Source: Ordospora colligata OC4 (lineage: Eukaryota > Microsporidia > Ordosporidae). From it: DNA of 59,831 nt. The DNA lies in NCBI RefSeq assembly GCF_000803265.1, contig NW_014575398.1:1-59831 (forward strand), given 5' to 3'. The notes below the pieces were generated by a model that did not search any database, had not been told where the DNA came from, and worked only from the letters and a program-made list of their open reading frames with translations. This document shows positions 1-59,831 of the stretch, in pieces. Position 1 is the stretch's first letter. Every line of letters starts with the position of its first letter. Made by a program: the position numbers and the translations under genes.

Positions 1-908
1 TGCTGAAGGTCTTTTGCTTTATTGCCAATTTTAAGGAAATTCTTGGAATCAAAGGTGTGTTATTAGACGAGCTAGTAAAGATGTTCAAAGATCAATCGTA
101 TTCATCAGAGAGTATGTCTTCTATGCATATGAAAATGCTTGAGATGATACAAGAAGATGCTCGTGATTGTATGGTTGAGGATTTTGTGGAATGCATCAGG
201 CCTTCAGCAATGCTGATACAAGAAGCAGTAAAGGAATCGAAAACTGATAGAAGTGATTTAAGCATAGATATAGTAGCAAAATGGAACGATAACATGAGCA
301 TTGAAGATATTGTAAAATCTGAATGCGATTGGAAGCAGAAAATAGCCATGTTTGTGGAATTTCTTTCGAGTCACCTGAAAATGGATCTTAAAGAAATAGG
401 AATGCGTGTATTTGGCTCTGATGTATATGGAATGAAGGATTACAACTGTACAATGGTGGATAGACTAGTCTTTTTTGAGTTTTTGATGAATATGCTTTGT
501 GTAACAAATGCTTTCAGAAACATGATATCTGAAAGAATGAAGGCATTGAAGATGCTCAATAAACAACGTAAAAAGTCACAGGTAATGATGAAGAAAGCCA
601 AAAAGACAGTGAATGCAGAAGATGTATGTATTTTGAAAGACCAATCTGTAGAGCAGCATAATGAAGATGTACAGTGTAGCTTGAATACGCTAGATACACA
701 ACCCAATGTATTTATAAAAGCAGATCTTGGAAATCTCGATGGTATTCGCTTTTTTATGGCAGATGGAACCATATATGCACAGAATGGTCAAGACTATTAC
801 AGCGTGTCAAGGGACAGGCTAACTATGATGAACAAGAGCTATCGTGTGAGAAGTAAAGATGAGAAGAATACGATAGCTAACATCCTGAACAACTCAAAGG
901 TACTTTAA
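1..908 (+). CDS. DDT-domain chromatin protein, 3' part (Itc1/ISWI-partner-like)
   Basis: Only the C-terminal part is in the window: the frame (codons in phase from base 3) is open through the left edge. The first ~55 residues (…ANFKEILGIKG…LDEL…, then a second helix ending in KMLEMI) match the end of a DDT domain, the helical module of ISWI-remodeller partners such as Itc1, Acf1 and WSTF. The rest is helical and lysine-rich near the middle. A late segment (DGIRFFMADGTIYAQNG) resembles the short WHIM-type motif that follows DDT in such proteins. By family it would position or bind the ISWI ATPase on linker DNA. DDT assignment is fairly firm; the Itc1 identity is inference. Confidence 0.6.
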   Translation, partial: LKVFCFIANFKEILGIKGVLLDELVKMFKDQSYSSESMSSMHMKMLEMIQEDARDCMVEDFVECIRPSAMLIQEAVKESKTDRSDLSIDIVAKWNDNMSIEDIVKSECDWKQKIAMFVEFLSSHLKMDLKEIGMRVFGSDVYGMKDYNCTMVDRLVFFEFLMNMLCVTNAFRNMISERMKALKMLNKQRKKSQVMMKKAKKTVNAEDVCILKDQSVEQHNEDVQCSLNTLDTQPNVFIKADLGNLDGIRFFMADGTIYAQNGQDYYSVSRDRLTMMNKSYRVRSKDEKNTIANILNNSKVL

Positions 909-1125
909 TATGATACCAAGACCAGTCCTATGGATCGTGATTAAATAGAATGGATATATGATGAGCATCTACTCTTAGCATTCATGCAAATATACGATAC
1001 GATACAATGGAATCATATCATATCATACAAATTGTTCTGTTATTCCCTCAAACCTGAAAATGATACACAAGTCACTGTTTATGCATGATGCAACAAATGT
1101 GTTTTGATTCGCATAAACAAGAGCA

Positions 1126-2550
1126 ATGATCAGCAGGAACAGGATCAATAACTTACTGAGGAATGACATTGAGGCATCGACATTCGATCATAGCATGAAC
1201 ATAGGAAGATATTTGACAGCCATTAGAAACCTTAAAAAGAAGTATCTTGGCAATGAGATCACACTGCTAGATATTTATCAATACTACAGGATACCACTAT
1301 CTATGTATACATCCCGTAAAATGAGAAATGTGTTTGTGATAGCTTCTCTTTGCCTGACAGTGTACATTACATCAAATATGGATACACTAAGGAACAATAG
1401 CATTCCGAGACTTGGATTGAACTTTTCCTCCGCAACCTTGATTATTGGAGGTGTTTTTGTGGGAAAGGAGATTATTTCGTATGTGCTCAATTTGAAAAAA
1501 ACAATGTCTATGTTCTACATATACAGATACATATTAAAAAGTGACACAGAAAGCACCAAGTTTAGGGACATTGTTGACCAAATAATTAAACTCGAAAAAG
1601 AAACACATGGAAGAGACTTGCGCGAAAGAGACATCAGGTTCATCATCAATTACGAAAAGTTCCTGCTGCTGATGATGATGAGAAGGTTTCCATCAATATT
1701 CCATCCAATGTGCTCCAGGTTTATGCTTTACATTATGCATCTTTACATCAACAAAGTAGGTGTGCATGAAGTCGATGAGCTGCACGATGAAATCAGAGTG
1801 GTGGCTTTCATCATGCTTGTGCTTTCTCCTGTCATCTCAATATTCTTCATGCTGTACTATGTTGCAAAAATAATCGAAAACTCTCAGAACTGCATTTTCT
1901 ATTCATTCCGACGGGAGCACAGAACATCATTCAAGTATTTCATAACAAAAGGTAATGAATATCCTCATGAAACCCGTATGAGAATCCAAAGAGGTGCAAA
2001 GTACCTCGAAGAGTTTTTCCAAGTCAAGAGAGGCAACTATCTTGTGGGTATATGCTCAGCAATCTCGTTCTTCTTGAGCTGCTTGATTTTCCTTACTACA
2101 TGCTTGATGATTAAGACCGTACTGACAAGTAACTCTACGCTTAACAGTGTCTTCCGTGAAAACATAAGGATATTTGGTAGGAAAACAAGCATAGTCCATC
2201 TGTCATACTTTATAGGAGGCATTTCATTTTGTCTGAAATGTTTGAATTTTAGGTATGCAACAGCTAATCGTCGTAAGGCATTTGTAAAATGGTGCGAAAT
2301 TATGGATCAGAAAGAGCTTCTTAAATACTCCAGAAACAGGAGGTATCTCGAGCGTGTTATAACAAGGTTCTTTGTGCCCAGAATTTACCTTTTTGTATTG
2401 GAAATCATCTCTCCGTTTGTTGTTCCATTCCAGCTCTTAAGGTTTAGAAACGAACTCAGAAACATTGAGCTAATGTTCCAGTCTGCTGGCAATTATAGAG
2501 AATACAATAGATTTTTCAGAAACAAACGCGCATCTGTCCTTGACTTATAG
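1126..2550 (+). CDS. ATG9: Autophagy protein Atg9 (lipid scramblase)
   Basis: A 474-residue multi-pass protein following the Atg9 core in order. After an N-terminal helix come membrane segments at about residues 68-82 and 100-122. Then comes the cytosolic stretch with the ELTELDIYHRI-like pattern (here GRDLRERDIRFIINYEKFL, ~178-196), then the segment that gives LSPFILIFLLLYY in other Atg9s (here VLSPVISIFFMLYYV, ~232-246). The reduced YPHETRMRIQRGAKYLEEF block follows, another membrane pair (~300-330), and the C-terminal YLFVLEIISPFVVPFQLLRFRNEL signature (FQYKxxILLEELLSPIxTP in others). Atg9 is a trimeric scramblase of autophagosome-seeding vesicles. The long N- and C-terminal tails of other Atg9s are missing. 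The ATG has no CCC signal close upstream. No other autophagy gene is in the window. Confidence 0.82.
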   Translation: MISRNRINNLLRNDIEASTFDHSMNIGRYLTAIRNLKKKYLGNEITLLDIYQYYRIPLSMYTSRKMRNVFVIASLCLTVYITSNMDTLRNNSIPRLGLNFSSATLIIGGVFVGKEIISYVLNLKKTMSMFYIYRYILKSDTESTKFRDIVDQIIKLEKETHGRDLRERDIRFIINYEKFLLLMMMRRFPSIFHPMCSRFMLYIMHLYINKVGVHEVDELHDEIRVVAFIMLVLSPVISIFFMLYYVAKIIENSQNCIFYSFRREHRTSFKYFITKGNEYPHETRMRIQRGAKYLEEFFQVKRGNYLVGICSAISFFLSCLIFLTTCLMIKTVLTSNSTLNSVFRENIRIFGRKTSIVHLSYFIGGISFCLKCLNFRYATANRRKAFVKWCEIMDQKELLKYSRNRRYLERVITRFFVPRIYLFVLEIISPFVVPFQLLRFRNELRNIELMFQSAGNYREYNRFFRNKRASVLDL

Positions 2551-2613
2551 AATAGAATTATGCATTTGACATGTATTATAAATATCATCACTATTTAATA
2601 TTGTTTGCTTCTA

Positions 2614-3696
2614 CTACAAGAGATTCATTTCCTTTCTTTCAATTTCTTTTGCTTTTCGGATAACACATGATGGCTTTATTACATATCTGCTGCTGAATTT
2701 TCTCAAGAATCCTTGTGTGTCGCTATTTGTTAAAAGCCCTTTCTTAAATTCAACAGTAAGGTCTTCAGGAAACTCTTCGCGCTCAAGCAGTGGTAATGCA
2801 AGCCAAACAGATACAAATGGTTCAAAAACCTGATACTTACAGCTCGGAAACATAATCGATGGTTTCTTATTGGATCTGATAGGTTCTACATTCTCCATAT
2901 CCTTCTCCACCCATTCTTCACTGCCTTCAGATTCATCTTCCTCTCCATCGATACTTTCAATATCCTCAGCCTCCTCTACATCCTCCCAGTCAGACTCATA
3001 TTCGTAATCAAGCACATGCGGAAGCTTCAAAACACTGTTTCTTACACACATCTTCTCATTCAAAGCCTTATGGACAGGCGGTCTCAGTTGATCGCTAAAT
3101 TTGATGAATGTCAATCTCCGTGCATTCAGAATATCCTTCCTTATTCGCATACTGCGTTCAAAAGGACTCTTTGAAGTGGCAATTGCAACACTTTCATCAA
3201 AGCACACTGGATGAAACATTCCAATGGCCTGCATCGAAGGCACCTTTTTGCTTTGTACATTGACAAACTTTAGCATACTCAGCTCACCAGCATTTCTATC
3301 CAAGGATTGCTTCTTGGGTCTGCATTTGCCAAACTCAGTGCTTCGAACCTTATTCACAAGACTACAAACACTCTTTGGAATTCCAGAAACATCTTTCGTT
3401 ATATACACGTGCTCATCACCTCCTTCAATAGCCTTCTTTACAAAATTCATATCAATCATCGTTCTCAAGTATCTCATTCTATCTTTTTTGCTTGGCTTGT
3501 TCTTCTTATATCGATACAAAATTTCATCCAACTCTTTGTAATCAAGCTTCCGTTTGCAATCTACCAGAAGCACAAGCAGATCTAGCTGAATATTCAAATC
3601 CTCTGATTCCTTCCATTCATATAGCAATTTCAATGTCTTTGGATGAAATAACATCTTCATGGCTCTAAAATCATTCAAAAATATATATTCATGCAT
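2614..3696 (-). CDS. CAC1: Chromatin assembly factor 1 large subunit (p150/Cac1-like)
   Basis: The diagnostic block is the acidic CAF-1 p150 domain: RRLTFIKFSDQLRPPVHKAL (lysine/arginine-rich lead-in, RPP motif) followed by LDYEYESDWEDVEEAEDIESIDGEEDE, which matches the LDYEVDSDxEWEEE stretch of Cac1/p150. CAF-1 deposits H3-H4 at replication forks. The N-terminal 160 residues are helical and unassigned; the C-terminus may hold the winged-helix part. At 360 residues it is much shorter than yeast Cac1, and the long KER coiled coil is absent. Start options are the ATG at 3696 or another at 3660; neither has a CCC signal. Confidence 0.72.
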   Translation of the reverse strand: MHEYIFLNDFRAMKMLFHPKTLKLLYEWKESEDLNIQLDLLVLLVDCKRKLDYKELDEILYRYKKNKPSKKDRMRYLRTMIDMNFVKKAIEGGDEHVYITKDVSGIPKSVCSLVNKVRSTEFGKCRPKKQSLDRNAGELSMLKFVNVQSKKVPSMQAIGMFHPVCFDESVAIATSKSPFERSMRIRKDILNARRLTFIKFSDQLRPPVHKALNEKMCVRNSVLKLPHVLDYEYESDWEDVEEAEDIESIDGEEDESEGSEEWVEKDMENVEPIRSNKKPSIMFPSCKYQVFEPFVSVWLALPLLEREEFPEDLTVEFKKGLLTNSDTQGFLRKFSSRYVIKPSCVIRKAKEIERKEMNLL

Positions 3697-3745
3697 ATAC
3701 AAACATCACTTGCTATCTTCTTTTATCATCACATATATATACTTT

Positions 3746-4672
3746 TCATAACTCAAATCCAAGCTTCACTTCAAAGTATTGGCTTCCATAGATTGCCTTC
3801 AAATCATCTTGCGCAACGTACTGAAGATTTGTATGATTAACAAAAGACATTCCTCCTCTCTTGCATATCCCAGCCACAAGTCTCCGTGCACCTTTAGTGT
3901 TCATCTTTGCAACCTCATTGAACATCTCCTTCGTCATAATCACATTTAGTAGAAATGGTCTTTCCTCAACTACTCTATGAAGGAAAAATATCATCTGTCT
4001 GAAATTCTTATCAACATAATCCTTCACAAGCACCACCATCCTTTCATCATTGAAATTCAGTATCCAATCAACAGGCAATGTGTTGAAAAATTCAATCTTT
4101 CTCTCACTAAACATCTGGTTCACAAGCACAGTATGGAAAAATTCCTTAAAAACCTCCGCTTTGCAGCTAAACAGTATGTAAAACTCAACAAACTCTTTGA
4201 ACCGAGAAATCCACTGCTTCATCTCTTTAATTACAAGCTTAGAGTCTAGCTGGCAGAAGTCGTGGTAGAAAAAGTCCTTGAGAAACTTCAGCCTTCGATA
4301 TTCAAATGGATACAATGAGAAGCTTATCTCGCTCTTTGCTTTCAAAAGCGCCCACTTTATGTCAATCACAGGCTCAACTTTCTGTTTCTTAAATGCACGG
4401 AACTGATTCTCCTTTATCCTGCTTTCAACCCTCAGCACATTTACCTCTTTCTTCAGACTCTCAATCTTGCGAAGCTCATACAAACTCGCTTGGCTCTTCT
4501 GCTCCTTCATTGAAAAATTCTCCTTCTCAAGCGATATCATGTTTTTGCGTAGAATCGATATTTCTCCCTGTAGTCTCATATTTGCCTTTTTCAACTCATT
4601 CATCTTCTCACTTTGTATCTCTTCCTCAGTAAGCTGCATCTCGCTTCTCTTCACATGCGATTCCAAAGGCAT
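3746..4672 (-). CDS. ATRIP/Lcd1/Rad26-like checkpoint coiled-coil protein
   Basis: The N-terminal third is a coiled coil carrying RLQGEISILRKNMISLEKEN (~32-52), very like the GEIxILRxxL segment of ATRIP, fission-yeast Rad26 and yeast Ddc2. The basic-helical tail of that coil and then a helical C-terminal domain follow, as in ATRIP. ATRIP recruits the ATR/Mec1 kinase to RPA-coated DNA. The chosen ATG is preceded directly by GGG (GGGATG); an upstream in-frame GTG adds five residues and is not favoured. Length is 308 residues against ~700-800 in yeast and human. The call rests mainly on the coiled-coil pattern, so another coiled-coil protein is possible. Confidence 0.45.
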   Translation of the reverse strand: MPLESHVKRSEMQLTEEEIQSEKMNELKKANMRLQGEISILRKNMISLEKENFSMKEQKSQASLYELRKIESLKKEVNVLRVESRIKENQFRAFKKQKVEPVIDIKWALLKAKSEISFSLYPFEYRRLKFLKDFFYHDFCQLDSKLVIKEMKQWISRFKEFVEFYILFSCKAEVFKEFFHTVLVNQMFSERKIEFFNTLPVDWILNFNDERMVVLVKDYVDKNFRQMIFFLHRVVEERPFLLNVIMTKEMFNEVAKMNTKGARRLVAGICKRGGMSFVNHTNLQYVAQDDLKAIYGSQYFEVKLGFEL

Positions 4673-4776
4673 CCCTAATTCAAACACTTAGCCAATATAC
4701 TTATTATATAGTACAAACTACATACTTGCTCTTGATTTATCTATATTAATCATTACATACTGCTTCTGAACCACAC

Positions 4777-5769
4777 TCATTCCATCATTATCACAGAGCC
4801 ACTGCTTATCTTCAACAGCGGAAGAGTATATCTCTTGCCATCCAAGACAACTCTGTATGCAAACTTCACACAAATCGCACCATATTCAACCGTAAAGCAT
4901 CCTCGTCTGTCAAACAACACAAAAATCTCCTTAAAAACACATCTTTCAGATTCAAATGCATCAACAAGTATTTCTTCTTCATTATAAATCTCTCCATTTA
5001 TGCATTCAACAGTCACAATAAATACTTCAGTAAATTTTACCGTTCTTTCATACCTCACAACCATTCTATCCTCTTCAATCAGGTACTTTCCATACTCAAC
5101 TCTAGCAATCTCCACATCGCCTTCCTTAATAACAATCTTGCGTCTTTCATTCTCAACTGAAATATCATCCACCGACATATACAGATACACATCTCCTTTG
5201 CACAATACTCTGAATCTATGCGTTACATCATTCATAAACCCTCCAAGGTTTTCAATCATTCTTGCCTTGCTGTTGACTGTCTCCTCAATTCCATTCATAC
5301 TTCCTCCAAGCATTCTACGCAAACTTCTAATTATTTCCTCAAAAGCTGTTTCCTCTCCACTTCCAACTCTAATCATCTCTTTGCATATCACTACATTCTC
5401 CATAGGCTTCAAAGGCTCAAATCCAGCTGCATAAACCTCAAATACCTGTGCATCAGTCTCCTTTACTCCTCTGAAATACATCTCAACAACAATTCTATAT
5501 TCAACTTCAAATGACTTAAGCTTCATCGATGGAACACTGTCCTTCGGTATCACACATGCATAGCTAGCGCCGCATTGCTCAATCTGAAGTTGTACAGGAA
5601 CTGCTTCCAAAACCTTGATTTCTTTGCCATTAATAATAATAACTCCAACTATTCTGGCCGTTACAAACACATCAGCCACCTCATCTTTCTTAAAACACCT
5701 CTTAAGCATTATCCTTGCTCTAAATATTCCTCCCACAAACGAGTTGTTTGCATAAATCTCAAAAACCAT
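4777..5769 (-). CDS. Arrestin-like beta-sandwich protein, possibly Rgp1
   Basis: A 330-residue, beta-rich soluble protein with no membrane segment. Residues 8-40 (FVGGIFRARIML…VTARIVG) and 74-110 (IPKDSVPSMKLKSFEVEYRIVVEMYFRG) follow the layout of Rgp1, which starts with a VYFAGExV strand pair and has a later PPSFRGxxVxYxYKL strand. Rgp1 with Ric1 is the exchange factor for the Golgi GTPase Ypt6/Rab6. Other arrestin-fold proteins (Vps26, alpha-arrestins) look similar at this distance. A CCC lies about 17 bases upstream of the ATG. Function is tentative; the gene is secure. Confidence 0.4.
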   Translation of the reverse strand: MVFEIYANNSFVGGIFRARIMLKRCFKKDEVADVFVTARIVGVIIINGKEIKVLEAVPVQLQIEQCGASYACVIPKDSVPSMKLKSFEVEYRIVVEMYFRGVKETDAQVFEVYAAGFEPLKPMENVVICKEMIRVGSGEETAFEEIIRSLRRMLGGSMNGIEETVNSKARMIENLGGFMNDVTHRFRVLCKGDVYLYMSVDDISVENERRKIVIKEGDVEIARVEYGKYLIEEDRMVVRYERTVKFTEVFIVTVECINGEIYNEEEILVDAFESERCVFKEIFVLFDRRGCFTVEYGAICVKFAYRVVLDGKRYTLPLLKISSGSVIMME

Positions 5770-5866
5770 CTCTCCAAATTATCTAAGGGACTCCCAACAC
5801 AAATATTCACTAACACACATAAACACAATCCTCTTTAATCAAAATCATTTACTACATTCTCTCTCA

Positions 5867-7822
5867 TCATTTATTCCATATGTTCCTTTCAAATGGATCT
5901 TCTTCCATAGCATTCAAAATACCTACTCCAAACATATTCTTTGTTGGATGTTCCTCTCCAGTCGATTGTGTATCTGCGTATCCTATACTTGGCTTTGCTG
6001 GCTGTTGTTCTGCATCTCCATTCGAAAATAATCCTCCAAACAGACTCTTTCCAGTTCCAAACACTGCTTGCCCTCCAAATCCCATATATTCAGGTGCTGC
6101 ATGACCTCCAAATCCATTCACTGAAAAAGTCACAGGCACTTCAGCTTTCTCTTTATCGTTATTATTAAATCCAAACATCGGTATCTGTCTATCAGTCATC
6201 ATTCCTCCAAACACAAACGGTGGTGCCTCCTGTTTCAATCTATTCAGATCCTGACTTTTCTCAGTATCTCCAAGCTTCCTCTTCAAAGATATCTGTCCAG
6301 AGTTAATATCAGTTACATTAAATCCTTCTATCGATCCCTGAACCATTTCTCCATTTCCTTTCAAATTACCTTCTGCTTCAAACACCTTTTGACTATACAT
6401 CTTCGTTTCTCCAGCAAAAGGATTATCAAAAACATTTCTATTCATCAATAACGGCATCTGTCCCATTCCATCATTCAACCTACTTCTCTCACTAATATCT
6501 ATTTCTTTATGTCCTTCATCATTTACATCATCCACTCCGTTCTTCTTCAATGCAGGTTCACTGCCAAATATGGAAGATCGTGTTGCATTCCCAATATCAC
6601 TATTCATTGCATTCCAAAACCCAAACTGTTTTGGTTCCTCAACATCTGCTTCTTCCATAGCTGTTTTCATATCAGATCCAACCTTATTAACTTGGTTTCC
6701 ATCATTCACTACTTGTTTCATGCCATTCACTGAATCCAATTCTTTTTCAGTCACTTTATTAACTACCCCAGAGCCATTATCAATCCAACTCTTGCTTTTC
6801 ATATCTTTAACTACTCTAGATTCATTATCAACCATTTTTCTATCATCTGCAAATCCTTCATATCCGCTTATCGCATCATCTACTCCATTCATATCCATTG
6901 CATGACTTGCCCCATCACTCACATCAAATAACTTCCCTCGCTTTGCCTGATTCAAAATCCTTTCAAGCTTATCACGATCTTCAGATTCAAGATCCTCAAT
7001 ATCAAACTTATCATCCGTAGCATATCTCATAACTCCCCTATCAATCCCAAACTCCTTCTCAAAGTAGAAACAACGCCTTGGAATCTTAGCCTCCCATTTC
7101 TCCTTTGCTGCTCTTCTCCGCATCCTGCTCTCCTCTTCTTCATGTTCCTTTCTTTCATTCTCTTTCGCTTCATATTCCTTCCTTATCTCATACTCCACAC
7201 AGCTCTTGCAATTGTATTCTCCTCCAAAATTACATCCAATCCTCTTGCTATGCATATCAGACTGACACAACTTCTTAACATTCTCTTCCCCAAAGTACAT
7301 TTCTTCCTCACTTGTAGATACTTCTCCCAAACACAGAAACAGATTCTCCTCCGCATCATACGATATCGCTCTTTCAATCGTTTCTGCAGGCGTCATTCCT
7401 TCCTTCCTGTACTTCTTTGGCAGCACTCCCCAGCTCACGTCATTCTCTTTCCTAAGCTGCCCTTTCTTCTGATACCCACTCCTCCTGTGCTTCTTAGCCT
7501 TCTCTTCATCCACTCCTACATGCTCAGATCTTACTTCTTCTAATCCTCGTTTCCTGGTTACTCCTACTTCCTTTGCAATCTTCCATTCAATTCCCCTCTT
7601 CAGCTTTTCAAACCCTTCTCCTATCCTCTGCTCACATCCTGGTTCTGCTATCTTCTTGCACAGTTCCTCAATCCATGCAAGTTCACTCATCTCAATAGGT
7701 CTGTCACTTCTCAGTCTATCACACAGGTCTTCATATGCATCCTTCTCACTCGTGTCTGCAATCTTCAATGTCGTCTTAATGCTTCTCCATACTTCCTTCA
7801 TCTTTTCATAGAATCCTTGCAT
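5867..7822 (-). CDS. FG-motif nucleoporin-like protein
   Basis: The C-terminal 250 residues are unstructured and rich in F-G pairs: FGFW, IFGSEP, FVFGGMM, MFGFNN, FGGHAA, MGFGGQAVFG, LFGGLFSNG, MFGVG. These resemble the FG repeats of nuclear-pore proteins that bind transport receptors. The N-terminal 150 residues are helical with a basic cluster (KRGLEEV…KKHRR) that could be a nuclear localisation signal. A charged EK-rich helix (~230-255) follows, and a Cys group (CNFGGEYNCKSC) that could bind metal. I cannot assign it to a named nucleoporin; Nup1/Nup60-type proteins have a comparable layout. Start: ATG at 7822 with CCCAGG upstream. Confidence 0.5.
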   Translation of the reverse strand: MQGFYEKMKEVWRSIKTTLKIADTSEKDAYEDLCDRLRSDRPIEMSELAWIEELCKKIAEPGCEQRIGEGFEKLKRGIEWKIAKEVGVTRKRGLEEVRSEHVGVDEEKAKKHRRSGYQKKGQLRKENDVSWGVLPKKYRKEGMTPAETIERAISYDAEENLFLCLGEVSTSEEEMYFGEENVKKLCQSDMHSKRIGCNFGGEYNCKSCVEYEIRKEYEAKENERKEHEEEESRMRRRAAKEKWEAKIPRRCFYFEKEFGIDRGVMRYATDDKFDIEDLESEDRDKLERILNQAKRGKLFDVSDGASHAMDMNGVDDAISGYEGFADDRKMVDNESRVVKDMKSKSWIDNGSGVVNKVTEKELDSVNGMKQVVNDGNQVNKVGSDMKTAMEEADVEEPKQFGFWNAMNSDIGNATRSSIFGSEPALKKNGVDDVNDEGHKEIDISERSRLNDGMGQMPLLMNRNVFDNPFAGETKMYSQKVFEAEGNLKGNGEMVQGSIEGFNVTDINSGQISLKRKLGDTEKSQDLNRLKQEAPPFVFGGMMTDRQIPMFGFNNNDKEKAEVPVTFSVNGFGGHAAPEYMGFGGQAVFGTGKSLFGGLFSNGDAEQQPAKPSIGYADTQSTGEEHPTKNMFGVGILNAMEEDPFERNIWNK

Positions 7823-7922
7823 CCTGGGCAAAGTAATTTTTTATCATAACTTACTACACATCTCTAAATACATTATACAATTTCATTCACATTATTTATT
7901 AACACAGAACATTTATTCCCAC

Positions 7923-8213
7923 TCATTCAATATCAAGCTTCTTTCCACACACTTCTCTTGCATATTTCTTCAGCTTGCAAGCCTTCAGAACAAATTTATC
8001 GCCTCCTTCTCTCTTAAGCTCATGTCTTACACATCTCTTAAACCCATCAACAATCATCATGTTACTCATTTCATAAGGCCCTTTGCCACATACAGGGCAT
8101 ACTCCTCGTATTTTCAGCTCTTTCTTGATACACAAGTAGCAAAACACATGCCCACATTCACTTTCATACTTCACAATTATCTTTCCTCCACACACTCCAC
8201 ATACTTCATTCAT
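7923..8213 (-). CDS. Small RING-finger protein
   Basis: The 96-residue protein has one C3HC4 RING at residues 5-45: CGVC, then CGHVFCYLC (Cys-x-His-x2-Cys-x2-Cys core), then CPVC. RING domains recruit E2 enzymes for ubiquitin transfer. After the ring comes only a short basic tail containing three more cysteines. The start is marked by CCCATG at 8213; an in-frame TTG extension upstream is not needed. The CGHVFCYLC core is reminiscent of Pex2, but no membrane segments exist and microsporidia lack peroxisomes, so only a generic RING E3 role is offered. Confidence 0.75.
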   Translation of the reverse strand: MNEVCGVCGGKIIVKYESECGHVFCYLCIKKELKIRGVCPVCGKGPYEMSNMMIVDGFKRCVRHELKREGGDKFVLKACKLKKYAREVCGKKLDIE

Positions 8214-8258
8214 GGGATTCTTTAGTATTCGCTTATTATTACTCTCCAAAAATCGTAT

Positions 8259-8630
8259 TCATTTACTCATAGCCTTCGCCATGCTTTTCTCGGCATTAAC
8301 GTACTTCAAAATCCTCTTCATAGCCTTCTTCAGAATCCCAGACACCCAGATCGTTGACATCGAACATTTCAATCCGTTCAGCTCTCCAATAGTTGCAAGC
8401 GTAAAAAGCAGATTCTTGTATCCTGATACATCACATCTGATCAGTGCAATCTTGCAGTGCTTCATATACTCAACAACACTAAGATGTCCTGCCTTCGACA
8501 GCCCGCTCACTCCATAATCATCCATAAGCTTTGCTTTCAGAAATGGCAGCAAAGAGGTCTCCAATGATATATTCCTCTCCTTTTCAAATCTAATTCTCAC
8601 TGCAATGTATCTCATCTTCTGCCTAACCAT
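8259..8630 (-). CDS. POP5: RNase P/MRP subunit Pop5
   Basis: The start MVRQKMRYIAVRI is the typical Pop5 opening (MVRFKxRYLLFEI). The other family landmarks follow in order: LKAKLMDDYGVSGLSKAG, then CKIALIRCDVSGYKNLLFTLATI (IIRCxRxxxxxVxxALTxI), then CSMSTIWVSGILKKAMKRIL (the VSGTIRKA motif). Pop5 is a protein subunit shared by nuclear RNase P, which trims tRNA 5' ends, and RNase MRP. Length 123 residues is normal. CCC lies 7 bases upstream of this ATG, and the ATG falls 23 bases after the stop of the upstream pyruvate kinase gene, same strand. Confidence 0.85.
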   Translation of the reverse strand: MVRQKMRYIAVRIRFEKERNISLETSLLPFLKAKLMDDYGVSGLSKAGHLSVVEYMKHCKIALIRCDVSGYKNLLFTLATIGELNGLKCSMSTIWVSGILKKAMKRILKYVNAEKSMAKAMSK

Positions 8631-8653
8631 TTTCAGGGCATTATCATTCCATT

Positions 8654-9931
8654 TCAAATCTCTTCCATTCTCACGCTCTTTTCCTCAATAACCATGTATC
8701 TGACTTCAATACACAGCCTTTCAGCAACACTTCTCACATTTATCAGCTCATCATACATCACACACACAATCCCCCGATACATGCAAAATCTCCTGATTTC
8801 ACATAATGACCTTGAAACCATTATTATAGGAATGCCAGGCCGAGATGCATAAAATCGCTCAACTTGATCAGCAGGACAGAGCCATAATACAATTGCTGAC
8901 ACATAAGGAAATAACTCACACATTCCAATAGCATCCCCGATCTTTCGTATGTACTTCTCTGCATCCATACAAATCATTCTCATCGCCTCAACCGTTTTAA
9001 TTGGAAACCTACCAACAGCAGTTTCTCCACTCAACATCACACAGTCACATCCATCCATCACTGCATTCCCAACATCTGAGGTCTCAGCTCGAGTCGGCAT
9101 CTCCTTGCTAATCATGCTTTCCATCATCTGTGTTGCACATATCACAGGCTTATTTGCCTTCTTTGCCGCTGCAATTATCCTCTTCTGTGAGCTAAACATA
9201 CTTCCCATCCCAACCTCAACTCCAAGATCACCCCTGGCAACCATCAGTCCATCTGAAACCCATGCAATCTCATCTAGGTTCTCCATCCCCATACACGACT
9301 CGATCTTTGATATAACAGGAACATTTACAACTATCTTTTTGACATCTTCCACATCATGTCGAGAACCAATAAATGATGCAAATATCATGTCTATTCCACA
9401 CTCAACAGCAAATATCATATCTTCTATGTCATCACCCCTAAGATATTTCATTCCTATATCTATTCCTGGAAAATTCATTGACTTGTTATTTTTCACCAAA
9501 TGGCCATTCTGAGATATGCATTCAAATCCCCCATCAAACACTTCTGTTATTTTCAACTCAAGACTTCCATCATCTATAAACACATTTGCTCCAATCTTCA
9601 ATGCATTCAGATTTATCTCAGGTATGAATATTCCTCCTTTTCTTTGTTTCGTATAAAATCTAATTGCATCTCCTGTGCTTGCATAAAAATCACTCTCAAT
9701 ACTGATTCTCACTTCAGGCCCTCGTGTGTCCAATGCTATTGCAACATACTTGCCCTCAGACTTCCTGACATCCTGAATATCTTCAATCACTTTCCTGTGT
9801 TCTTTTCGCTCGCCATGACTGAAGTTTATTCTTGCTATGTTCATTCCTGCTTTAATCAGCTGTGCTATCTTTTCTTTAGAGGATGTTTCTGGCCCAATCG
9901 TACACACAATCTTTGTCTGTGCATCCTTCAT
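8654..9931 (-). CDS. PYK1: Pyruvate kinase
   Basis: Last step of glycolysis: phosphoenolpyruvate + ADP to pyruvate + ATP. The N-terminus KDAQTKIVCTIGPETSS, the substrate-binding RINFSHG, the active-site lysine region (VPVISKIESCMGMENLDEI), the metal/phosphate loop MVARGDLGVEVG and the stretch CATQMMESMI…PTRAETSDVGNAVMDGCD…LSGETA are all intact. At 425 residues it is shorter than most pyruvate kinases (470-530); the loss is in the C-terminal allosteric domain. The ATG at 9931 has CCC about 7 bases upstream; a TTG extension to 9976 is rejected. Confidence 0.95.
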   Translation of the reverse strand: MKDAQTKIVCTIGPETSSKEKIAQLIKAGMNIARINFSHGERKEHRKVIEDIQDVRKSEGKYVAIALDTRGPEVRISIESDFYASTGDAIRFYTKQRKGGIFIPEINLNALKIGANVFIDDGSLELKITEVFDGGFECISQNGHLVKNNKSMNFPGIDIGMKYLRGDDIEDMIFAVECGIDMIFASFIGSRHDVEDVKKIVVNVPVISKIESCMGMENLDEIAWVSDGLMVARGDLGVEVGMGSMFSSQKRIIAAAKKANKPVICATQMMESMISKEMPTRAETSDVGNAVMDGCDCVMLSGETAVGRFPIKTVEAMRMICMDAEKYIRKIGDAIGMCELFPYVSAIVLWLCPADQVERFYASRPGIPIIMVSRSLCEIRRFCMYRGIVCVMYDELINVRSVAERLCIEVRYMVIEEKSVRMEEI

Positions 9932-10058
9932 TAAACACAGGGTTTGAACAATTCCCTTTACGTGTAATATTCTCAATTCAGATATTTAACACTCCTCCAC
10001 TGTAGATATCAGAGCAAGATAAAAGGAGGCTCAGCATGGTAAATCACAATAGCATAAG

Positions 10059-10556
10059 ATGCCTCTCAAACAAATGAACACAATTGCAGTAGTGCTGAAT
10101 TCAATCGACTATCGCAAAAAAATCACCGATGATGCGGCAACATGTGCATTTTTATGCTCTGCAAAGCACATAGTGCTTATATTTATGGAAAAAAACAGTA
10201 TCTTTTTGTTCAACGATCCTCGCGTGGTGCTTGAATCAGAGAAGCTTGTTTCCACGGAAAAGAGGCTCCAGAGAAAAGCAGCTACAGAATACCTGCACAT
10301 GATAGAAAACTCGATAAAACGAATCAATTTAGAGATTGAAGTCTCCAAGTTAGTCATCTGTGGTGATGAAAAATACAAGGTAAGAAAGTGCCTGGAATGT
10401 CTGGGTGCCGAAGCCGTTGTACTAATAAGCGAGCCAAGGGGAAAACATCTATATGAATACTTGATCAGCCCGCTTGAAGACTACATTTTCGAAATGCTGC
10501 AAATTCCAGTAATCAAAGTTCCAATACATACAAATTCGGTTCCTAAACAATCGTAG
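10059..10556 (+). CDS. Universal-stress-protein-like (Usp fold) protein
   Basis: A 165-residue protein with the Rossmann-like Usp layout: first strand TIAVVLNSIDYRKKITDDAATCAFLC, a long central helix pair, then a strand with LVICGD. Last comes the AEAVVLISEPRGKHLYEYLISPLEDYIFEMLQIPVIKVP block, which parallels ADLIVIGSRG…LLLGSVSDYVLRHAPCPVLVV of UspA-like proteins. The ATP-binding G-2x-G-9x-G(S/T) loop is degenerate here, so nucleotide binding is doubtful. Start could be 10059 or the next in-frame ATG at 10074; no CCC signal decides. Role unknown. Confidence 0.55.
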   Translation: MPLKQMNTIAVVLNSIDYRKKITDDAATCAFLCSAKHIVLIFMEKNSIFLFNDPRVVLESEKLVSTEKRLQRKAATEYLHMIENSIKRINLEIEVSKLVICGDEKYKVRKCLECLGAEAVVLISEPRGKHLYEYLISPLEDYIFEMLQIPVIKVPIHTNSVPKQS

Positions 10557-10670
10557 CATATGCTATATACTAAGATCACCATGGATTCAAGGACAATAGC
10601 TTAATAATAAATCTTTTTGATACAAAGTCTGGATTAAACACAATTGTAGAATACAATTGCTCAATAACTT

Positions 10671-11354
10671 TTATATAATAACTTTATACAATGCTTTGCA
10701 AATAATTTTCGATGCAAATCGACAGCAGCAAAAACTCGCGATAGCAGTTTCATTATTCAATCCCACCACTTCAGATATCACAATTGAGTTACAGATCATG
10801 CATATAAAGTCTATCACAATCAGGTACTCCCGAGGCTTATAATTCCACATCACCATAACAAGGACAAACAAGCAGTAGAAGCTTGAGAATACTACTGCCT
10901 TCGACAACGTCACAAATCCGGTATGCTTGCCAAACAGACACATCAGCATTCCAATTAGCATCACAAGCTCAACAAACTCTGCAATCATTATTTTGCAAGC
11001 TTTCATCACTTCCTTTGCCATGAATAGCTTCTCATGCCAGTCTGCTGCACACAAAAATCTTGGTATCTCACCATCCTCAGTGATAGACATCATAACAGAT
11101 TTGACCATCAATAAACCAAGCATAGCCAAGCAATGAACTCCATTGTTCTCAAGCATACTTGTGTTGTTAAACAGATAGTGTCTAAAAACTCGTCTTTTGA
11201 GCAGCAGAAGATCAATTAGCTTGATCAAGTTGTTTACCTCAAAGTACCTGTCCATTCTTTTCCCACATGACCCACATTTACAAATCTGCTGTGTTGTCGA
11301 GCTCTTCATAAACAGATGCTCCGACTTTGTGCCACACTCAATACAGGCATACAT
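10671..11354 (-). CDS. ARV1: Arv1, ER sterol/GPI homeostasis protein
   Basis: The Arv1 homology domain is at the N-terminus: a zinc ribbon CIECG…CKCGSCGKRMDRYFEVNNLIKLIDLLLLKRRVFRHYLFN, nearly superposable on yeast Arv1 ([29 protein letters not shown]). Hydrophobic segments follow at roughly 75-95, 120-145, 150-170 and 175-195. Arv1 acts in the ER in sterol distribution and early GPI-anchor assembly. Two ATGs are four codons apart (11366 and 11354). CCCC lies 4 bases before 11354, so I take that one. It is divergent from the HDAC gene, with about 60 bases between starts. Confidence 0.85.
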   Translation of the reverse strand: MYACIECGTKSEHLFMKSSTTQQICKCGSCGKRMDRYFEVNNLIKLIDLLLLKRRVFRHYLFNNTSMLENNGVHCLAMLGLLMVKSVMMSITEDGEIPRFLCAADWHEKLFMAKEVMKACKIMIAEFVELVMLIGMLMCLFGKHTGFVTLSKAVVFSSFYCLFVLVMVMWNYKPREYLIVIDFICMICNSIVISEVVGLNNETAIASFCCCRFASKIICKALYKVII

Positions 11355-11416
11355 TCTGTGGGGCATTCTCTTCTGTCATCCATTGTATGAGGTTGTTCTC
11401 AATGCAAGCCCTTCAG

Positions 11417-12448
11417 ATGCCGATTGCATACATGTTTGATGAGGAGGTTGGTCTCTTCCACTATGGACCTAGACATCCAATGAAGCCGTTTAGAATAGCT
11501 GTTACACATTCTCTCGTGAGATCGTTCGGCCTTGACAAGAAGATGACTGTGCTTTGTCCACAGACATACCCTCTCACGTATCATCCAAAAGAGTATCTCG
11601 AAGGTCTTGGCACGAATGAAACATCAGACTGTCCAAACTTTATTGGGCTTCCTAGGTTCTGTGAGCTCTATGGAAGTGCATCCATAAGCTCTGCTATGGT
11701 TCTTTCAGAAGGAGTGTACGATACAGTGATCAATTGGAGCGGTGGATTGCATCATGCTCATAAAAACATGCCCAGCGGATTCTGCCACGTAAATGATATT
11801 GTCATGGCCATTATTGAACTGCTCAAGAAGTATGAGAAGGTGATGTACATCGACATAGACGTTCATCATGGTGATGGAGTTGAGGAGGCATTTTTAGAAT
11901 GCGACCGAGTCTTGAGTCTCTCGCTTCACAAGTATGGTGATGGGTTTTTTCCAGAGACTGGGACACTGATTACTACGTCTCATAAAGCCGTGAATGTGCC
12001 TCTGCTGTCAGGCATTGATGATGCAAGCTATAAATATGTTTTTGAACCTATTATTGATGCATGCATAAATAAATTTGTACCAGATGTGATTGTGCTGCAA
12101 TGCGGTGCAGATTCACTTGGTGGTGACAGACTAGGATGTTTTAATCTGTCGATAGAAGGACATGCATCGTGCGTAAGGTATGTGAAATCTCTTGGGATTC
12201 CACTGCTTGTGCTTGGAGGTGGAGGATACACCTTGACTAATGTTGCAAGGTGCTGGGCGTATGAAACAGCAGTGCTGTGTGGTGAGGATCCGGCTACAGA
12301 GATACCGGAAGACAATCCATTCTACACATACTTTAGTCCCACATACACGCTTGATCCAGTACTTAGAAGGAAGTACTTGAACAGGAATGATAAGGAGTAT
12401 CTGGACACAGTTATGAGTTTTGTACTTGACAAGGTAAGCAAGTTTTGA
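11417..12448 (+). CDS. Class I histone deacetylase (Rpd3/Hos2 family)
   Basis: Zinc-dependent deacetylase of 343 residues. Class I landmarks: AYMFDEEVGLFHYGPRHPMKP, WSGGLHHAHKNMPSGFCHVNDI (the two catalytic histidines), YIDIDVHHGDGVEEAF (zinc-ligand Asp and His), SLHKYGDGFFPETG, and QCGADSLGGDRLG (second zinc-ligand Asp). GGGGYTLTNVARCW carries the catalytic Tyr loop. It closely resembles the Hos2/HDAC3 branch, without the long tail of Rpd3. CCC lies 5 bases before the ATG at 11417; the frame is open further upstream but would overlap Arv1 on the other strand and has no homology. It would remove acetyl groups from histone tails in the nucleus. Confidence 0.95.
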   Translation: MPIAYMFDEEVGLFHYGPRHPMKPFRIAVTHSLVRSFGLDKKMTVLCPQTYPLTYHPKEYLEGLGTNETSDCPNFIGLPRFCELYGSASISSAMVLSEGVYDTVINWSGGLHHAHKNMPSGFCHVNDIVMAIIELLKKYEKVMYIDIDVHHGDGVEEAFLECDRVLSLSLHKYGDGFFPETGTLITTSHKAVNVPLLSGIDDASYKYVFEPIIDACINKFVPDVIVLQCGADSLGGDRLGCFNLSIEGHASCVRYVKSLGIPLLVLGGGGYTLTNVARCWAYETAVLCGEDPATEIPEDNPFYTYFSPTYTLDPVLRRKYLNRNDKEYLDTVMSFVLDKVSKF

Positions 12449-12542
12449 ATATGTGTTTTTAGAGTATTATGAGTAAGTTTTTATATGAAGAGAATAGAAT
12501 ATTTGCGGATCAAAAAATTACGGTTGCTGAATACCCATTGAG

Positions 12543-13442
12543 ATGGATGGAAGACTTGAGAAAATTAAAGCTCAGGTTGAGTTTTATTTTAGTGATGCGA
12601 ATTTCAGAGTAGATAAGTTTCTTAGGGAGCAGGCAATGGCAAATGAAGGATATGTGAACATTGCAACGATAGCGTCGTTCAACAGACTAAGGAATTTGAA
12701 TGCAACAGTTGAGGAGATCAAGCAGTCACTAGAAGGAAGCAAGATTGTTGAACTGAATGATGACAAGATAAAGAAGATTGAGACTGAGGAGTATCTATCT
12801 TATGTTGCTGATGAATGTATTGAAAAGAGGATGGTCTATGCCGAGGGGTTTGATAAGGAAAGCAGTCTTGAAGATATTGAGGAGATACTGAGCGAGTATG
12901 TTGAGCCAGCTCTTATAAGGATGAGGCGTGACAAGGAGAAGGTGTTTACCGGGAGTGTGTTTGTGGAGTTGAAGTCTGAAGCGGACGCAGAGAAGCTGAT
13001 TGGAGTCAAGGTGCGGATCAGAACAAAGAAAGAGAATCCAGAAGATGAAGAGAATGCGAAGAAGCAGAAGAGCGAGGAGAAGTATTTGAACATAATGAAG
13101 AAGGAGGAATATATGAAAGAGAAGGCGAAGATGAGTGCAGAGAAGAAGGAACAGATAGCAAGAGAGGCACTTGAGAAGGACTTTGTTCCCAGACTGTTTA
13201 GGTATGAATCAAGCGAGGAGCTGGATGTGAAGGCAATAAGGAAGATTGTTAAGAACACAGCATTTATTGATGTGAGTGAAAAGGTGATAAGGATGAAATA
13301 TATTGAGGAATTTAAGGAAAAGAAGTTTGAGGAGGAAGGAAAGGAAGTGACTCTATTTAAGATGGACGAAGACAAGGCTCTTGAGTACTGCAAGAAGATC
13401 AAGATAGCACCGAAGGAGGATAAGAAGTCGAGCAAGAAATAA
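12543..13442 (+). CDS. LHP1: La protein (Lhp1), RNA polymerase III transcript chaperone
   Basis: Residues 3-80 form a La motif: KIKAQVEFYFSDANFRVDKFLREQA…GYVNIATIASFNRLRNL, with the aromatic and Asp residues that grip the 3' UUU-OH of Pol III transcripts. An RRM-like region follows (~95-165, VYAEGFDKESSLEDIEEILSEY and VFTGSVFVEL), then a long charged EK-rich region. La protects and folds pre-tRNAs and other Pol III products. CCC lies 6 bases before the ATG. The stop codon sits inside an AAATAAAG string that could double as poly(A) signal. Confidence 0.85.
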   Translation: MDGRLEKIKAQVEFYFSDANFRVDKFLREQAMANEGYVNIATIASFNRLRNLNATVEEIKQSLEGSKIVELNDDKIKKIETEEYLSYVADECIEKRMVYAEGFDKESSLEDIEEILSEYVEPALIRMRRDKEKVFTGSVFVELKSEADAEKLIGVKVRIRTKKENPEDEENAKKQKSEEKYLNIMKKEEYMKEKAKMSAEKKEQIAREALEKDFVPRLFRYESSEELDVKAIRKIVKNTAFIDVSEKVIRMKYIEEFKEKKFEEEGKEVTLFKMDEDKALEYCKKIKIAPKEDKKSSKK

Positions 13443-13495
13443 AGATATATTATCTATTTGATTTGATATGTTTATTGGATTGTTTGGAAGCCCAT

Positions 13496-13945
13496 ATGGA
13501 GATAGAAGATACGTGCAAGGTTGTCCTGAGGGTTTATACGCTTGGAGATGCGGAGCTGAGTAGGTTTATAGCATCATCTCTTGGAAAGCAGGAGGCACGT
13601 ATATGGCATACATCTATTGAGGTGTTTGGTGCAGAGTATTACTTTCAGAATGGAATTATGAAAGCGATGCCTGGAAGCACGATACATGGCATTCCTGTGG
13701 CTATGCATGACCTTGGTGTAACAAGCATACCTGAGATTGTGTTTGATGACTTCTTGCGCTCAATACAGGATGACTTTGCACCTCATAAATACCATTTGCT
13801 CAGGAACAATTGCAATGACTTTAGCAATACACTCGCAATATACTTGGTTGAGCAAAGTATTCCTGAATATATTCTGGAACTTCAAAGGGCTGCATTGAAG
13901 TCTGAATGGATGTCTTCTGCTGTAGATATGTTTTTTGGGAAATAA
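13496..13945 (+). CDS. PPPDE-family thiol peptidase (DeSI-like)
   Basis: PPPDE/DeSI fold: the catalytic His in ARIWHTSIEVFGAEYYFQNG and the catalytic Cys in HLLRNNCNDFSNTLAIYL, at the expected order and spacing. Family members remove SUMO or ubiquitin from proteins. The protein is 149 residues, the bare domain. The start is given by CCC two bases before ATG at 13496; an earlier TTG in frame is rejected. Stop lies in GAAATAAAC, a possible poly(A) signal. It converges with PRP40, with only 4 bases between the two stops. Confidence 0.8.
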   Translation: MEIEDTCKVVLRVYTLGDAELSRFIASSLGKQEARIWHTSIEVFGAEYYFQNGIMKAMPGSTIHGIPVAMHDLGVTSIPEIVFDDFLRSIQDDFAPHKYHLLRNNCNDFSNTLAIYLVEQSIPEYILELQRAALKSEWMSSAVDMFFGK

Positions 13946-13949
13946 ACAT

Positions 13950-15098
13950 TCATATTTCACCTTCTTCCTTTTCTTCCTGTATGGATTGGAAGTACATGTC
14001 GATGGCTCTCCTGTCTGTTGCATCTGGTACAACCTCTCTGTCTCGACCTTGTATATATCTACCTAGCCTATGCTCTAGATCATTCATGAACTTAAAGTAT
14101 ATTTCCTTGATGTCTTCATCACCAGCAAGAAGCTCCTGAAACGGTTTGGAGTCTTTGAATACATGGAATGCATTCTTGAACTTCATTTTATAGTGTATTC
14201 TTCCCTTTCTGTACATATCCTCAAGCATACTTACAAACGGAGCTTTCCAGCGATTTGCATTGCATATCATTTCACTTTTTACATTTTGAATGTTTATCAT
14301 GAATTTCCTTTGCAATGCCTTGAAGTACTTGATGAATGCAAGCAAAACATCTTTCCTATCAAACTTCTGTACTTCATTCAATCCAAGCACTTCAATAACC
14401 GACGTACTCAATTCAACTCCGTAGTTATGGAAGATCAATTCAAGTTCAGATCTTGTTACTCCTCCTTCGTTATTCTGAATGTATTCTTCATAACATGCAA
14501 ACTTGTTTTCAATGCCTATGTAATAAGGATGCTTCGAAAGCACATTATTGAATCCAAAAAAGTCAGGTGCCTCTACTTTCATCTTGCATATCTCGTCCAC
14601 GTAGTACTTTTGCATTCTATGTCTCTCATCCATTTCTCTTGCTTCTTTATCTGTCAAACACTTTCTTAATATCTCATTTCTATTACGTATATCAATTGCT
14701 CTGAAAATTGACTCTGTGGACAACTTGTATAATCCATCCTTCATTCCCGATATATTGTATTGCTCAATTAACCTGTTAATAAGGTACTGTGATACCTCGG
14801 CATCTGTTATCTTCATGGATGTTCCAATCCCACACAGTTCGGTCTTATTCAGAGTGTTAATGTTTTTGGGCTTTATCCATCTACTCTCCTTAGTGACTGT
14901 GTTGTGATAAAACATCTTTCCTTTTGAACTTCTGCATTCAATCCATGGATTCTGCTCAAACTGCTCATCTGAACCCTTAAGTACATCGGGCTTTGCAAAG
15001 CTAGACACTCGTGTCTTCTTATTGTAGTAATACTCCCTTCCTTGGCTATCACAAAGCACCTCGTAGTCGCTTTTTGTGGCTTCTTTTACACTCTTCAT
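13950..15098 (-). CDS. PRP40: Prp40, U1 snRNP splicing factor (WW + FF domains)
   Basis: Two N-terminal WW domains (SQGREYYYNKKTRVSSFAKP and SSKGKMFYHNTVTKESRWIKP, first ~80 residues) followed by helical FF-type repeats to the end give the Prp40 architecture. Prp40 is a U1 snRNP component that bridges the 5' splice site and branch-point complex in early spliceosome assembly. The first WW has Phe in place of the second Trp, an unusual variant. At 382 residues it is shorter than yeast Prp40 (583), with fewer FF repeats. CCC lies 5 bases upstream of the ATG. It fits with Snu114 and the intron elsewhere in the window. Confidence 0.82.
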   Translation of the reverse strand: MKSVKEATKSDYEVLCDSQGREYYYNKKTRVSSFAKPDVLKGSDEQFEQNPWIECRSSKGKMFYHNTVTKESRWIKPKNINTLNKTELCGIGTSMKITDAEVSQYLINRLIEQYNISGMKDGLYKLSTESIFRAIDIRNRNEILRKCLTDKEAREMDERHRMQKYYVDEICKMKVEAPDFFGFNNVLSKHPYYIGIENKFACYEEYIQNNEGGVTRSELELIFHNYGVELSTSVIEVLGLNEVQKFDRKDVLLAFIKYFKALQRKFMINIQNVKSEMICNANRWKAPFVSMLEDMYRKGRIHYKMKFKNAFHVFKDSKPFQELLAGDEDIKEIYFKFMNDLEHRLGRYIQGRDREVVPDATDRRAIDMYFQSIQEEKEEGEI

Positions 15099-15143
15099 TC
15101 ACAGGGTGTTCATCTAACTCATTCAAATAAAACATACAATCGT

Positions 15144-15788
15144 TTATTTACCATCCGTGCTCTTCACATTCGCACTTTTTAATGCATTTCTTGTGTTTAA
15201 CTCATTGCAATTATAACAATAGAATTCATTCAGGTCATACTCACTTGGATGGACAAGTCCATTGTGATAGCTGCACTTCTTACATATCAATGCATACATC
15301 GATCCAGGATCATCTCCCAGAACAATATCTGCCATGCTATCCATCATCCGCTTCTTCCTTTGCTTAACACCTTCAAAATAACTTCTACGTTCAGATTCGC
15401 ACTCATACCTATCAATCAGTCGTTTTGCCGCATCAAAAGATTCTTCCTTTTTCAACATATCAATCTTTTCCTTCTGTGCATCCCTCATCTCTTCAAGTTC
15501 TGTCTCAATTCGCATTATTTTCATCCTATACAAATACTTCACAAAGTATGATGCAGAATAACACAGAAACCCACTTCCCACCGCAACAAGCAGCAAGCTC
15601 TGCTCTTCAGCATATGAATACAAAACACACACCGCAACAACTATAATAGATATAACACTGCTTCTCATCATAAGCCGTCCTTCTAAAATCCTAATCCTCT
15701 TTAGTTTCTTCTCTTTCCTTGATATCTGCTCTTCAAGCTTCATAAGGCTTTGTCTGAGTGGATCGCTTCTTGAGAACACCGTCCCCAT
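15144..15788 (-). CDS. LNP1: Lunapark (Lnp1), ER three-way-junction protein
   Basis: An N-terminal coiled coil, two closely spaced membrane segments (~45-62 and 65-85) forming a hairpin, a second coiled coil, then the Lunapark zinc ribbon at the C-terminus: MYALICKKCSYHNGLVHPSEYDLNEFYCYNCNELN (CxxC … CxxC, HNGL core). Lnp1 stabilises three-way junctions of the ER tubule network. CCC lies 6 bases upstream of the ATG. Length 214 is compact; the proline-rich linker of larger homologues is absent. Confidence 0.85.
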   Translation of the reverse strand: MGTVFSRSDPLRQSLMKLEEQISRKEKKLKRIRILEGRLMMRSSVISIIVVAVCVLYSYAEEQSLLLVAVGSGFLCYSASYFVKYLYRMKIMRIETELEEMRDAQKEKIDMLKKEESFDAAKRLIDRYECESERRSYFEGVKQRKKRMMDSMADIVLGDDPGSMYALICKKCSYHNGLVHPSEYDLNEFYCYNCNELNTRNALKSANVKSTDGK

Positions 15789-15834
15789 ATCAAAGGGTTC
15801 TTCAAAACACTTTCACACCTATCACAAACTAAAT

Positions 15835-16518
15835 TTAATACTCATCGACAAAATCAAACACTTCCTCTCTCTTTATCCTCACAGAGTCGAGTGGATACAC
15901 CAATCGATCGTCATTATCAGACTTACACACCGTCTTGTAGTTCCTTAAAAACTCTACTCCACCTTGCTCAATCACACAAACATCAATGTTGGATCCAGAA
16001 TACAAATCATTCAGTATGCCTGCCTCAACTGCATCACATGCAAGCTTGATTGCATCTTCCTTGCATAAATCTGTATATCTACTCTCAAGCACAGATATGG
16101 CTGCCAAAGATCCAGATCCAAGTGAAGTAAACAGAACCGAATTTGAAGATCCATGTGGTTGAATGTCATACAGATGGCATCCCTCGTTATCAACCCCACC
16201 AACAATCAGTGCAGCACCTATTCCACCGCAGTATTGATGCAGGTAATGTGTGCATACCTTCACAAGATGAGAAACAACAGGCAGTCGATAGAATTTGTTC
16301 TCAAACAGCTTCAAATTCTTAGACACCATCCTTGTAACTCTATCTGCATCTGCTGCAACTCCTGCTCCACAGCACATGATTCTGTCTGTTATCTTATGGA
16401 TCTTGAAGCAGTTCTTGTCAGAAACAACAGGGCCTTGTGTAGATCGTGTGTCTGCTGCAAGTATGACTCCTTTCTTGTATTTCAGTCCCACAATTGTTGT
16501 GCCTGTCTTTGTTATCAT
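15835..16518 (-). CDS. PUP1: 20S proteasome subunit beta2 (Pup1)
   Basis: Trypsin-like active subunit of the core proteasome. The mature N-terminus would be the Thr-Thr of TTIVGLKYKKGVILAADTRSTQGPVVSDKNC, with the catalytic Thr, Asp and Lys in place. ICCGAGVAADADRVT, GGIGAALIVGGVD and TSLGSGSLAAISVLE confirm beta2, and the extended C-terminal arm is also present. Only six residues precede the catalytic Thr. The ATG is fixed by CCCC one base upstream, so the propeptide is truly short (29 residues in yeast Pup1). Confidence 0.93.
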   Translation of the reverse strand: MITKTGTTIVGLKYKKGVILAADTRSTQGPVVSDKNCFKIHKITDRIMCCGAGVAADADRVTRMVSKNLKLFENKFYRLPVVSHLVKVCTHYLHQYCGGIGAALIVGGVDNEGCHLYDIQPHGSSNSVLFTSLGSGSLAAISVLESRYTDLCKEDAIKLACDAVEAGILNDLYSGSNIDVCVIEQGGVEFLRNYKTVCKSDNDDRLVYPLDSVRIKREEVFDFVDEY

Positions 16519-16589
16519 TGGGGCGTCTCAAAAGGCTTATTAATTAAGTATTTTATTTTTGTAAAACATAATCCCACTTTTACAGATAT

Positions 16590-17663
16590 ATGGAAATACC
16601 AACTGAATGTCAAACGAAGAGTAAGAGTATACTGGAATTAATCCTTACAATTTTAAGAATCGTATGTATTTCATGTATATGGGGAATGATTTTAGTTGTT
16701 TGCATATTGATTATACTTATTACTATAATTCAATCGAATCAATATTCTAATATATTTCCAAATCAACTTAGTATTGCAAATCTTCATTCAATTGTTCCTT
16801 GCTACTGTAAAGATAAAAAAACCTTTGAATATTCGTATTATTATCTGAATTCCAACCCTCAAGTGCAAAGCTATACTCTAGATCATTTTACTATGATACA
16901 TGGATTGGGATCGGACATATGCATGTTTGGAGAAGATAATCTCAAGGAAAAAGGAATTTTGATAATGTTCTTTCCAGGGAATGCATTCTCTGCTATAGAA
17001 ACCTTATTATCATTGAGAAAGATGTATTACCAGAGATATAACGAGGATGTATGCGTTGCAACAATGATATATAAAGGATTGGGAATGAACCTCAAGCCAT
17101 CTGAAGCAAATCTTAAAAAAGACATTGATCAGTTTAATAGACATGTAAATGATTTGAACCAGGACACCACATTTATGATACGTGGATTTTCTATAGGATG
17201 TGCACCAGCAATATACTTAGCGTCTAAAATTAAAAAACCAGATAATACAGATCACAAATTGATAATACAGAATCCTTTCAGAAGTATGAGCACGATAGTG
17301 AGAGAAATACTTCCGAAGACGATTGGATCATTTATTGCTCTTTTTATAGATAAATGGGATAATGAAGCAGAATTATTGAATGTTGATCCAAATATCAAAG
17401 TTTACTTGTTTATTTCTAATCAGGATAATTTAATCGACCCTAAAACAAATCAGTTAGTGCTTAGTAAGTCACTGGGAAACACGCAAAAGCAAGGTCATTT
17501 TGTGGAGATTAAAAAAGATACGTCTCACGAGGATGCACATAATCTTAACTTTGGGAAGGAAGCCGCTAATATTTTTGATGAGCTTTATGAAAAAAAGTTC
17601 AGTAACAGAAAAGTTAAGCGAATTACTTATCCGGAAGAGGATAATAATGCCTTCGACTTCTGA
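16590..17663 (+). CDS. Membrane-anchored alpha/beta hydrolase (Bem46/ABHD-like)
   Basis: One N-terminal membrane segment (~16-50), then an alpha/beta-hydrolase: strand ILIMFFPGNAFSAIETLL (oxyanion-loop region), nucleophile elbow MIRGFSIGCAPAIYLAS (Ser in GFSIG), Asp candidate in SNQDNLID and His candidate in SHEDAHN. This order matches Bem46/ABHD13-type hydrolases, of unknown lipid or ester substrate, probably with the catalytic part in the lumen or outside. Codon use is visibly more AT-rich than that of the flanking proteasome and ZIP genes, suggesting a faster-evolving or lineage-specific gene. CCC lies 12 bases before the ATG. Confidence 0.7.
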   Translation: MEIPTECQTKSKSILELILTILRIVCISCIWGMILVVCILIILITIIQSNQYSNIFPNQLSIANLHSIVPCYCKDKKTFEYSYYYLNSNPQVQSYTLDHFTMIHGLGSDICMFGEDNLKEKGILIMFFPGNAFSAIETLLSLRKMYYQRYNEDVCVATMIYKGLGMNLKPSEANLKKDIDQFNRHVNDLNQDTTFMIRGFSIGCAPAIYLASKIKKPDNTDHKLIIQNPFRSMSTIVREILPKTIGSFIALFIDKWDNEAELLNVDPNIKVYLFISNQDNLIDPKTNQLVLSKSLGNTQKQGHFVEIKKDTSHEDAHNLNFGKEAANIFDELYEKKFSNRKVKRITYPEEDNNAFDF

Positions 17664-17719
17664 TAAATTAATTCAAAGTATTCATTCAATATAAATAACG
17701 CATAGAACTTGATATTTCA

Positions 17720-18673
17720 TTAATGAGAGTGTGAATGATAAATCATCATGGAGCTCAATAGGTATCCTGAAAGAAGCACAAGCAATGCATGCACTCGGTT
17801 AACCTTCGGATGGTTGAACATAGGAGGTATCATCTCTATAGAGACCATAAACATTATGCTTCCAAGCGCAAGCCCTCGGAACACGCTTTTGATTATCGGC
17901 TGATTCAAATATCCAGGTGCTGATCCAAGCATAATTCCAATCGGTGTAAGTGCTGAGTAGAACACTGCAAGCATCAATCCACTGAAAACCCCCATGCCAG
18001 AGGTAAACAGCGGGACTCCAAGTGCAAAAGATTCAAGCATCTTATGGAACAGCAGTCCTATTTCAAGCGACCCTATTCTATCAATTGAGTTGAATGCCAG
18101 GCCTTCAAAAAACGAATGGATCGAAATGCCCAGAATAAAAATAAATACCTGTGCCTTCGAAGATGCATTCTTTATGGCATCTGTATCACAACATCCCAGG
18201 CTTTCAGACTGTGCTTTCTTTTCTTCTTTGTTTAATGACTCATTGCATTTATTTTCCCCAGAAGCTTTACTTATGTCTTCAGAACGAGCATGCCCAGCAT
18301 CATGGCATTCGTGTGAATGTGCAATCTCACTGCCTTCGCAATGGTCATGCTTCAAAACAATTGAATCAATGGCCAGTAGAAGTATAAATGAAAGTCCAGC
18401 TGTGAAAAATGCAAGAGCACTTTGGTTGTCATTATGCAAATCATTGCTAGCTTCATCATGCTCCTTATGTTCATGTACATGTCCATCACAGCCAGATGCC
18501 ATATGAGGACTCAACTCAAGCAGTTGGACTCCAAGCATAAACCCTGCAGTTAAAAGCGTCAAAAACGGAAATACCTTCTTAAATGATCCAGCAGATATTG
18601 CTCTTGGTGATATACATATTGCCAGCGACAGCAAGAACACAATACTTGCAAAAACCATGGAATTCATATCCAT
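17720..18673 (-). CDS. ZIP-family zinc/iron transporter
   Basis: Eight hydrophobic segments in the ZIP arrangement: three N-terminal helices, a long histidine/acidic loop (HVHEHKEHDE…HDHCEGSEIAHSHECHDAGH, about residues 65-155) and five C-terminal helices. The metal-binding helix is ILGISIHSFFEGLAF (HSxxEG) with its partner LLFHKMLESFALG (HKxxES). ZIPs move Zn or Fe into the cytosol. A His-ending C-terminus (YHSHSH) is an extra potential metal site. CCC lies 6 bases before the ATG at 18673. Uptake of host zinc is an obvious role for a parasite but is inference. Confidence 0.9.
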   Translation of the reverse strand: MDMNSMVFASIVFLLSLAICISPRAISAGSFKKVFPFLTLLTAGFMLGVQLLELSPHMASGCDGHVHEHKEHDEASNDLHNDNQSALAFFTAGLSFILLLAIDSIVLKHDHCEGSEIAHSHECHDAGHARSEDISKASGENKCNESLNKEEKKAQSESLGCCDTDAIKNASSKAQVFIFILGISIHSFFEGLAFNSIDRIGSLEIGLLFHKMLESFALGVPLFTSGMGVFSGLMLAVFYSALTPIGIMLGSAPGYLNQPIIKSVFRGLALGSIMFMVSIEMIPPMFNHPKVNRVHALLVLLSGYLLSSMMIYHSHSH

Positions 18674-18686
18674 TTGCAAGGGCTAG

Positions 18687-19058
18687 TCAAATATTTTGTT
18701 TATTAGTGTACAAATCAATATTGTCGGTGCACTTTACAATCTCAGAAAGAATAATTGCTTCATCTCTAATTCTTTCGAGCATGATCCTATAAATATTTTG
18801 AACAACAGGTACATTTGCAGATATTATTGCAGTAGCAATGTGCTCGTGTATTTTGCATGTGCTTATTCCTAATGCATCTGCATATCCAAAGAATGTCTGT
18901 AGCAGTTCTATGTCTTCTCCAAAAATATCAATCGAAAGATTGTATCCCATATTCTTCATCTCAAAGTTTCTTTCTCTCATTTTAAACTTATATATGGCTT
19001 CTTTGTGTCTGTTGTATTCTCTTTGTATAAGAACCATTTCTTCTTCATTCTCCTTCAT
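18687..19058 (-). CDS. Hypothetical coiled-coil protein
   Basis: A 123-residue soluble protein, not recognised. The first ~35 residues are a charged coiled coil (KENEEEMVLIQREYNRHKEAIYKF split by no proline); the rest alternates hydrophobic helices and is poor in proline and glycine. CCC occurs about 12 bases upstream of the ATG at 19058. Its stop is 13 bases before the ZIP start on the same strand. Length and pattern would suit a small subunit of a helical complex, but no family can be named. Confidence 0.6.
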   Translation of the reverse strand: MKENEEEMVLIQREYNRHKEAIYKFKMRERNFEMKNMGYNLSIDIFGEDIELLQTFFGYADALGISTCKIHEHIATAIISANVPVVQNIYRIMLERIRDEAIILSEIVKCTDNIDLYTNKQNI

Positions 19059-19210
19059 TCTCACTATCTAGGGACTATATTATTTGTTTTCATTCATTCA
19101 CATAGTTTACATGCAATTTATGCATATGCAAGTTGTTTTCTACATAACTGTGATTTTGCATAACATATCTATGAATATTCATGCTCTAATACATAAAATA
19201 AAAAATAATC

Positions 19211-21190
19211 ATGCGCTACATGGGTGTTCCCTCTCTGTTCAGATGGCTTCAGCTTTCACATAGAGAATCCATTCACAACATATCAGAAAAGCCTTCTGTC
19301 GATTGCCTGTACCTCGATTTCAATGCAATAATACATACATGCATCAAGCCAGGAATAGGATCGTATGATGAAATAGAAAAGGATCTGCATAGCACTGTTG
19401 GTGACTTTATTGACCACATGCTGAATAAGGTGAGACCAAAGAAGTTGTTGTACATAGCAATAGATGGTGTTGCACCAAGAGCCAAACTGTCTCATCAACG
19501 AGCTCGCAGGTATAAGTCTGCACTTGGAAAAAAAGATGGAGGAGTTATAATACCAGCAATCAAAGCAAACTTGATTCCAACAGCAATGCAAAAAGTCAAG
19601 AAGGGAGATATTGCAGACGAAGAGTTTACTGGCGAAAGCTCGTTGTATGACAAGTTTGTTGCAGAGGAGCTTTCTGACGAGTCATCTGAGACTGGAATAT
19701 TTGATCTTAACTGCATTACACCGGGAACAGAGTTTATGGAGCGACTGCATGCAGTTTTAATCTCATACATCCAGCACAAGCTAAGCAATGACATTGAGTG
19801 GTTAAACATTAACATTATATACTCAAGTTACCTAGTTCCTGGAGAAGGAGAACAAAAGATAATGAATTTCATAAGAGCCCAGGATGTAGACTCTAAGAAA
19901 GATGTGCATATGATATACTCTCCAGATGGTGACTTGATTTTCCTCGGATTGTCACTTTATCACAACAAAGTACTTATTATGAGAGATCACTTCAGCCCAA
20001 ATAAGGAGCGAAGCAAAAGAATGTGTAGTAGATGTGGTAGAACTGGGCACAACGATGATGAGTGTGGAGTGTTCACAAACTACAACTTTGTGTATGTAAA
20101 CATACTTGAGCTCAGGATCAGAATAATCAAAGAATTCAAAAGACAGATAAGCCATCGGTTTGATGAAGAAAGTATGCTGAACGACTGGATATTCTTGTGC
20201 TTCCTACTTGGAAATGATTTTGTACCGTCTCTTCCGTGCCTTGAGATCCGATTCCATTCAATAGAAACACTTTCTGAAGTCCTTGTCAAAAACTTTGCAG
20301 AGACAAAAGCATACATAACTAGCAATGGGCCTATCAACTATCCAATTCTCAGGAATTTCTACCGCATCCTTTCTAAGAGAGAAGATGATCTTTACTATCG
20401 AAAATCTCAGTCACTCGATAGGTTCCGTGAGGAAATAAAAATAGTACCGGATGTTCCATATGAAAAGATCCCAATACACACAAAAGCTGGGAAGATTCAA
20501 TACTACTCATCAAAGCTGAATGCACATACTGAAGCAGATATACGGAATGCGTGCTATGAATATATCAAGGGACTTACCTGGATATACTCGTACTACATCT
20601 TTGGATACACAGGATGGGATTGGTATTATCCATATCACTTTGCACCTCTTGCAACAGATCTAGCAAAGGTATTTGTTGAAGACATCAGCATTCCTCCAGG
20701 CATTCCTCTCAGGCCCATTGAGCAGTTATTGGTTGTTTTGCCTCCAATGAGCAAAGACATGGTTCCTAACAGCCTGCAGTTTGTATATGAAAAGTACAAA
20801 GAACATTATCCAAAGGATGTCAAGACAGACATGTTCGATAAGGTCCATGCGTGGCAGGAGATTGTGGTGTTGCCATTCGTAGACTTTGGGAGCATTCTTT
20901 CAGAAAATTCATTGGTATTCAATACACTTCCATATGAAGATCTGTCTAGAAATATTAGAGGAACTGATCTGATTTTTTTGAAGGAAGCAAAGGCTGTTGA
21001 TACAATTATGGGCATGTATATGGGACTAAAGCCGAGCTGCTTTATAAAGAGTCGTGGATACTCAGGCACAGTCACTCCATATGCATTCGCAAGCTTCCCT
21101 GGCGATCATCTACAATACAATGGAAATTCTTTTGTTAATAAGGTTGTTGTAAGCTCAATTGAGACAAATCATTCGAAATCTAGGAATTAA
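19211..21190 (+). CDS. RAT1: 5'-3' exoribonuclease, Rat1/Xrn2 type
   Basis: The XRN N-terminus MGVPSLFRWLQ starts three codons after the first ATG (both possible: 19211 or 19220). Active-site blocks follow: LYLDFNAIIHTC, IAIDGVAPRAKLSHQRARRYKSA, VPGEGEQKIMNFIR, YSPDGDLIFLGLSLY and FLLGNDFVPSLPCLEIR. A CCHC zinc knuckle (CSRCGRTGHNDDEC, ~272-286) sits between them, which is a Rat1/Xrn2 rather than Xrn1 feature. Rat1 degrades uncapped nuclear RNA and drives torpedo termination of Pol II. It is 659 residues against ~1000 in yeast, lacking C-terminal extensions. No CCC signal upstream. Confidence 0.9.
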   Translation: MRYMGVPSLFRWLQLSHRESIHNISEKPSVDCLYLDFNAIIHTCIKPGIGSYDEIEKDLHSTVGDFIDHMLNKVRPKKLLYIAIDGVAPRAKLSHQRARRYKSALGKKDGGVIIPAIKANLIPTAMQKVKKGDIADEEFTGESSLYDKFVAEELSDESSETGIFDLNCITPGTEFMERLHAVLISYIQHKLSNDIEWLNINIIYSSYLVPGEGEQKIMNFIRAQDVDSKKDVHMIYSPDGDLIFLGLSLYHNKVLIMRDHFSPNKERSKRMCSRCGRTGHNDDECGVFTNYNFVYVNILELRIRIIKEFKRQISHRFDEESMLNDWIFLCFLLGNDFVPSLPCLEIRFHSIETLSEVLVKNFAETKAYITSNGPINYPILRNFYRILSKREDDLYYRKSQSLDRFREEIKIVPDVPYEKIPIHTKAGKIQYYSSKLNAHTEADIRNACYEYIKGLTWIYSYYIFGYTGWDWYYPYHFAPLATDLAKVFVEDISIPPGIPLRPIEQLLVVLPPMSKDMVPNSLQFVYEKYKEHYPKDVKTDMFDKVHAWQEIVVLPFVDFGSILSENSLVFNTLPYEDLSRNIRGTDLIFLKEAKAVDTIMGMYMGLKPSCFIKSRGYSGTVTPYAFASFPGDHLQYNGNSFVNKVVVSSIETNHSKSRN

Positions 21191-21197
21191 ATATCAT

Positions 21198-22472
21198 TTA
21201 ATCAAACTCTTCTTGACCAAATCGTATCGTTTCTAATGTCCCATCTTCGGTGCTTAAAACCACAACCTCATGATGAACCCTGAATCTGGGCACTGTAAAA
21301 AACAGTGTTCCCTCGGAATCCGATCGTTTACTGGCAAATCCAGGCGCATCACCACAACAAACGTACTCCATCCTGCTCCTGATTACAAATGGGTCCAGTC
21401 CACAAAAAGGCGCACATGTTAAAGTATCAGGTGCCGTTGGACAAATATGTCCTGCCTTCATAAGGACTTCCATTGCACGTATTGTATTTGAAGTATGCTG
21501 TGCATCAGAGTCTTGCTTTTCAGTGCATACCACATGCTTCAACTCACTCTCATTCACATGCATCTTGTATTCAAATCCTTCTCCTTGTACGCTTCCAATA
21601 TCTCGAGGCATATACTTGAGAAAATCATCAATAATAAACTGTGTAATCACCAGTCCTTCTCTTCCGTTCATATTCGTCCTGCATGGATTAGGCAGACATT
21701 CTACTTCTGCATTAATTAGCTTTGGATGAACAGGCATCAGCGGTAGTACTCTTGCTCCAAAGTCACCCTTATTTGGAATCAAACGAACCTTTGTTCCAGT
21801 ATACTTCACAACATCTGTAAGACTTAACAGCATCTTATTATCAATCTCGCTCTTACTTTCAAAAAAGTTTCCTATCAAAAAATACTCTTTCACTCCACCT
21901 CGTCTCAGATAATCAATTATCACTTTCATCCTTGCCACGCTGCCATCAGCATTCGCTAGAACCCCACTTGAAAAGCAGATCTTTCCATTTGTTTCATTCT
22001 TCTCAGGAATCTCAGGAATTCTTCTTGGACTCGAAAACGGAAATACAAAGTCCTCTGCAATAAATCTTCCTGATTCAGATTGCCTTCCTATCACTCCAAC
22101 ACACATCCCCGTACTTATAATAAAATGTTTCTTATACATCTCCGTATTATTTTGTAACTCAATCTCAATCCTACCACTTCCATCCTCAAGAAAATATCTC
22201 ACATCACTCGAATAATACGTAAACTTCCGTACTTCCTCAGCATCCTTATTCTGTCTTCTAATCATGTCAAAAATACTACTCTTTAGATCACTGGATATAT
22301 ACAGCGTTCCAATCACCACACATTCATCTCCATTCAATCCCTCTACTTCTAAAATACTATCAAGTATCCTTCTCCTTCCCTGATCCACACTCGACTTTGC
22401 TATATCTACCCGTAGCTCATTAATCCTTGCATCATATATCTTGTTGAACTGGCTTTCATAGCTCACTTTCAT
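21198..22472 (-). CDS. POL31: DNA polymerase delta subunit 2 (Pol31/Cdc1)
   Basis: The N-terminus SYESQFNKIYDARINELR follows the QYxxIYxxRLxxLR opening of Pol delta B-subunits. Then come an OB-fold region (DGSGRIEIEL) and an inactive calcineurin-like domain. Near the C-terminus MKAGHICPTAPDTLTCAPFCGLDPFVI matches the almost invariant RHIxPTAPDTLxCYPFxxxDPFVL of this subunit. It links the catalytic Pol3 subunit and PCNA-bound accessory proteins in lagging-strand synthesis. At 424 residues it is near normal length. It converges with RAT1, with 7 bases between stops. Confidence 0.88.
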   Translation of the reverse strand: MKVSYESQFNKIYDARINELRVDIAKSSVDQGRRRILDSILEVEGLNGDECVVIGTLYISSDLKSSIFDMIRRQNKDAEEVRKFTYYSSDVRYFLEDGSGRIEIELQNNTEMYKKHFIISTGMCVGVIGRQSESGRFIAEDFVFPFSSPRRIPEIPEKNETNGKICFSSGVLANADGSVARMKVIIDYLRRGGVKEYFLIGNFFESKSEIDNKMLLSLTDVVKYTGTKVRLIPNKGDFGARVLPLMPVHPKLINAEVECLPNPCRTNMNGREGLVITQFIIDDFLKYMPRDIGSVQGEGFEYKMHVNESELKHVVCTEKQDSDAQHTSNTIRAMEVLMKAGHICPTAPDTLTCAPFCGLDPFVIRSRMEYVCCGDAPGFASKRSDSEGTLFFTVPRFRVHHEVVVLSTEDGTLETIRFGQEEFD

Positions 22473-22534
22473 TTACATGGCCATGCTCAACCACACTTTT
22501 TATTCCACATCTATATCTTGCTATTCTGCACCAT

Positions 22535-23398
22535 TCATCTTTCAAAGTGGATGTAAAGCTCGTCAACACTCTCATACACCTCGTTCAGCACAGGCATATC
22601 AAACGGGAAAAAATACAAACAGTCATAGTCATAACTGCGGAAAACCTTGCACTCATACCCATAAATCTCACAGAACATCTTCACCACATTCTTGTTCATG
22701 CATCCAACCAACCCTGAAGAAAACATCCAGGTAATCTCATCTCTTGCTTCACACACAATCCTCTTCATAAAGCATGACATGTATAAGAGACACTGACATG
22801 CCACTACCACATGAATGCTTGCATTCCTCTTCAGTCCCCTTACATAATTCACATACTCATCAACAATGCACTTCTTAATCTCCTCATCAAACTTACATCT
22901 TACTGCAAGCGACGATAAATACGGAATAAATACAGTTGGGTTTTCATCCACCAACTCAAACAAAAATTTAAAAACACTCAAAGGCTTAACACTACATACT
23001 CTAAACAAAAGAAACTGCACATTCAATGTCTTCGATGCAAGCGGCTTCCTAAACGCATCCAGTATCTCTTCAGTCTCAAACTCGTAGACCACCCTTTCGA
23101 GACGCTCATAGGCAAACAAAAAAACTCTAACCGCCTCTCTCAGCTTTGCATGCTCCCCCTCAATCGGCGTATCATACTCAGACAAAACCTCGTCCCATTC
23201 ATCTTGTTCCAGAATCCCGTGCATCACACTGATGTATGCATCCAGTCGCGTCAGCTCCTTAACAAGACTCAAAAGCACAGGTTTTGTCAAAAGTCTGTCC
23301 TCTGCATATCCCACCATTCGATCAACCGCAGTCAAGTCAATCGCGCCTCTCTTCAGTTCTTCAAGAAACTCCAGTCTTTCCCTGTACGTTAGTGCCAT
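22535..23398 (-). CDS. RRN3: Rrn3 (TIF-IA), RNA polymerase I initiation factor
   Basis: An all-helical 287-residue protein. The C-terminal half carries the Rrn3 signatures VVVACQCLLYMSCFMKRI (Rrn3: VVxxQALLYIxCFR) and DCLYFFPFDMPVLNEVYESVDELYIHF (YYPFDPxxLxxSxxxIxxxY). Rrn3 docks Pol I onto the rDNA promoter. Yeast Rrn3 is 627 residues, so this is a severely reduced version that keeps the C-terminal core. The ATG at 23398 is preceded directly by CCC (ATGCCCATGG), so the ATG two codons upstream is not favoured. Confidence 0.72.
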   Translation of the reverse strand: MALTYRERLEFLEELKRGAIDLTAVDRMVGYAEDRLLTKPVLLSLVKELTRLDAYISVMHGILEQDEWDEVLSEYDTPIEGEHAKLREAVRVFLFAYERLERVVYEFETEEILDAFRKPLASKTLNVQFLLFRVCSVKPLSVFKFLFELVDENPTVFIPYLSSLAVRCKFDEEIKKCIVDEYVNYVRGLKRNASIHVVVACQCLLYMSCFMKRIVCEARDEITWMFSSGLVGCMNKNVVKMFCEIYGYECKVFRSYDYDCLYFFPFDMPVLNEVYESVDELYIHFER

Positions 23399-23512
23399 GG
23401 GCATTAAAAAAACTGCATTTTTCTTAACTCATTCCCTCCTTCATTTAAAAAACTTTCCTCTCAAAAATAACATCAACATCACATCGCTTTATTAATACTC
23501 GTCATCCATGAA

Positions 23513-24526
23513 TTAAAACATTTCCATGCTTACCTTCAAACCATCATAATATTTCTTATGTTTTTCTAGATTCTGCCTTGCTCTATAGCACAGCATCCTA
23601 AACTCCTCAAACACCATAGAAAACGAATCAATCAGAGGGATCGATATCTTCTCCAACAGGTTTATATCTTCATGTATCTCGTTCACTCCTCTTGAATATC
23701 GTTCCACATCCCATACCTCAGACCAAAATAACTCAGAGTTCTTATCAAAAATCACATAGTCTTTATAGCATGCGCTCAGGTCTGCTAGCTTCATGATCAT
23801 CTTAAGCTCTATCTCTCCCACCTCTCTTCTCTTGCCATTCCTGATCCTTCCTTCTTCTCCATTGACAATATACTTCAGATCAAACTCATCAATCACTTCC
23901 TTATTCATTCTCAGATCAGTTGCAAATATTAGCCTTCGCACAAGCTTAACACACTCATCAGTATCTGCTCCTTTCATCTCTCCAAATAGCTCCTTCTTGT
24001 ATTCATTAACCACCCTGTTGCTAATTGTTGCATGAATCTCCTCAAATGACATTGTCTCTTCTCCACATCCGTATGCATTGCAGAGCATCCCAATCCCATT
24101 CCTACTTGGCTCTCCAGGATGTCCAATATCATGCAGGCACAAAGATATCATAAAACAAGTTCTTTGCCATATGCATGTTTCATCTCTCTTCTCAATCTCC
24201 CTTAACATAAACCCTCCAAAACACAATGTGTTAACCAGGTGGTCAATATTGTGATACATTTGTGGCAGCGAGTACAGCAATGCTGATCCAAAAAACTCAT
24301 CGAGCACTTTCTCTTCAATACTAACCCGCCTATCACTCATTATCATCTTCCTTCCGAGCATTATCCCCGTACTTAAAGTTACCTTATCTGCATGAAACAA
24401 ATAATGTGAAAACTCATCAATGGTATTTGATTTGCTCATCTGATGTTTAACTACATCTGCTCTGTTCAAAACTATTTCTGCCGCCACATCGCATACACTT
24501 CCTACTTCTTCATCAATCACATACAT
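23513..24526 (-). CDS. Class I cyclic-nucleotide phosphodiesterase
   Basis: The HD-type PDE catalytic domain makes up nearly the whole 337 residues. Motifs in order: MYHNIDHLVNTL (HNxxH), LCLHDIGHPGEPSRNG (HDxxHPGxxN, two metal ligands), MSFEEIHATIS (ExH), FATDL, and MIMKLADLSACYK (final metal-ligand Asp). Class I PDEs hydrolyse cAMP or cGMP to 5'-AMP or GMP. No regulatory GAF or PAS domain is present. Its substrate implies a cyclase somewhere in the genome or a host-derived nucleotide; neither is visible here. CCC lies about 17 bases upstream. Confidence 0.85.
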   Translation of the reverse strand: MYVIDEEVGSVCDVAAEIVLNRADVVKHQMSKSNTIDEFSHYLFHADKVTLSTGIMLGRKMIMSDRRVSIEEKVLDEFFGSALLYSLPQMYHNIDHLVNTLCFGGFMLREIEKRDETCIWQRTCFMISLCLHDIGHPGEPSRNGIGMLCNAYGCGEETMSFEEIHATISNRVVNEYKKELFGEMKGADTDECVKLVRRLIFATDLRMNKEVIDEFDLKYIVNGEEGRIRNGKRREVGEIELKMIMKLADLSACYKDYVIFDKNSELFWSEVWDVERYSRGVNEIHEDINLLEKISIPLIDSFSMVFEEFRMLCYRARQNLEKHKKYYDGLKVSMEMF

Positions 24527-24630
24527 TACAAAGCACTTTCCAGGGTTTCTGTGCCTTTCATTTGTGTGAATCCGTTATTTGTTGCATATTCCGTTATTAA
24601 CAAATACTTAATCTATCCTATATATAGCAT

Positions 24631-24740
24631 GTATCAGATACGAATGATTATCATGAATACATGTTAGGTACACGCAGTCATTAATAAATATCAGATACAC
24701 AAATAATTAATGCATATCAGATACACACAATCATCACACA
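24631..24740. repeat. Imperfect tandem repeat, TATCAGATAC core
   Basis: The spacer between the phosphodiesterase and TAN1 contains TATCAGATAC at 24632, 24689 and 24715, plus a degenerate copy near 24663 (TTAGGTACAC). These give a roughly 27-base unit repeated about four times, with AATNATT-like fill. No gene is seen in the 245-base spacer. Confidence 0.7.
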
Positions 24741-24771
24741 TTATATTAACAATCAACAGATTTACACTTAC

Positions 24772-25341
24772 TTATACAGCAGAAAAACTGAAGTTCTTGT
24801 GCTCATTCATAACAACAGACATTCCAAACATGCTTTTGAAAACTTGGACTGCAATAATGTAATCTGGAGTTTCCAAGTCAACCTTCAGGCAAATATTCTT
24901 TGTTATCACATCAAAGACCCTTTTCTTCACTCCTTCACTGCACATCCTCTCTTCATACACAATCTTATAGCTCTTTCCATCCTCCAGTCCCTGTATTCCC
25001 TCAATAATCTTTGCATCATCAATCCGGAAAATCCTCTCAAGTGGAATTACACGATGCACATATTCAAATATTGTATTCGTTTCTCTGAGTTTATTAAACA
25101 GCGATACAGATGACTCATGGCTTTTATTTTCAATAACAAGAATGCATCTGTGCTCCATTAGCTTGACAAACTTCGAGTGATTCTTATACTCTTCTATTTC
25201 ATCCTGTAACTGCTCTTCAAGTCTACATACTTTGTGCATCCTTACAGATGATTCTATCAGTATCTGTAGCTTCCTTGTGATTTCCCTAAGTCCTTTCTGC
25301 TCTTTGTTCTGACGGCACGATACAAAAAATCCTTTCTTCAT
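24772..25341 (-). CDS. TAN1: Tan1, THUMP-domain tRNA acetylation adaptor
   Basis: The start KKGFFVSCRQNKEQKGLREITRKLQIL is the Tan1 opening (GxFVSCxxNKExxxxRE). A THUMP domain occupies the C-terminal half, ending YIIAVQVFKSMFGMSVV. Tan1/THUMPD1 delivers tRNA to Kre33 for N4-acetylcytidine formation at position 12 of Leu and Ser tRNAs. The ATG at 25341 is immediately preceded by CCC. A further ATG at 25431 would give a 30-residue extension overlapping SNU114 on the other strand and is rejected. Length is 189 residues (289 in yeast). Confidence 0.8.
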   Translation of the reverse strand: MKKGFFVSCRQNKEQKGLREITRKLQILIESSVRMHKVCRLEEQLQDEIEEYKNHSKFVKLMEHRCILVIENKSHESSVSLFNKLRETNTIFEYVHRVIPLERIFRIDDAKIIEGIQGLEDGKSYKIVYEERMCSEGVKKRVFDVITKNICLKVDLETPDYIIAVQVFKSMFGMSVVMNEHKNFSFSAV

Positions 25342-25389
25342 GGGTCTGTTGTCTCCACATACGTATCTCTGGTATGTATCCCTGCAATA
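25342..25389. promoter_or_regulatory. Divergent 48-base spacer TAN1/SNU114
   Basis: Two genes start on opposite strands 48 bases apart. Each has its own CCC: directly against the ATG for TAN1, 7 bases upstream for SNU114. All cis signals for both must fit here or lie inside the coding regions. Confidence 0.5.
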
Positions 25390-27312
25390 ATGGACAAGCC
25401 TGACTGGAAGAATGTCAGGATAGTTAAACATACAGCTGAGATTCTTGGTTCAAAGGAAAGTCTGTATACAAAACAGCCTGGGAGTATCAGTGCAGAGAGC
25501 AGAGACTTGTTGTATCTTCATCTTGTGTCTCAGAGCCAATCCAGAAAGACAGTGGTCGGACTGTTTGGATATGGATCTGCTGGAAAAACAACGCTTGTTA
25601 AGGCATTTGGCAAAGAATGCAGTATTCGTGGAGCATCCGTGCATATCCATACAGAAACACTGTATGAGAAGGAAAGAGAAGCTACACTACATGTACATCC
25701 GATGGTTGCATTCTTATCAGGGAAGCACACTCCATCACACGTGCTGACGCTTATAGACACATCAGGCCATGCAGACATGTTATCTCAAACCATTCAGACG
25801 ATTGAGTGTGTTGACATTGCAATTGTACTGATTGATATAACAGGGCATCTGTCTTTGTGTCACAGGATTATTCTCGATGCTATCAGAACAAGCAAAAAGC
25901 CATCTTTTGTGATTCTAAACAAATTTGATGTTATAGTGAATGATGTCAGCCTTGTAGAGAAGATGACAAATGATTTTATAAATTCAATTTGTAGTGTTTT
26001 AGAGCCAACTGCATTCCTTATTGCATCATTTAAGAGTGGCTGGATTAGATTAGTTGATAAATCATTCAATAGTATTTTCAACCAAATACCTGATAGAGTT
26101 GAAAAACATGTGCAAAATGATCTAATTGATATACTCGTAGATATCATATCTAAATCAGCGAGTAACAGCATAAAACAAACGGATTTGATGAGCATATTGG
26201 GATTCATACTGCTTGATAATGTTGTCTTGTGTAGTATTGTTCCAAATGAAGATACGTGTGTTGGATCGTTAATCACTGTCAATGATAAGGAGATGAGAAT
26301 TGAGAGTATTTATATTCCTGTGTGTGGTTGTTTGATTGAAACTGATAGGATTGCAAGTGGAATAGGTGTTCTGGTCAGGTTTGATCAAGATGAAGTGTTG
26401 AATATGAACACTGAGTATGTGAAACCTGAGTATCTGATCAAAAGCATCACAAGGCTACTTGAAACAGAATTATATGGTCTAAGCTTTCTTGATGTGTTAA
26501 AGCCACTAAGAATGGCTGAATGCGTAGATGGAGTTATCAGGGTAAAATTATCTGTTGATGACCAAGGAGAGTTTGAAAGTGGAGTAAAGAAGCTGAAGTT
26601 GGTGTATTGTGGGTTAGTACATCATGCAAATGTTCTTGGAGGTCCTGGAGAGGCATTTATGGATGCTGTGTTACATGATCTGAGAGTCATGCTGGAGATC
26701 AAGTTTGAAGTTGTTGCTGTGTTCTGTGCTTTGAAGGAAGTTGTTGTGAATGAATTTGAGATGAACGCAGGTGAAAGAGATACAACAGCTCAAGCAAAGA
26801 TATATATGAATGAAGAATCTGAGATTAATCTATATACAGGCAATCAAATATTTGTGAATATTGAATCTGTGAATGGAAAGTTTACTAATTCATCTATAGA
26901 ACGATTACATAATAATTGTAATGAAAAGGATTACTTGAGTGCTCAGCATTTAAGTGAAAAGCTACTGAATGGCATGCTTGATACAGTTCAAAATGGCATA
27001 AAGGTTTTGGAACCAACATACTTGATGGAGATAGTATACATGGAAGATGCAAATGAGTTGGTATGTGAAATGATCTGCATGTCTAAAGCACAGGTAATAC
27101 ATGAAAGCATACTTTTACACAATGGAATGAAAATCAAAATGTGCCTGGTTCCAGTTTCTGAGTGCTTTGGATTTGAGAGCGATCTTAGGTGCTATTCTTG
27201 CTGCTTAGCAAACTGTACAATGATCCCATTCTGTTGGAATGTCTTGAATGATACAGCAAGACTAGACACATATATAAAATGTATGGATACAATCAATAGT
27301 ATGCATAAATAG
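25390..27312 (+). CDS. SNU114: Snu114, U5 snRNP GTPase (reduced)
   Basis: An EF-2-like GTPase. G1 is GLFGYGSAGKTTL, G3 IDTSGH (Ser for the usual Pro), G4 NKFD. The clinching block is EAFMDAVLHDLRVMLEIKFEVVAVFCALKEVV, which follows ELYMDCVLHDLRxxxxEIxIKVxDPVxxFCETV of Snu114. The C-terminal EPTYLMEI…FGFESDLR matches EPIYxxEV…FGFETDLR. Snu114 controls Brr2 helicase during spliceosome activation and disassembly. Length is 640 residues against ~1000 in yeast; the acidic N-terminal extension is gone. Domain II is poorly recognisable. CCC lies 7 bases upstream of the ATG. Confidence 0.82.
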   Translation: MDKPDWKNVRIVKHTAEILGSKESLYTKQPGSISAESRDLLYLHLVSQSQSRKTVVGLFGYGSAGKTTLVKAFGKECSIRGASVHIHTETLYEKEREATLHVHPMVAFLSGKHTPSHVLTLIDTSGHADMLSQTIQTIECVDIAIVLIDITGHLSLCHRIILDAIRTSKKPSFVILNKFDVIVNDVSLVEKMTNDFINSICSVLEPTAFLIASFKSGWIRLVDKSFNSIFNQIPDRVEKHVQNDLIDILVDIISKSASNSIKQTDLMSILGFILLDNVVLCSIVPNEDTCVGSLITVNDKEMRIESIYIPVCGCLIETDRIASGIGVLVRFDQDEVLNMNTEYVKPEYLIKSITRLLETELYGLSFLDVLKPLRMAECVDGVIRVKLSVDDQGEFESGVKKLKLVYCGLVHHANVLGGPGEAFMDAVLHDLRVMLEIKFEVVAVFCALKEVVVNEFEMNAGERDTTAQAKIYMNEESEINLYTGNQIFVNIESVNGKFTNSSIERLHNNCNEKDYLSAQHLSEKLLNGMLDTVQNGIKVLEPTYLMEIVYMEDANELVCEMICMSKAQVIHESILLHNGMKIKMCLVPVSECFGFESDLRCYSCCLANCTMIPFCWNVLNDTARLDTYIKCMDTINSMHK

Positions 27313-27459
27313 TAATGAATTGATTATATTGATGCTTTATAGAATTCAATCATTACTAGTCATGTATTGTAAACCTTACCATGTTATATAAAGTCAAGAA
27401 TACAAAAAATAAAATAGTTAAGAAAGCAAAATTATCAAAACATCTTTACTTAATACCAG

Positions 27460-28263
27460 CTAGTTTCTGATTCCATTCTCAAGTACTGTGGCTCTATAGC
27501 TCTCGTAAATCTCGCTTGCAGTGTAGTCTATCAGACCGTTGATGTGTGTGCTAAGTAATAGCTCTCTGAGTGCAGCAACATCACAATGCAGCGCATTGTC
27601 TATGCTTATATCTCCCCACATGCAGCTTTTCATTCTGAGCTCAGGAGTTGCTTTGTTTGTTGATATAGTGAGGAAAGGAATCAGTCTGTTAAGATCATTC
27701 GCTACTGATGGAGTAGGACATAGATCAGGATCGTCCAGATCAAATATTTCAATGTCATAGTACTTCATTTGCTCAACTATCCTCTCCTTCATCTCAGCCC
27801 TTTCAAGAATGCTTAGTCCGTCAGCTTTACTGATCACCGGAATGATATTCACAAGCCCTGAAACCTTTTTCAAAAACACTATGTCTTTATTCTTCAATCC
27901 CGAGGATGTCGATGGAATAAAGTATAGCATACAATGCACCCGTGTGTCCTCATACTTTGGATTCCTTCGGATTTTAGACTCCTCTGCAATGAACATGTCA
28001 AGTTGTGCTTTGATGAAGTCGCATATGGTTTCTTGAAGTCCAGAGTCATTAAGTGTCTCTCCAAATCCCGGCATGTCTATCAAAGTCACTCTTTGAGAGA
28101 CTCCTTCGCAATCAAGGTTCAGCATGTACAAGTCAATCTCTTCCTGCTTCTTTGATGAAATTATCTGCTTTCCAATCAGAGTGTTGAAGAACGACGACTT
28201 TCCAGATCCCCTTTCTCCTACTGCCATCAGTGTGAATCTTCTGTTCTGTTTCTTTACAATCAT
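27460..28263 (-). CDS. Septin GTPase
   Basis: P-loop AVGERGSGKSSFFNTLIG, switch II/G3 LIDMPGFGETLN and G4 region IIPVISKADGLS (AKAD in other septins) followed by the septin unique element near the C-terminus define a septin. Septins assemble filaments at membranes and division sites; in fungi they scaffold cytokinesis. At 267 residues it is the GTPase domain alone, without the C-terminal coiled coil. The polybasic stretch KKQNRR before the P-loop could bind phosphoinositides. No CCC signal is seen close to the ATG. Confidence 0.9.
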   Translation of the reverse strand: MIVKKQNRRFTLMAVGERGSGKSSFFNTLIGKQIISSKKQEEIDLYMLNLDCEGVSQRVTLIDMPGFGETLNDSGLQETICDFIKAQLDMFIAEESKIRRNPKYEDTRVHCMLYFIPSTSSGLKNKDIVFLKKVSGLVNIIPVISKADGLSILERAEMKERIVEQMKYYDIEIFDLDDPDLCPTPSVANDLNRLIPFLTISTNKATPELRMKSCMWGDISIDNALHCDVAALRELLLSTHINGLIDYTASEIYESYRATVLENGIRN

Positions 28264-28345
28264 CTTGTTTGTTTACTGCAAGAACAAATTTATATCTTAT
28301 CATAATATACTCTCAGAACCTACTTATACACATCAACATATTATT

Positions 28346-28981
28346 CTATTCATGGAATACAGATTTAAAATGCACATTCAAAAAACTACATGCATCAATT
28401 GCATCTTTTATGTGTGTTTTAAATTTGCTGAAAGACGTTGCTCCATGCAGTGCAAGATAAACAACCTCTTCTGAGTTTATTAGATACACAATCGTTAAAA
28501 CAAGGTGCTGAATTCCATCTTCTGTAGAAGACAGATCGATACAGTCCTCAGATGCAGTACATGAATAGCATAAGTCAATCATTGAAAATCCAAAGTATGA
28601 CAGGAATAATGTGATGCAATTAACCATCGCTGAAAGCAATGATCCACCTTCTTCTCTTACAACAACTCTAAGTCCAAGTCCAGAATCAACCAATACAACA
28701 CGGTTGAATATGTCGACAAGAATACTCTCGTACTCTTGCACCTTCTTCTCAGTAACAGTCTCTTGTCTTGAAACACACAGAAACTCAACCACAATATTCA
28801 ACTTCTTCCCTTCCTTGGAATTTCCACACTCCACAGATACTTGTGTATTTCCTTGTCGTAGATCCACTCTTCCAGAATCTCCAAATACGCTTTTGGTTAC
28901 TTCTATTCTTCGAAACTCTTTTTGCTTCCTTCCATCCTCTCTGAATCCACCCTCTGAAACAAGCATGGATGGTAATATCAT
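28346..28981 (-). CDS. SKI6: Exosome core RNase PH-like subunit (Rrp41/Ski6)
   Basis: The opening LVSEGGFREDGRKQKEFRRIEVTKSVFGDSGRVDLRQGNTQVSVEC is the RNase PH fold start characteristic of Rrp41 (LxSPEGxRxDGRxxxELRxIxxxxG…GSxxxxxGNTKVxA). The later DSGLGLRVVVREEGGSLLSAMVNCITLFLS matches the DGGxxxAxVNAxxLAL region. It forms part of the six-subunit ring that threads RNA to Rrp44 for 3'-5' decay. As in other eukaryotes the catalytic residues are not preserved. Divergent from the cyclin gene, 64 bases apart. Confidence 0.75.
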   Translation of the reverse strand: MILPSMLVSEGGFREDGRKQKEFRRIEVTKSVFGDSGRVDLRQGNTQVSVECGNSKEGKKLNIVVEFLCVSRQETVTEKKVQEYESILVDIFNRVVLVDSGLGLRVVVREEGGSLLSAMVNCITLFLSYFGFSMIDLCYSCTASEDCIDLSSTEDGIQHLVLTIVYLINSEEVVYLALHGATSFSKFKTHIKDAIDACSFLNVHFKSVFHE

Positions 28982-29045
28982 CCGTAATTTGTATTTTCAT
29001 CGCATGAATTACAGGTAAACGATTAATTATACATTCCCTTCGTGC

Positions 29046-29684
29046 ATGAGTCAACATTATGATATGTGCAAAAAAGTCACAGATACTAAATGCATCAAAG
29101 GTATCATCAACATATCAAGAAATCTCGAAATTCCACAGAAAACAGCATATTTTGCACTAGGAATCTACTACAAACACGCTCTTGATTCAAATTGCATGAA
29201 AATAACAGCTGCAGGAGCCGCATGTATAATGCTAGCTGGAAAAATCAATGGATCACCAAGAACCCTTGAACAGATCCTAAGGGCTAGCCACAGGTACTAT
29301 GGAATCAACTCAGAAAATATGTTTAAGCAAGACTACGAAGATGCCATAGAAATCGAATTGCATGCATGCATTCTGATCGACTTTGACTTTAGCACAAATG
29401 ACCCATATAAGCTTCTAGAGGTATTCTGTGCAGAATATCACATTCCTAAGCAGAAAGCACTCATTATATGGACTATACTGAATGATTCGGCATGTATTCC
29501 TCTTCAATCAGCATTCTCATCCAGAACGATACTTATGACTTGTATATTTGTTTCAGAACTCATACAAGGCCACCCCATGGATATTTCTTCATTCAAGCAA
29601 AAATTCGGGCTTAGCGACATCCAAGATACAGAAATCAATTTTATTTCTGAAGAGATCGTTTCAATGTATGAGACACTATTATAG
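29046..29684 (+). CDS. Transcription-type cyclin (cyclin K/T/L, Ctk2-like)
   Basis: A cyclin box at residues ~15-120: AAGAACIMLAGKINGSPRTLEQILRASHRYY corresponds to AxxALxLAxKxEExPRxLxxVI of cyclins K, T and L. HACILIDFDFSTNDPYKLLEVF is the usual ExxxLxxLxFDLxxxxPHxxL helix 5. Such cyclins pair with CDK9/CDK12/Ctk1-type kinases that phosphorylate the Pol II tail. A second, weaker cyclin fold fills the C-terminal half. CCC lies 7 bases upstream of the ATG. Which kinase it partners is not shown. Confidence 0.75.
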   Translation: MSQHYDMCKKVTDTKCIKGIINISRNLEIPQKTAYFALGIYYKHALDSNCMKITAAGAACIMLAGKINGSPRTLEQILRASHRYYGINSENMFKQDYEDAIEIELHACILIDFDFSTNDPYKLLEVFCAEYHIPKQKALIIWTILNDSACIPLQSAFSSRTILMTCIFVSELIQGHPMDISSFKQKFGLSDIQDTEINFISEEIVSMYETLL

Positions 29685-29823
29685 GCACTAATTATTACAA
29701 ATCACTCATAAAATTCAAAGTCTTGCTAAAACAATATAGAGCAGAATGCCAAATGCTACTTTTTGTCACAATCTAGCACTGAGATTAAATAGAATACAGT
29801 TTTTGTACATCCTATATTCACAA

Positions 29824-30066
29824 TCAATCCTTACTGCAGCTATCAACCCATGCAGAGTACACATCTATTCCTGTTGTGAGTTTATCTATGTCGCACATAA
29901 AACTTGCCTCGCATACTGAGCACCGAGCAATTCCCTTCATCTGCATCTTCTTGATCACACATTGTACAACATTCTCGTGGCTGCACATTGGACAGTTGAA
30001 CTGCCTTTCAAGCTTGGTCTGCTTTCTGGGCATGTTGACTTTTCTTCGCACCTTCTTCCTGCCCAT
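29824..30066 (-). CDS. ELF1: Elf1, transcription elongation zinc protein
   Basis: An 80-residue protein of the standard Elf1 form: MGRKKVRRK basic lead, FNCPMCSHENVVQC (CxxC), ARCSVCEASF (second CxxC) and the C-terminal IDVYSAWVDSC (IDVYSxWIDxC). Elf1 sits on the Pol II downstream cleft with Spt4/5 and helps passage through nucleosomes. The ATG at 30066 begins the conserved MGRKK; a CCC occurs 13 bases upstream, and an upstream frame extension to 30108 is not needed. Confidence 0.92.
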   Translation of the reverse strand: MGRKKVRRKVNMPRKQTKLERQFNCPMCSHENVVQCVIKKMQMKGIARCSVCEASFMCDIDKLTTGIDVYSAWVDSCSKD

Positions 30067-30131
30067 CCTGCCAATACAAGGGATGCCTTGTAATTCAATT
30101 AAGCACATCTAAGTCGATCTACACGCCCTCC

Positions 30132-30428
30132 ATGCAAATCTTAACAGATGAGGAAAGCGATATAGAAGTGCTTGAGCTTCAAGGGGACGTCGAAAATATG
30201 GATGCATTTGACGGACACTTTAACAAAGATCTTGTACAGCTTGAGTTTCCTACATTCATATTGCAAGGAAGAAAGATTCACAAAGAGCTAAGCATTCTTC
30301 AAAGAGACGTTGTCAACAGCATTCCCTGCATAAAGTTAGTGAGAAAGCTTAAGACAGTTTATCTGTTTGATAAGCCACCAAGATATAGGAGGTCCATTCC
30401 AAACGGCAAAAAACAAATAAGAGATTGA
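30132..30428 (+). CDS. Small protein resembling TFIIIC subunit 6 (tau55/GTF3C6)
   Basis: A 98-residue acidic-to-basic protein. DIEVLELQGDVENMDAF (~9-26) followed by LVQLEFPTFILQGRKI (~34-50) resembles the VLVELxGxI…ILQVDxxVFxGxY strands of the TFIIIC tau55/GTF3C6 triple-barrel domain. TFIIIC recognises A and B boxes of Pol III genes. The alignment is short and the identity uncertain. CCC lies 3 bases before the ATG. It converges with the E1-like gene with 2 bases between stops. Confidence 0.4.
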   Translation: MQILTDEESDIEVLELQGDVENMDAFDGHFNKDLVQLEFPTFILQGRKIHKELSILQRDVVNSIPCIKLVRKLKTVYLFDKPPRYRRSIPNGKKQIRD

Positions 30429-30430
30429 TC

Positions 30431-31300
30431 CTAGGCATACTTACATACTATGCAATCTTTGTCTTTTTCAAGAAGCATCTTATTGATCACTAGTTTGTCC
30501 TCACTGCTGTAGAATATAAAGTCATAAGCTGTCTCTGGTGAGCACAACATTCTATACACTAAGCTTGCACAGATAGAGTTAATAAAACATACATTTGGCA
30601 TTATGTTATCGTACATCCCAACAACTTCAAACTCATTCGTGTTCAACTCGTTCGGTGAAATCGCATTGAAAGCATCAATTATTTTCATAACAGTACTTTT
30701 CTTATTGAAATATCTCATGTCATCTAAAGTCATATCTCTGTCCATTTCCACCATCGATCTCAGCACTGCATTTCGATTTTCAGGCGTAATGTGCACAGGC
30801 AAAGACTTCATTGTGCAAATTCCAGGGTTATTGATTTCATACAGATCCTTAATGCAATACAAGCATGCCAATCCTCTGCGCACCATCTTTACATGCGCCT
30901 TGTATCCGCTAATTCCACAATCTATCAACATTTTGCATTCAGACCTCATAAACATCAGGTTCAGATCCATTCGTGTAGCCACATTATCCACCGCACAAAC
31001 CAAGACATCATATTGATTTATTATGCAAATATCTACATCCTGTATCCTTTGTGTCACAAACTCAACTTCTTCTCCATGCATCTCGTTGATCACTTCTGCT
31101 ACTCTCTGAGATTTGTATCTACCCTCGTCTGTTCTCTTAAACATACAAGACCTGTGCAGGTTGCTCAGTGTAATCCGGTCATCATCCACAACCAACAATC
31201 GGTTGCCCTTTCCTGCGAGCAGCTTCAAAAGCTCAATGCCTGTTCCTCCACATCCTTTAAATTAAAGTTATCACATACCTACTACAACAACCCTCATCAT
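30431..31300 (-). CDS. Uba2/Uba3-type E1 activating-enzyme subunit, one intron
   Basis: Two exons: 31279-31300 and 30431-31254, joined they give 281 residues with no frame break. The first exon codes MMRVVVVG and the second resumes with CGGTGIELLKLLAG, restoring the GxGGxG ATP loop that is otherwise missing. Further marks are VVDDDRITLSNLHRSCMFK, RYKSQRVAEVINEM, CLYC (zinc), the catalytic-Cys region NNPGICTMKSLPVHITPEN (Uba3 MCTIASMPRLPEHC; Uba2 GCTIRNTPSEPIHC), and a final CIVCKYA zinc pair. The product would activate SUMO or NEDD8 with an Aos1/Ula1 partner. No ubiquitin-fold domain remains. Choice between Uba2 and Uba3 is open. Confidence 0.8.
31255..31278 (-). other. 24-nt spliceosomal intron in the E1-like gene
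   Basis: On the minus strand the intron begins GTATGT (yeast-consensus donor), contains TGATAAC (branch-like) and ends TTTAAAG. Removing it joins G|GA into a Gly codon and links VVVVG to CGGTG, giving the canonical E1 nucleotide loop. Without splicing the conserved loop has no in-frame ATG close by. Confidence 0.8.
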
Positions 31301-31324
31301 CAAAATCCACAGCTCTGGATTTTT

Positions 31325-31500
31325 AAACTAGGCGATCAAATAAATCTGAATAAGTAAAGTAGATCTAAGCTAACCCAAATAAATAAATCTAAGTTAAACT
31401 AGGCAAGTGAGTAAAATAGATCCAAATTAATCCGATTAAGTAAATCAAGTTAGATCTAAGTTAAGTAATTAAAGTAGATCTAAGTAAAACTAAGCCAAAC
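31325..31500. repeat. Degenerate repeat around TAGATCTAAG
   Basis: The spacer between the E1-like start and TOM70 stop is made of drifting copies of a 25-35 base unit. TAGATCTAA or TAGATCCAA occurs near 31360, 31417, 31451 and 31475, usually with AAGTAAA upstream and AAGTTAA downstream. No coding potential seen. Confidence 0.6.
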
Positions 31501-31504
31501 TGTG

Positions 31505-32938
31505 TCAAGTAATTTCTTTTAACTCAGGATACATCTGCATCACATTCTCCTGTGCTTCAATCAAAATCAAAGCTTGCAGTACAACAAGCATCTCCTCATA
31601 TCTAACTGCATATCTCAACCCTGCTTCATACACTGCTTTGCTATCCTTATCATTCTTACTCAGAAGAACTCCTCCTAGATACACATACGGCTTGAAATAC
31701 CGCTCATCCAACTTAATTGCTGCTCTAAAGTTTTTTTCTGCCACATCAACACTTCCCTGTGCTTGAAGTACAACGCCTTTCAATAGAAACGTTCTAGGAT
31801 CTGCTCCATACATGCTCTCCATCTCTAGAAGTATATTCGCTATCCTTTCAAAATCCTCATTCTTCAGGTAGAATTCGCACCCAATCGATAATATAAGAAT
31901 GCTTGAACCGTGCCTTCTCAATCCTTCCTCAACGGCATTGCCTGCTGCCTCCGTCCTTCCTCTTCCAACCTCATACACTATTCTGTCTACATACAAAAAA
32001 TCATAGTCACAAACATTCATTGCTTGGCTAATCAAGTTCTCATATTTTTCATTGTCCTTCATGCACAAATATGTCTTAGCTGCATAAAATAAAACTCCTA
32101 CACTCCTATTGTTTTGAGATACAAAGTCATCGATATCCATCGGGACAAGTCCATGAACAGCCTTCAGATACTCTCGTAATCCAACAGAATATATCATCTT
32201 CTCATCCTCAAGTAATGAAATCGCTGCTGCATCTTTACCCTCGGCATACTTCGATAATGCTGTAACAAACTTCGATAATGAGTCGCTCCTATCCTCAGCC
32301 ATCACAATTGCATCCTCATATCTTCCCTTTCGCACCAGTTCAACCAATTCATCACTCACAAGCGATCCACTTCCAAAAAGATCAGGAAATGTGCCAAAAA
32401 ATCCTTCATACACAATCCTAGATACTCGTCCCTCAAATCCTCCTATTATTTTCTTTACTTCTACATCAGCTTCGTTCTTTAACATCTCTTGTGCTTGCTT
32501 TCTGTATCTTTCATCTTTAGTCATCAATCCACACACAAAAATATCATATAATGCTTGTCGCTTCATCCCAAGCACTTTATGACATTCATATTTTAATCTC
32601 AATGCCCTTTCATTGTTCAATACATTCAAATCCAGCGATTTATTTGCATAAACAAGTGCTTCCTTATATGCCTTAATCCTTACAAAACATATTGCTAGAT
32701 TGTTATAAATATCAACTAATGCATTATCTTTCGTCTCCAATAGCTCTAAACTGCGTAGATAGCAAACAATCGCTTCTCCATACATCTTATCCTTCATACA
32801 CATAAACCCCTTGTTAACATACTCCTCTAATCTTTCCTTTTTTCTTCTGCTTCGCTCTCTTGCCTTCAATCCTTGATATACAAGCATCAATCCAGAAACC
32901 ACAGTAACTGCAAGAAGCGCAGTTGTTTGCCTCTTCAT
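31505..32938 (-). CDS. TOM70: Tom70, mitosomal outer-membrane TPR import receptor
   Basis: A single N-terminal membrane segment (~7-24) followed by a basic linker (KARERSRRKKER) and tetratricopeptide repeats to the end: residues 38-70 (VNKGFMCMKDKMYGEAIVCY), 75-108 (IYNNLAICFVRIKAYKEALVYANKSLDL), and others near 300-420 (LLKGVVLQAQGSVDVAEKNFRAAIKLD). This is the Tom70 layout: an outer-membrane anchor with Hsp70/90-binding and preprotein-binding TPRs facing the cytosol. Length 477 against 617 in yeast. CCC lies 4 bases before the ATG. With Sam50 in this window it indicates a retained mitosome import system. Confidence 0.8.
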   Translation of the reverse strand: MKRQTTALLAVTVVSGLMLVYQGLKARERSRRKKERLEEYVNKGFMCMKDKMYGEAIVCYLRSLELLETKDNALVDIYNNLAICFVRIKAYKEALVYANKSLDLNVLNNERALRLKYECHKVLGMKRQALYDIFVCGLMTKDERYRKQAQEMLKNEADVEVKKIIGGFEGRVSRIVYEGFFGTFPDLFGSGSLVSDELVELVRKGRYEDAIVMAEDRSDSLSKFVTALSKYAEGKDAAAISLLEDEKMIYSVGLREYLKAVHGLVPMDIDDFVSQNNRSVGVLFYAAKTYLCMKDNEKYENLISQAMNVCDYDFLYVDRIVYEVGRGRTEAAGNAVEEGLRRHGSSILILSIGCEFYLKNEDFERIANILLEMESMYGADPRTFLLKGVVLQAQGSVDVAEKNFRAAIKLDERYFKPYVYLGGVLLSKNDKDSKAVYEAGLRYAVRYEEMLVVLQALILIEAQENVMQMYPELKEIT

Positions 32939-33020
32939 TACCGGGATTCATTTTTTCCTTAATTTACTTCTATCGCTATACCTTATTCAATGCACTCAAA
33001 CATACTACAACACTATCATT

Positions 33021-33094
33021 CAATCATCATGGCTCCATTCATATAATTACACACTTCCAATCATCATAGCTCCATTCATATAATTATACACTTC
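33021..33094. repeat. Tandem duplication, 37-base unit x 2
   Basis: Bases 33021-33057 and 33058-33094 are two head-to-tail copies (CAATCATCATRGCTCCATTC…CACTTC) differing at two positions. The second copy includes the stop codon and last codons of the gene at 33084-35093. Confidence 0.9.
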
Positions 33095-35093
33095 CAACCG
33101 TATGCTTCTGTACATCTCTTTCTTCAGTTCTATAGATCTCGTTATACTTCGATAAAAATCTCGATTCAGTTCCTCTTAATGCTACTTTCAGTTCTGCTCT
33201 TTGCTCATCATTTGCTTCAAACACAAATTCCAGAATTCCATTCTTCATCTCATCAATATGTTTCTCAGGTACTGTTTCCTTATGCTTGTATATTGCAGAT
33301 AGCAACAGTGTATAGTATTTATTCTCAATATATGCCGATAACTCTTCAAAAGTGCCGCACTTTCCAAGAATCATGGCTCTTAATGCCAAAGACACATACA
33401 CTGCTTCTAATTCATGGAAGTTCTTGTGTACACCTTGCTCTGCAACAACACATCCGATCAGGTATACGCCAATCATCCTCAGTAACTCATCAGATATTTG
33501 TGCATCTTTCATAAGAATAACATGCAGAAATGACAGGATGCTTGGATCAAAACATACAAACCCATCATTGAGCTTCATCATCAGAAATTCTACAAACAAA
33601 CGCATTCCTTCATTACATTCAGCGCATACATAGTCTGATATCATACATCTAAGTCTTACAAGGCGCTGGTCGTTGCTTTTAGTATCCATCAGAAACAAAT
33701 CTCGAAGGACACTCCACTTTCTTTCTGTATGTATCTGTTCAAATGATTTCATAAACAGATATCCTGATGCCAACAGTAACTCAGGAAATGCCTTAATCGA
33801 TCCTATAAACAAGGATATGTAAGATATATGCTCGACATTCGCAAAGAATGTATTGTCAAACACAAGTGGTAGGCACTCGTGCTGATTTCCAGGATGGCAG
33901 GCAAACACAATCAAGTCGTCCCAATGCATCTGAGCCTTCAAATGGCCAAGAACCTCAAATATCTTTGAAGGATGTCTGGCATTAACTATATCGTTATAGA
34001 ACACAACCCTATCAAGCTCAAAATCGTCTCCTATTGTCTTACATGCATAAAGTGTTTGCATGCTTTTATACTTTGCACAAAGAAACCTATCTTTTATGTG
34101 GCTCAGTTCATGCATTGCCAAATAGTTCATCTGTGGAACGCTGATATCATGGAGGATGGGATATGCATATGAAAACTCAGCAGTCTGTCCGATAGCATGA
34201 TGAATCGCTGGCAATATCTCAAGTGCACATATTGCAGCAAAAACTTCTTCATAGGTATTTGGCATTTTTGTAGCGAATACATTCAGACCAAATACGATGG
34301 TTTTCAACATTCCCTTGAGCACCAGCTTTGATTCTTTATCCATATCAAGCCCAGCAAGCAAATGGATCGTTGAAAGCACTTCATCGGCATCATGTTCGTT
34401 TATGAATGCAAAGCTCATGCAATTGGTGACAATTCCTGAGAGATATGTCAGGAGAGATATGATGTATGTGTGTTTCTGTGATACTGATTGTGGAATATAA
34501 ACAATAACTGCCTTAAGTGCAATGCAACATGCTACAAGATTCTTATCGATGATGTTGTCTGTTGCATAAACAGTCAGTCTCTTAAATATAGGCAGTAGGC
34601 GTTTGAAGCACATTGATTGATTATCAAGAAGCAGCATTGTAAGCCCAATTTCTTTGTGACTGAATCTGCAGCTGAATATTCGCTTTATGATTGATTTATA
34701 CAGGTTATATGTCTGACTGTATCCAAAGTGTTTTCTATAATACTCAAGATCTATAGAAGATAAATTGAGCTCGGACATGCAGCATACAAAGTCTTCGATA
34801 TCACCAGGAATTATTGATCTTTTGACAAAGTCAGCCATTGCAATACTGAATTCGATATGAAATATTGTTTGTGAGCGATTGTACTGTTTGAAAAAGCTTT
34901 TAAGCTGATCTAGAATTTCTTTGGATCCTTGAACTGGCTCAAGAGGGATGTTTGTAAGTAAGAAGTACTTGATGTAAACGTCATGAATTGAGAGTATGTC
35001 TGTGACTGATGGAGAGCTTGTATGTAAAGCGGTGTCTATTATTGACTTTACACTATTGTGTGTGTAGAAATCCATGTCGTGCCTTACTGTCAT
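33084..35093 (-). CDS. Large all-helical protein of unknown function
   Basis: A 669-residue protein, almost entirely predicted helix, with no membrane segment, signal peptide or recognised motif. Leucine/isoleucine-rich helices of 15-20 residues alternate along its length in a way compatible with HEAT-like or exportin-like solenoids (for example LLPIFKRLTVYATDNII and MFLHVILMKDAQISDELLRMIG-like segments). Members of the importin-beta/exportin group in microsporidia are this divergent, but I cannot show that it belongs there. Two ATGs near the start (35093, 35075) are possible and neither has a CCC signal. Divergent from the lysine-rich gene. Confidence 0.75.
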   Translation of the reverse strand: MTVRHDMDFYTHNSVKSIIDTALHTSSPSVTDILSIHDVYIKYFLLTNIPLEPVQGSKEILDQLKSFFKQYNRSQTIFHIEFSIAMADFVKRSIIPGDIEDFVCCMSELNLSSIDLEYYRKHFGYSQTYNLYKSIIKRIFSCRFSHKEIGLTMLLLDNQSMCFKRLLPIFKRLTVYATDNIIDKNLVACCIALKAVIVYIPQSVSQKHTYIISLLTYLSGIVTNCMSFAFINEHDADEVLSTIHLLAGLDMDKESKLVLKGMLKTIVFGLNVFATKMPNTYEEVFAAICALEILPAIHHAIGQTAEFSYAYPILHDISVPQMNYLAMHELSHIKDRFLCAKYKSMQTLYACKTIGDDFELDRVVFYNDIVNARHPSKIFEVLGHLKAQMHWDDLIVFACHPGNQHECLPLVFDNTFFANVEHISYISLFIGSIKAFPELLLASGYLFMKSFEQIHTERKWSVLRDLFLMDTKSNDQRLVRLRCMISDYVCAECNEGMRLFVEFLMMKLNDGFVCFDPSILSFLHVILMKDAQISDELLRMIGVYLIGCVVAEQGVHKNFHELEAVYVSLALRAMILGKCGTFEELSAYIENKYYTLLLSAIYKHKETVPEKHIDEMKNGILEFVFEANDEQRAELKVALRGTESRFLSKYNEIYRTEERDVQKHTVGSV

Positions 35094-35164
35094 GAGATAC
35101 TGTGCATTGCTGAATTTAAATAGTAGAGCACCAATGGAAACCGACGAATGTGTGCAACAAGATG

Positions 35165-35250
35165 TTTCACAGATTCGGTAGAGTGGTTTATAGATACATA
35201 AGTTGAACTTTCACAGATTCAGTGGAGTGTTTTATCGATATGAGTTGAAC
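35165..35250. repeat. Tandem duplication, ~43-base unit x 2
   Basis: TTTCACAGATTCRGTRGAGTG…GTTGAAC occurs at 35165-35208 and again at 35209-35250, imperfectly. It occupies the divergent spacer between two genes, where promoter elements would be expected. Confidence 0.8.
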
Positions 35251-35305
35251 TGTGCAATCTATTTGTATCAATGTGAATATCAATTGAAAGCATGATTGCC
35301 CTTGG

Positions 35306-35923
35306 ATGGCGGTTAACAGGCTTAGTAAGAGTAAGGATAAATTGTTAGAGAAGAAAATATACAAATCAGCACTTCTTGAAACAGTCGAAGTTTTGAACAA
35401 GAAGGCGGACGAAAAAGACTTGAGTAACAAAAAGAAACGCAAAGCAACTGATGAAGATGCATCGGGTGAAAACGGCGTGCCGTGGATTATTAAAAAGCCA
35501 AAGACCGATCCATATAAGACAACAGCAAACAAACAGAGAAGAAATCAAGAAGCAAAGGAAATGCGTATTCAAAAGAGAAAAAACAAGCAGGAGTCTAAGA
35601 ATTCTGAAAGTGTCGAAAGCGAAGAACATTCAAGAAAAACAAGAAAAGAAAGGAAGCAAGAAAAGATAAATGGAAGAGGCAATGGAATATCATCCAAAGA
35701 GTACTATGAAAAGTTTGTGAAGAAATCAAGCGGCATAAGCATTCAGAATTCACACAAATCCAATAAAAATCAAAACTCAGATTCAAATAATGAGAAATTC
35801 AACAGAGATGGATTTGCTTCCAAACGCAAAACAGACTTTCCAACCAATACCAAAGGGCGTCATGGATCAAAATCAAACGATAAAAAAAGAAGCATAAATC
35901 ATAAAAAGAGGAGAGAATATTAG
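35306..35923 (+). CDS. Lysine-rich low-complexity nuclear/nucleolar-type protein
   Basis: 205 residues, about a quarter Lys/Arg, rich also in Ser, Asn and Glu. The first 60 residues have a helical part (KLLEKKIYKSALLETVEVLNKK) and a bipartite basic motif (KKKRK). The middle is strongly basic (KQRRNQEAKEMRIQKRKNKQE) and the end disordered. The composition fits ribosome-biogenesis factors, but no family is recognised. CCC lies 4 bases before the ATG. Convergent with the INTS4-like gene, 11 bases between stops. Confidence 0.65.
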   Translation: MAVNRLSKSKDKLLEKKIYKSALLETVEVLNKKADEKDLSNKKKRKATDEDASGENGVPWIIKKPKTDPYKTTANKQRRNQEAKEMRIQKRKNKQESKNSESVESEEHSRKTRKERKQEKINGRGNGISSKEYYEKFVKKSSGISIQNSHKSNKNQNSDSNNEKFNRDGFASKRKTDFPTNTKGRHGSKSNDKKRSINHKKRREY

Positions 35924-35934
35924 TGACCTTATCT

Positions 35935-37824
35935 TCAGTAGTTTATTCCTGGAATTAAATCTGCCTTGGGCTTTTTTCTATCTATAATGATTGATTTGGT
36001 TCTTGATAGTTGAATATCATCCTCCATATCTGGTTTTACAATGCAGCAGTATATTCTGTTTACATTATCCATTATGCATATGTCTAGGCTTTCCACCACT
36101 CCAAAGTACATGCATGGTCTACCTTCAACCCAGATCTTCAGCCGTGCCTCTGTACATGCATTCTCTGTAAGCACACCGATTGAAAACCTGATTGGCATTT
36201 TATCGTTCACTTCAACAACCGAAGGCACAGAAAGGATATATCTTGATGCTTGGATTGAGCCAATATCCAAAGACTGAATATATCTCTTCATTGCATTGAT
36301 ATCGCTTGCCATAGATATGTTGAACTCCGATAGGCCAAACAGATACGGAATTCTTCTCAGTATTCTACAGCCATTTCCATTCATAAGTTCACTCATTCCC
36401 TTGTAGATATAGAAAATAAGCCAAGCTTTCTTTCCTTGTCTAAGCATATCTTTGAACAGCTGGTTATACATCCTCTCCGTTCTTAGTTTTCTCTTTTGCT
36501 TACTATTACTTTGAATGCCTGCATCAGCATGCATATTCAACTCCTTCTCTGTAATAAACTGGCAAAGAATGTCCTTACAAAACTGATAGTTTTCATAAAC
36601 GGTCTTTGGTAACTTACTTTCCATCATCTCAACAAACAAGAAATGATCAGAAATGTCTCTACTGAGATCAATTTTATATCCTGATTTGCACAACTCTCTC
36701 AAAACAACAAGTCTTGTGATATAATACGGATCTTCTAGTGAACACTCTACTCTGGCAATCGGCGTACGAACATAAAACTTCGTAAGATCTGCAAAAAATA
36801 CTCTTGAATTCCTAGAAGCTATCTTCTTCATCACATGATGCACCTCATTTGGTTTTATCCCATCCTTCATGCGTAGCATTAAAATATCATATATTATTGT
36901 GTTTTCATATCTCAGGTTTGAAAGCAAACTCAAAATGTTTAGTTTGATTCTATCACTCCTTTCCCTTAGTCCTTCAGATATTTGCACGACTATTTCTTCA
37001 TCAACCATCAACTCATACTTTTTGCTAAGCATTACCAGATACTCAGTACAAACCACCCTTAGATCCTCATCATCATCGTTCAACGAGTCAACCAGGAATT
37101 CAAATGCTTGAGACACAGTTCCATGTGTAGTAAGCTTATAAACAGCTCGTACAGTGTTTCTACGCACATCAGAGTATTCGTCTTCAATCCCATAAACAAG
37201 AGCTCCGCTCACATCCTCGCTTCCTTCCTCAGCTTGTTTAGTCATCATTTGTTTCATTGTTTGCTCATCAATCCACCTGAACTCTCCTATTGCCTTTGAT
37301 GCAAATTCTCTCAGATAATGCTCTCTATCTCTCATAGAGCTGCAAATCACCTTAAGTATCTTCATCTTGTGCTCTTCAATGTTTGCAAACTCCACAAGAC
37401 GCTTTAGTGCTGCAAATCGCACCCCCACATTCTCATCCTTTGCCTGTTTAACTAATGATCTCACAGAAACCGCTCTGCCCTGAAGCAAATATGCCTCTCT
37501 AACTATATGACACGGGTCATTTTGCATCATCATCACATCATCTTCAGTAAACCATCTTTGATGCATAAATAATGCAATCTTCCTGACTTTAGAACTTTTG
37601 TGTACCAGCAGCTTTCTAATCTCATCCACATTGAAACAAAGCTTGTCAATGACATTCTCAAGATACACAACAACATGATGATCATTGCATTCATCATTAC
37701 AATCATCTGAAAAGTACCTTTCCAAGGACTTCACATTTCCATTAGCTATATCATTTACCATTTCACTCAACACCTTGCACTCTATAAACTCATGCTCATC
37801 AAATATCTGTAGGCCTGGTAGCAT
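35935..37824 (-). CDS. HEAT-repeat protein resembling Integrator subunit 4 (INTS4)
   Basis: 629 residues: HEAT repeats from ~40 to ~330, then a helical region, then a beta-rich C-terminal domain (~520-629). The block GSEDVSGALVYGIEDEYSDVRR followed by FEFLVDSLNDDDEDLR matches animal INTS4 (GACGAFVHGLEDEMYEVR…LDFLVDMFNDEIEEVR). A preceding LREFASKAIGEF…QTMKQMM corresponds to VQAAKLLGSM…QTLDKKLM, and DPYYITRLVVL lies where INTS4 has DPAYIAVLVLI. INTS4 scaffolds the INTS9/INTS11 endonuclease of Integrator. Symplekin is the related alternative. The ATG at 37824 is preceded directly by CCC; longer upstream frames overlap the divergent DHS gene. Confidence 0.55.
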   Translation of the reverse strand: MLPGLQIFDEHEFIECKVLSEMVNDIANGNVKSLERYFSDDCNDECNDHHVVVYLENVIDKLCFNVDEIRKLLVHKSSKVRKIALFMHQRWFTEDDVMMMQNDPCHIVREAYLLQGRAVSVRSLVKQAKDENVGVRFAALKRLVEFANIEEHKMKILKVICSSMRDREHYLREFASKAIGEFRWIDEQTMKQMMTKQAEEGSEDVSGALVYGIEDEYSDVRRNTVRAVYKLTTHGTVSQAFEFLVDSLNDDDEDLRVVCTEYLVMLSKKYELMVDEEIVVQISEGLRERSDRIKLNILSLLSNLRYENTIIYDILMLRMKDGIKPNEVHHVMKKIASRNSRVFFADLTKFYVRTPIARVECSLEDPYYITRLVVLRELCKSGYKIDLSRDISDHFLFVEMMESKLPKTVYENYQFCKDILCQFITEKELNMHADAGIQSNSKQKRKLRTERMYNQLFKDMLRQGKKAWLIFYIYKGMSELMNGNGCRILRRIPYLFGLSEFNISMASDINAMKRYIQSLDIGSIQASRYILSVPSVVEVNDKMPIRFSIGVLTENACTEARLKIWVEGRPCMYFGVVESLDICIMDNVNRIYCCIVKPDMEDDIQLSRTKSIIIDRKKPKADLIPGINY

Positions 37825-37877
37825 GGGCAAATGCATAATTCCACAAAACATGTAAAAACCACCGGCAAGTCTATCCC
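37825..37877. promoter_or_regulatory. Divergent 53-base spacer, CCC abutting both start codons
   Basis: The INTS4-like gene (minus) and deoxyhypusine synthase (plus) start 53 bases apart, and each reads CCCATG at its start. The spacer is too short for conventional separate promoters. Confidence 0.55.
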
Positions 37878-38894
37878 ATGAACAATCCTGCTCAAGTAAA
37901 GGACTTGTGTGCAAAAGTCAAGGAAGACATTTCATTCAGTAAAGAGGTTCGTGGGTTTAATTTTGAAAACGGATGCACTCTTGAAGCACTCATTGCTTCA
38001 TTTGAAACCACGGGCTTCCAGGGATCTAGCCTTTACAAGGCGATCAAGGAGGTTGAGAAGATGAAGAATGCAAAGATTTTTTTTGGATGCACAAGTAACA
38101 TCATCAGCTCTGGGCTCAGAGACATCATAGCAACATTGATAAAGCACAAGTGCTTCAATGTGATGGTTACAACAGGTGGAGGGATAGAGGAAGATCTGAT
38201 CAAGACGTTTAAGCCAACATTCTGTGCTGATTTTGGACTTGATGGGGAGCAGCTAAGAGAGAATGGAATCAATAGAATAGGTAATCTTGTCATACCAAGC
38301 AAGAATTATGAGGATTTTGAAGCATGGATTAGCAAGATTATAGACGATCTGACTGAGGGATATTCAGAACAGAACCCGCGGATTCTTACACCTTCTGCAT
38401 TCATAAAGATACTCGGGGAAAGGATAGCAGACGAGTCATCTGTGCTGTACTGGGCAGCAAAGAACGAAATTCCGGTATTTTCGCCGGCAATCACTGATGG
38501 ATCGATCGGAGACATTATAACGTTCCATAAGAGAAGATCTATGCTAAAGCTTGACATTATTGAGGACATATATCTCATGAACTGTCATGGTATGACATCT
38601 CAGGAGACAGGTGCTATTATTCTGGGATGTGGCCTTGTTAAGCATCACATCCTGAATGCAAATCTGTTTAAAGATGGCCTTGATTATTGTGTGCTAATTA
38701 ATAATGCACAGGAATTTGATGGAAGCGATGCAGGAGCTAGTCTTGAAGAGGCCGTTAGTTGGGGGAAAGTCAAGCCAGGAAACAGGGGTATAAAGGTATT
38801 TGGAGACGCCACTGTGTTATTCCCATTGCTGGTCTCTGCAACATTCATGAAAAACCAAGTCATGGTACAACAGCCAGTAAACTCTGAAAAGTGA
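37878..38894 (+). CDS. DYS1: Deoxyhypusine synthase
   Basis: NAD-dependent transfer of the aminobutyl group of spermidine to one lysine of eIF5A. Family blocks are all present: FGCTSNIISSGLRDIIATLIKH, VTTGGGIEEDLIK, GIxRIGNLVIPxxNY, ITDGSIGDI, LDIIEDI, INNAQEFDGSDAGASLEEAVSWGKVK with the catalytic Lys in SWGK, then FGDATVLFPLL. Length 338 is normal. CCC directly precedes the ATG. Hypusinated eIF5A supports translation elongation. Confidence 0.95.
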   Translation: MNNPAQVKDLCAKVKEDISFSKEVRGFNFENGCTLEALIASFETTGFQGSSLYKAIKEVEKMKNAKIFFGCTSNIISSGLRDIIATLIKHKCFNVMVTTGGGIEEDLIKTFKPTFCADFGLDGEQLRENGINRIGNLVIPSKNYEDFEAWISKIIDDLTEGYSEQNPRILTPSAFIKILGERIADESSVLYWAAKNEIPVFSPAITDGSIGDIITFHKRRSMLKLDIIEDIYLMNCHGMTSQETGAIILGCGLVKHHILNANLFKDGLDYCVLINNAQEFDGSDAGASLEEAVSWGKVKPGNRGIKVFGDATVLFPLLVSATFMKNQVMVQQPVNSEK

Positions 38895-38972
38895 TTCAGT
38901 AGAGTGAGCTGCTATAGATGCAATAAGCAAAAACTCTATGAAAGCAAGATAATAAACCTTCTTATTATATTT

Positions 38973-39085
38973 TTGGAAGTAACTTGATTTATTGATATTC
39001 AGTTTATTGAAGTAAAGATATTCAGTTTTGGCTTCATTCAAGTAAATATATTCAGTTTATTGAAGTAAAGATGTTCAATTTAAGT
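38973..39085. repeat. Imperfect tandem repeat, ~23-base unit
   Basis: Four drifting copies of TTGAAGTAAAGATATTCAGTTTA (for example around 38975, 39007, 39037 and 39059) run through the spacer between DYS1 and TRM7. The last one reaches the TRM7 stop codon. Confidence 0.75.
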
Positions 39086-39820
39086 TTTTATTTCTTCCAC
39101 TTCGTATTCAAGACCTAGATCTGTGCCATATCCACATGGATGTATAGTGATTTCCTTGCATTCAATGCTTGTATCGATATCTGTAGGACTTTCAGTGGCA
39201 CTCTTCATTCCCTTACAGCACAGAAAACATTCCATAGAACTGGTTTTGCTTGCCTTAGGCTTCAATAACACAACCTCTTCATAGAATTTTCCAAAATGAT
39301 TCACTACATATGGCGTGTAAATGCCTTTGAAACATTTCACAACCAGAGACGATCCATGTTTTGATATCTTCATGCACATACAAAGTGTAGAAATAAGCAG
39401 CTCAGATTGTAAATATTCATCAATTTCATGCAAACCAGTTATCTCAGGCGCACCATCACATATAACAACATCCGCCTTCCTTCCTCCAAGACACTGCAGA
39501 ATTTTCTCTGCACATCCATACGACGTTATGTCTTCTTTTATGCAAGCAACTCCATCAATTGGTGCAATATCTTGAACATCAACACAGACAACATGTTGCT
39601 GCGCACTTCCTAAAGCTTCATTCCCATGCATGCTCTTCATCCTTTCAGATGCATACTGGCTCCAGCTTCCAGGTGCTGCACACAAGTCCACCACATTACT
39701 GGCTCCTTTGAATATATCATAAGCTGCATCAATGTGCATGAGTTTGTATACGCTTCGTGCTCTATATCCATGCTTTTTAGAAAGCCTATAATACAGATCT
39801 CTCTTCTCGTTGCTTTCCAT
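39080..39820 (-). CDS. TRM7: Trm7, tRNA 2'-O-methyltransferase (FTSJ1 type)
   Basis: RrmJ/FtsJ fold with the K-D-K-E tetrad. The N-terminal KRDLYYRLSKKHGYRARSVYKLMHID carries the first Lys, CDGAP the Asp, SLVVKCFKG the second Lys and SSMECFLCC the Glu. SAM motif I is VVDLCAAPGSWSQY. The KRDLYYRLxKxxGYRARSxYKL opening is typical of Trm7, which methylates positions 32 and 34 of the tRNA anticodon loop. The ATG at 39820 is used; a GTG three codons upstream is ignored. No CCC signal. Confidence 0.9.
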   Translation of the reverse strand: MESNEKRDLYYRLSKKHGYRARSVYKLMHIDAAYDIFKGASNVVDLCAAPGSWSQYASERMKSMHGNEALGSAQQHVVCVDVQDIAPIDGVACIKEDITSYGCAEKILQCLGGRKADVVICDGAPEITGLHEIDEYLQSELLISTLCMCMKISKHGSSLVVKCFKGIYTPYVVNHFGKFYEEVVLLKPKASKTSSMECFLCCKGMKSATESPTDIDTSIECKEITIHPCGYGTDLGLEYEVEEIKT

Positions 39821-39962
39821 CAAAGACACTCAAAATACATAAGCATAAATAATTCACAATTCATGCACATGACTAGTTTGCTAAGAACATACATTCAATG
39901 GATATAAGTCTACATTGGGATGAATACACAATTCTTGTAGTTCTTGTAGCAACCCTGCACAA

Positions 39963-40202
39963 ATGTTTGGCATCATGACAATTGCATACGGAGCGCTTTT
40001 TCTTCTGAATGCGGTGGTAATTCTGGATGACCGGAGGTTTCTGTCAAGAGTCGGACTTCCACTGTCTTCAGATGCAAGACATACTCTTGGCTCTAGCCGT
40101 AAAAAGATGGTCGAGCTGGTCAGAGCAATAAAGACCGTGACAAAGATCCCGTTAATTATACTGAACACACTTTGCATAACATACGAGATCTTCCTTGGAT
40201 AG
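39963..40202 (+). CDS. YOS1: Yos1, ER-Golgi transport protein (IER3IP1-like)
   Basis: A 79-residue protein with two membrane segments, matching Yos1 end to end: ALFLLNAVVILDDRRFLSRVGLP (LLNAIAILxEERFLxxIGW) and VELVRAIKTVTKIPLIILNTLCITYEIFLG (LIRSVRTVMRVPLIIxNxxxIxxxxxxG). Yos1 binds Yip1-Yif1 and is needed for COPII transport. CCC lies 7 bases before the ATG. The gene sits in a 400-base slot between TRM7 (divergent) and RAD52 (convergent). Confidence 0.9.
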   Translation: MFGIMTIAYGALFLLNAVVILDDRRFLSRVGLPLSSDARHTLGSSRKKMVELVRAIKTVTKIPLIILNTLCITYEIFLG

Positions 40203-40225
40203 AATACATAAGGCAAAAGCTTTAT

Positions 40226-40840
40226 TCACAAGTGCTCGCTTAGATCATAGTCTATGTCAAGTGAGTCCTCTTTCGCATTATCGCGCTCTTGGGATGCTGC
40301 TTGTATACTGTTTCTGAATAAATCGTTTGAATCCAATGCCTTTTCATTGATCTTGTTTATGCGCTGCACTTCCTTGATGTATGCTTTGTCATAGCAACAG
40401 TTTCCCAGCGAATTGCCAAACTGTCTCATTGCCCTCTTCAATGCATCTGTTGCTGCTTCTTTCTTTGCCTTTTCATAAGCAACCACCTTACTTCTTTGCC
40501 CTTCAGAGCTTCCAAACCCCACATCTTCCCTATATGAACCATCTTTCAGCGTGATCCTCACCACACATGAAACACCAAGAGACACTCTTGTGTCCTCTAA
40601 AGTCTCGCAATCCACAGAGATACTTCGTATTTCAGAAGACCATCCATTAAATCCAAATATCCTGTTTGCAAGACTGATTGCTGTCCATCCCTCAATGTAT
40701 GCAACCTTTGCTGAGTTGAATCCAGGGCGGTAACTTATGAATTCGGGCCCAAGCTTCTTCTTCAACAACTTCGATATCCTTGCTGCCTCTTCCTTCGAAA
40801 ATCCCCTAAGCTGTTTGCCCTCATGCATATCTTCTATCAT
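40226..40840 (-). CDS. RAD52: Rad52 recombination mediator, annealing domain only
   Basis: The conserved Rad52 core runs from GFSKEEAARISKLLKKKLGPEFISYRPG through VAYIEGWTAISLANRIFGFNGWSSEI, GVSCVVRITLKDGSYREDVGFGSSEG and AYEKAKKEAATDALKRAMRQFGNSLGNCCYDK. This region forms the ring that anneals ssDNA. At 204 residues the RPA- and Rad51-binding C-terminal half is missing except for a ~35-residue charged tail. The ATG at 40840 has GGGG 7 bases upstream; the frame is open far upstream but overlaps SFT2. Confidence 0.9.
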   Translation of the reverse strand: MIEDMHEGKQLRGFSKEEAARISKLLKKKLGPEFISYRPGFNSAKVAYIEGWTAISLANRIFGFNGWSSEIRSISVDCETLEDTRVSLGVSCVVRITLKDGSYREDVGFGSSEGQRSKVVAYEKAKKEAATDALKRAMRQFGNSLGNCCYDKAYIKEVQRINKINEKALDSNDLFRNSIQAASQERDNAKEDSLDIDYDLSEHL

Positions 40841-40911
40841 TGAACAACCCCTTAAAAGACATGCATTTCCAAAACAAGAATAAATAAATGTTTTCACTGC
40901 AAGGGGTAACA
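40841..40911. promoter_or_regulatory. Divergent spacer RAD52/SFT2 with paired GGGG signals
   Basis: 71 bases between the two start codons. Both genes use GGGG on their own coding strand shortly upstream of ATG (7 bases for RAD52, 5 for SFT2), the minority GGG form of the start-proximal signal. Confidence 0.45.
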
Positions 40912-41433
40912 ATGAGAGCAGATCCACTCGTGAGTGCTTTGAGAGCAGATAAGAGCACTGCAAAGCCATTCTACACAGCAATTCCACAGGGAATGATGCT
41001 AAACAAGAGCTTTGACATGAACACACTTGGAATGACATTCTTCCAGCGCACATTGTGCTTTTTGGTATGCTTGGGTTCAGGAATGCTTTCTTTCCTATAC
41101 AGCATGATCAAAATACTGCGATTCTCACCTTCTGGATTCATAATTCCATACACAGTGTCCAACGTGCTGTTTTTTGCAATGTTTGGATTTCTTCTTGGAT
41201 TTAAGTCGTACTTCAAGAACTTATTTTCAAAGAAGAAGCGTGCATACACATCATGGTTTATTTGGTCGACTGTGATGACGCTGTACATGGTGCTGAAGTA
41301 CAATACCTACGTGCTCAACCTGATATTCTGCCTTGCACAGGTGATATCATTCCTTATGTTTTCCTTGACTTTTATTCCTGGAGGTGTAGACGGCATATCC
41401 ACAATGTTTAGCATGCTTTTCAACAAGAAATAA
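40912..41433 (+). CDS. SFT2: Sft2/Got1-family Golgi membrane protein
   Basis: Four membrane segments (~45-65, 75-100, 118-135, 140-160) after a hydrophilic N-terminus. The LGMTFFQRTLCFLVCLGSGMLSFLYS start of the first helix and the FGFLLGFKSYFKNLFSKKKRAYTSWFIWS loop are typical of Sft2 (…FLxGPxxQxxxMFxxxRxxATxxY). Sft2 assists fusion of endosome-derived vesicles with the late Golgi. The ATG at 40912 has GGGG 5 bases upstream and is preferred over one 24 bases earlier. Stop lies in GAAATAAAT. Confidence 0.8.
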   Translation: MRADPLVSALRADKSTAKPFYTAIPQGMMLNKSFDMNTLGMTFFQRTLCFLVCLGSGMLSFLYSMIKILRFSPSGFIIPYTVSNVLFFAMFGFLLGFKSYFKNLFSKKKRAYTSWFIWSTVMTLYMVLKYNTYVLNLIFCLAQVISFLMFSLTFIPGGVDGISTMFSMLFNKK

Positions 41434-41780
41434 ATATTTTCTGGAATATTCATCTTATCTTCAATCCAACTGTAATAAGTAGAGATCTTTCGGTAAATCC
41501 AATCACAATTCTTAATAAAAGATCATGCATAGAAATTTATGAAAAATCCATAATAATAGAGTTGTATCACTCATGAATATCCTATACAAATCATGCATCA
41601 TATGAGACGAGCTATTAGGCAAATTTTATACAAATCATGTATCATATAATAAAATTGTATCACTAAGCATAAATGTCCTATATAAATCATGCATCACATA
41701 ATAATTTGGTTGAACTAGTAAGCAAATCTTATATAAAAGATCCAAACACACAAAGAAACAACTATTTACTTGATAACTCG
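41434..41780. repeat. Gene-free spacer holding a ~93-base tandem repeat
   Basis: No gene seen. A unit beginning RTTGTATCACT starts at 41561 and again at 41654. Within it the motif TATAYAAATCATGYATCAYAT recurs (41584, 41629, 41680) and a cut-down form lies near 41518. The region is AT-rich without open frames. Confidence 0.75.
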
Positions 41781-42044
41781 TCATTTACTTGACAAAAACG
41801 AAAATCCTACAGAAAGCAAAACAATAAGTAATGCAACCGCTACCTGAGGCAGTGAAGATGCCGGTACAAACTTCGCAAGTATATGAAGTACAAACACAAT
41901 TCCAATGAATATAAGCGAAATCATAATCGTCTGTACCGGTGAGATACAAAGTCTTGATACATGGCTGTTCAGTAACTTTCCAAGTTTATTCTGCCTGTTT
42001 CTGTATTGTTGTATCTGGTTTGTTGATGGTGTTGATCTAGACAT
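41781..42044 (-). CDS. Sec61-beta-like translocon subunit
   Basis: 87 residues. The segment CISPVQTIMISLIFIGIVFVLHILAKF follows the Sec61-beta tail-anchor pattern (xIxPVxVLxxSLxFIxxVxxLHIxGKx). Sec61-beta is the small accessory subunit of the ER translocon. Unusually, a further hydrophobic stretch (LPQVAVALLIVLLSVGFSFL) follows, making two membrane segments where the family has one. CCC lies 5 bases before the ATG. Another small ER membrane protein is possible. Confidence 0.5.
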   Translation of the reverse strand: MSRSTPSTNQIQQYRNRQNKLGKLLNSHVSRLCISPVQTIMISLIFIGIVFVLHILAKFVPASSLPQVAVALLIVLLSVGFSFLSSK

Positions 42045-42124
42045 TTACAGGGATAAATAATCATTCCATTTATTTGCTAGCATAAACATCCTGGCAAGCT
42101 ACAGCCAGTTCTGTAACATGGCCT

Positions 42125-43174
42125 CTAAAAGTCCATATCAAATCCAAATTGCAACCTCTGCACTTGTTCATTATCTGTTAATGGGATTGCAAAGCTTGTC
42201 TTTATAACAGGCCCATCCTTCGACCTCATCACAGGTACACTTATACCAACTCCTACTGATGCTCCAAGACATTCATTGTTCTTGGTCAGGTATGCTTGTC
42301 TGTCAATCAAAAGATCACGTACAACTCCCTTACCCTCAGAAACACATCCGAGAGACCCAAACATATAGGCCTTTGCACCTCCAACACATAGGCCAATCCT
42401 CTGTGCTATCTCTATAAATGAACCTCCCCCGATCTTGAGTCCTGATGTGCTTGGCGATATACTCATTGCCTTGTATCCTCCGACTCCTTCTCCAAGGTAA
42501 TATCTTTCAGCGATGTGAGGCTCTCCAAAAATCGTCCCCATTGATGCATTCATGTCCATAAATACATTCCTTGTCAGCAGTTTGCTTGCACACATGCCAA
42601 TCTGACCTTTCACAAACATCCTGCATGGCTTTGAATCAAATACTCCAGCCTTTGCTTTAATCTCAAGCATTGACATCTTCTTACGAATCTCCAGAAATGT
42701 TTGATCTAAATATCCTATTCTTTCTCTTCCCACTGACACACTCTGATTATCACTCTCAAGTTCTACACTTGCTCTGATATGTGGGTAGTCTTCATGTGGA
42801 GATGCCATTGTGCTTGCAATCCCAAAGATATTCAGAAATCCTAATGAGCCAGAAATAAAAGGCTTCGAGAACTTGATGTCTATGTCTCGGGCAGTAGATA
42901 CAGAAACATCAAGATTCTCAGCACGTCCAAATAAATTCGGCAACCTCATATTGAAGTATCCCTTTGGAACACGTCCTGTTGTATCTCCACTGAATCCAAT
43001 GCTTCTTTTTTCTTCAGATACCACAAGTCCACCATCTGCATGAGCAACTGTTGAAAATATCCTCAATTTCCTGAGCCTGTTGGCTACACTCTCAATTGCA
43101 TCTCCTTCAGACATCCTCAGGATCTTTGTAATAAACGTCTCGTCCGTTTTACCAATTCCAGTTATTTTGAACAT
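42125..43174 (-). CDS. SAM50: Sam50 (Omp85 family), outer-membrane beta-barrel assembly
   Basis: A short POTRA-like N-terminus (FKITGIGKTDETFITKILRM, ~1-50), then a beta-barrel with alternating hydrophobic strands up to a terminal aromatic LQFGFDMDF, as Omp85 proteins end. The ERYYLGEGVGGYKAMSISPSTSGLKIGGGSF block corresponds to ERFxLGGxxSxRGFxxxxxGPxxxxDxxGG of Sam50; the RGF is changed to GYK. Length 349 against 484 in yeast. CCCC lies 9 bases before the ATG. It would insert Tom40-type barrels in the mitosome outer membrane. Confidence 0.72.
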   Translation of the reverse strand: MFKITGIGKTDETFITKILRMSEGDAIESVANRLRKLRIFSTVAHADGGLVVSEEKRSIGFSGDTTGRVPKGYFNMRLPNLFGRAENLDVSVSTARDIDIKFSKPFISGSLGFLNIFGIASTMASPHEDYPHIRASVELESDNQSVSVGRERIGYLDQTFLEIRKKMSMLEIKAKAGVFDSKPCRMFVKGQIGMCASKLLTRNVFMDMNASMGTIFGEPHIAERYYLGEGVGGYKAMSISPSTSGLKIGGGSFIEIAQRIGLCVGGAKAYMFGSLGCVSEGKGVVRDLLIDRQAYLTKNNECLGASVGVGISVPVMRSKDGPVIKTSFAIPLTDNEQVQRLQFGFDMDF

Positions 43175-43267
43175 TCAAGACTTGGGGATCACAAAAGACA
43201 GAAATACTATTTAATACTATTTGTGTGTTGCTGCCTAGATCACAAGCAATGGCATAGGCTTCACAAT

Positions 43268-43726
43268 TTATATCTTGACTTCAGTCTTGCAGAAAAGGAC
43301 ATCTTCAACTATTCCAACATACGGAGTGTAGCACCCACGCAGCTCAAACGTGGGATCATCCGTCAGGTTACCCACAACCTCATATGTGCTTCTAAACACT
43401 TTTGTAAGCTCCTTCTTTTCACTTTGCCTCTCAAAGATCCTGCTCCAAATAATTTCTGCTCGGTCACTTCGCCCTCCATACACAGCCCGTACATACACAA
43501 AAATCTGCTTCAGATTAAAGTGCAATTGCGAAGATAGATCTATCTTCGGCTCAAAAAACACCACCTGCGATCTTCCATGCGATTTATACTCAATAATCTT
43601 CAGTGATGACTCCGGCAAGCTCTTTGGCACCATATATGAAAACACAAACACTCCAAGAAGCAACACAATCGTGGGATTAAATGCATATGATGCTAGTGCT
43701 GCAAGCCTCTTACTTGCTGTCTTCAT
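43268..43726 (-). CDS. SPC3: Signal peptidase complex subunit 3 (Spc3/SPC22)
   Basis: 152 residues: one N-terminal membrane segment (~15-32), then the lumenal beta domain. KIDLSSQLHFNLKQIFVYVRAVYGG parallels DLxxLFNWNTKQVFxYLVAEY of Spc3, followed by AEIIWSRIFER (NxVVxWDKIIxR) and a YEV…L…L run. Spc3 is essential for ER signal-peptide cleavage in yeast. CCC lies 2 bases before the ATG. Length is slightly below the 180 of other fungi. Confidence 0.82.
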   Translation of the reverse strand: MKTASKRLAALASYAFNPTIVLLLGVFVFSYMVPKSLPESSLKIIEYKSHGRSQVVFFEPKIDLSSQLHFNLKQIFVYVRAVYGGRSDRAEIIWSRIFERQSEKKELTKVFRSTYEVVGNLTDDPTFELRGCYTPYVGIVEDVLFCKTEVKI

Positions 43727-43841
43727 GAGGGCCTTAAAAAAACAATTAATATGCTTGTATATTCAATGCATCCTCAAAGCTGCATAATCGTAGTGGCTGT
43801 CACATGCACTCATGAATATCATCCTATACTGCAAACCCTCT

Positions 43842-44750
43842 ATGAATGAATTTGCACACAAGCTCCTAAATCTTGAGGTTCTTCCGGAGCACGACGTCAT
43901 GCTGATTTGCACCAAGGTGTCTGAAATCCTGATATCAGAGCCAAATGTACCCTCTGTGCATTCGCCAGTAACAATCTGCGGAGACATTCACGGTCAGTTT
44001 TTTGATTTGGTAAGTATGCTGTGCATAGATGGGATGCCTTCGCAGAGGAAGTACGTTTTTCTTGGTGATTATGTTGACCGAGGCAAAAACTCAGTTGAAT
44101 GCATTCTCTTTCTGTTTGTGCTAAAGATCCTATATCCAGGCAGTATTCATTTGATACGGGGTAACCATGAACAGGCAGCCATTAACCGGGTGTATGGCTT
44201 TTATGATGAGGTAATTGAGAAATACGGTTGTAGCAGGGTATGGAGAATAATAAACGAAGTCTTTTGCTTGATGAATGTTGGGTGTCTAGTTGATGGACGG
44301 GTACTATGCGTGCATGGTGGAATCTCTCCAAAGATCACCTCCATCAACCAAATGAAAAGGATTGATAGAATGGCGCCGATTTCAGACTGCAGTGAGTTTT
44401 CAGACATTATGTGGGGAGATCCATACGATGGTAGAGGGTTTCAACCAAGCCCACGAGGAAGCGGGTATTTGTATGGAAGTGATGTTGTGTGCAGGTTTCT
44501 TGAACTTAACAATCTTGTTAGTATTATAAGGTCCCATCAGCTTGTAATAGAAGGATATAAATTCCACTTTGATGAAAGAAATGTGATAACTGTGTGGAGT
44601 GCTCCAAACTACTTAGGAAAGTGTGGAAATCCTGCAAGCATTCTTCGGATTGATCAGGATTTGGATCTTTCAGACAAGGACTTCTGTATATTCAAGGCCA
44701 CGCCTCAGAAGCGAGAGTTTCTTAAAGTGCCTGATGGATTTGGCATTTGA
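43842..44750 (+). CDS. PP2A-family Ser/Thr phosphatase catalytic subunit (PP2A/PP4/PP6-like)
   Basis: PPP motifs are complete: GDIHGQ, GDYVDRG, RGNHE, then VHGGISP, RSHQLV and SAPNY, with all metal ligands in place. MNEFAHKLLNLEVLPEHDV resembles the PP2A/PP4/PP6 N-terminus, and SPRGSGYLYGSDVVCRFLELNNL fits this group better than PP1. The carboxyl end reads FGI rather than the methylatable YFL of PP2A, so carboxymethyl control is probably absent. The ATG at 43842 has CCC 3 bases upstream; an earlier ATG at 43812 is less likely. Confidence 0.85.
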   Translation: MNEFAHKLLNLEVLPEHDVMLICTKVSEILISEPNVPSVHSPVTICGDIHGQFFDLVSMLCIDGMPSQRKYVFLGDYVDRGKNSVECILFLFVLKILYPGSIHLIRGNHEQAAINRVYGFYDEVIEKYGCSRVWRIINEVFCLMNVGCLVDGRVLCVHGGISPKITSINQMKRIDRMAPISDCSEFSDIMWGDPYDGRGFQPSPRGSGYLYGSDVVCRFLELNNLVSIIRSHQLVIEGYKFHFDERNVITVWSAPNYLGKCGNPASILRIDQDLDLSDKDFCIFKATPQKREFLKVPDGFGI

Positions 44751-44886
44751 ATGGAAAGCAAACATGTGCCTACAAATAATTGCTTCTGTGCATTTTGATT
44801 CAATTCATCAATGCTTACATTCAATTGATGTTTGATTAACAAATGCATGAACTAATATTTATATTTGACTCTTTGCAAAATATCCC

Positions 44887-45681
44887 ATGTATGAATTATC
44901 ATCATCTGAGTGGATTAGATTGAAAACAGCTGAAGAGGAGCGTTCAGTTGAACTAATGGATGGGTATGCAATAAGAACATTGAAACAAGACATAAAACAA
45001 TACCTGAGATTTCTAGAGTACAGAAGCATTCCACTCCATCTCAAAAGAATCAAAGCCTCTGGAACCATGCTTCTAGTATTGGTTGATTTAATAGATGGCC
45101 ATGATCCAATTGAGAATGTTAGAAAGATTGTTTGCCAGATGGTTAAAAATGGATTTGGAGGTGATTGTGCATGTCCAGACAAACTTATTGAGATAGTGTG
45201 TGTTCCCAAGTTCCAGCCAATAACCAATGAGCAATACCACAGAAGTGCATTGGTATGGCCATGTAATAAACTCAATAAAGCCAAAGAAAGTTTGGATACC
45301 GTATACATCCAAGCAATGATGGATGCATTAAGTATGCAGCATTATAATACAGATGTAAAGTGTAGTAAGGTATGCTTGATAGCAAATGGATGTGATAGTG
45401 TCTGTATTCATTGTGATACAGATGATATTCTTGGCCATTCTATATTTAAGGCGGTTGATGAAGTTAGTAAATCACAGCTATCTTATCTTTGCACAGGTCT
45501 TGATGTGTTTTTGCTCAACGAGCCTTGTTTGTCATGTTCTATGGCTCTTGTACATGGGCGTATAAGAAGAGTGTTCTTTGTAAATCAGAATGCAAATGGC
45601 CCATTCTCCCTTCTTAAGATGAACTATAACAAAAACCTTAATCACAGATATCCTGTGTACTTCATGTCACGGCCAGAATAA
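44887..45681 (+). CDS. TAD3: Tad3-like non-catalytic subunit of tRNA adenosine deaminase
   Basis: A deaminase fold in the C-terminal half: GHSIFKAVDEVSKSQLSYLCTGLDVFLLNEPCLSCSMALVHGRIRRVFF. The PCLSC pair and the His are the zinc ligands. The catalytic Glu of HAE is replaced (HSI), as the family expects for Tad3 (HPV in others), which works only with Tad2. Together they convert A34 to inosine in tRNA anticodons. The N-terminal domain (1-150) is Tad3-like in length. CCC directly precedes the ATG. Stop is in GAATAAAAC, a possible poly(A) signal. Confidence 0.85.
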   Translation: MYELSSSEWIRLKTAEEERSVELMDGYAIRTLKQDIKQYLRFLEYRSIPLHLKRIKASGTMLLVLVDLIDGHDPIENVRKIVCQMVKNGFGGDCACPDKLIEIVCVPKFQPITNEQYHRSALVWPCNKLNKAKESLDTVYIQAMMDALSMQHYNTDVKCSKVCLIANGCDSVCIHCDTDDILGHSIFKAVDEVSKSQLSYLCTGLDVFLLNEPCLSCSMALVHGRIRRVFFVNQNANGPFSLLKMNYNKNLNHRYPVYFMSRPE

Positions 45682-45722
45682 AACAAAAACGTATTTGTGA
45701 ACACTAAAAATATTCAGATGCT

Positions 45723-46877
45723 TTAATGAACCTCATCAACTATCTCCGCCTTATTAGCGCCATAGAACACTCTCTTCTCCTCACTCGTCTGGAACCTTCC
45801 GTGTCCAATCTTAGATGACGTGTCAACAAACTTGATCACCACTTCCTCTCCCTTCTTCTGCTCATGCAGGCTCTTCCTGAGCGTCACTACCCTCTTCGTA
45901 GGTCCCATCACTGCTCCCTTCACCATAATATAATCATTTCGCACTACTCCATAGTGTGGGAACCCTCCCATAGGCGTTATTGGCTTGCGTGTCAGGTCAT
46001 ACTCAGTTTGTATCTCCTCCTTTCCATTACCAATCATGTACACCTTCTTGTTCACCTCAGTCCTTCTATGGAATCCCATCTGCCCTGCCCTTGCCACTGA
46101 ATACATCACTCTGCTTGGGTGCCATGCTCCAATACATGCAACCTTTCTTATTCCCTTTCGTGACTTCCTTGGCTGAATTCGTACCCCAAACCTTTTCACT
46201 GTTCCTTGGAATCCCTTTCCCTTCGTTACTCCAACCGCATCAATATTCTCATTCACTCCAAATACTTCTGCAATTCTTATCTCCTTCTCAAGTCTACTCA
46301 TCGCCCATTCAATCTTCTCACTCATGCTTCCTCCATTCACCTGCATCTCTGCTATGTGTGCTTTCTTCAGATTCAGTCCCTTCACTAACACTGGCTGTGT
46401 CTCCACAAGCACCCTGATACTACATGCCTTCTTCTTCATCTCCTCTACTCGTCGTTGCATCTCTTCAGCATTGTATCCGCCCGCAACCTTCTTTCCAATC
46501 TCTTCATATCCATATCCAAACATCCTTCTTAGTGCTCCTTCGCTCAGATGTGCTGCATAAACTGGTTGCATTCTCTTCATTCCTTGTGCTGTCTCCTCGT
46601 ATCCAACAACTCCGTGTACAACCATTGGTGGTGCCTCAAGAACCGTAACTGCTTCCATAAGCTCCTTAGTCACCTGCTTGTTCTTGGTCACAAGCTCCTT
46701 AGTCCTTACCACGTGAGTCATTCCACACTTGTACACCATGAATCCTGTCAGGTGCACTGCCTTTTGTGCATTGTCCTTTGGAAACGCACCTATTGACGGT
46801 CTGATTGTTGATGAACGCTTTCTTGGGCAGAACTGCAACGACCCATGTCTTGGCGCACTGAACTTTCTACAGCTCAT
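45723..46877 (-). CDS. RPL3: 60S ribosomal protein L3 (uL3)
   Basis: Starts [22 protein letters not shown], the standard uL3 N-terminus, and continues with [68 protein letters not shown] and [18 protein letters not shown]. The conserved His in the WHPxRV basic loop that approaches the peptidyl-transferase centre is present. Length 384 residues is normal. CCC lies 7 bases before the ATG. The frame is open for 73 codons upstream, but that part is repeat DNA with no homology. Confidence 0.95.
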
Positions 46878-47280
46878 TGATAGAGGGCACGAAAAATTTG
46901 CATTAATGAGGTAGGCGAGTGTGGAGTATGCCTGTAGATATAGATATGGGTATGAACGAGTGTAGGTGGGTATGAATATTAACGAGTGTAGGTGGATAAT
47001 AGGTATGTATAATATGTTGATGTATATAGAATAAGTGAATATATAAGTGAATGCATAGATAATATATAAGTGAATGTACAAACACCAGAGAGTCAATGTA
47101 TAGGTTAATGCACAATCATCAAAGAATACAAGTCAATTGACAAACACCAAAGAATACAGTCAATTCACAATCATCTGAGAATATACTAAATAGATACAAT
47201 CTCAAATGCACATAATAAGAAAGTTGTCAAAGAATTAGCATGCATAACATTTGATTTTAATACGATTTTATTGCCCTATT
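46878..47280. repeat. Gene-free spacer built of three short tandem-repeat families
   Basis: No gene in this 403-base divergent spacer. Seen: two or three copies of GGGTATGAA…CGAGTGTAGGT (46945-47000), copies of ATATAAGTGAATG (47031-47080), and three of about 30 bases around CACAATCATCAAAGAATACAAGTCAATT (47110-47185). All are imperfect. Confidence 0.75.
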
Positions 47281-47568
47281 ATGTCATCTCGCTTTGAGCC
47301 AGAATACGAAGCATATTTCAAAAGAGACGTTGTGCCAACAGATTATAATGATGAAGTCAACGACTATCCTGTATACGATGAAATAGACATGAAGGACTTT
47401 GAGTATAGTAGCGCAAATAGAACATTCTATTATCCATGTCCTTGTGGCGACAGATTTGAGATTTCACTCGATGACTTGAGAAATGGAGAGATAATAGCAA
47501 GATGCCCGTCATGCTCTCTGCTTATACGAATAGTTTACGAGTCTGATGACTTGCAAGCCTATGAGTAA
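47281..47568 (+). CDS. DPH3: Dph3, diphthamide-synthesis zinc protein
   Basis: The CSL zinc finger is unmistakable: VYDEIDMKDFEY, then FYYPCPCGDRFEISLDDLRNGEIIARCPSCSLLIRIVYE (CxC … CxxC with CSL). Dph3 donates electrons to the Dph1-Dph2 iron-sulfur enzyme making diphthamide on eEF2, and assists Elongator. The finger is preceded by about 28 acidic residues not usual in the family. CCC lies 4 bases before the ATG at 47281; an earlier ATG at 47251 is not favoured. Confidence 0.93.
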   Translation: MSSRFEPEYEAYFKRDVVPTDYNDEVNDYPVYDEIDMKDFEYSSANRTFYYPCPCGDRFEISLDDLRNGEIIARCPSCSLLIRIVYESDDLQAYE

Positions 47569-47699
47569 TGCCTGTGCAACTATGTTATGCATTTAGTGTA
47601 ATAAATATAATGAATATATTAGTCTATAGTATTGGAAGACTTGCGCAACAGATAATTTGTCATCCTTGGGTTTAAGCTGTGTACTGAGGAACCCAGACC

Positions 47700-48455
47700 A
47701 TGGCAAAGAAGCAGCAAGAGGTTAAGCAGAAATCATCGAAGGACATAAAGAAAGAGTTGGAAGAAAAAGCATTTGGACTTAAAAACAAGAAACAAAAGGC
47801 AGCGATTATGAAGCAGTTAGAAAGCCTCAATCTCAAAGAGCGGCTTGAGAAGAAGGAAAAGATGAAAAAAGAAGAAATGAAAGCTTATGTCAAACAGGTG
47901 ATTCCAATAGGTGTAGATCCAAAGACAATTCAGTGCATAAACTTTCTTAACAAAATATGCCCGGATGGAGACGATTGCAAGTTTGCACATGAGGTGGTCA
48001 AAAAAGTAGAGAAACAGAGCACAGAAGTGGTGGCTGAAAAAGCAAAAAGTATATGCAGGTTTCTTATAGATGCATTACACTCTGGAGAATACAAAAGCGA
48101 TTGGAAATGCCCGTTTCCAGAGTGCAATGATGTCCATAGACTTGTTGAGATGAAAGAGGATGTACAAGTTGAGCTTACTCTTGAGGAGTACATTGAGTTT
48201 TCCAGGCAGTCTCTTCCTGCAGAGCTGACTCCATTGACTGAAGAGCGATTTAAGGAGTGGAAGATTAAGAAGCAGAATGAGGAGAAGGAGCATGCTAGAC
48301 GAGTGAAGGCGCTTTCAACCGGAGTTCTTGGAATAGAGCTGTTTCAAACACGACGAGATCTGTTTAAGGACGATGAGGAGGCAGGCGAGGAGGACTATGC
48401 AGAGAGGTGTTACTCGGACTCTGATGAGAGTGATGTGCAGTCTCATGTTGAATAA
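47700..48455 (+). CDS. TMA46: Tma46/ZC3H15 (DFRP1), DRG1 GTPase partner
   Basis: The N-terminal KAFGLKNKK matches the DKTFGLKNKK opening of this family. Two CCCH-type zinc fingers follow (CINFLNKICPDGDDCKFAH and CPFPECNDVH). Next come the DRG-binding DFRP region (VELTLEEYIEFSRQSLP…LTEERFKEWKIKK) and an acidic tail. Tma46 stabilises Rbg1/DRG1 on translating ribosomes. CCC lies 5 bases before the ATG. Stop is inside GAATAAATG. Confidence 0.87.
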   Translation: MAKKQQEVKQKSSKDIKKELEEKAFGLKNKKQKAAIMKQLESLNLKERLEKKEKMKKEEMKAYVKQVIPIGVDPKTIQCINFLNKICPDGDDCKFAHEVVKKVEKQSTEVVAEKAKSICRFLIDALHSGEYKSDWKCPFPECNDVHRLVEMKEDVQVELTLEEYIEFSRQSLPAELTPLTEERFKEWKIKKQNEEKEHARRVKALSTGVLGIELFQTRRDLFKDDEEAGEEDYAERCYSDSDESDVQSHVE

Positions 48456-48563
48456 ATGCTTTTCTTATTTGTTTATCACGTAGTCATTGAGTTTGCACAG
48501 GGTCATGATTTTCTCCCGCCAATACCTGAGAAAGTTTTTAAGTAACAGAGAGCCTGAAAACCG

Positions 48564-49214
48564 ATGAAAAGGGTGTTTGAAGACATCACAAATGTGAGTC
48601 GAAAGAACATTAAACTGACGATACACAAGTCGGAACACAGGAGGAAACTCTTGAGATGGCTCTATGAGGTTGTTAATGACTTTGAGTACTCGCAGGTAAC
48701 TTTTTCCATTGCTGTGCTTATTTTAGACAGGTATGTAGAGATGTGCGGACTTGATCTTACAAAGTACCAACTGGTTGGTATTTCTGCGCTCTTTTTGGGC
48801 GCCAAACTAGAAGAGAAGCACCTTAGGACGGTGGATGATTATGTGCTTGTTACGAGCGATTCGTTTCTAAAGCAGGAGATCCTTGACAAAGAGGTGGAAA
48901 TGCTCAAGGTTCTTGAGTTTGACATGATCATGAAGCTTCCACATTGTCTTCTCAGAGAGGCACAAATTGAAAAGATGTCGGAGAGATATAGCATGAAGCA
49001 AAGACAGGAGATATTTTTCTGTGCATTTTCATATTTAATAGAGAAAAACAGCTGTAAATGGAATGCACTGCAACTGTATACTAAAGGGATCCATGAGGCA
49101 TCTAACCTGCTTGCTGGATATGAGGCTGACATCGACTTCAAGTTTTATCTTGAAAACAATAGAATAATTAAAGGCATATTTATGTATTCATTATATCGAT
49201 TGTTTGATATCTAA
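48564..49214 (+). CDS. Cyclin box protein, A/B-type-like
   Basis: 216 residues with a cyclin box: HRRKLLRWLYEVVNDFEYSQVTFSIAVLILDRYVE (MRxILVDWLxEV…TLxLAVxxLDRFL in mitotic cyclins), QLVGISALFLGAKLEEKHLRTVDDYV and ILDKEVEMLKVLEFDM. A partial second fold follows. Probably pairs with Cdc28/Cdk1. It lacks a destruction box at the short N-terminus. Its stop codon overlaps by 3 bases the stop of PDA1 on the opposite strand. No nearby CCC. Confidence 0.82.
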   Translation: MKRVFEDITNVSRKNIKLTIHKSEHRRKLLRWLYEVVNDFEYSQVTFSIAVLILDRYVEMCGLDLTKYQLVGISALFLGAKLEEKHLRTVDDYVLVTSDSFLKQEILDKEVEMLKVLEFDMIMKLPHCLLREAQIEKMSERYSMKQRQEIFFCAFSYLIEKNSCKWNALQLYTKGIHEASNLLAGYEADIDFKFYLENNRIIKGIFMYSLYRLFDI

Positions 49215-50320
49215 AGTAAAATATCTTTAAATAATTGCTCTTGAGGAGTGTAAGCGCTATTTTTTGCAGATTGTGTAACCTTGAATACTTCGTCATGAAT
49301 CTCCTGCTGCATTTCTTGAAGTTGGTTTTCTGAGTAGAATTGAAGAAGTTTGTTTCCTACTTCTATAACGCAGTCTTTTGCCTTTGCAGATTGTATTTCA
49401 TTGTTTTTACGATAGTAATCTTTTGTATCTGCGGTTGAGTGAGTGCAAAGTCTGTGAGTATCTATTTGCACGATGATAGGACCGTTGTTTAAAGCGTATG
49501 CTCTAGCATACTGCATGACGGAGAGGATCGCAAATGTTGAGCCATGGGTAACTCTAATCCCTGGAACCTGATTGCCTCTACGGAAGAATTCTGAATCTGC
49601 ACTGGCGCTTTCTGAAGGAGTCCACATGCCATATCCGTTGTTTTCGCATACAAATACAACAGGAAGTTTCCAAATAAACGCCATGTTCATGGATTCCCAC
49701 ACCTGACCTTGGTTTGCAGCGCCATCTCCGTAAAATGCATAACAAACCTTATGGGTACTTGACTTCTGGAATGTATCATACTTCAGTGCATATGCTATTC
49801 CTAATCCGAGTGAGACCTGAGCACCTACGATTCCATGCCCACCGAAGAAATTTTTGTTGTAGAGATGCATAGAACCACCTTTTCCCTTACAGATGCCAGC
49901 TTCTCTTCCAAGCACCTCGCTCATTATTTCAGGTATGGTGCATCCTGTGACATATGCAATGCCATGGCATCTATATGACGAGATAACCATGTCGTCTTTA
50001 CTGGCTTTTTCTAAAGCAGCGTATATCGCCTCCTGTCCTATTGAAAGATGGCAAAATCCTCGAATGAGCCCATTTTTGTAATCTTCAATCATCTGCTCCT
50101 CCATGTATCTGATTCTGAGTATTTGCTTGTACATGTGCACAACTTCATCAACATGGAGGCTTTCGATGGAATTAATGCTAGACTTTTCTATAAGATGTGT
50201 TTGTATATGACTCATAGATTCTTGTGGATCTGCATGAACATATTTTGCATCATCCATGTGTTTTGATGAGTAAAGCAATATGTTTACCACATGAAGCAGA
50301 TGTTTTAAATGCCATAGCAT
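49211..50320 (-). CDS. PDA1: Pyruvate dehydrogenase E1 component alpha subunit
   Basis: Thiamine-diphosphate enzyme subunit: MYKQILRIRYMEEQMIEDYK, FCHLSIGQEAIYAAL, SYRCHGIAYVTGC, GKGGSMHLY, GGHGIVGAQVSLGLGIAYALK, and the ThDP motif YAFYGDGAANQGQVWESMNMAFIWKLPVVFVCENN are intact. A phospho-loop like THSTADTKDYYRK remains. Microsporidia keep E1 but generally no E2/E3, so it may decarboxylate pyruvate for ferredoxin-linked use. The N-terminus is Trp/His-rich and could include a targeting sequence; later ATGs (50257, 50218) are alternatives. No CCC signal. Confidence 0.93.
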   Translation of the reverse strand: MLWHLKHLLHVVNILLYSSKHMDDAKYVHADPQESMSHIQTHLIEKSSINSIESLHVDEVVHMYKQILRIRYMEEQMIEDYKNGLIRGFCHLSIGQEAIYAALEKASKDDMVISSYRCHGIAYVTGCTIPEIMSEVLGREAGICKGKGGSMHLYNKNFFGGHGIVGAQVSLGLGIAYALKYDTFQKSSTHKVCYAFYGDGAANQGQVWESMNMAFIWKLPVVFVCENNGYGMWTPSESASADSEFFRRGNQVPGIRVTHGSTFAILSVMQYARAYALNNGPIIVQIDTHRLCTHSTADTKDYYRKNNEIQSAKAKDCVIEVGNKLLQFYSENQLQEMQQEIHDEVFKVTQSAKNSAYTPQEQLFKDILL

Positions 50321-50378
50321 TGCATTAGATGATTGTTTTCATGCCTGGTTCATGATTGAATAAGGTTAGATGAACCCC

Positions 50379-50948
50379 ATGAGTAGTCGGGAGATATTGA
50401 GTGTGGTTGATCTGATTGACACTGTGTTGAAAAGTTTTCCACGTAGAAGAATGCATAAAGAACGAACAAACTCGTATATTCCAAAAGAGCTTGCAATGCG
50501 ACTAAAAGGTGAAGTACTGAGAAACACGGTTCCGTTTCTTGTAGGTCTTGTTGAGAGAGTGAAGCAAGTACAGAAATCATATGGCAAGGAGTACGCTAAG
50601 CAGATGGCAGAAAGAAGAGAATTCGTACAGGCCCGCATAAAAGAGATAAGGATGTCGATGGATGCAATGATGGATGACGAGAAAACAAGCATGATCAAGA
50701 GCTTGATAAGCGAAGTGGAATATTATGAGAAGATGGACATGAAGCCAGTGAGCAAAGTGACAGTTGATGCAGAAACAACAAAGATGGTTTTTATAAAGAT
50801 AGAAGGCATTGATGCAGGTGCTACGGATCCTTATGTCAAGGAGTACCTGTCAAGACGGATTTTGTTTAGTCAATTGGAGCCTTCAGATGCAGAGATTTCG
50901 ACATTAAAGACGATGATTGATATGCTAGAGGATGAGTGCAATAACTGA
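50379..50948 (+). CDS. Hypothetical helical protein
   Basis: 189 residues, not recognised. Long charged helices: EILSVVDLIDTVLKSFPRRRMHKE, then a ~70-residue run (AMRLKGEVLRNTVPFLVGLVERVKQV…EFVQARIKEIRM), a short beta-like part (VDAETTKMVFIKIEG), and a final helix. The size and layout would fit small replication or Mediator subunits, but I could not match GINS, MED7 or kinetochore families. CCC directly precedes the ATG at 50379; another ATG three codons upstream is ignored. Confidence 0.7.
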   Translation: MSSREILSVVDLIDTVLKSFPRRRMHKERTNSYIPKELAMRLKGEVLRNTVPFLVGLVERVKQVQKSYGKEYAKQMAERREFVQARIKEIRMSMDAMMDDEKTSMIKSLISEVEYYEKMDMKPVSKVTVDAETTKMVFIKIEGIDAGATDPYVKEYLSRRILFSQLEPSDAEISTLKTMIDMLEDECNN

Positions 50949-51028
50949 ATTAATGTTTGACATTCAAATAAAACTACTAAGATGTTGTAACTGAATTAAT
51001 GATTTGGCATGCAAATAAAATGATTGGG
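50942..51028. repeat. Tandem duplication, ~46-base unit x 2, starting at a stop codon
   Basis: TAACTGAATTAATG…CATNCAAATAAAA occurs at 50942 and again at 50988. The first copy includes the stop codon (TGA, 50946-50948) of the preceding gene, so the 3' end of that gene was duplicated. Confidence 0.85.
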
Positions 51029-51089
51029 AATAAGCAGAAGGTTAAATACCAATGAAGTTTAATACAATTCACGATCACATACAGATTCT

Positions 51090-51749
51090 TCAACTGTTTA
51101 GGGCATTGGATGCCGATGCAGACAGAACACGCCTGTTTCGTAATGATACAGTGTTCATTCCAACTCTGTTCTTCTCGACGAAGCTTGGTGGCTTTGGAAG
51201 AGCATGCTCTATACTGATGCAGAGTGCGATTCTTGCGAGTAGGATGTTAAGAAGGTTGAGGAGTACTGATGGGATAGATATTATCAGGTAGTAATAGCGA
51301 ATGTCGTTGATAGTGCTCATGATCTGTGCAGTGCATGTTTTTTGATTTGAGCATTCAAGGTAGTGGAGGATGATGTTTTCTGCCTGTGCTATGTTATATG
51401 CAACGCCCAAGGCCTTTGAGACATCGCTCTGGTAGCTAATCTTAACGTAAAGAATGATGCCTGACATGCCAATGAGCAGAAGAACTCCCACAAGAAGATA
51501 TAGCCTCATGTACAGTCGAACCTTACTGTTGATCCCACAGCTTGCAAATAATCCAAGTGTTATGTTAACCATTGATGTTGTTTTGAATATGGTAAGTATG
51601 CTGAGCGTGGTTTTGAGGCACTGTCCTTCTACTGATACATATAACATGTACGGAACCAGTAGAAACGGAAGAGGAATGTTTATGACTATCAGTAGCACCG
51701 AGCACAGCTGGTTGAGTGCTCTCACGTTTCTGAATGCTGTTGTAGTCAT
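51090..51749 (-). CDS. Four-pass membrane protein, tetraspanin-like topology
   Basis: Hydrophobic segments at about 13-36, 45-68, 80-103 and 150-178. The large loop between the third and fourth (~105-148) contains a Cys pair (LECSNQKTCTAQ). The tail is basic and Ser/Asn-rich. The spacing is that of tetraspanins, but the CCG signature of that family is missing (only one ASCG in the small loop), so the label is topological. The start at 51749 has no CCC signal. Surface or vesicle location is possible, function unknown. Confidence 0.6.
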   Translation of the reverse strand: MTTTAFRNVRALNQLCSVLLIVINIPLPFLLVPYMLYVSVEGQCLKTTLSILTIFKTTSMVNITLGLFASCGINSKVRLYMRLYLLVGVLLLIGMSGIILYVKISYQSDVSKALGVAYNIAQAENIILHYLECSNQKTCTAQIMSTINDIRYYYLIISIPSVLLNLLNILLARIALCISIEHALPKPPSFVEKNRVGMNTVSLRNRRVLSASASNALNS

Positions 51750-51960
51750 TCTCAGCTGCGAAATGAATCTTTTTAAAAGGTAAGACCACCAATTAGATTT
51801 TCAGGGTGTGTTAAGGAGATTCAGAGTTTTTGTGGTGGGAATAAAGGGTGTGTATGACATAGATCTTGATTGGCTGTATATTTATGCTTTGACCATGAAA
51901 CTGATGAAATTAATAAATCCATGTTATGCTGAGATAATAATACATTGAAAGTGCATCCCT

Positions 51961-52764
51961 ATGTGTATTGTTGTTATTTTGTATGCAATCGGTGTGTTTT
52001 GTAAGAACTATGCGATTCTATTGAATTCGTCTCGAGGATTTCATAATTACAGGCAGATGGCGAATGTGTATATTTTTGACCATATATTGCGACAAAATGG
52101 ATATGAAGGAGACCAAATTGCGATTATTTCGTATGTGAACCAGATTCAGGACATAAGAAATGTAGATAAGGAGCATGTGCATATTGATAGCGATTTAAAG
52201 ATTCAGTATTCTGATTTTGATGTTACTGATGATGCGCTGAGGGTGATGTTGAATGCGCTTGAAGGCAACCATCCCAAGCTTAAGGATGCTGATGAGTCAT
52301 CGAATGTTCTGATATACATGAATGGGCATGGAAACGAGTCATTCCTGAAGTTTGGGAGCATACACTTTATGACGAAGGATGATTTGATGTGCAGGGTTGT
52401 GAAGTTAGCATCTAGGGTAGGCAAAGTTTTGTTATTGGTTGATACATGTCAGGCAGATGCACTTATAGACAGAGATGTTTTGCCATCGAATGTTTTCGCA
52501 ATTGCCACAAGTAAGATCAAGCAATCGGCAATTTCGACATTTGAGTCTTCTGTGCTTTTTACTAATACCGTGGACAATTTCTCGTATTTTTTCTTTATGA
52601 GGGCACAGAGGGGAATTGGACGAGATGACAAGCTTATTGATGTGTTTAGTGATTTGAGCAAGGAGCCTATACAATCTGAACTTGTATTCAGTAACAATCC
52701 TATGTTTAATTACGGAGATTTTTTTTTCCAGAATTTGATGTTTGAGCTGCTTCCTTTCAAATGA
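51961..52764 (+). CDS. GPI8: GPI transamidase catalytic subunit Gpi8/PIG-K
   Basis: A cysteine protease of clan CD that cleaves the C-terminal peptide and attaches GPI anchors in the ER. A hydrophobic N-terminus (signal peptide ~1-16) leads into NYRQMANVYIFDHILRQNGY. The catalytic His is in LIYMNGHGNESFLKF and the catalytic Cys in LLLVDTCQADALIDR; both contexts match Gpi8 (ILIYMTGHGGNGFLKF, FIIDTCQ). At 267 residues it lacks the C-terminal membrane anchor of yeast Gpi8 (411). CCC lies one base before the ATG. Confidence 0.92.
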   Translation: MCIVVILYAIGVFCKNYAILLNSSRGFHNYRQMANVYIFDHILRQNGYEGDQIAIISYVNQIQDIRNVDKEHVHIDSDLKIQYSDFDVTDDALRVMLNALEGNHPKLKDADESSNVLIYMNGHGNESFLKFGSIHFMTKDDLMCRVVKLASRVGKVLLLVDTCQADALIDRDVLPSNVFAIATSKIKQSAISTFESSVLFTNTVDNFSYFFFMRAQRGIGRDDKLIDVFSDLSKEPIQSELVFSNNPMFNYGDFFFQNLMFELLPFK

Positions 52765-52909
52765 CATGGAGATTGTATTTATGCAATAAAATTAATGATG
52801 GATTTATATTTGCTGCGGTACATGGAGTTGTTTGTGTTCTGAATGAGTTTAATAAAGAGTGATGTTTAAGGTACTGCTTTCATTTTATGTATTAGTGTGA
52901 ATGTCCCTA

Positions 52910-53689
52910 ATGGTTGTAAGAAGAAAGAGAATAAAGAAAGGGGAGGAATGCAAGGAGAATTGGGATGAATATAGCATTGTTAATGAAGGTGATTGGAGTT
53001 CTGCAGTGACCAAGAGTATGAGTGAGCTTGCTTGGAAGTCTTTTGATGAAGAGGAGATGATGCCGAAAGGGGATTTAGATACTAAAGGAGTAATGGATGA
53101 AGTGAAAGAAGCAGAAGATGGAGAAAGTTTTCAGAAAAGACTTATAGATGGATTGAAGGAGTCTGTAGCTAGGAACATCATAAAGGTTGATAGAGAGGAG
53201 GATCGGTGCAAGAGCAATGAAGAACCATTAAATATTTCGAAGCAACGATATGAAGAGTATGTAAAAAAGAAGAACGAGCATAAAGATAGTTTGTGTTCAA
53301 AGACTGATAGAATGGACAAGTGCAATTATGAGGAAACTTATACAAGAACCGAAAGTGATTTGAGAATGATCATCAAGAATCAGCAAGAGGAACTAAACAA
53401 GAGGGAAGCGATTATAAATAGTTTGAATCGAAAGGTTTCGGAGCTTACCTCAAATATGGAGATTGAGGGAAAGAAATATGCCTTACAATGCATTTGTAGG
53501 GGAGAGGAGTTGCTGAAGGCAATTGAAAATGATATAGAATGTGAAAAACAGATGCTAGTTAAAAGGATTAATGAAGGAGTAGAAAATTCGAAGGTATTGC
53601 AAAAAAAGGTTGAAGATTTGAAGAAGATTGTGAATGAGTTAGTGAAGAAGATAAAAAAGAAAAGGAATCTAAGTGAGCAGGAGGAATGA
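52910..53689 (+). CDS. Hypothetical coiled-coil protein
   Basis: 259 residues, charged throughout, no recognised family. The N-terminal 130 residues are acidic and probably disordered with a basic patch at the very start (VRRKRIKKG). Residues ~150-255 form a long coiled coil with heptad-like hydrophobics, ending in a KKIKKKR cluster. CCC lies 2 bases before the ATG at 52910 (an ATG three codons upstream is rejected). Located 33 bases upstream of the Use1-like SNARE on the same strand. Confidence 0.65.
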   Translation: MVVRRKRIKKGEECKENWDEYSIVNEGDWSSAVTKSMSELAWKSFDEEEMMPKGDLDTKGVMDEVKEAEDGESFQKRLIDGLKESVARNIIKVDREEDRCKSNEEPLNISKQRYEEYVKKKNEHKDSLCSKTDRMDKCNYEETYTRTESDLRMIIKNQQEELNKREAIINSLNRKVSELTSNMEIEGKKYALQCICRGEELLKAIENDIECEKQMLVKRINEGVENSKVLQKKVEDLKKIVNELVKKIKKKRNLSEQEE

Positions 53690-53722
53690 TGAATTGGTAA
53701 GATCAATGAGAATAACCCCTAA

Positions 53723-54247
53723 ATGTTTGACTCTGAATATTTCAAGAATCTTTTGAACGAGACAACAGCACTTATTAGCAACAAAACAGAAGGTACGTAT
53801 TCTGATGATGTAGAGATTCAGATTGAAAGCAACATTATGGCACTTAAACATTTAGCAAATGAAATATCTGACAAAGAAGTTCAAAGCAAGATGTTGAAAA
53901 GAATAGATATGCTTTGTGCCGAGCCAGCAGAGTTTGAGGTGAGCGAGGTTCATCAGCGAATTACAGGAGTTAATAAAAGCAATGAGTATTCCGATAGGAT
54001 AGAAAAGGATATTCTGAAGTATTCTAGACAGCTCCATGGCAAAGCAAAGAAATTTCTTGATAGTGTAAGACTTGATGGAAATGTGCTTGATGAAGTGACA
54101 GATAAGATGACTAAGAATCTTGCGGGGACCAGTTCTGCACTGAGGTTTATGAAAACTGAGCAGTCTAGCAATATTTCTGTATTCCGGATTCTCATTTCTG
54201 CATTGGTTATATTTGTTATTATGTATTTTATAATAAGATTTCTTTAG
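53723..54247 (+). CDS. Use1-like ER SNARE
   Basis: 174 residues ending in a tail anchor (VFRILISALVIFVIMYFIIRFL) directly after a SNARE-like helix (~95-150, HGKAKKFLDSVRLDGNVLDEVTDKMTKNLAGTSSALRFM). Hydrophobic heptads surround an Asp/Asn-containing centre, as in Use1, where the zero-layer residue is Asp. Use1 works with Ufe1, Sec20 and Sec22 in Golgi-to-ER fusion. Bos1/Sec20-type SNAREs are alternatives. CCCC lies 3 bases before the ATG. Confidence 0.6.
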   Translation: MFDSEYFKNLLNETTALISNKTEGTYSDDVEIQIESNIMALKHLANEISDKEVQSKMLKRIDMLCAEPAEFEVSEVHQRITGVNKSNEYSDRIEKDILKYSRQLHGKAKKFLDSVRLDGNVLDEVTDKMTKNLAGTSSALRFMKTEQSSNISVFRILISALVIFVIMYFIIRFL

Positions 54248-54339
54248 AATGAAGAAGTGCATAAACAGTTCTTTGGAATAAAGGAATTTTACTTAAAGAT
54301 AGTTCAAAGTGTTTATTATGACGAATTAAGTAAATGGAT

Positions 54340-54798
54340 TTATATGTCATCATTAATCTCTTCCTTATTTCTTTTTCTCTCGATGAATATTTCTTTGCCT
54401 GTCATGCTAGTCTTTTCGATCTTAGGTCTTATTATTTTTTGCTTCCACGCAAGAAAGTCCTGTTCTGTGATTCTTTCGTTGTCATTAATGTCATAGCTGA
54501 TTACAAGTTTACCTGTGTCCACTATTATGCTACTTTCGTCCAATTTCTGGAATACAAGCCTGATTATGTCGAAGATCATCGGCGTTGATAAGTATTTCTG
54601 GGCCTGACTTAATGACCAATCCAGGACATCCCGCTCAATATTTGAAAAGACATCTGGAGGTGTATTGGGATACTCCTTCCTGCATATAAATTCAAAATAG
54701 TTTTCTCGCACTGATATGCAGTACACTAGACAATCTTCTTCGAAGTGATGCTTCATGTTATTTTCAAATATGCATTTTAGAGCTTGAAGCTCATCCAT
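54340..54798 (-). CDS. RWD-domain protein, Gir2/RWDD1-like (DFRP2), DRG2 partner
   Basis: The RWD domain covers residues 1-100: MDELQALKCIF start and the YPNTPPDVF turn (YPxxPPxx). The C-terminal ITEQDFLAWKQKIIRPK…SMTGKEIFIER is the DRG-binding DFRP segment of Gir2/RWDD1 (xxSFxxWKxxF…LTGxxxFE). Gir2 binds the GTPase Rbg2/DRG2 and the Gcn1-Gcn2 stress pathway. CCC lies 4 bases before the ATG. With Tma46 at 47.7 kb both DRG partners are in this window. Confidence 0.75.
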   Translation of the reverse strand: MDELQALKCIFENNMKHHFEEDCLVYCISVRENYFEFICRKEYPNTPPDVFSNIERDVLDWSLSQAQKYLSTPMIFDIIRLVFQKLDESSIIVDTGKLVISYDINDNERITEQDFLAWKQKIIRPKIEKTSMTGKEIFIERKRNKEEINDDI

Positions 54799-54947
54799 TC
54801 AAGGGTAATAATATAATTACAGCAATTATTTTGAATTATCAATCAACAGCAAGGCTTTGCATAGCCATTTATGGTTCAACAAATATGTTTATTTACCATT
54901 ATTGCATTGTTGGAGTTGGATATTGTGTTGTTGTGATTATCCCTAAT

Positions 54948-55751
54948 ATGTTTGCGCTTCTTTTTGCAGGACATGTGCTTGCAAGCAAAGGCGATGACAA
55001 TCTGGTTGATAACGAAGGAAGCATTAACTGGGGAGTTGCCATTAGAACAGCTTTGCATAAAACACAGGACAGAACTGAAAATGCCTTGATTTTGCTGTTT
55101 ATAGGGCTTTTTATAAACTTTGCTGGAATACGTATGAAGAAATTGTCGTTTTTTGCGATATTTTTCTGCACTATATGGGTTGGAATTGATACTCTAAGGA
55201 ATTACAATGATATGATACTTAAAATCAGATATAAAGGTCTGTTTAAAAACGCAACAACTCTGTTCAAGTTGTGCAGCAAGGTTGTGGATATGATTTCAAA
55301 CAACATTGTTTTTACGTTGTTTTTGTCACTGGTATCAGGAGTGATGTTTTTGTATGTTTTCAAAATTGTTGCATATCTAATGATACTTTATCTTGGGATC
55401 TGCGCATGGAACAATATTGGAAGCATAGAAGACACATCATCATCTGTAGTTGTGTACTATGCAGTGCAGATAGCACTTTTGATCTTTGGAATAATAGGGA
55501 TGTCGTTTGTTGATCCTATTGCAGTACTAATGTGCACTATTGTGTTTTCGATCTTCGGATCTGTGCTAATCATTCTTGGATTGAAGTTTGGATTGGGAGT
55601 CGATCTTGATATAGAAGAATTTGTCAAAATGTTCGCTCTTGAGGATGCAAAGATTGGAGATAATGAGATTCACTACTTGAAGTTTTTATACGCTATACTA
55701 GTAATACTGGGTATTATTAATCAAATATTTTTCCGAAAGAAAAAGGCTTGA
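54948..55751 (+). CDS. Multi-pass membrane protein with signal peptide
   Basis: 267 residues. After a hydrophobic N-terminus (MFALLFAGHVLASK) and a polar ~30-residue lumenal part come about six to seven membrane segments. The first pair lies at ~47-65 and ~68-85, with later ones between 125 and 215, and a short one near the KKK end that could be an ER-retrieval signal (RKKKA). The pattern resembles DUF4203/TMEM198-like proteins, but I cannot confirm. CCC lies 4 bases before this ATG; longer upstream starts (TTG 54831, ATG 54885) are rejected. Confidence 0.65.
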   Translation: MFALLFAGHVLASKGDDNLVDNEGSINWGVAIRTALHKTQDRTENALILLFIGLFINFAGIRMKKLSFFAIFFCTIWVGIDTLRNYNDMILKIRYKGLFKNATTLFKLCSKVVDMISNNIVFTLFLSLVSGVMFLYVFKIVAYLMILYLGICAWNNIGSIEDTSSSVVVYYAVQIALLIFGIIGMSFVDPIAVLMCTIVFSIFGSVLIILGLKFGLGVDLDIEEFVKMFALEDAKIGDNEIHYLKFLYAILVILGIINQIFFRKKKA

Positions 55752-55810
55752 TCTATATGGAAGCGTAAAATAAAGCGTTTGTTTTATGTTAATTATTTAG
55801 TTAGTTTTGC

Positions 55811-56935
55811 TTAGGCTGGTGGATAGAAACATCCAAAAAGAAGTGCATAGATAATCCCGAACCCAAAGAAGAACCTGAACAGCAGTCTCCGTAGGAATTT
55901 GTTCTGGATTGTGTTGTACTTTTCAGCCAGTATCCAGTAGATCAGCGGATTGAATGAAATGAACCTAAAGTACATATTCCAATGAATTAGAAACACAGCA
56001 ATCAGAGTCTGTGCAAATAATATAATGGCCATTAGGCGAGTATTACGTTTATGTAAACTGTTCTTCTGAAGCCCGACGACGGTTTTGTTGGCATCTAGTC
56101 TGCCATTCCAATACTCAACGAGTATGTATATTGAAATTGCCAAGAATGGAATTCCAAGAATGATGTTTGGAATGTTGTTGCTGGTAAAGAACTTGAACAG
56201 TCCCTGATCCCAATACATTTTTTGGACATATGAATACGGTACAAATATTCTATATGTATTTTTTGCGTTGTTAATAATTAGAAGCGAGTAATACTGGAAT
56301 GCAGCTAACGGAAGCAGAAAGAACGCGGTTCTCATTATAGAAAACACATTCAAGGGAAATAGTACAAATGGAGCAAATAAAACTGCATTTGACCTACACA
56401 ATCCACACAATGAAAGCATCACTGTTCCATGTAACGAGCTGTTTTCTTCCAGGAAGTATATTCCAAGAAGAAAGGCCAGCATAAATAATGACTCTGAATA
56501 CATTGCTGTATATACGATTGATGCAGGATTGAATATAAACAAAACAGCACTAATTTTTGCAATAGTTGGACCGTATCGTTTGAGTGTTATTTTGTATAGA
56601 ATACCTGAGCTCGAAATTGTTGCTAAGCAGGAAACGAGCACACCTGTGGTGTATGGCTCTATTCTCAATATTTTATTAACTGTGCGCGATACATAAGGAA
56701 GGAAAGGAAAGAATGCAGTTTCGTGTATCTTTGCATATCCATTTTTCATTATTTCAAGGAAGTGGACAGCGTCCCATGATAGCAAAAACTTCATGCAAGA
56801 GTTTGTTTGAACAAGTGCCGTGGACTTATCGAAGGGAGGAATCAAAATGGATGCGATGCATGAAATCGATATGTAAAACACACGAGAAAGACAAGCTAAC
56901 CTTAGCACGTCTTTCAGGTCCTTGGCAATAAACAT
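55811..56935 (-). CDS. GPI18: GPI mannosyltransferase 2 (PIG-V/Gpi18)
   Basis: Adds the second mannose to the GPI precursor in the ER lumen. Family marks: FLLSWDAVHFLEIMKNGY (SRWDAxYFLxIAxxGY, with the catalytic-loop Asp), HETAFFPFLPYVSR (ExxxAFFPLFP), LFIFNPASIVYTAMYSESLFMLAFLLGIYFLEE (LFxLNPASIFxSAxYSESLFAxxxFxGLYxLE) and GLCRSNAVLFA (RSNG). About eight to nine membrane helices. The ATG at 56935 has CCC 8 bases upstream, so the ATG nine codons earlier is not favoured. Confidence 0.87.
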   Translation of the reverse strand: MFIAKDLKDVLRLACLSRVFYISISCIASILIPPFDKSTALVQTNSCMKFLLSWDAVHFLEIMKNGYAKIHETAFFPFLPYVSRTVNKILRIEPYTTGVLVSCLATISSSGILYKITLKRYGPTIAKISAVLFIFNPASIVYTAMYSESLFMLAFLLGIYFLEENSSLHGTVMLSLCGLCRSNAVLFAPFVLFPLNVFSIMRTAFFLLPLAAFQYYSLLIINNAKNTYRIFVPYSYVQKMYWDQGLFKFFTSNNIPNIILGIPFLAISIYILVEYWNGRLDANKTVVGLQKNSLHKRNTRLMAIILFAQTLIAVFLIHWNMYFRFISFNPLIYWILAEKYNTIQNKFLRRLLFRFFFGFGIIYALLFGCFYPPA

Positions 56936-57002
56936 TCCTATAAGGGCAGTGTTAATTATCATTTGTTTATTTGCAGGTAAATTTTAGGATGCAGCAGCCC
57001 CA

Positions 57003-57818
57003 ATGTTTGCGTTTGTTCTTTTTACCTTGAGATGCTTGTGCACAGAGCATTTATTTATGCAAGAGTCATCGTTGCTAACGCCTTATGTTGATGGAGTGGG
57101 TAGTTTTGCGAATTGGAATGCGTTTGGTGAGTCTGTAGTTAAGATAAATGGTAAGAGCACGTTTATTCAGCTTGGATTTTCATCACCAGATAGTTCTGGA
57201 GCAATAGTGTCTTCTCAGCCAATAAAGCAAGATAGGTTCTGCATTGATTTTGTTATAGAGATTGCGAATCAAGAGAATAATGGCAATGATGGAGAGGAGG
57301 GAATGTCCATTTGGATGTCTGGAGAGAGTACATTTGAGGAGGGTGCTTGTTATGGTCGGTCATGCAATTTTAATGGGATTCTTGTTGCAATCAAGCCATC
57401 TGGTAAATCTTATATTGGTGTAAAGGCCGGAGATGTGCATGCAAACACACAGAATGCCGACAGATCATTTGATAAGGTGGTTTACAGAGATTTTGTACCT
57501 GGTGATGTTTTTATTGTGCGTATTGAGCAGGACGATCAGCTTACGGTTTACATAGGAGAGTCAAATAATCTTGTGCCAGTGCATGGCTATAAGGCACTTG
57601 CTAGTAAAAAAGACAATTTTATTGGCGTTTCTGCATATACAGGCAAATACCCTTCATCCATGAGAATTATTGGGATTGAATCATATAAGCTCAAGAATTT
57701 CAAACGCCTTGTACGAGATGAGTCTCAAAGAGGAGGTAGTCTTGTGTGGATTCTTTTCTTCATAGTGATAGGTGTAACGGGATATTATCTTTACTCGATA
57801 CAAATTAAAAAGAAGTAA
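57003..57818 (+). CDS. L-type lectin cargo receptor (ERGIC-53/VIP36/Emp47-like)
   Basis: Signal peptide (~1-13), an L-type lectin beta-sandwich (~20-225), then a membrane segment at 247-266 with a cytosolic tail IKKK. Seen in the lectin: SLLTPYVDGVGSFANWNAFG, GAIVSSQPIKQDRFCIDFVIEI, DGEEGMSIWMSGES, and CYGRSCNFNGILVAIKPSG (FxGLxVxxDT in relatives), with a Cys pair in the loop. These receptors carry glycoproteins between ER and Golgi. The terminal KKK could serve COPI retrieval. Microsporidia have little N-glycosylation, so its ligand is unclear. CCCC lies one base before the ATG. Confidence 0.82.
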   Translation: MFAFVLFTLRCLCTEHLFMQESSLLTPYVDGVGSFANWNAFGESVVKINGKSTFIQLGFSSPDSSGAIVSSQPIKQDRFCIDFVIEIANQENNGNDGEEGMSIWMSGESTFEEGACYGRSCNFNGILVAIKPSGKSYIGVKAGDVHANTQNADRSFDKVVYRDFVPGDVFIVRIEQDDQLTVYIGESNNLVPVHGYKALASKKDNFIGVSAYTGKYPSSMRIIGIESYKLKNFKRLVRDESQRGGSLVWILFFIVIGVTGYYLYSIQIKKK

Positions 57819-58185
57819 ATTTGTGTTGTATCATGTTGTATGAATGTACAGTTTATGTTATTATCGTATGGTTTGACTTTCAATAGTCTTCAGTCTCATC
57901 GATAGTTGAATAAAAATTGAACATTTCTTTATTATTATTTGTTTATTTATGAGATCGTTGCATTTATTGATCAGATATAACGAATTTACGAACAATGCAT
58001 TTAAATAAAGCGATATAAATATAACAATATATCAGCCACATATTATAGAATATATGTAATAATAAATAAACGGATATTAGCCAATCATTGTTGACAACGA
58101 TATAATAGCTATCAAGAAAAAAATATATACCGTATACAATGCATAATTGATTTATAAAATGTATTAATAAATAGCCCCATTGAAA
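57819..58185. other. AT-rich spacer before the terminal gene
   Basis: 367 bases, strikingly AT-rich. Contains TATA-rich runs and an inverted repeat around ATCATTGTTGACAACGAT (58085-58102). The final CCCC (58175-58178) stands 7 bases before the next ATG. No coding frame, tRNA or tandem repeat recognised. Confidence 0.6.
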
Positions 58186-59831
58186 ATGAATAATGAGGAA
58201 AAATTCTATACTACGTCTAAGGATAATAAAACATTATCATTAGATATTGACAAGGCTCTTAATGAAGGAAAGATTAAAAAATATGAGTATGGAGATAAAA
58301 ATGAGAAAGATTTATTTGAGGTTTACTTAAACGGAACATTTGAAGATTACGAAGCAATTAAAAAGTCAAATGGAGACAAGACAATACTGTTAATGGGTGC
58401 AAGAAGCATGCAGAAGGATTCTTTGGTAAACTTTTTTATTAATCGCTTATATGATATCAGAATAAACTCTTCTAAACAATATGAAATACCATTAAGAAAC
58501 TCGTCAACTAGTAGATTAATGATAAAAGAAAATAAAATAGTTTCTTATGTGTATATTTCAAATGATAAAAAAACAGCAACCAGAATTATTGACATGCCAA
58601 ATTATCTACCAAAAACAACAGGCTTTCCAATAGGCTATGATCCTAACTATAATGCTATGAACAATACTCAAAATTTTCTTATAAGTGAGCATGTGAATAA
58701 AGTTCATCTCATTTGCTTTGTAGCATCATGCCTATACTTAAAAGAAAAAGAACTGAATCCTAAAATAAGTGAAATGGTTTATAACTTCGATGATGACATA
58801 AAAAACAATATGTTCATGATATTTATGTCTACTAGCAGTATTGGACCAAAAGAATCAGAAGAGTTATCGGATAAATATAAAAAATACATGCCATTCATTA
58901 ATAGTACTGAAAAAGTGCATAAAATTAGCAGTTCAATTTTAAATAGGCAGTCAGATAGAAGTAATGAGAAACAAGTAGTAGAGGCAGAATCTCTTACTAG
59001 TAATTTTATAAACAAGCTGAATAGTATAGAACCTATATCGCTTTCCAAAACAAAAATGCATGCTGAAAAAATAAAAGAATATACAAAAGATTATAGAGAT
59101 AAATCAGGGGAATTTAATTACCAAATTGAAATTTGCTTGAATAAAAAATTATATCATAACAAAAATATTAAAGAAGATATCGAAAGGATCAGAATGAAAG
59201 AGGGGAAAGAATTAGACGAAGTAGTTAAAAGAAAGCCAGATAACTGCCCTTTGCTTGTAGAAAATACAAATGATTATTTAAAAAGATTATTAATTGCATG
59301 CAAAGACAAGCCTCGTGAATTAAGAATTTTAGAAGATGATATTATTCCGGTTTTTGAGGATAAAAATAATCAATTACAAGATATACCGATCAATCCACAT
59401 GAATTTTTAAATCCAATTGTATCTTTTGATAATCAACAAATTCTGAAATTTTTACAAAGTCTTTATCAATCAATTTGGAAATTATATGAAAAAGAAAGAA
59501 ATGAGAGAATACAAGACGTAAACAATCTAATTAATAATTTATCTATACTTTTTGAAAACCAATCGAAAGTTGTTGACCAAGCTAATGCAATTAGAACACT
59601 ATCTACTGAAAATGAAAAACAAATAAATGAAAATGAAAAACAAATAAATGAAATTAAAAAACAAATATTATCAGAAATACAGAACGCAGATGCCAATAAA
59701 TCACAAGTCTTGCTGGTGGATTTAGTTGGGTATTTAGTGTGTGTAATAATGCTATTTATTGGAGTTGGATATGTAGTAGGAGTAGATGTGAGTAAGATTT
59801 ATAGATTAAAGTTGTGTGTGTTTAATTTCAT
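58186..59831 (+). CDS. Degenerate G-domain membrane protein, 3' end beyond window
   Basis: An uninterrupted frame of 548 codons from an ATG with CCCC 7 bases upstream to the window edge. Residues 66-82 (TILLMGARSMQKDSLVN) look like a decayed P-loop that keeps the first Gly and the Lys. IIDMPNY (~134-140) sits where IDTPGxG (G3) belongs. VHLICFVASCLYL…NFDDDIKNNMFMIFMSTSS parallels the ICFVVxxxxxRLT…LFGKDIxxNIxxxxTFAD pattern of AIG1/TRAFAC-type GTPases, without the G4 Asp. A helical, partly coiled region follows (~290-500, ending in a repeated ENEKQIN). A membrane segment lies at ~507-533. Much more AT-rich than its neighbours. Confidence 0.75.
   Translation, partial: MNNEEKFYTTSKDNKTLSLDIDKALNEGKIKKYEYGDKNEKDLFEVYLNGTFEDYEAIKKSNGDKTILLMGARSMQKDSLVNFFINRLYDIRINSSKQYEIPLRNSSTSRLMIKENKIVSYVYISNDKKTATRIIDMPNYLPKTTGFPIGYDPNYNAMNNTQNFLISEHVNKVHLICFVASCLYLKEKELNPKISEMVYNFDDDIKNNMFMIFMSTSSIGPKESEELSDKYKKYMPFINSTEKVHKISSSILNRQSDRSNEKQVVEAESLTSNFINKLNSIEPISLSKTKMHAEKIKEYTKDYRDKSGEFNYQIEICLNKKLYHNKNIKEDIERIRMKEGKELDEVVKRKPDNCPLLVENTNDYLKRLLIACKDKPRELRILEDDIIPVFEDKNNQLQDIPINPHEFLNPIVSFDNQQILKFLQSLYQSIWKLYEKERNERIQDVNNLINNLSILFENQSKVVDQANAIRTLSTENEKQINENEKQINEIKKQILSEIQNADANKSQVLLVDLVGYLVCVIMLFIGVGYVVGVDVSKIYRLKLCVFNF

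What the first reader, a model, noticed from the sequence alone, without database searches (positions are those of the whole stretch)
58186..59831. AT-rich pseudo-GTPase with coiled coil and C-terminal membrane anchor at the window edge
Seen: a 548-codon open frame with its own CCCC start signal, a P-loop-like GARSMQKDS (Gly and Lys kept; last Gly replaced by Gln, the following Ser/Thr by Asp), a DMPN in the G3 place, the FDDDIKNNMFM segment typical of AIG1/TRAFAC-like G domains, no G4 Asp, a coiled coil with a tandem NEKQINE, and a membrane helix near the end. Inference: a G-domain scaffold that has lost or altered nucleotide binding, now a membrane-tethered protein. The AT shift and the long AT-rich upstream spacer suggest entry into a different genome compartment, perhaps subtelomeric or lineage-specific.
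Basis: partly seen in the sequence, partly recalled or inferred. Interest (0 to 1): 0.75.

Follow-up and report, generated by a model that had tools for sequence, protein, structure and literature searches.

The report
Degenerate captured GTPase with swapped tail
At the end of one piece of the genome of a microsporidian parasite of water fleas (Ordospora) sits a gene that looks like a worn-down copy of a GTPase probably taken from the host, its nucleotide-binding residues lost, joined to a membrane tail that is also found on otherwise unlike genes at other contig ends.

Summary
The window is a whole contig of a 2.28-Mb Ordospora genome, very probably O. colligata. The 548-codon frame runs off its end. 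Residues 64-293 are a highly diverged AIG1/Toc34/septin-type G domain. The only relative that residues 1-305 detect in the genome is an intact 794-aa paralogue on contig C8 (24% identity), probably the published Daphnia-derived 'septin trans-membrane protein'. In the window copy G1, G2, G3 and G4 are altered at positions kept by 115-120 of 120 relatives while core residues stay: a pseudoGTPase by sequence. The 'anchor' is only the first helix of a multi-helix tail, identical over 107 bp to a gene at the end of contig C7 and 81% over 79 bp to one on C6, whose heads show no detected relation. The intact paralogue carries another tail with its own dispersed, often broken copies. Most likely a host-derived G domain was duplicated, lost nucleotide binding and was joined to a subtelomeric membrane tail; I think it serves as a membrane-tethered G-domain partner, perhaps of the C8 GTPase. 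Nucleotide binding, partner, topology and full length are untested.

The parts
57819..58185 (.). AT-rich spacer (24.3% GC) between the lectin-like gene and the ORF
58175..58178 (+). CCCC start-associated signal, 7 nt between it and the ATG
   Evidence: CCC before long ORFs 23 of 46 vs 7.6% of 3,121 ATGs
58186..59829 (+). 548-codon open frame, 3' end cut by the contig end
58375..59064 (+). diverged AIG1/Toc34/septin-type G domain (residues 64-293)
58396..58422 (+). degenerate G1/P-loop GARSMQKDS (residues 71-79): first Gly and Lys kept; the two later Gly and the Ser/Thr lost
   Evidence: alignment counts
58522..58530 (+). switch I/G2 place (assignment mine): family SQT (residues 113-115) replaced by IKE
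58591..58602 (+). G3 place: family DTPG (residues 136-139) replaced by DMPN, with a 5-residue insertion after residue 140
58825..58836 (+). G4 place: family TFAD (residues 214-217) replaced by MSTS
59395..59685 (+). long-helix / coiled-coil-like region (residues 404-500)
   Evidence: predicted helices at low to moderate confidence (block pLDDT 40-70)
59607..59667 (+). 21-bp tandem repeat coding the NEKQINE repeat
59710..59829 (+). start of the shared multi-helix tail (called T2 here), first helix residues 508-526
59717..59823 (+). 107 bp, 100% identical to C7:407-513 (minus strand); 59717-59795 is 81% identical to C6:5645-5723

Best explanation
The gene is a subtelomeric chimera. Its head (residues ~40-310) is a fast-evolving paralogue of the AIG1-type GTPase on C8, which was most likely captured from a Daphnia-like host. 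Its G1, G2, G3 and G4 motifs are gone while core residues of the fold are kept, so it is a pseudoGTPase. The middle is long-helical. The tail is a module of probably about six membrane helices (six in the complete C6 gene) shared by recombination with genes at other contig ends. SHOWN by sequence: homology, motif loss, tail sharing, intact paralogue. INFERRED: that it binds no nucleotide, that the G domain lies on the cytosolic side of a parasite membrane, and that it works as a scaffold or regulator pairing through the G-domain face with another G domain of this group, the C8 GTPase being the first candidate.
Against: Pfam reports neither AIG1 nor Septin for this ORF at E<=10, nor do the genome scans. 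Two of six profiles do not separate it from shuffles (extended profile; profile without entropy weighting) and a third only weakly (10.7 vs 3.1 bits). The fold depends on the relatives in the alignment; the single-sequence run fails (pLDDT 33). In the VIA list EF-Tu and EngB score nearly as high as the Toc proteins. Branch length ~10 in the tree, clade with C8 only 81/84. No expression data; no partner test. The gene's end is not in the assembly.
Confidence: 0.6

Rival explanations
1. Decoy: the pseudo-G domain is displayed to the host cell and titrates the Daphnia AIG1-type GTPases from which the family came.
For: Relatives occur in Daphnia (P0035, P0054, P0092, P0111, P0117, P0122 by the names given). 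AIG1/GIMAP proteins are tied to parasite control or virulence elsewhere (search listing with titles and starts of abstracts only). C8 differs between two O. colligata sequences at 25 alignment columns, all after residue 319, as might fit an arms race.
Against: No signal peptide is apparent at the N-terminus (my reading, no predictor run); a polytopic tail without signal peptide usually leaves the N-terminus in the parasite's own cytosol, as proposed for E. cuniculi interC proteins (passage of PMC4704409). No localisation data.
Confidence: 0.17
2. Relic: a decaying duplicate whose frame happens still to be open; motif loss is simple relaxation.
For: Branch length ~10; low GC; six of eight further copies of the other tail (T1) in the genome are broken by stops; one search found no relative at E<=10 besides itself. 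That negative is weak: the search scored only the 7,996 candidates sharing most words and also missed P0008, which is in that database.
Against: 548 open codons (chance ~1e-24), a start signal, core residues kept while the nucleotide-binding motifs are lost, and a tail joined in frame.
Confidence: 0.15
3. The head is a native microsporidian G domain (septin-like) unrelated to the captured one.
For: The genome has three ordinary septins, so native G domains of this superfamily exist; the tree cannot place so long a branch firmly.
Against: The septin model does not report the ORF; its best match in its own genome is the AIG1-type C8 gene. At 130 sites where C8 differs from the Daphnia consensus the ORF shares 23 with C8 and 9 with Daphnia, though only 11 against 7 without the AT-favoured residues FYMINK (the 11 and 7 counted by hand from its list).
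Confidence: 0.1
4. The tail joint is an assembly chimera at a contig end.
For: 107 bp of perfect identity to another contig end followed by 8 unlike bases at the very end; several other contig ends also share near-identical blocks with one another.
Against: The joint falls at the same place where C6 and C7 (81% alike over 513 bp) also part, and is in frame.
Confidence: 0.1

Closest known systems
AIG1-type GTPase of O. colligata OC4, 794 aa 'cell division protein' (P0008 here); by my inference the 'septin trans-membrane protein' said to be acquired from Daphnia (Pombert 2015, not held; known here through passages of PMC4626037 and PMC9997559)
   Same: homologous G domain (24% identity), polytopic C-terminal tail, same genome
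   Different: P0008 has intact G1/G3/G4, 231 residues before the G domain and a different tail with no detected similarity to T2
GIMAP/AIG1 and Toc34/Toc33 GTPases
   Same: same fold in the model; membrane-linked G domain that dimerises through the nucleotide face (recalled)
   Different: nucleotide-binding motifs lost here; multi-helix tail rather than one anchor (single anchor recalled)
pseudoGTPase septins (PMC10731463, abstract read)
   Same: a G domain of the same superfamily that lost conserved pocket residues, possibly kept for its assembly interface
   Different: not a septin by Pfam model; joined to a membrane tail
interC and interD subtelomeric families of Encephalitozoon cuniculi (PMC4704409, passages read)
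   Same: membrane-protein genes at chromosome ends, several helices (C-terminal in interC), interD segments found linked to other ORFs
   Different: neither DUF1686 nor another Pfam family over its cut-off reported in the T2 genes of C6 and C7 or the T1 gene of C1, nor for the tail of C8; E. cuniculi ends are GC-rich, this one is AT-rich

Membership tests
AIG1/GIMAP-type GTPase | statistically significant sequence homology of the G domain | tested here: met
   (4 of 6 profile builds, 4 of 4 single relatives)
AIG1/GIMAP-type GTPase | passes Pfam AIG1 (PF04548) cut-off | tested here: not met
   no report at E<=10 for the ORF; genome scan reports C8 and C10:28045 only
AIG1/GIMAP-type GTPase | G1 GxxxxGK[ST] | tested here: not met
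   G74S, G76Q, [ST]78D; each kept by 119 of 120 relatives
AIG1/GIMAP-type GTPase | G3 DxxG and G4 aspartate | tested here: not met
   D, T, P and G each in 120 of 120, here DMPN; G4 Asp in 119 of 120, here Ser
pseudoGTPase (G fold without working motifs) | G-domain fold kept | tested here: inconclusive
   model with alignment shows it, model without does not
pseudoGTPase (G fold without working motifs) | no nucleotide binding or hydrolysis | not testable with these tools
   needs a binding assay; motif loss only
septin | match to PF00735 | tested here: not met
   not reported for the ORF at E<=10; four places in the genome, none this ORF
microsporidian subtelomeric membrane-protein families | contig-end gene sharing a multi-helix segment with other contig-end genes | tested here: met
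   3 of 26 contig ends scanned hold the module: C6, C7, C10; genome-wide search reports the same 3 places. That contig ends are subtelomeres is inference
microsporidian subtelomeric membrane-protein families | membership of the Encephalitozoon interC/DUF1686 or other named Pfam family | tested here: not met
   none reported over its cut-off (for the tail of C8)
gene acquired from Daphnia | nests within or beside Daphnia sequences in a supported tree | tested here: inconclusive
   C8 is nearest by path to Daphnia and like sequences but stands outside them; window branch ~10

The most novel reading that the evidence does not exclude
Ordospora runs a mix-and-match system at its chromosome ends in which a GTPase domain captured from its Daphnia host has been copied, stripped of nucleotide binding and moved between membrane tails, giving a pseudoGTPase that interferes with the host's own AIG1-type GTPases or controls the intact captured one.
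Probability: 0.17. Interest if true: 0.85.

Novelty: new variant of a known kind. Interest (0 to 1): 0.52.

Why it matters
This 2.3-Mb genome, among the smallest known in eukaryotes, appears to hold a second copy of a probable host gene, stripped of its nucleotide-binding motifs and tied to a recombining membrane tail. If expressed, it shows a captured gene being split into an enzyme and a pseudoenzyme, and makes testable what microsporidian subtelomeric membrane proteins do: the intact C8 GTPase gives a concrete candidate partner.

Tried and rejected
Whole-ORF searches gave nothing useful: Pfam, PDB sequences (two chance-level rows, E 0.66 and 9.8) and the 5.8-billion-protein set, only itself at E<=10, with only the 7,996 best word-sharing candidates scored; that search also missed P0008, so its negative is weak. 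Direct tests of T1 against T2 tails: BLASTP E 0.024 (C6 tail against C8 tail); whole C6 against C1 gene, best E 3.0 and not in the tails; hhalign probability 0.4% with two rows each: not shown to be related, and too shallow to exclude. Single-sequence fold: uninformative. An extended profile (-60 to +420 around the P-loop) did not score the ORF (-8.8 bits) and the profile without entropy weighting gave 2.3 bits against 3.3 for the best shuffle; I give these beside the builds that worked. The idea that two separate captures took place is not excluded. Pombert 2015 could not be read. The T1 and T2 tails were not searched against the large protein set: all three protein searches went to other queries. 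In the fold list EF-Tu, EngB and mitofusin also appear; I take them to show the general G fold only. Septins are in the VIA list but not in Foldseek's 50 rows; GIMAPs the other way round.

Full report
WHAT WAS CHECKED. The frame 58186-59829 (+) is present as described, 548 codons, starting with ATG after CCCC and open at the window's end. The window is contig C10 of the held genome (13 contigs, 2,279,121 bp), whole. The neighbour gene at 57003-57815 is 90% identical to an Ordospora pajunii protein, and a protein of contig C8 is in the databases as Ordospora colligata OC4, on a contig of 211,630 bp, the length of C8 here. So the source is very probably O. colligata, a microsporidian parasite of Daphnia. 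The frame is not chance: about 1e-24 at its composition.

THE HEAD IS A G DOMAIN. Searching the own genome with residues 1-305 at E<=10 gives itself and one other place, C8:66023-66721 (-), E 2.4e-10, 25% over residues 63-293. That place lies in an intact 794-codon gene (L036:505-2889 -) with GATGSGKS, DTPGFGD and TFAD, over the Pfam AIG1 cut-off (E 1.1e-7). BLASTP between the two: 24%, E 4e-12. A profile made from the 118 listed relatives that are not O. colligata (P0010-P0127; the named ones are animals, many are unnamed metagenome proteins) scores the ORF 42.6 bits (E 9.7e-13 in that test set). The best of 200 shuffles had 7.8 bits. Of 123 other window ORFs of 100 aa or more only win118 passed the inclusion threshold, at 22.8 bits; I take it to be the septin but did not map it. 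With other builds (best of 500 shuffles in brackets): 13 vertebrate, coral and crab proteins 31.7 (7.3); Daphnia only 21.5 (7.8); all 117 with a recognisable P-loop 10.7 (3.1); single proteins by phmmer against residues 1-330: P0035 22.7 (6.2), P0054 23.1 (4.6), P0092 26.8 (7.5), the fish P0049 16.0 (13.2). Two builds failed: the extended profile (-8.8 bits) and the one without entropy weighting (2.3 against 3.3). Homology is well supported; the divergence is extreme.

WHAT IS LOST AND WHAT IS KEPT. Against 120 relatives (P0008-P0127, the best 120 of 1,521 found; two are O. colligata): T73 (118 of 120), G74 (119), G76 (119) and the Ser/Thr at 78 (119) become R, S, Q and D; S113, Q114, T115 (119, 120, 120) become I, K, E; T119 (117) becomes V; T137 and G139 (120, 120) become M and N, with five extra residues after position 140; T214, F215, A216, D217 (119, 119, 115, 119) become M, S, T, S. 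Kept, with the number of relatives that have the same residue: G71 (119), K77 (119), L80 (118), N82 (111), Y121 (120), D136 (120), P138 (120), G146 (120), G150 (120), F178 (116), V179 (120), F201 (120), D204 (120), N208 (106), P221 (119), K246 (116), S250 (118). So the pocket motifs are gone and many other family positions are held. That pattern is what a pseudoGTPase shows; a binding assay is missing.

THE TAIL. The last 38-40 residues belong to a longer module (T2). At the end of C7 a 498-aa frame (L005:2-1495 -), itself cut by its contig end, has the same 107 bp without a mismatch, then goes on (five hydrophobic stretches before its cut); on C6 a complete 549-aa frame (L006:4987-6636 -) has the module with six hydrophobic stretches. 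All three genes read towards the contig end. The three DNA sequences part at the same place. Their heads share nothing that the searches detect, apart from weak matching of the helical stretch next to the tail between C10 and C6. The genome search reports the module at these 3 places; the scan of 26 contig ends gave the same three. The C8 gene has another tail (T1), which recurs at eight further places: two without stops, in a 579-codon frame at C5:167227 and in a 756-aa gene near the end of C1 for which Pfam reports no G domain, and six with stops inside (C5 twice, C8 twice, C2, C6). T1 and T2 could not be shown to be related. Tails are thus shared among unlike heads; linkage of interD segments to other ORFs is described for Encephalitozoon cuniculi (PMC4704409, passages).

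ORIGIN. The PLoS Pathogens review PMC4626037 says that O. colligata acquired a septin trans-membrane protein that may help endocytosis-mediated infection of Daphnia (passage). PMC9997559 says host-derived regions lie on chromosomes 2, 5 and 8 (passages). I infer that P0008 is that gene. In the tree of 42 rows C8 is nearest by path to Daphnia and like sequences but outside them; the window ORF sits on a branch of about 10 with C8 as nearest row (81/84, not firm). At 130 sites where C8 differs from the Daphnia consensus the ORF equals C8 at 23 and Daphnia at 9; leaving out residues favoured by AT-rich codons I count 11 and 7 from its list. Duplication after one capture is the simpler reading; a second capture is not excluded.

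HOW IT MAY WORK. Relatives of this superfamily (Toc34, GIMAP, septins) pair through the nucleotide face (for septins also in the abstract of PMC10731463; otherwise recalled). That abstract reports septins that degenerated into pseudoGTPases, with compensating changes at the interface. I therefore think the protein is a membrane-tethered G-domain partner, first candidate the C8 GTPase. The decoy reading is bolder and less likely, because neither gene shows an obvious signal peptide (my reading of the N-termini, no predictor run) and the N-terminus of such polytopic proteins is expected in the parasite cytosol.

LIMITS. No orthologue was found in the one search made with the ORF, whose reach was limited, so selection could not be measured; its cluster P0001 holds four member sequences that I could not tell apart. 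The gene's end lies outside the assembly. No expression or biochemical data were available. Paper searches were read as listings (and passages of PMC4626037, PMC9997559, PMC11237803 and PMC12449221); none of what I saw mentions a second, degenerate copy, but the founding genome paper is not held.

Noticed in passing
P0008 against P0009 (C8 gene in two O. colligata records): 25 differing alignment columns (18 substitutions, 7 indel columns), none in the first 319 of 794 residues. PMC9997559 puts high diversity in host-derived regions down to mis-mapped host reads (passages), but these are two database protein sequences, so some of the variation may be real.
   Followed up: partly
L005:2-523 (-) against L006:4990-5733 (-): The T2 tails of C7 and C6 share a run of 46 identical residues (VMSLCELL to VLMIIGY) between flanks that are less alike, as gene conversion would leave.
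   Followed up: no
G000 C5:170329-170658, C5:175382-175747, C8:62425-62868, C8:211210-211596, C2:98777-99013, C6:136705-136875: Copies of the C8 gene's tail (T1) broken by one to five stops, four of the six far inside contigs.
   Followed up: no
G000 contig C3, L009:75-8732 and L020:1298-9955: The two ends of C3 share 8,658 bp at 100% identity in the same orientation: a direct terminal repeat, odd for a linear chromosome and perhaps an assembly overlap.
   Followed up: no
window 27472-28239 (-): An ordinary septin gene (PF00735, E 2.9e-63), one of three strong septin matches in the genome.
   Followed up: no
window, starts of ORFs of 200 aa or more: CCC within 25 nt upstream of the first ATG in 23 of 46, against 7.6% of 3,121 ATGs: a usable start signal for annotation.
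   Followed up: partly
window 51961-52764 (+), 55811-56962 (-), 57003-57818 (+): Ordinary neighbours: peptidase C13 family, PIG-V-type mannosyltransferase, legume-like lectin.
   Followed up: no
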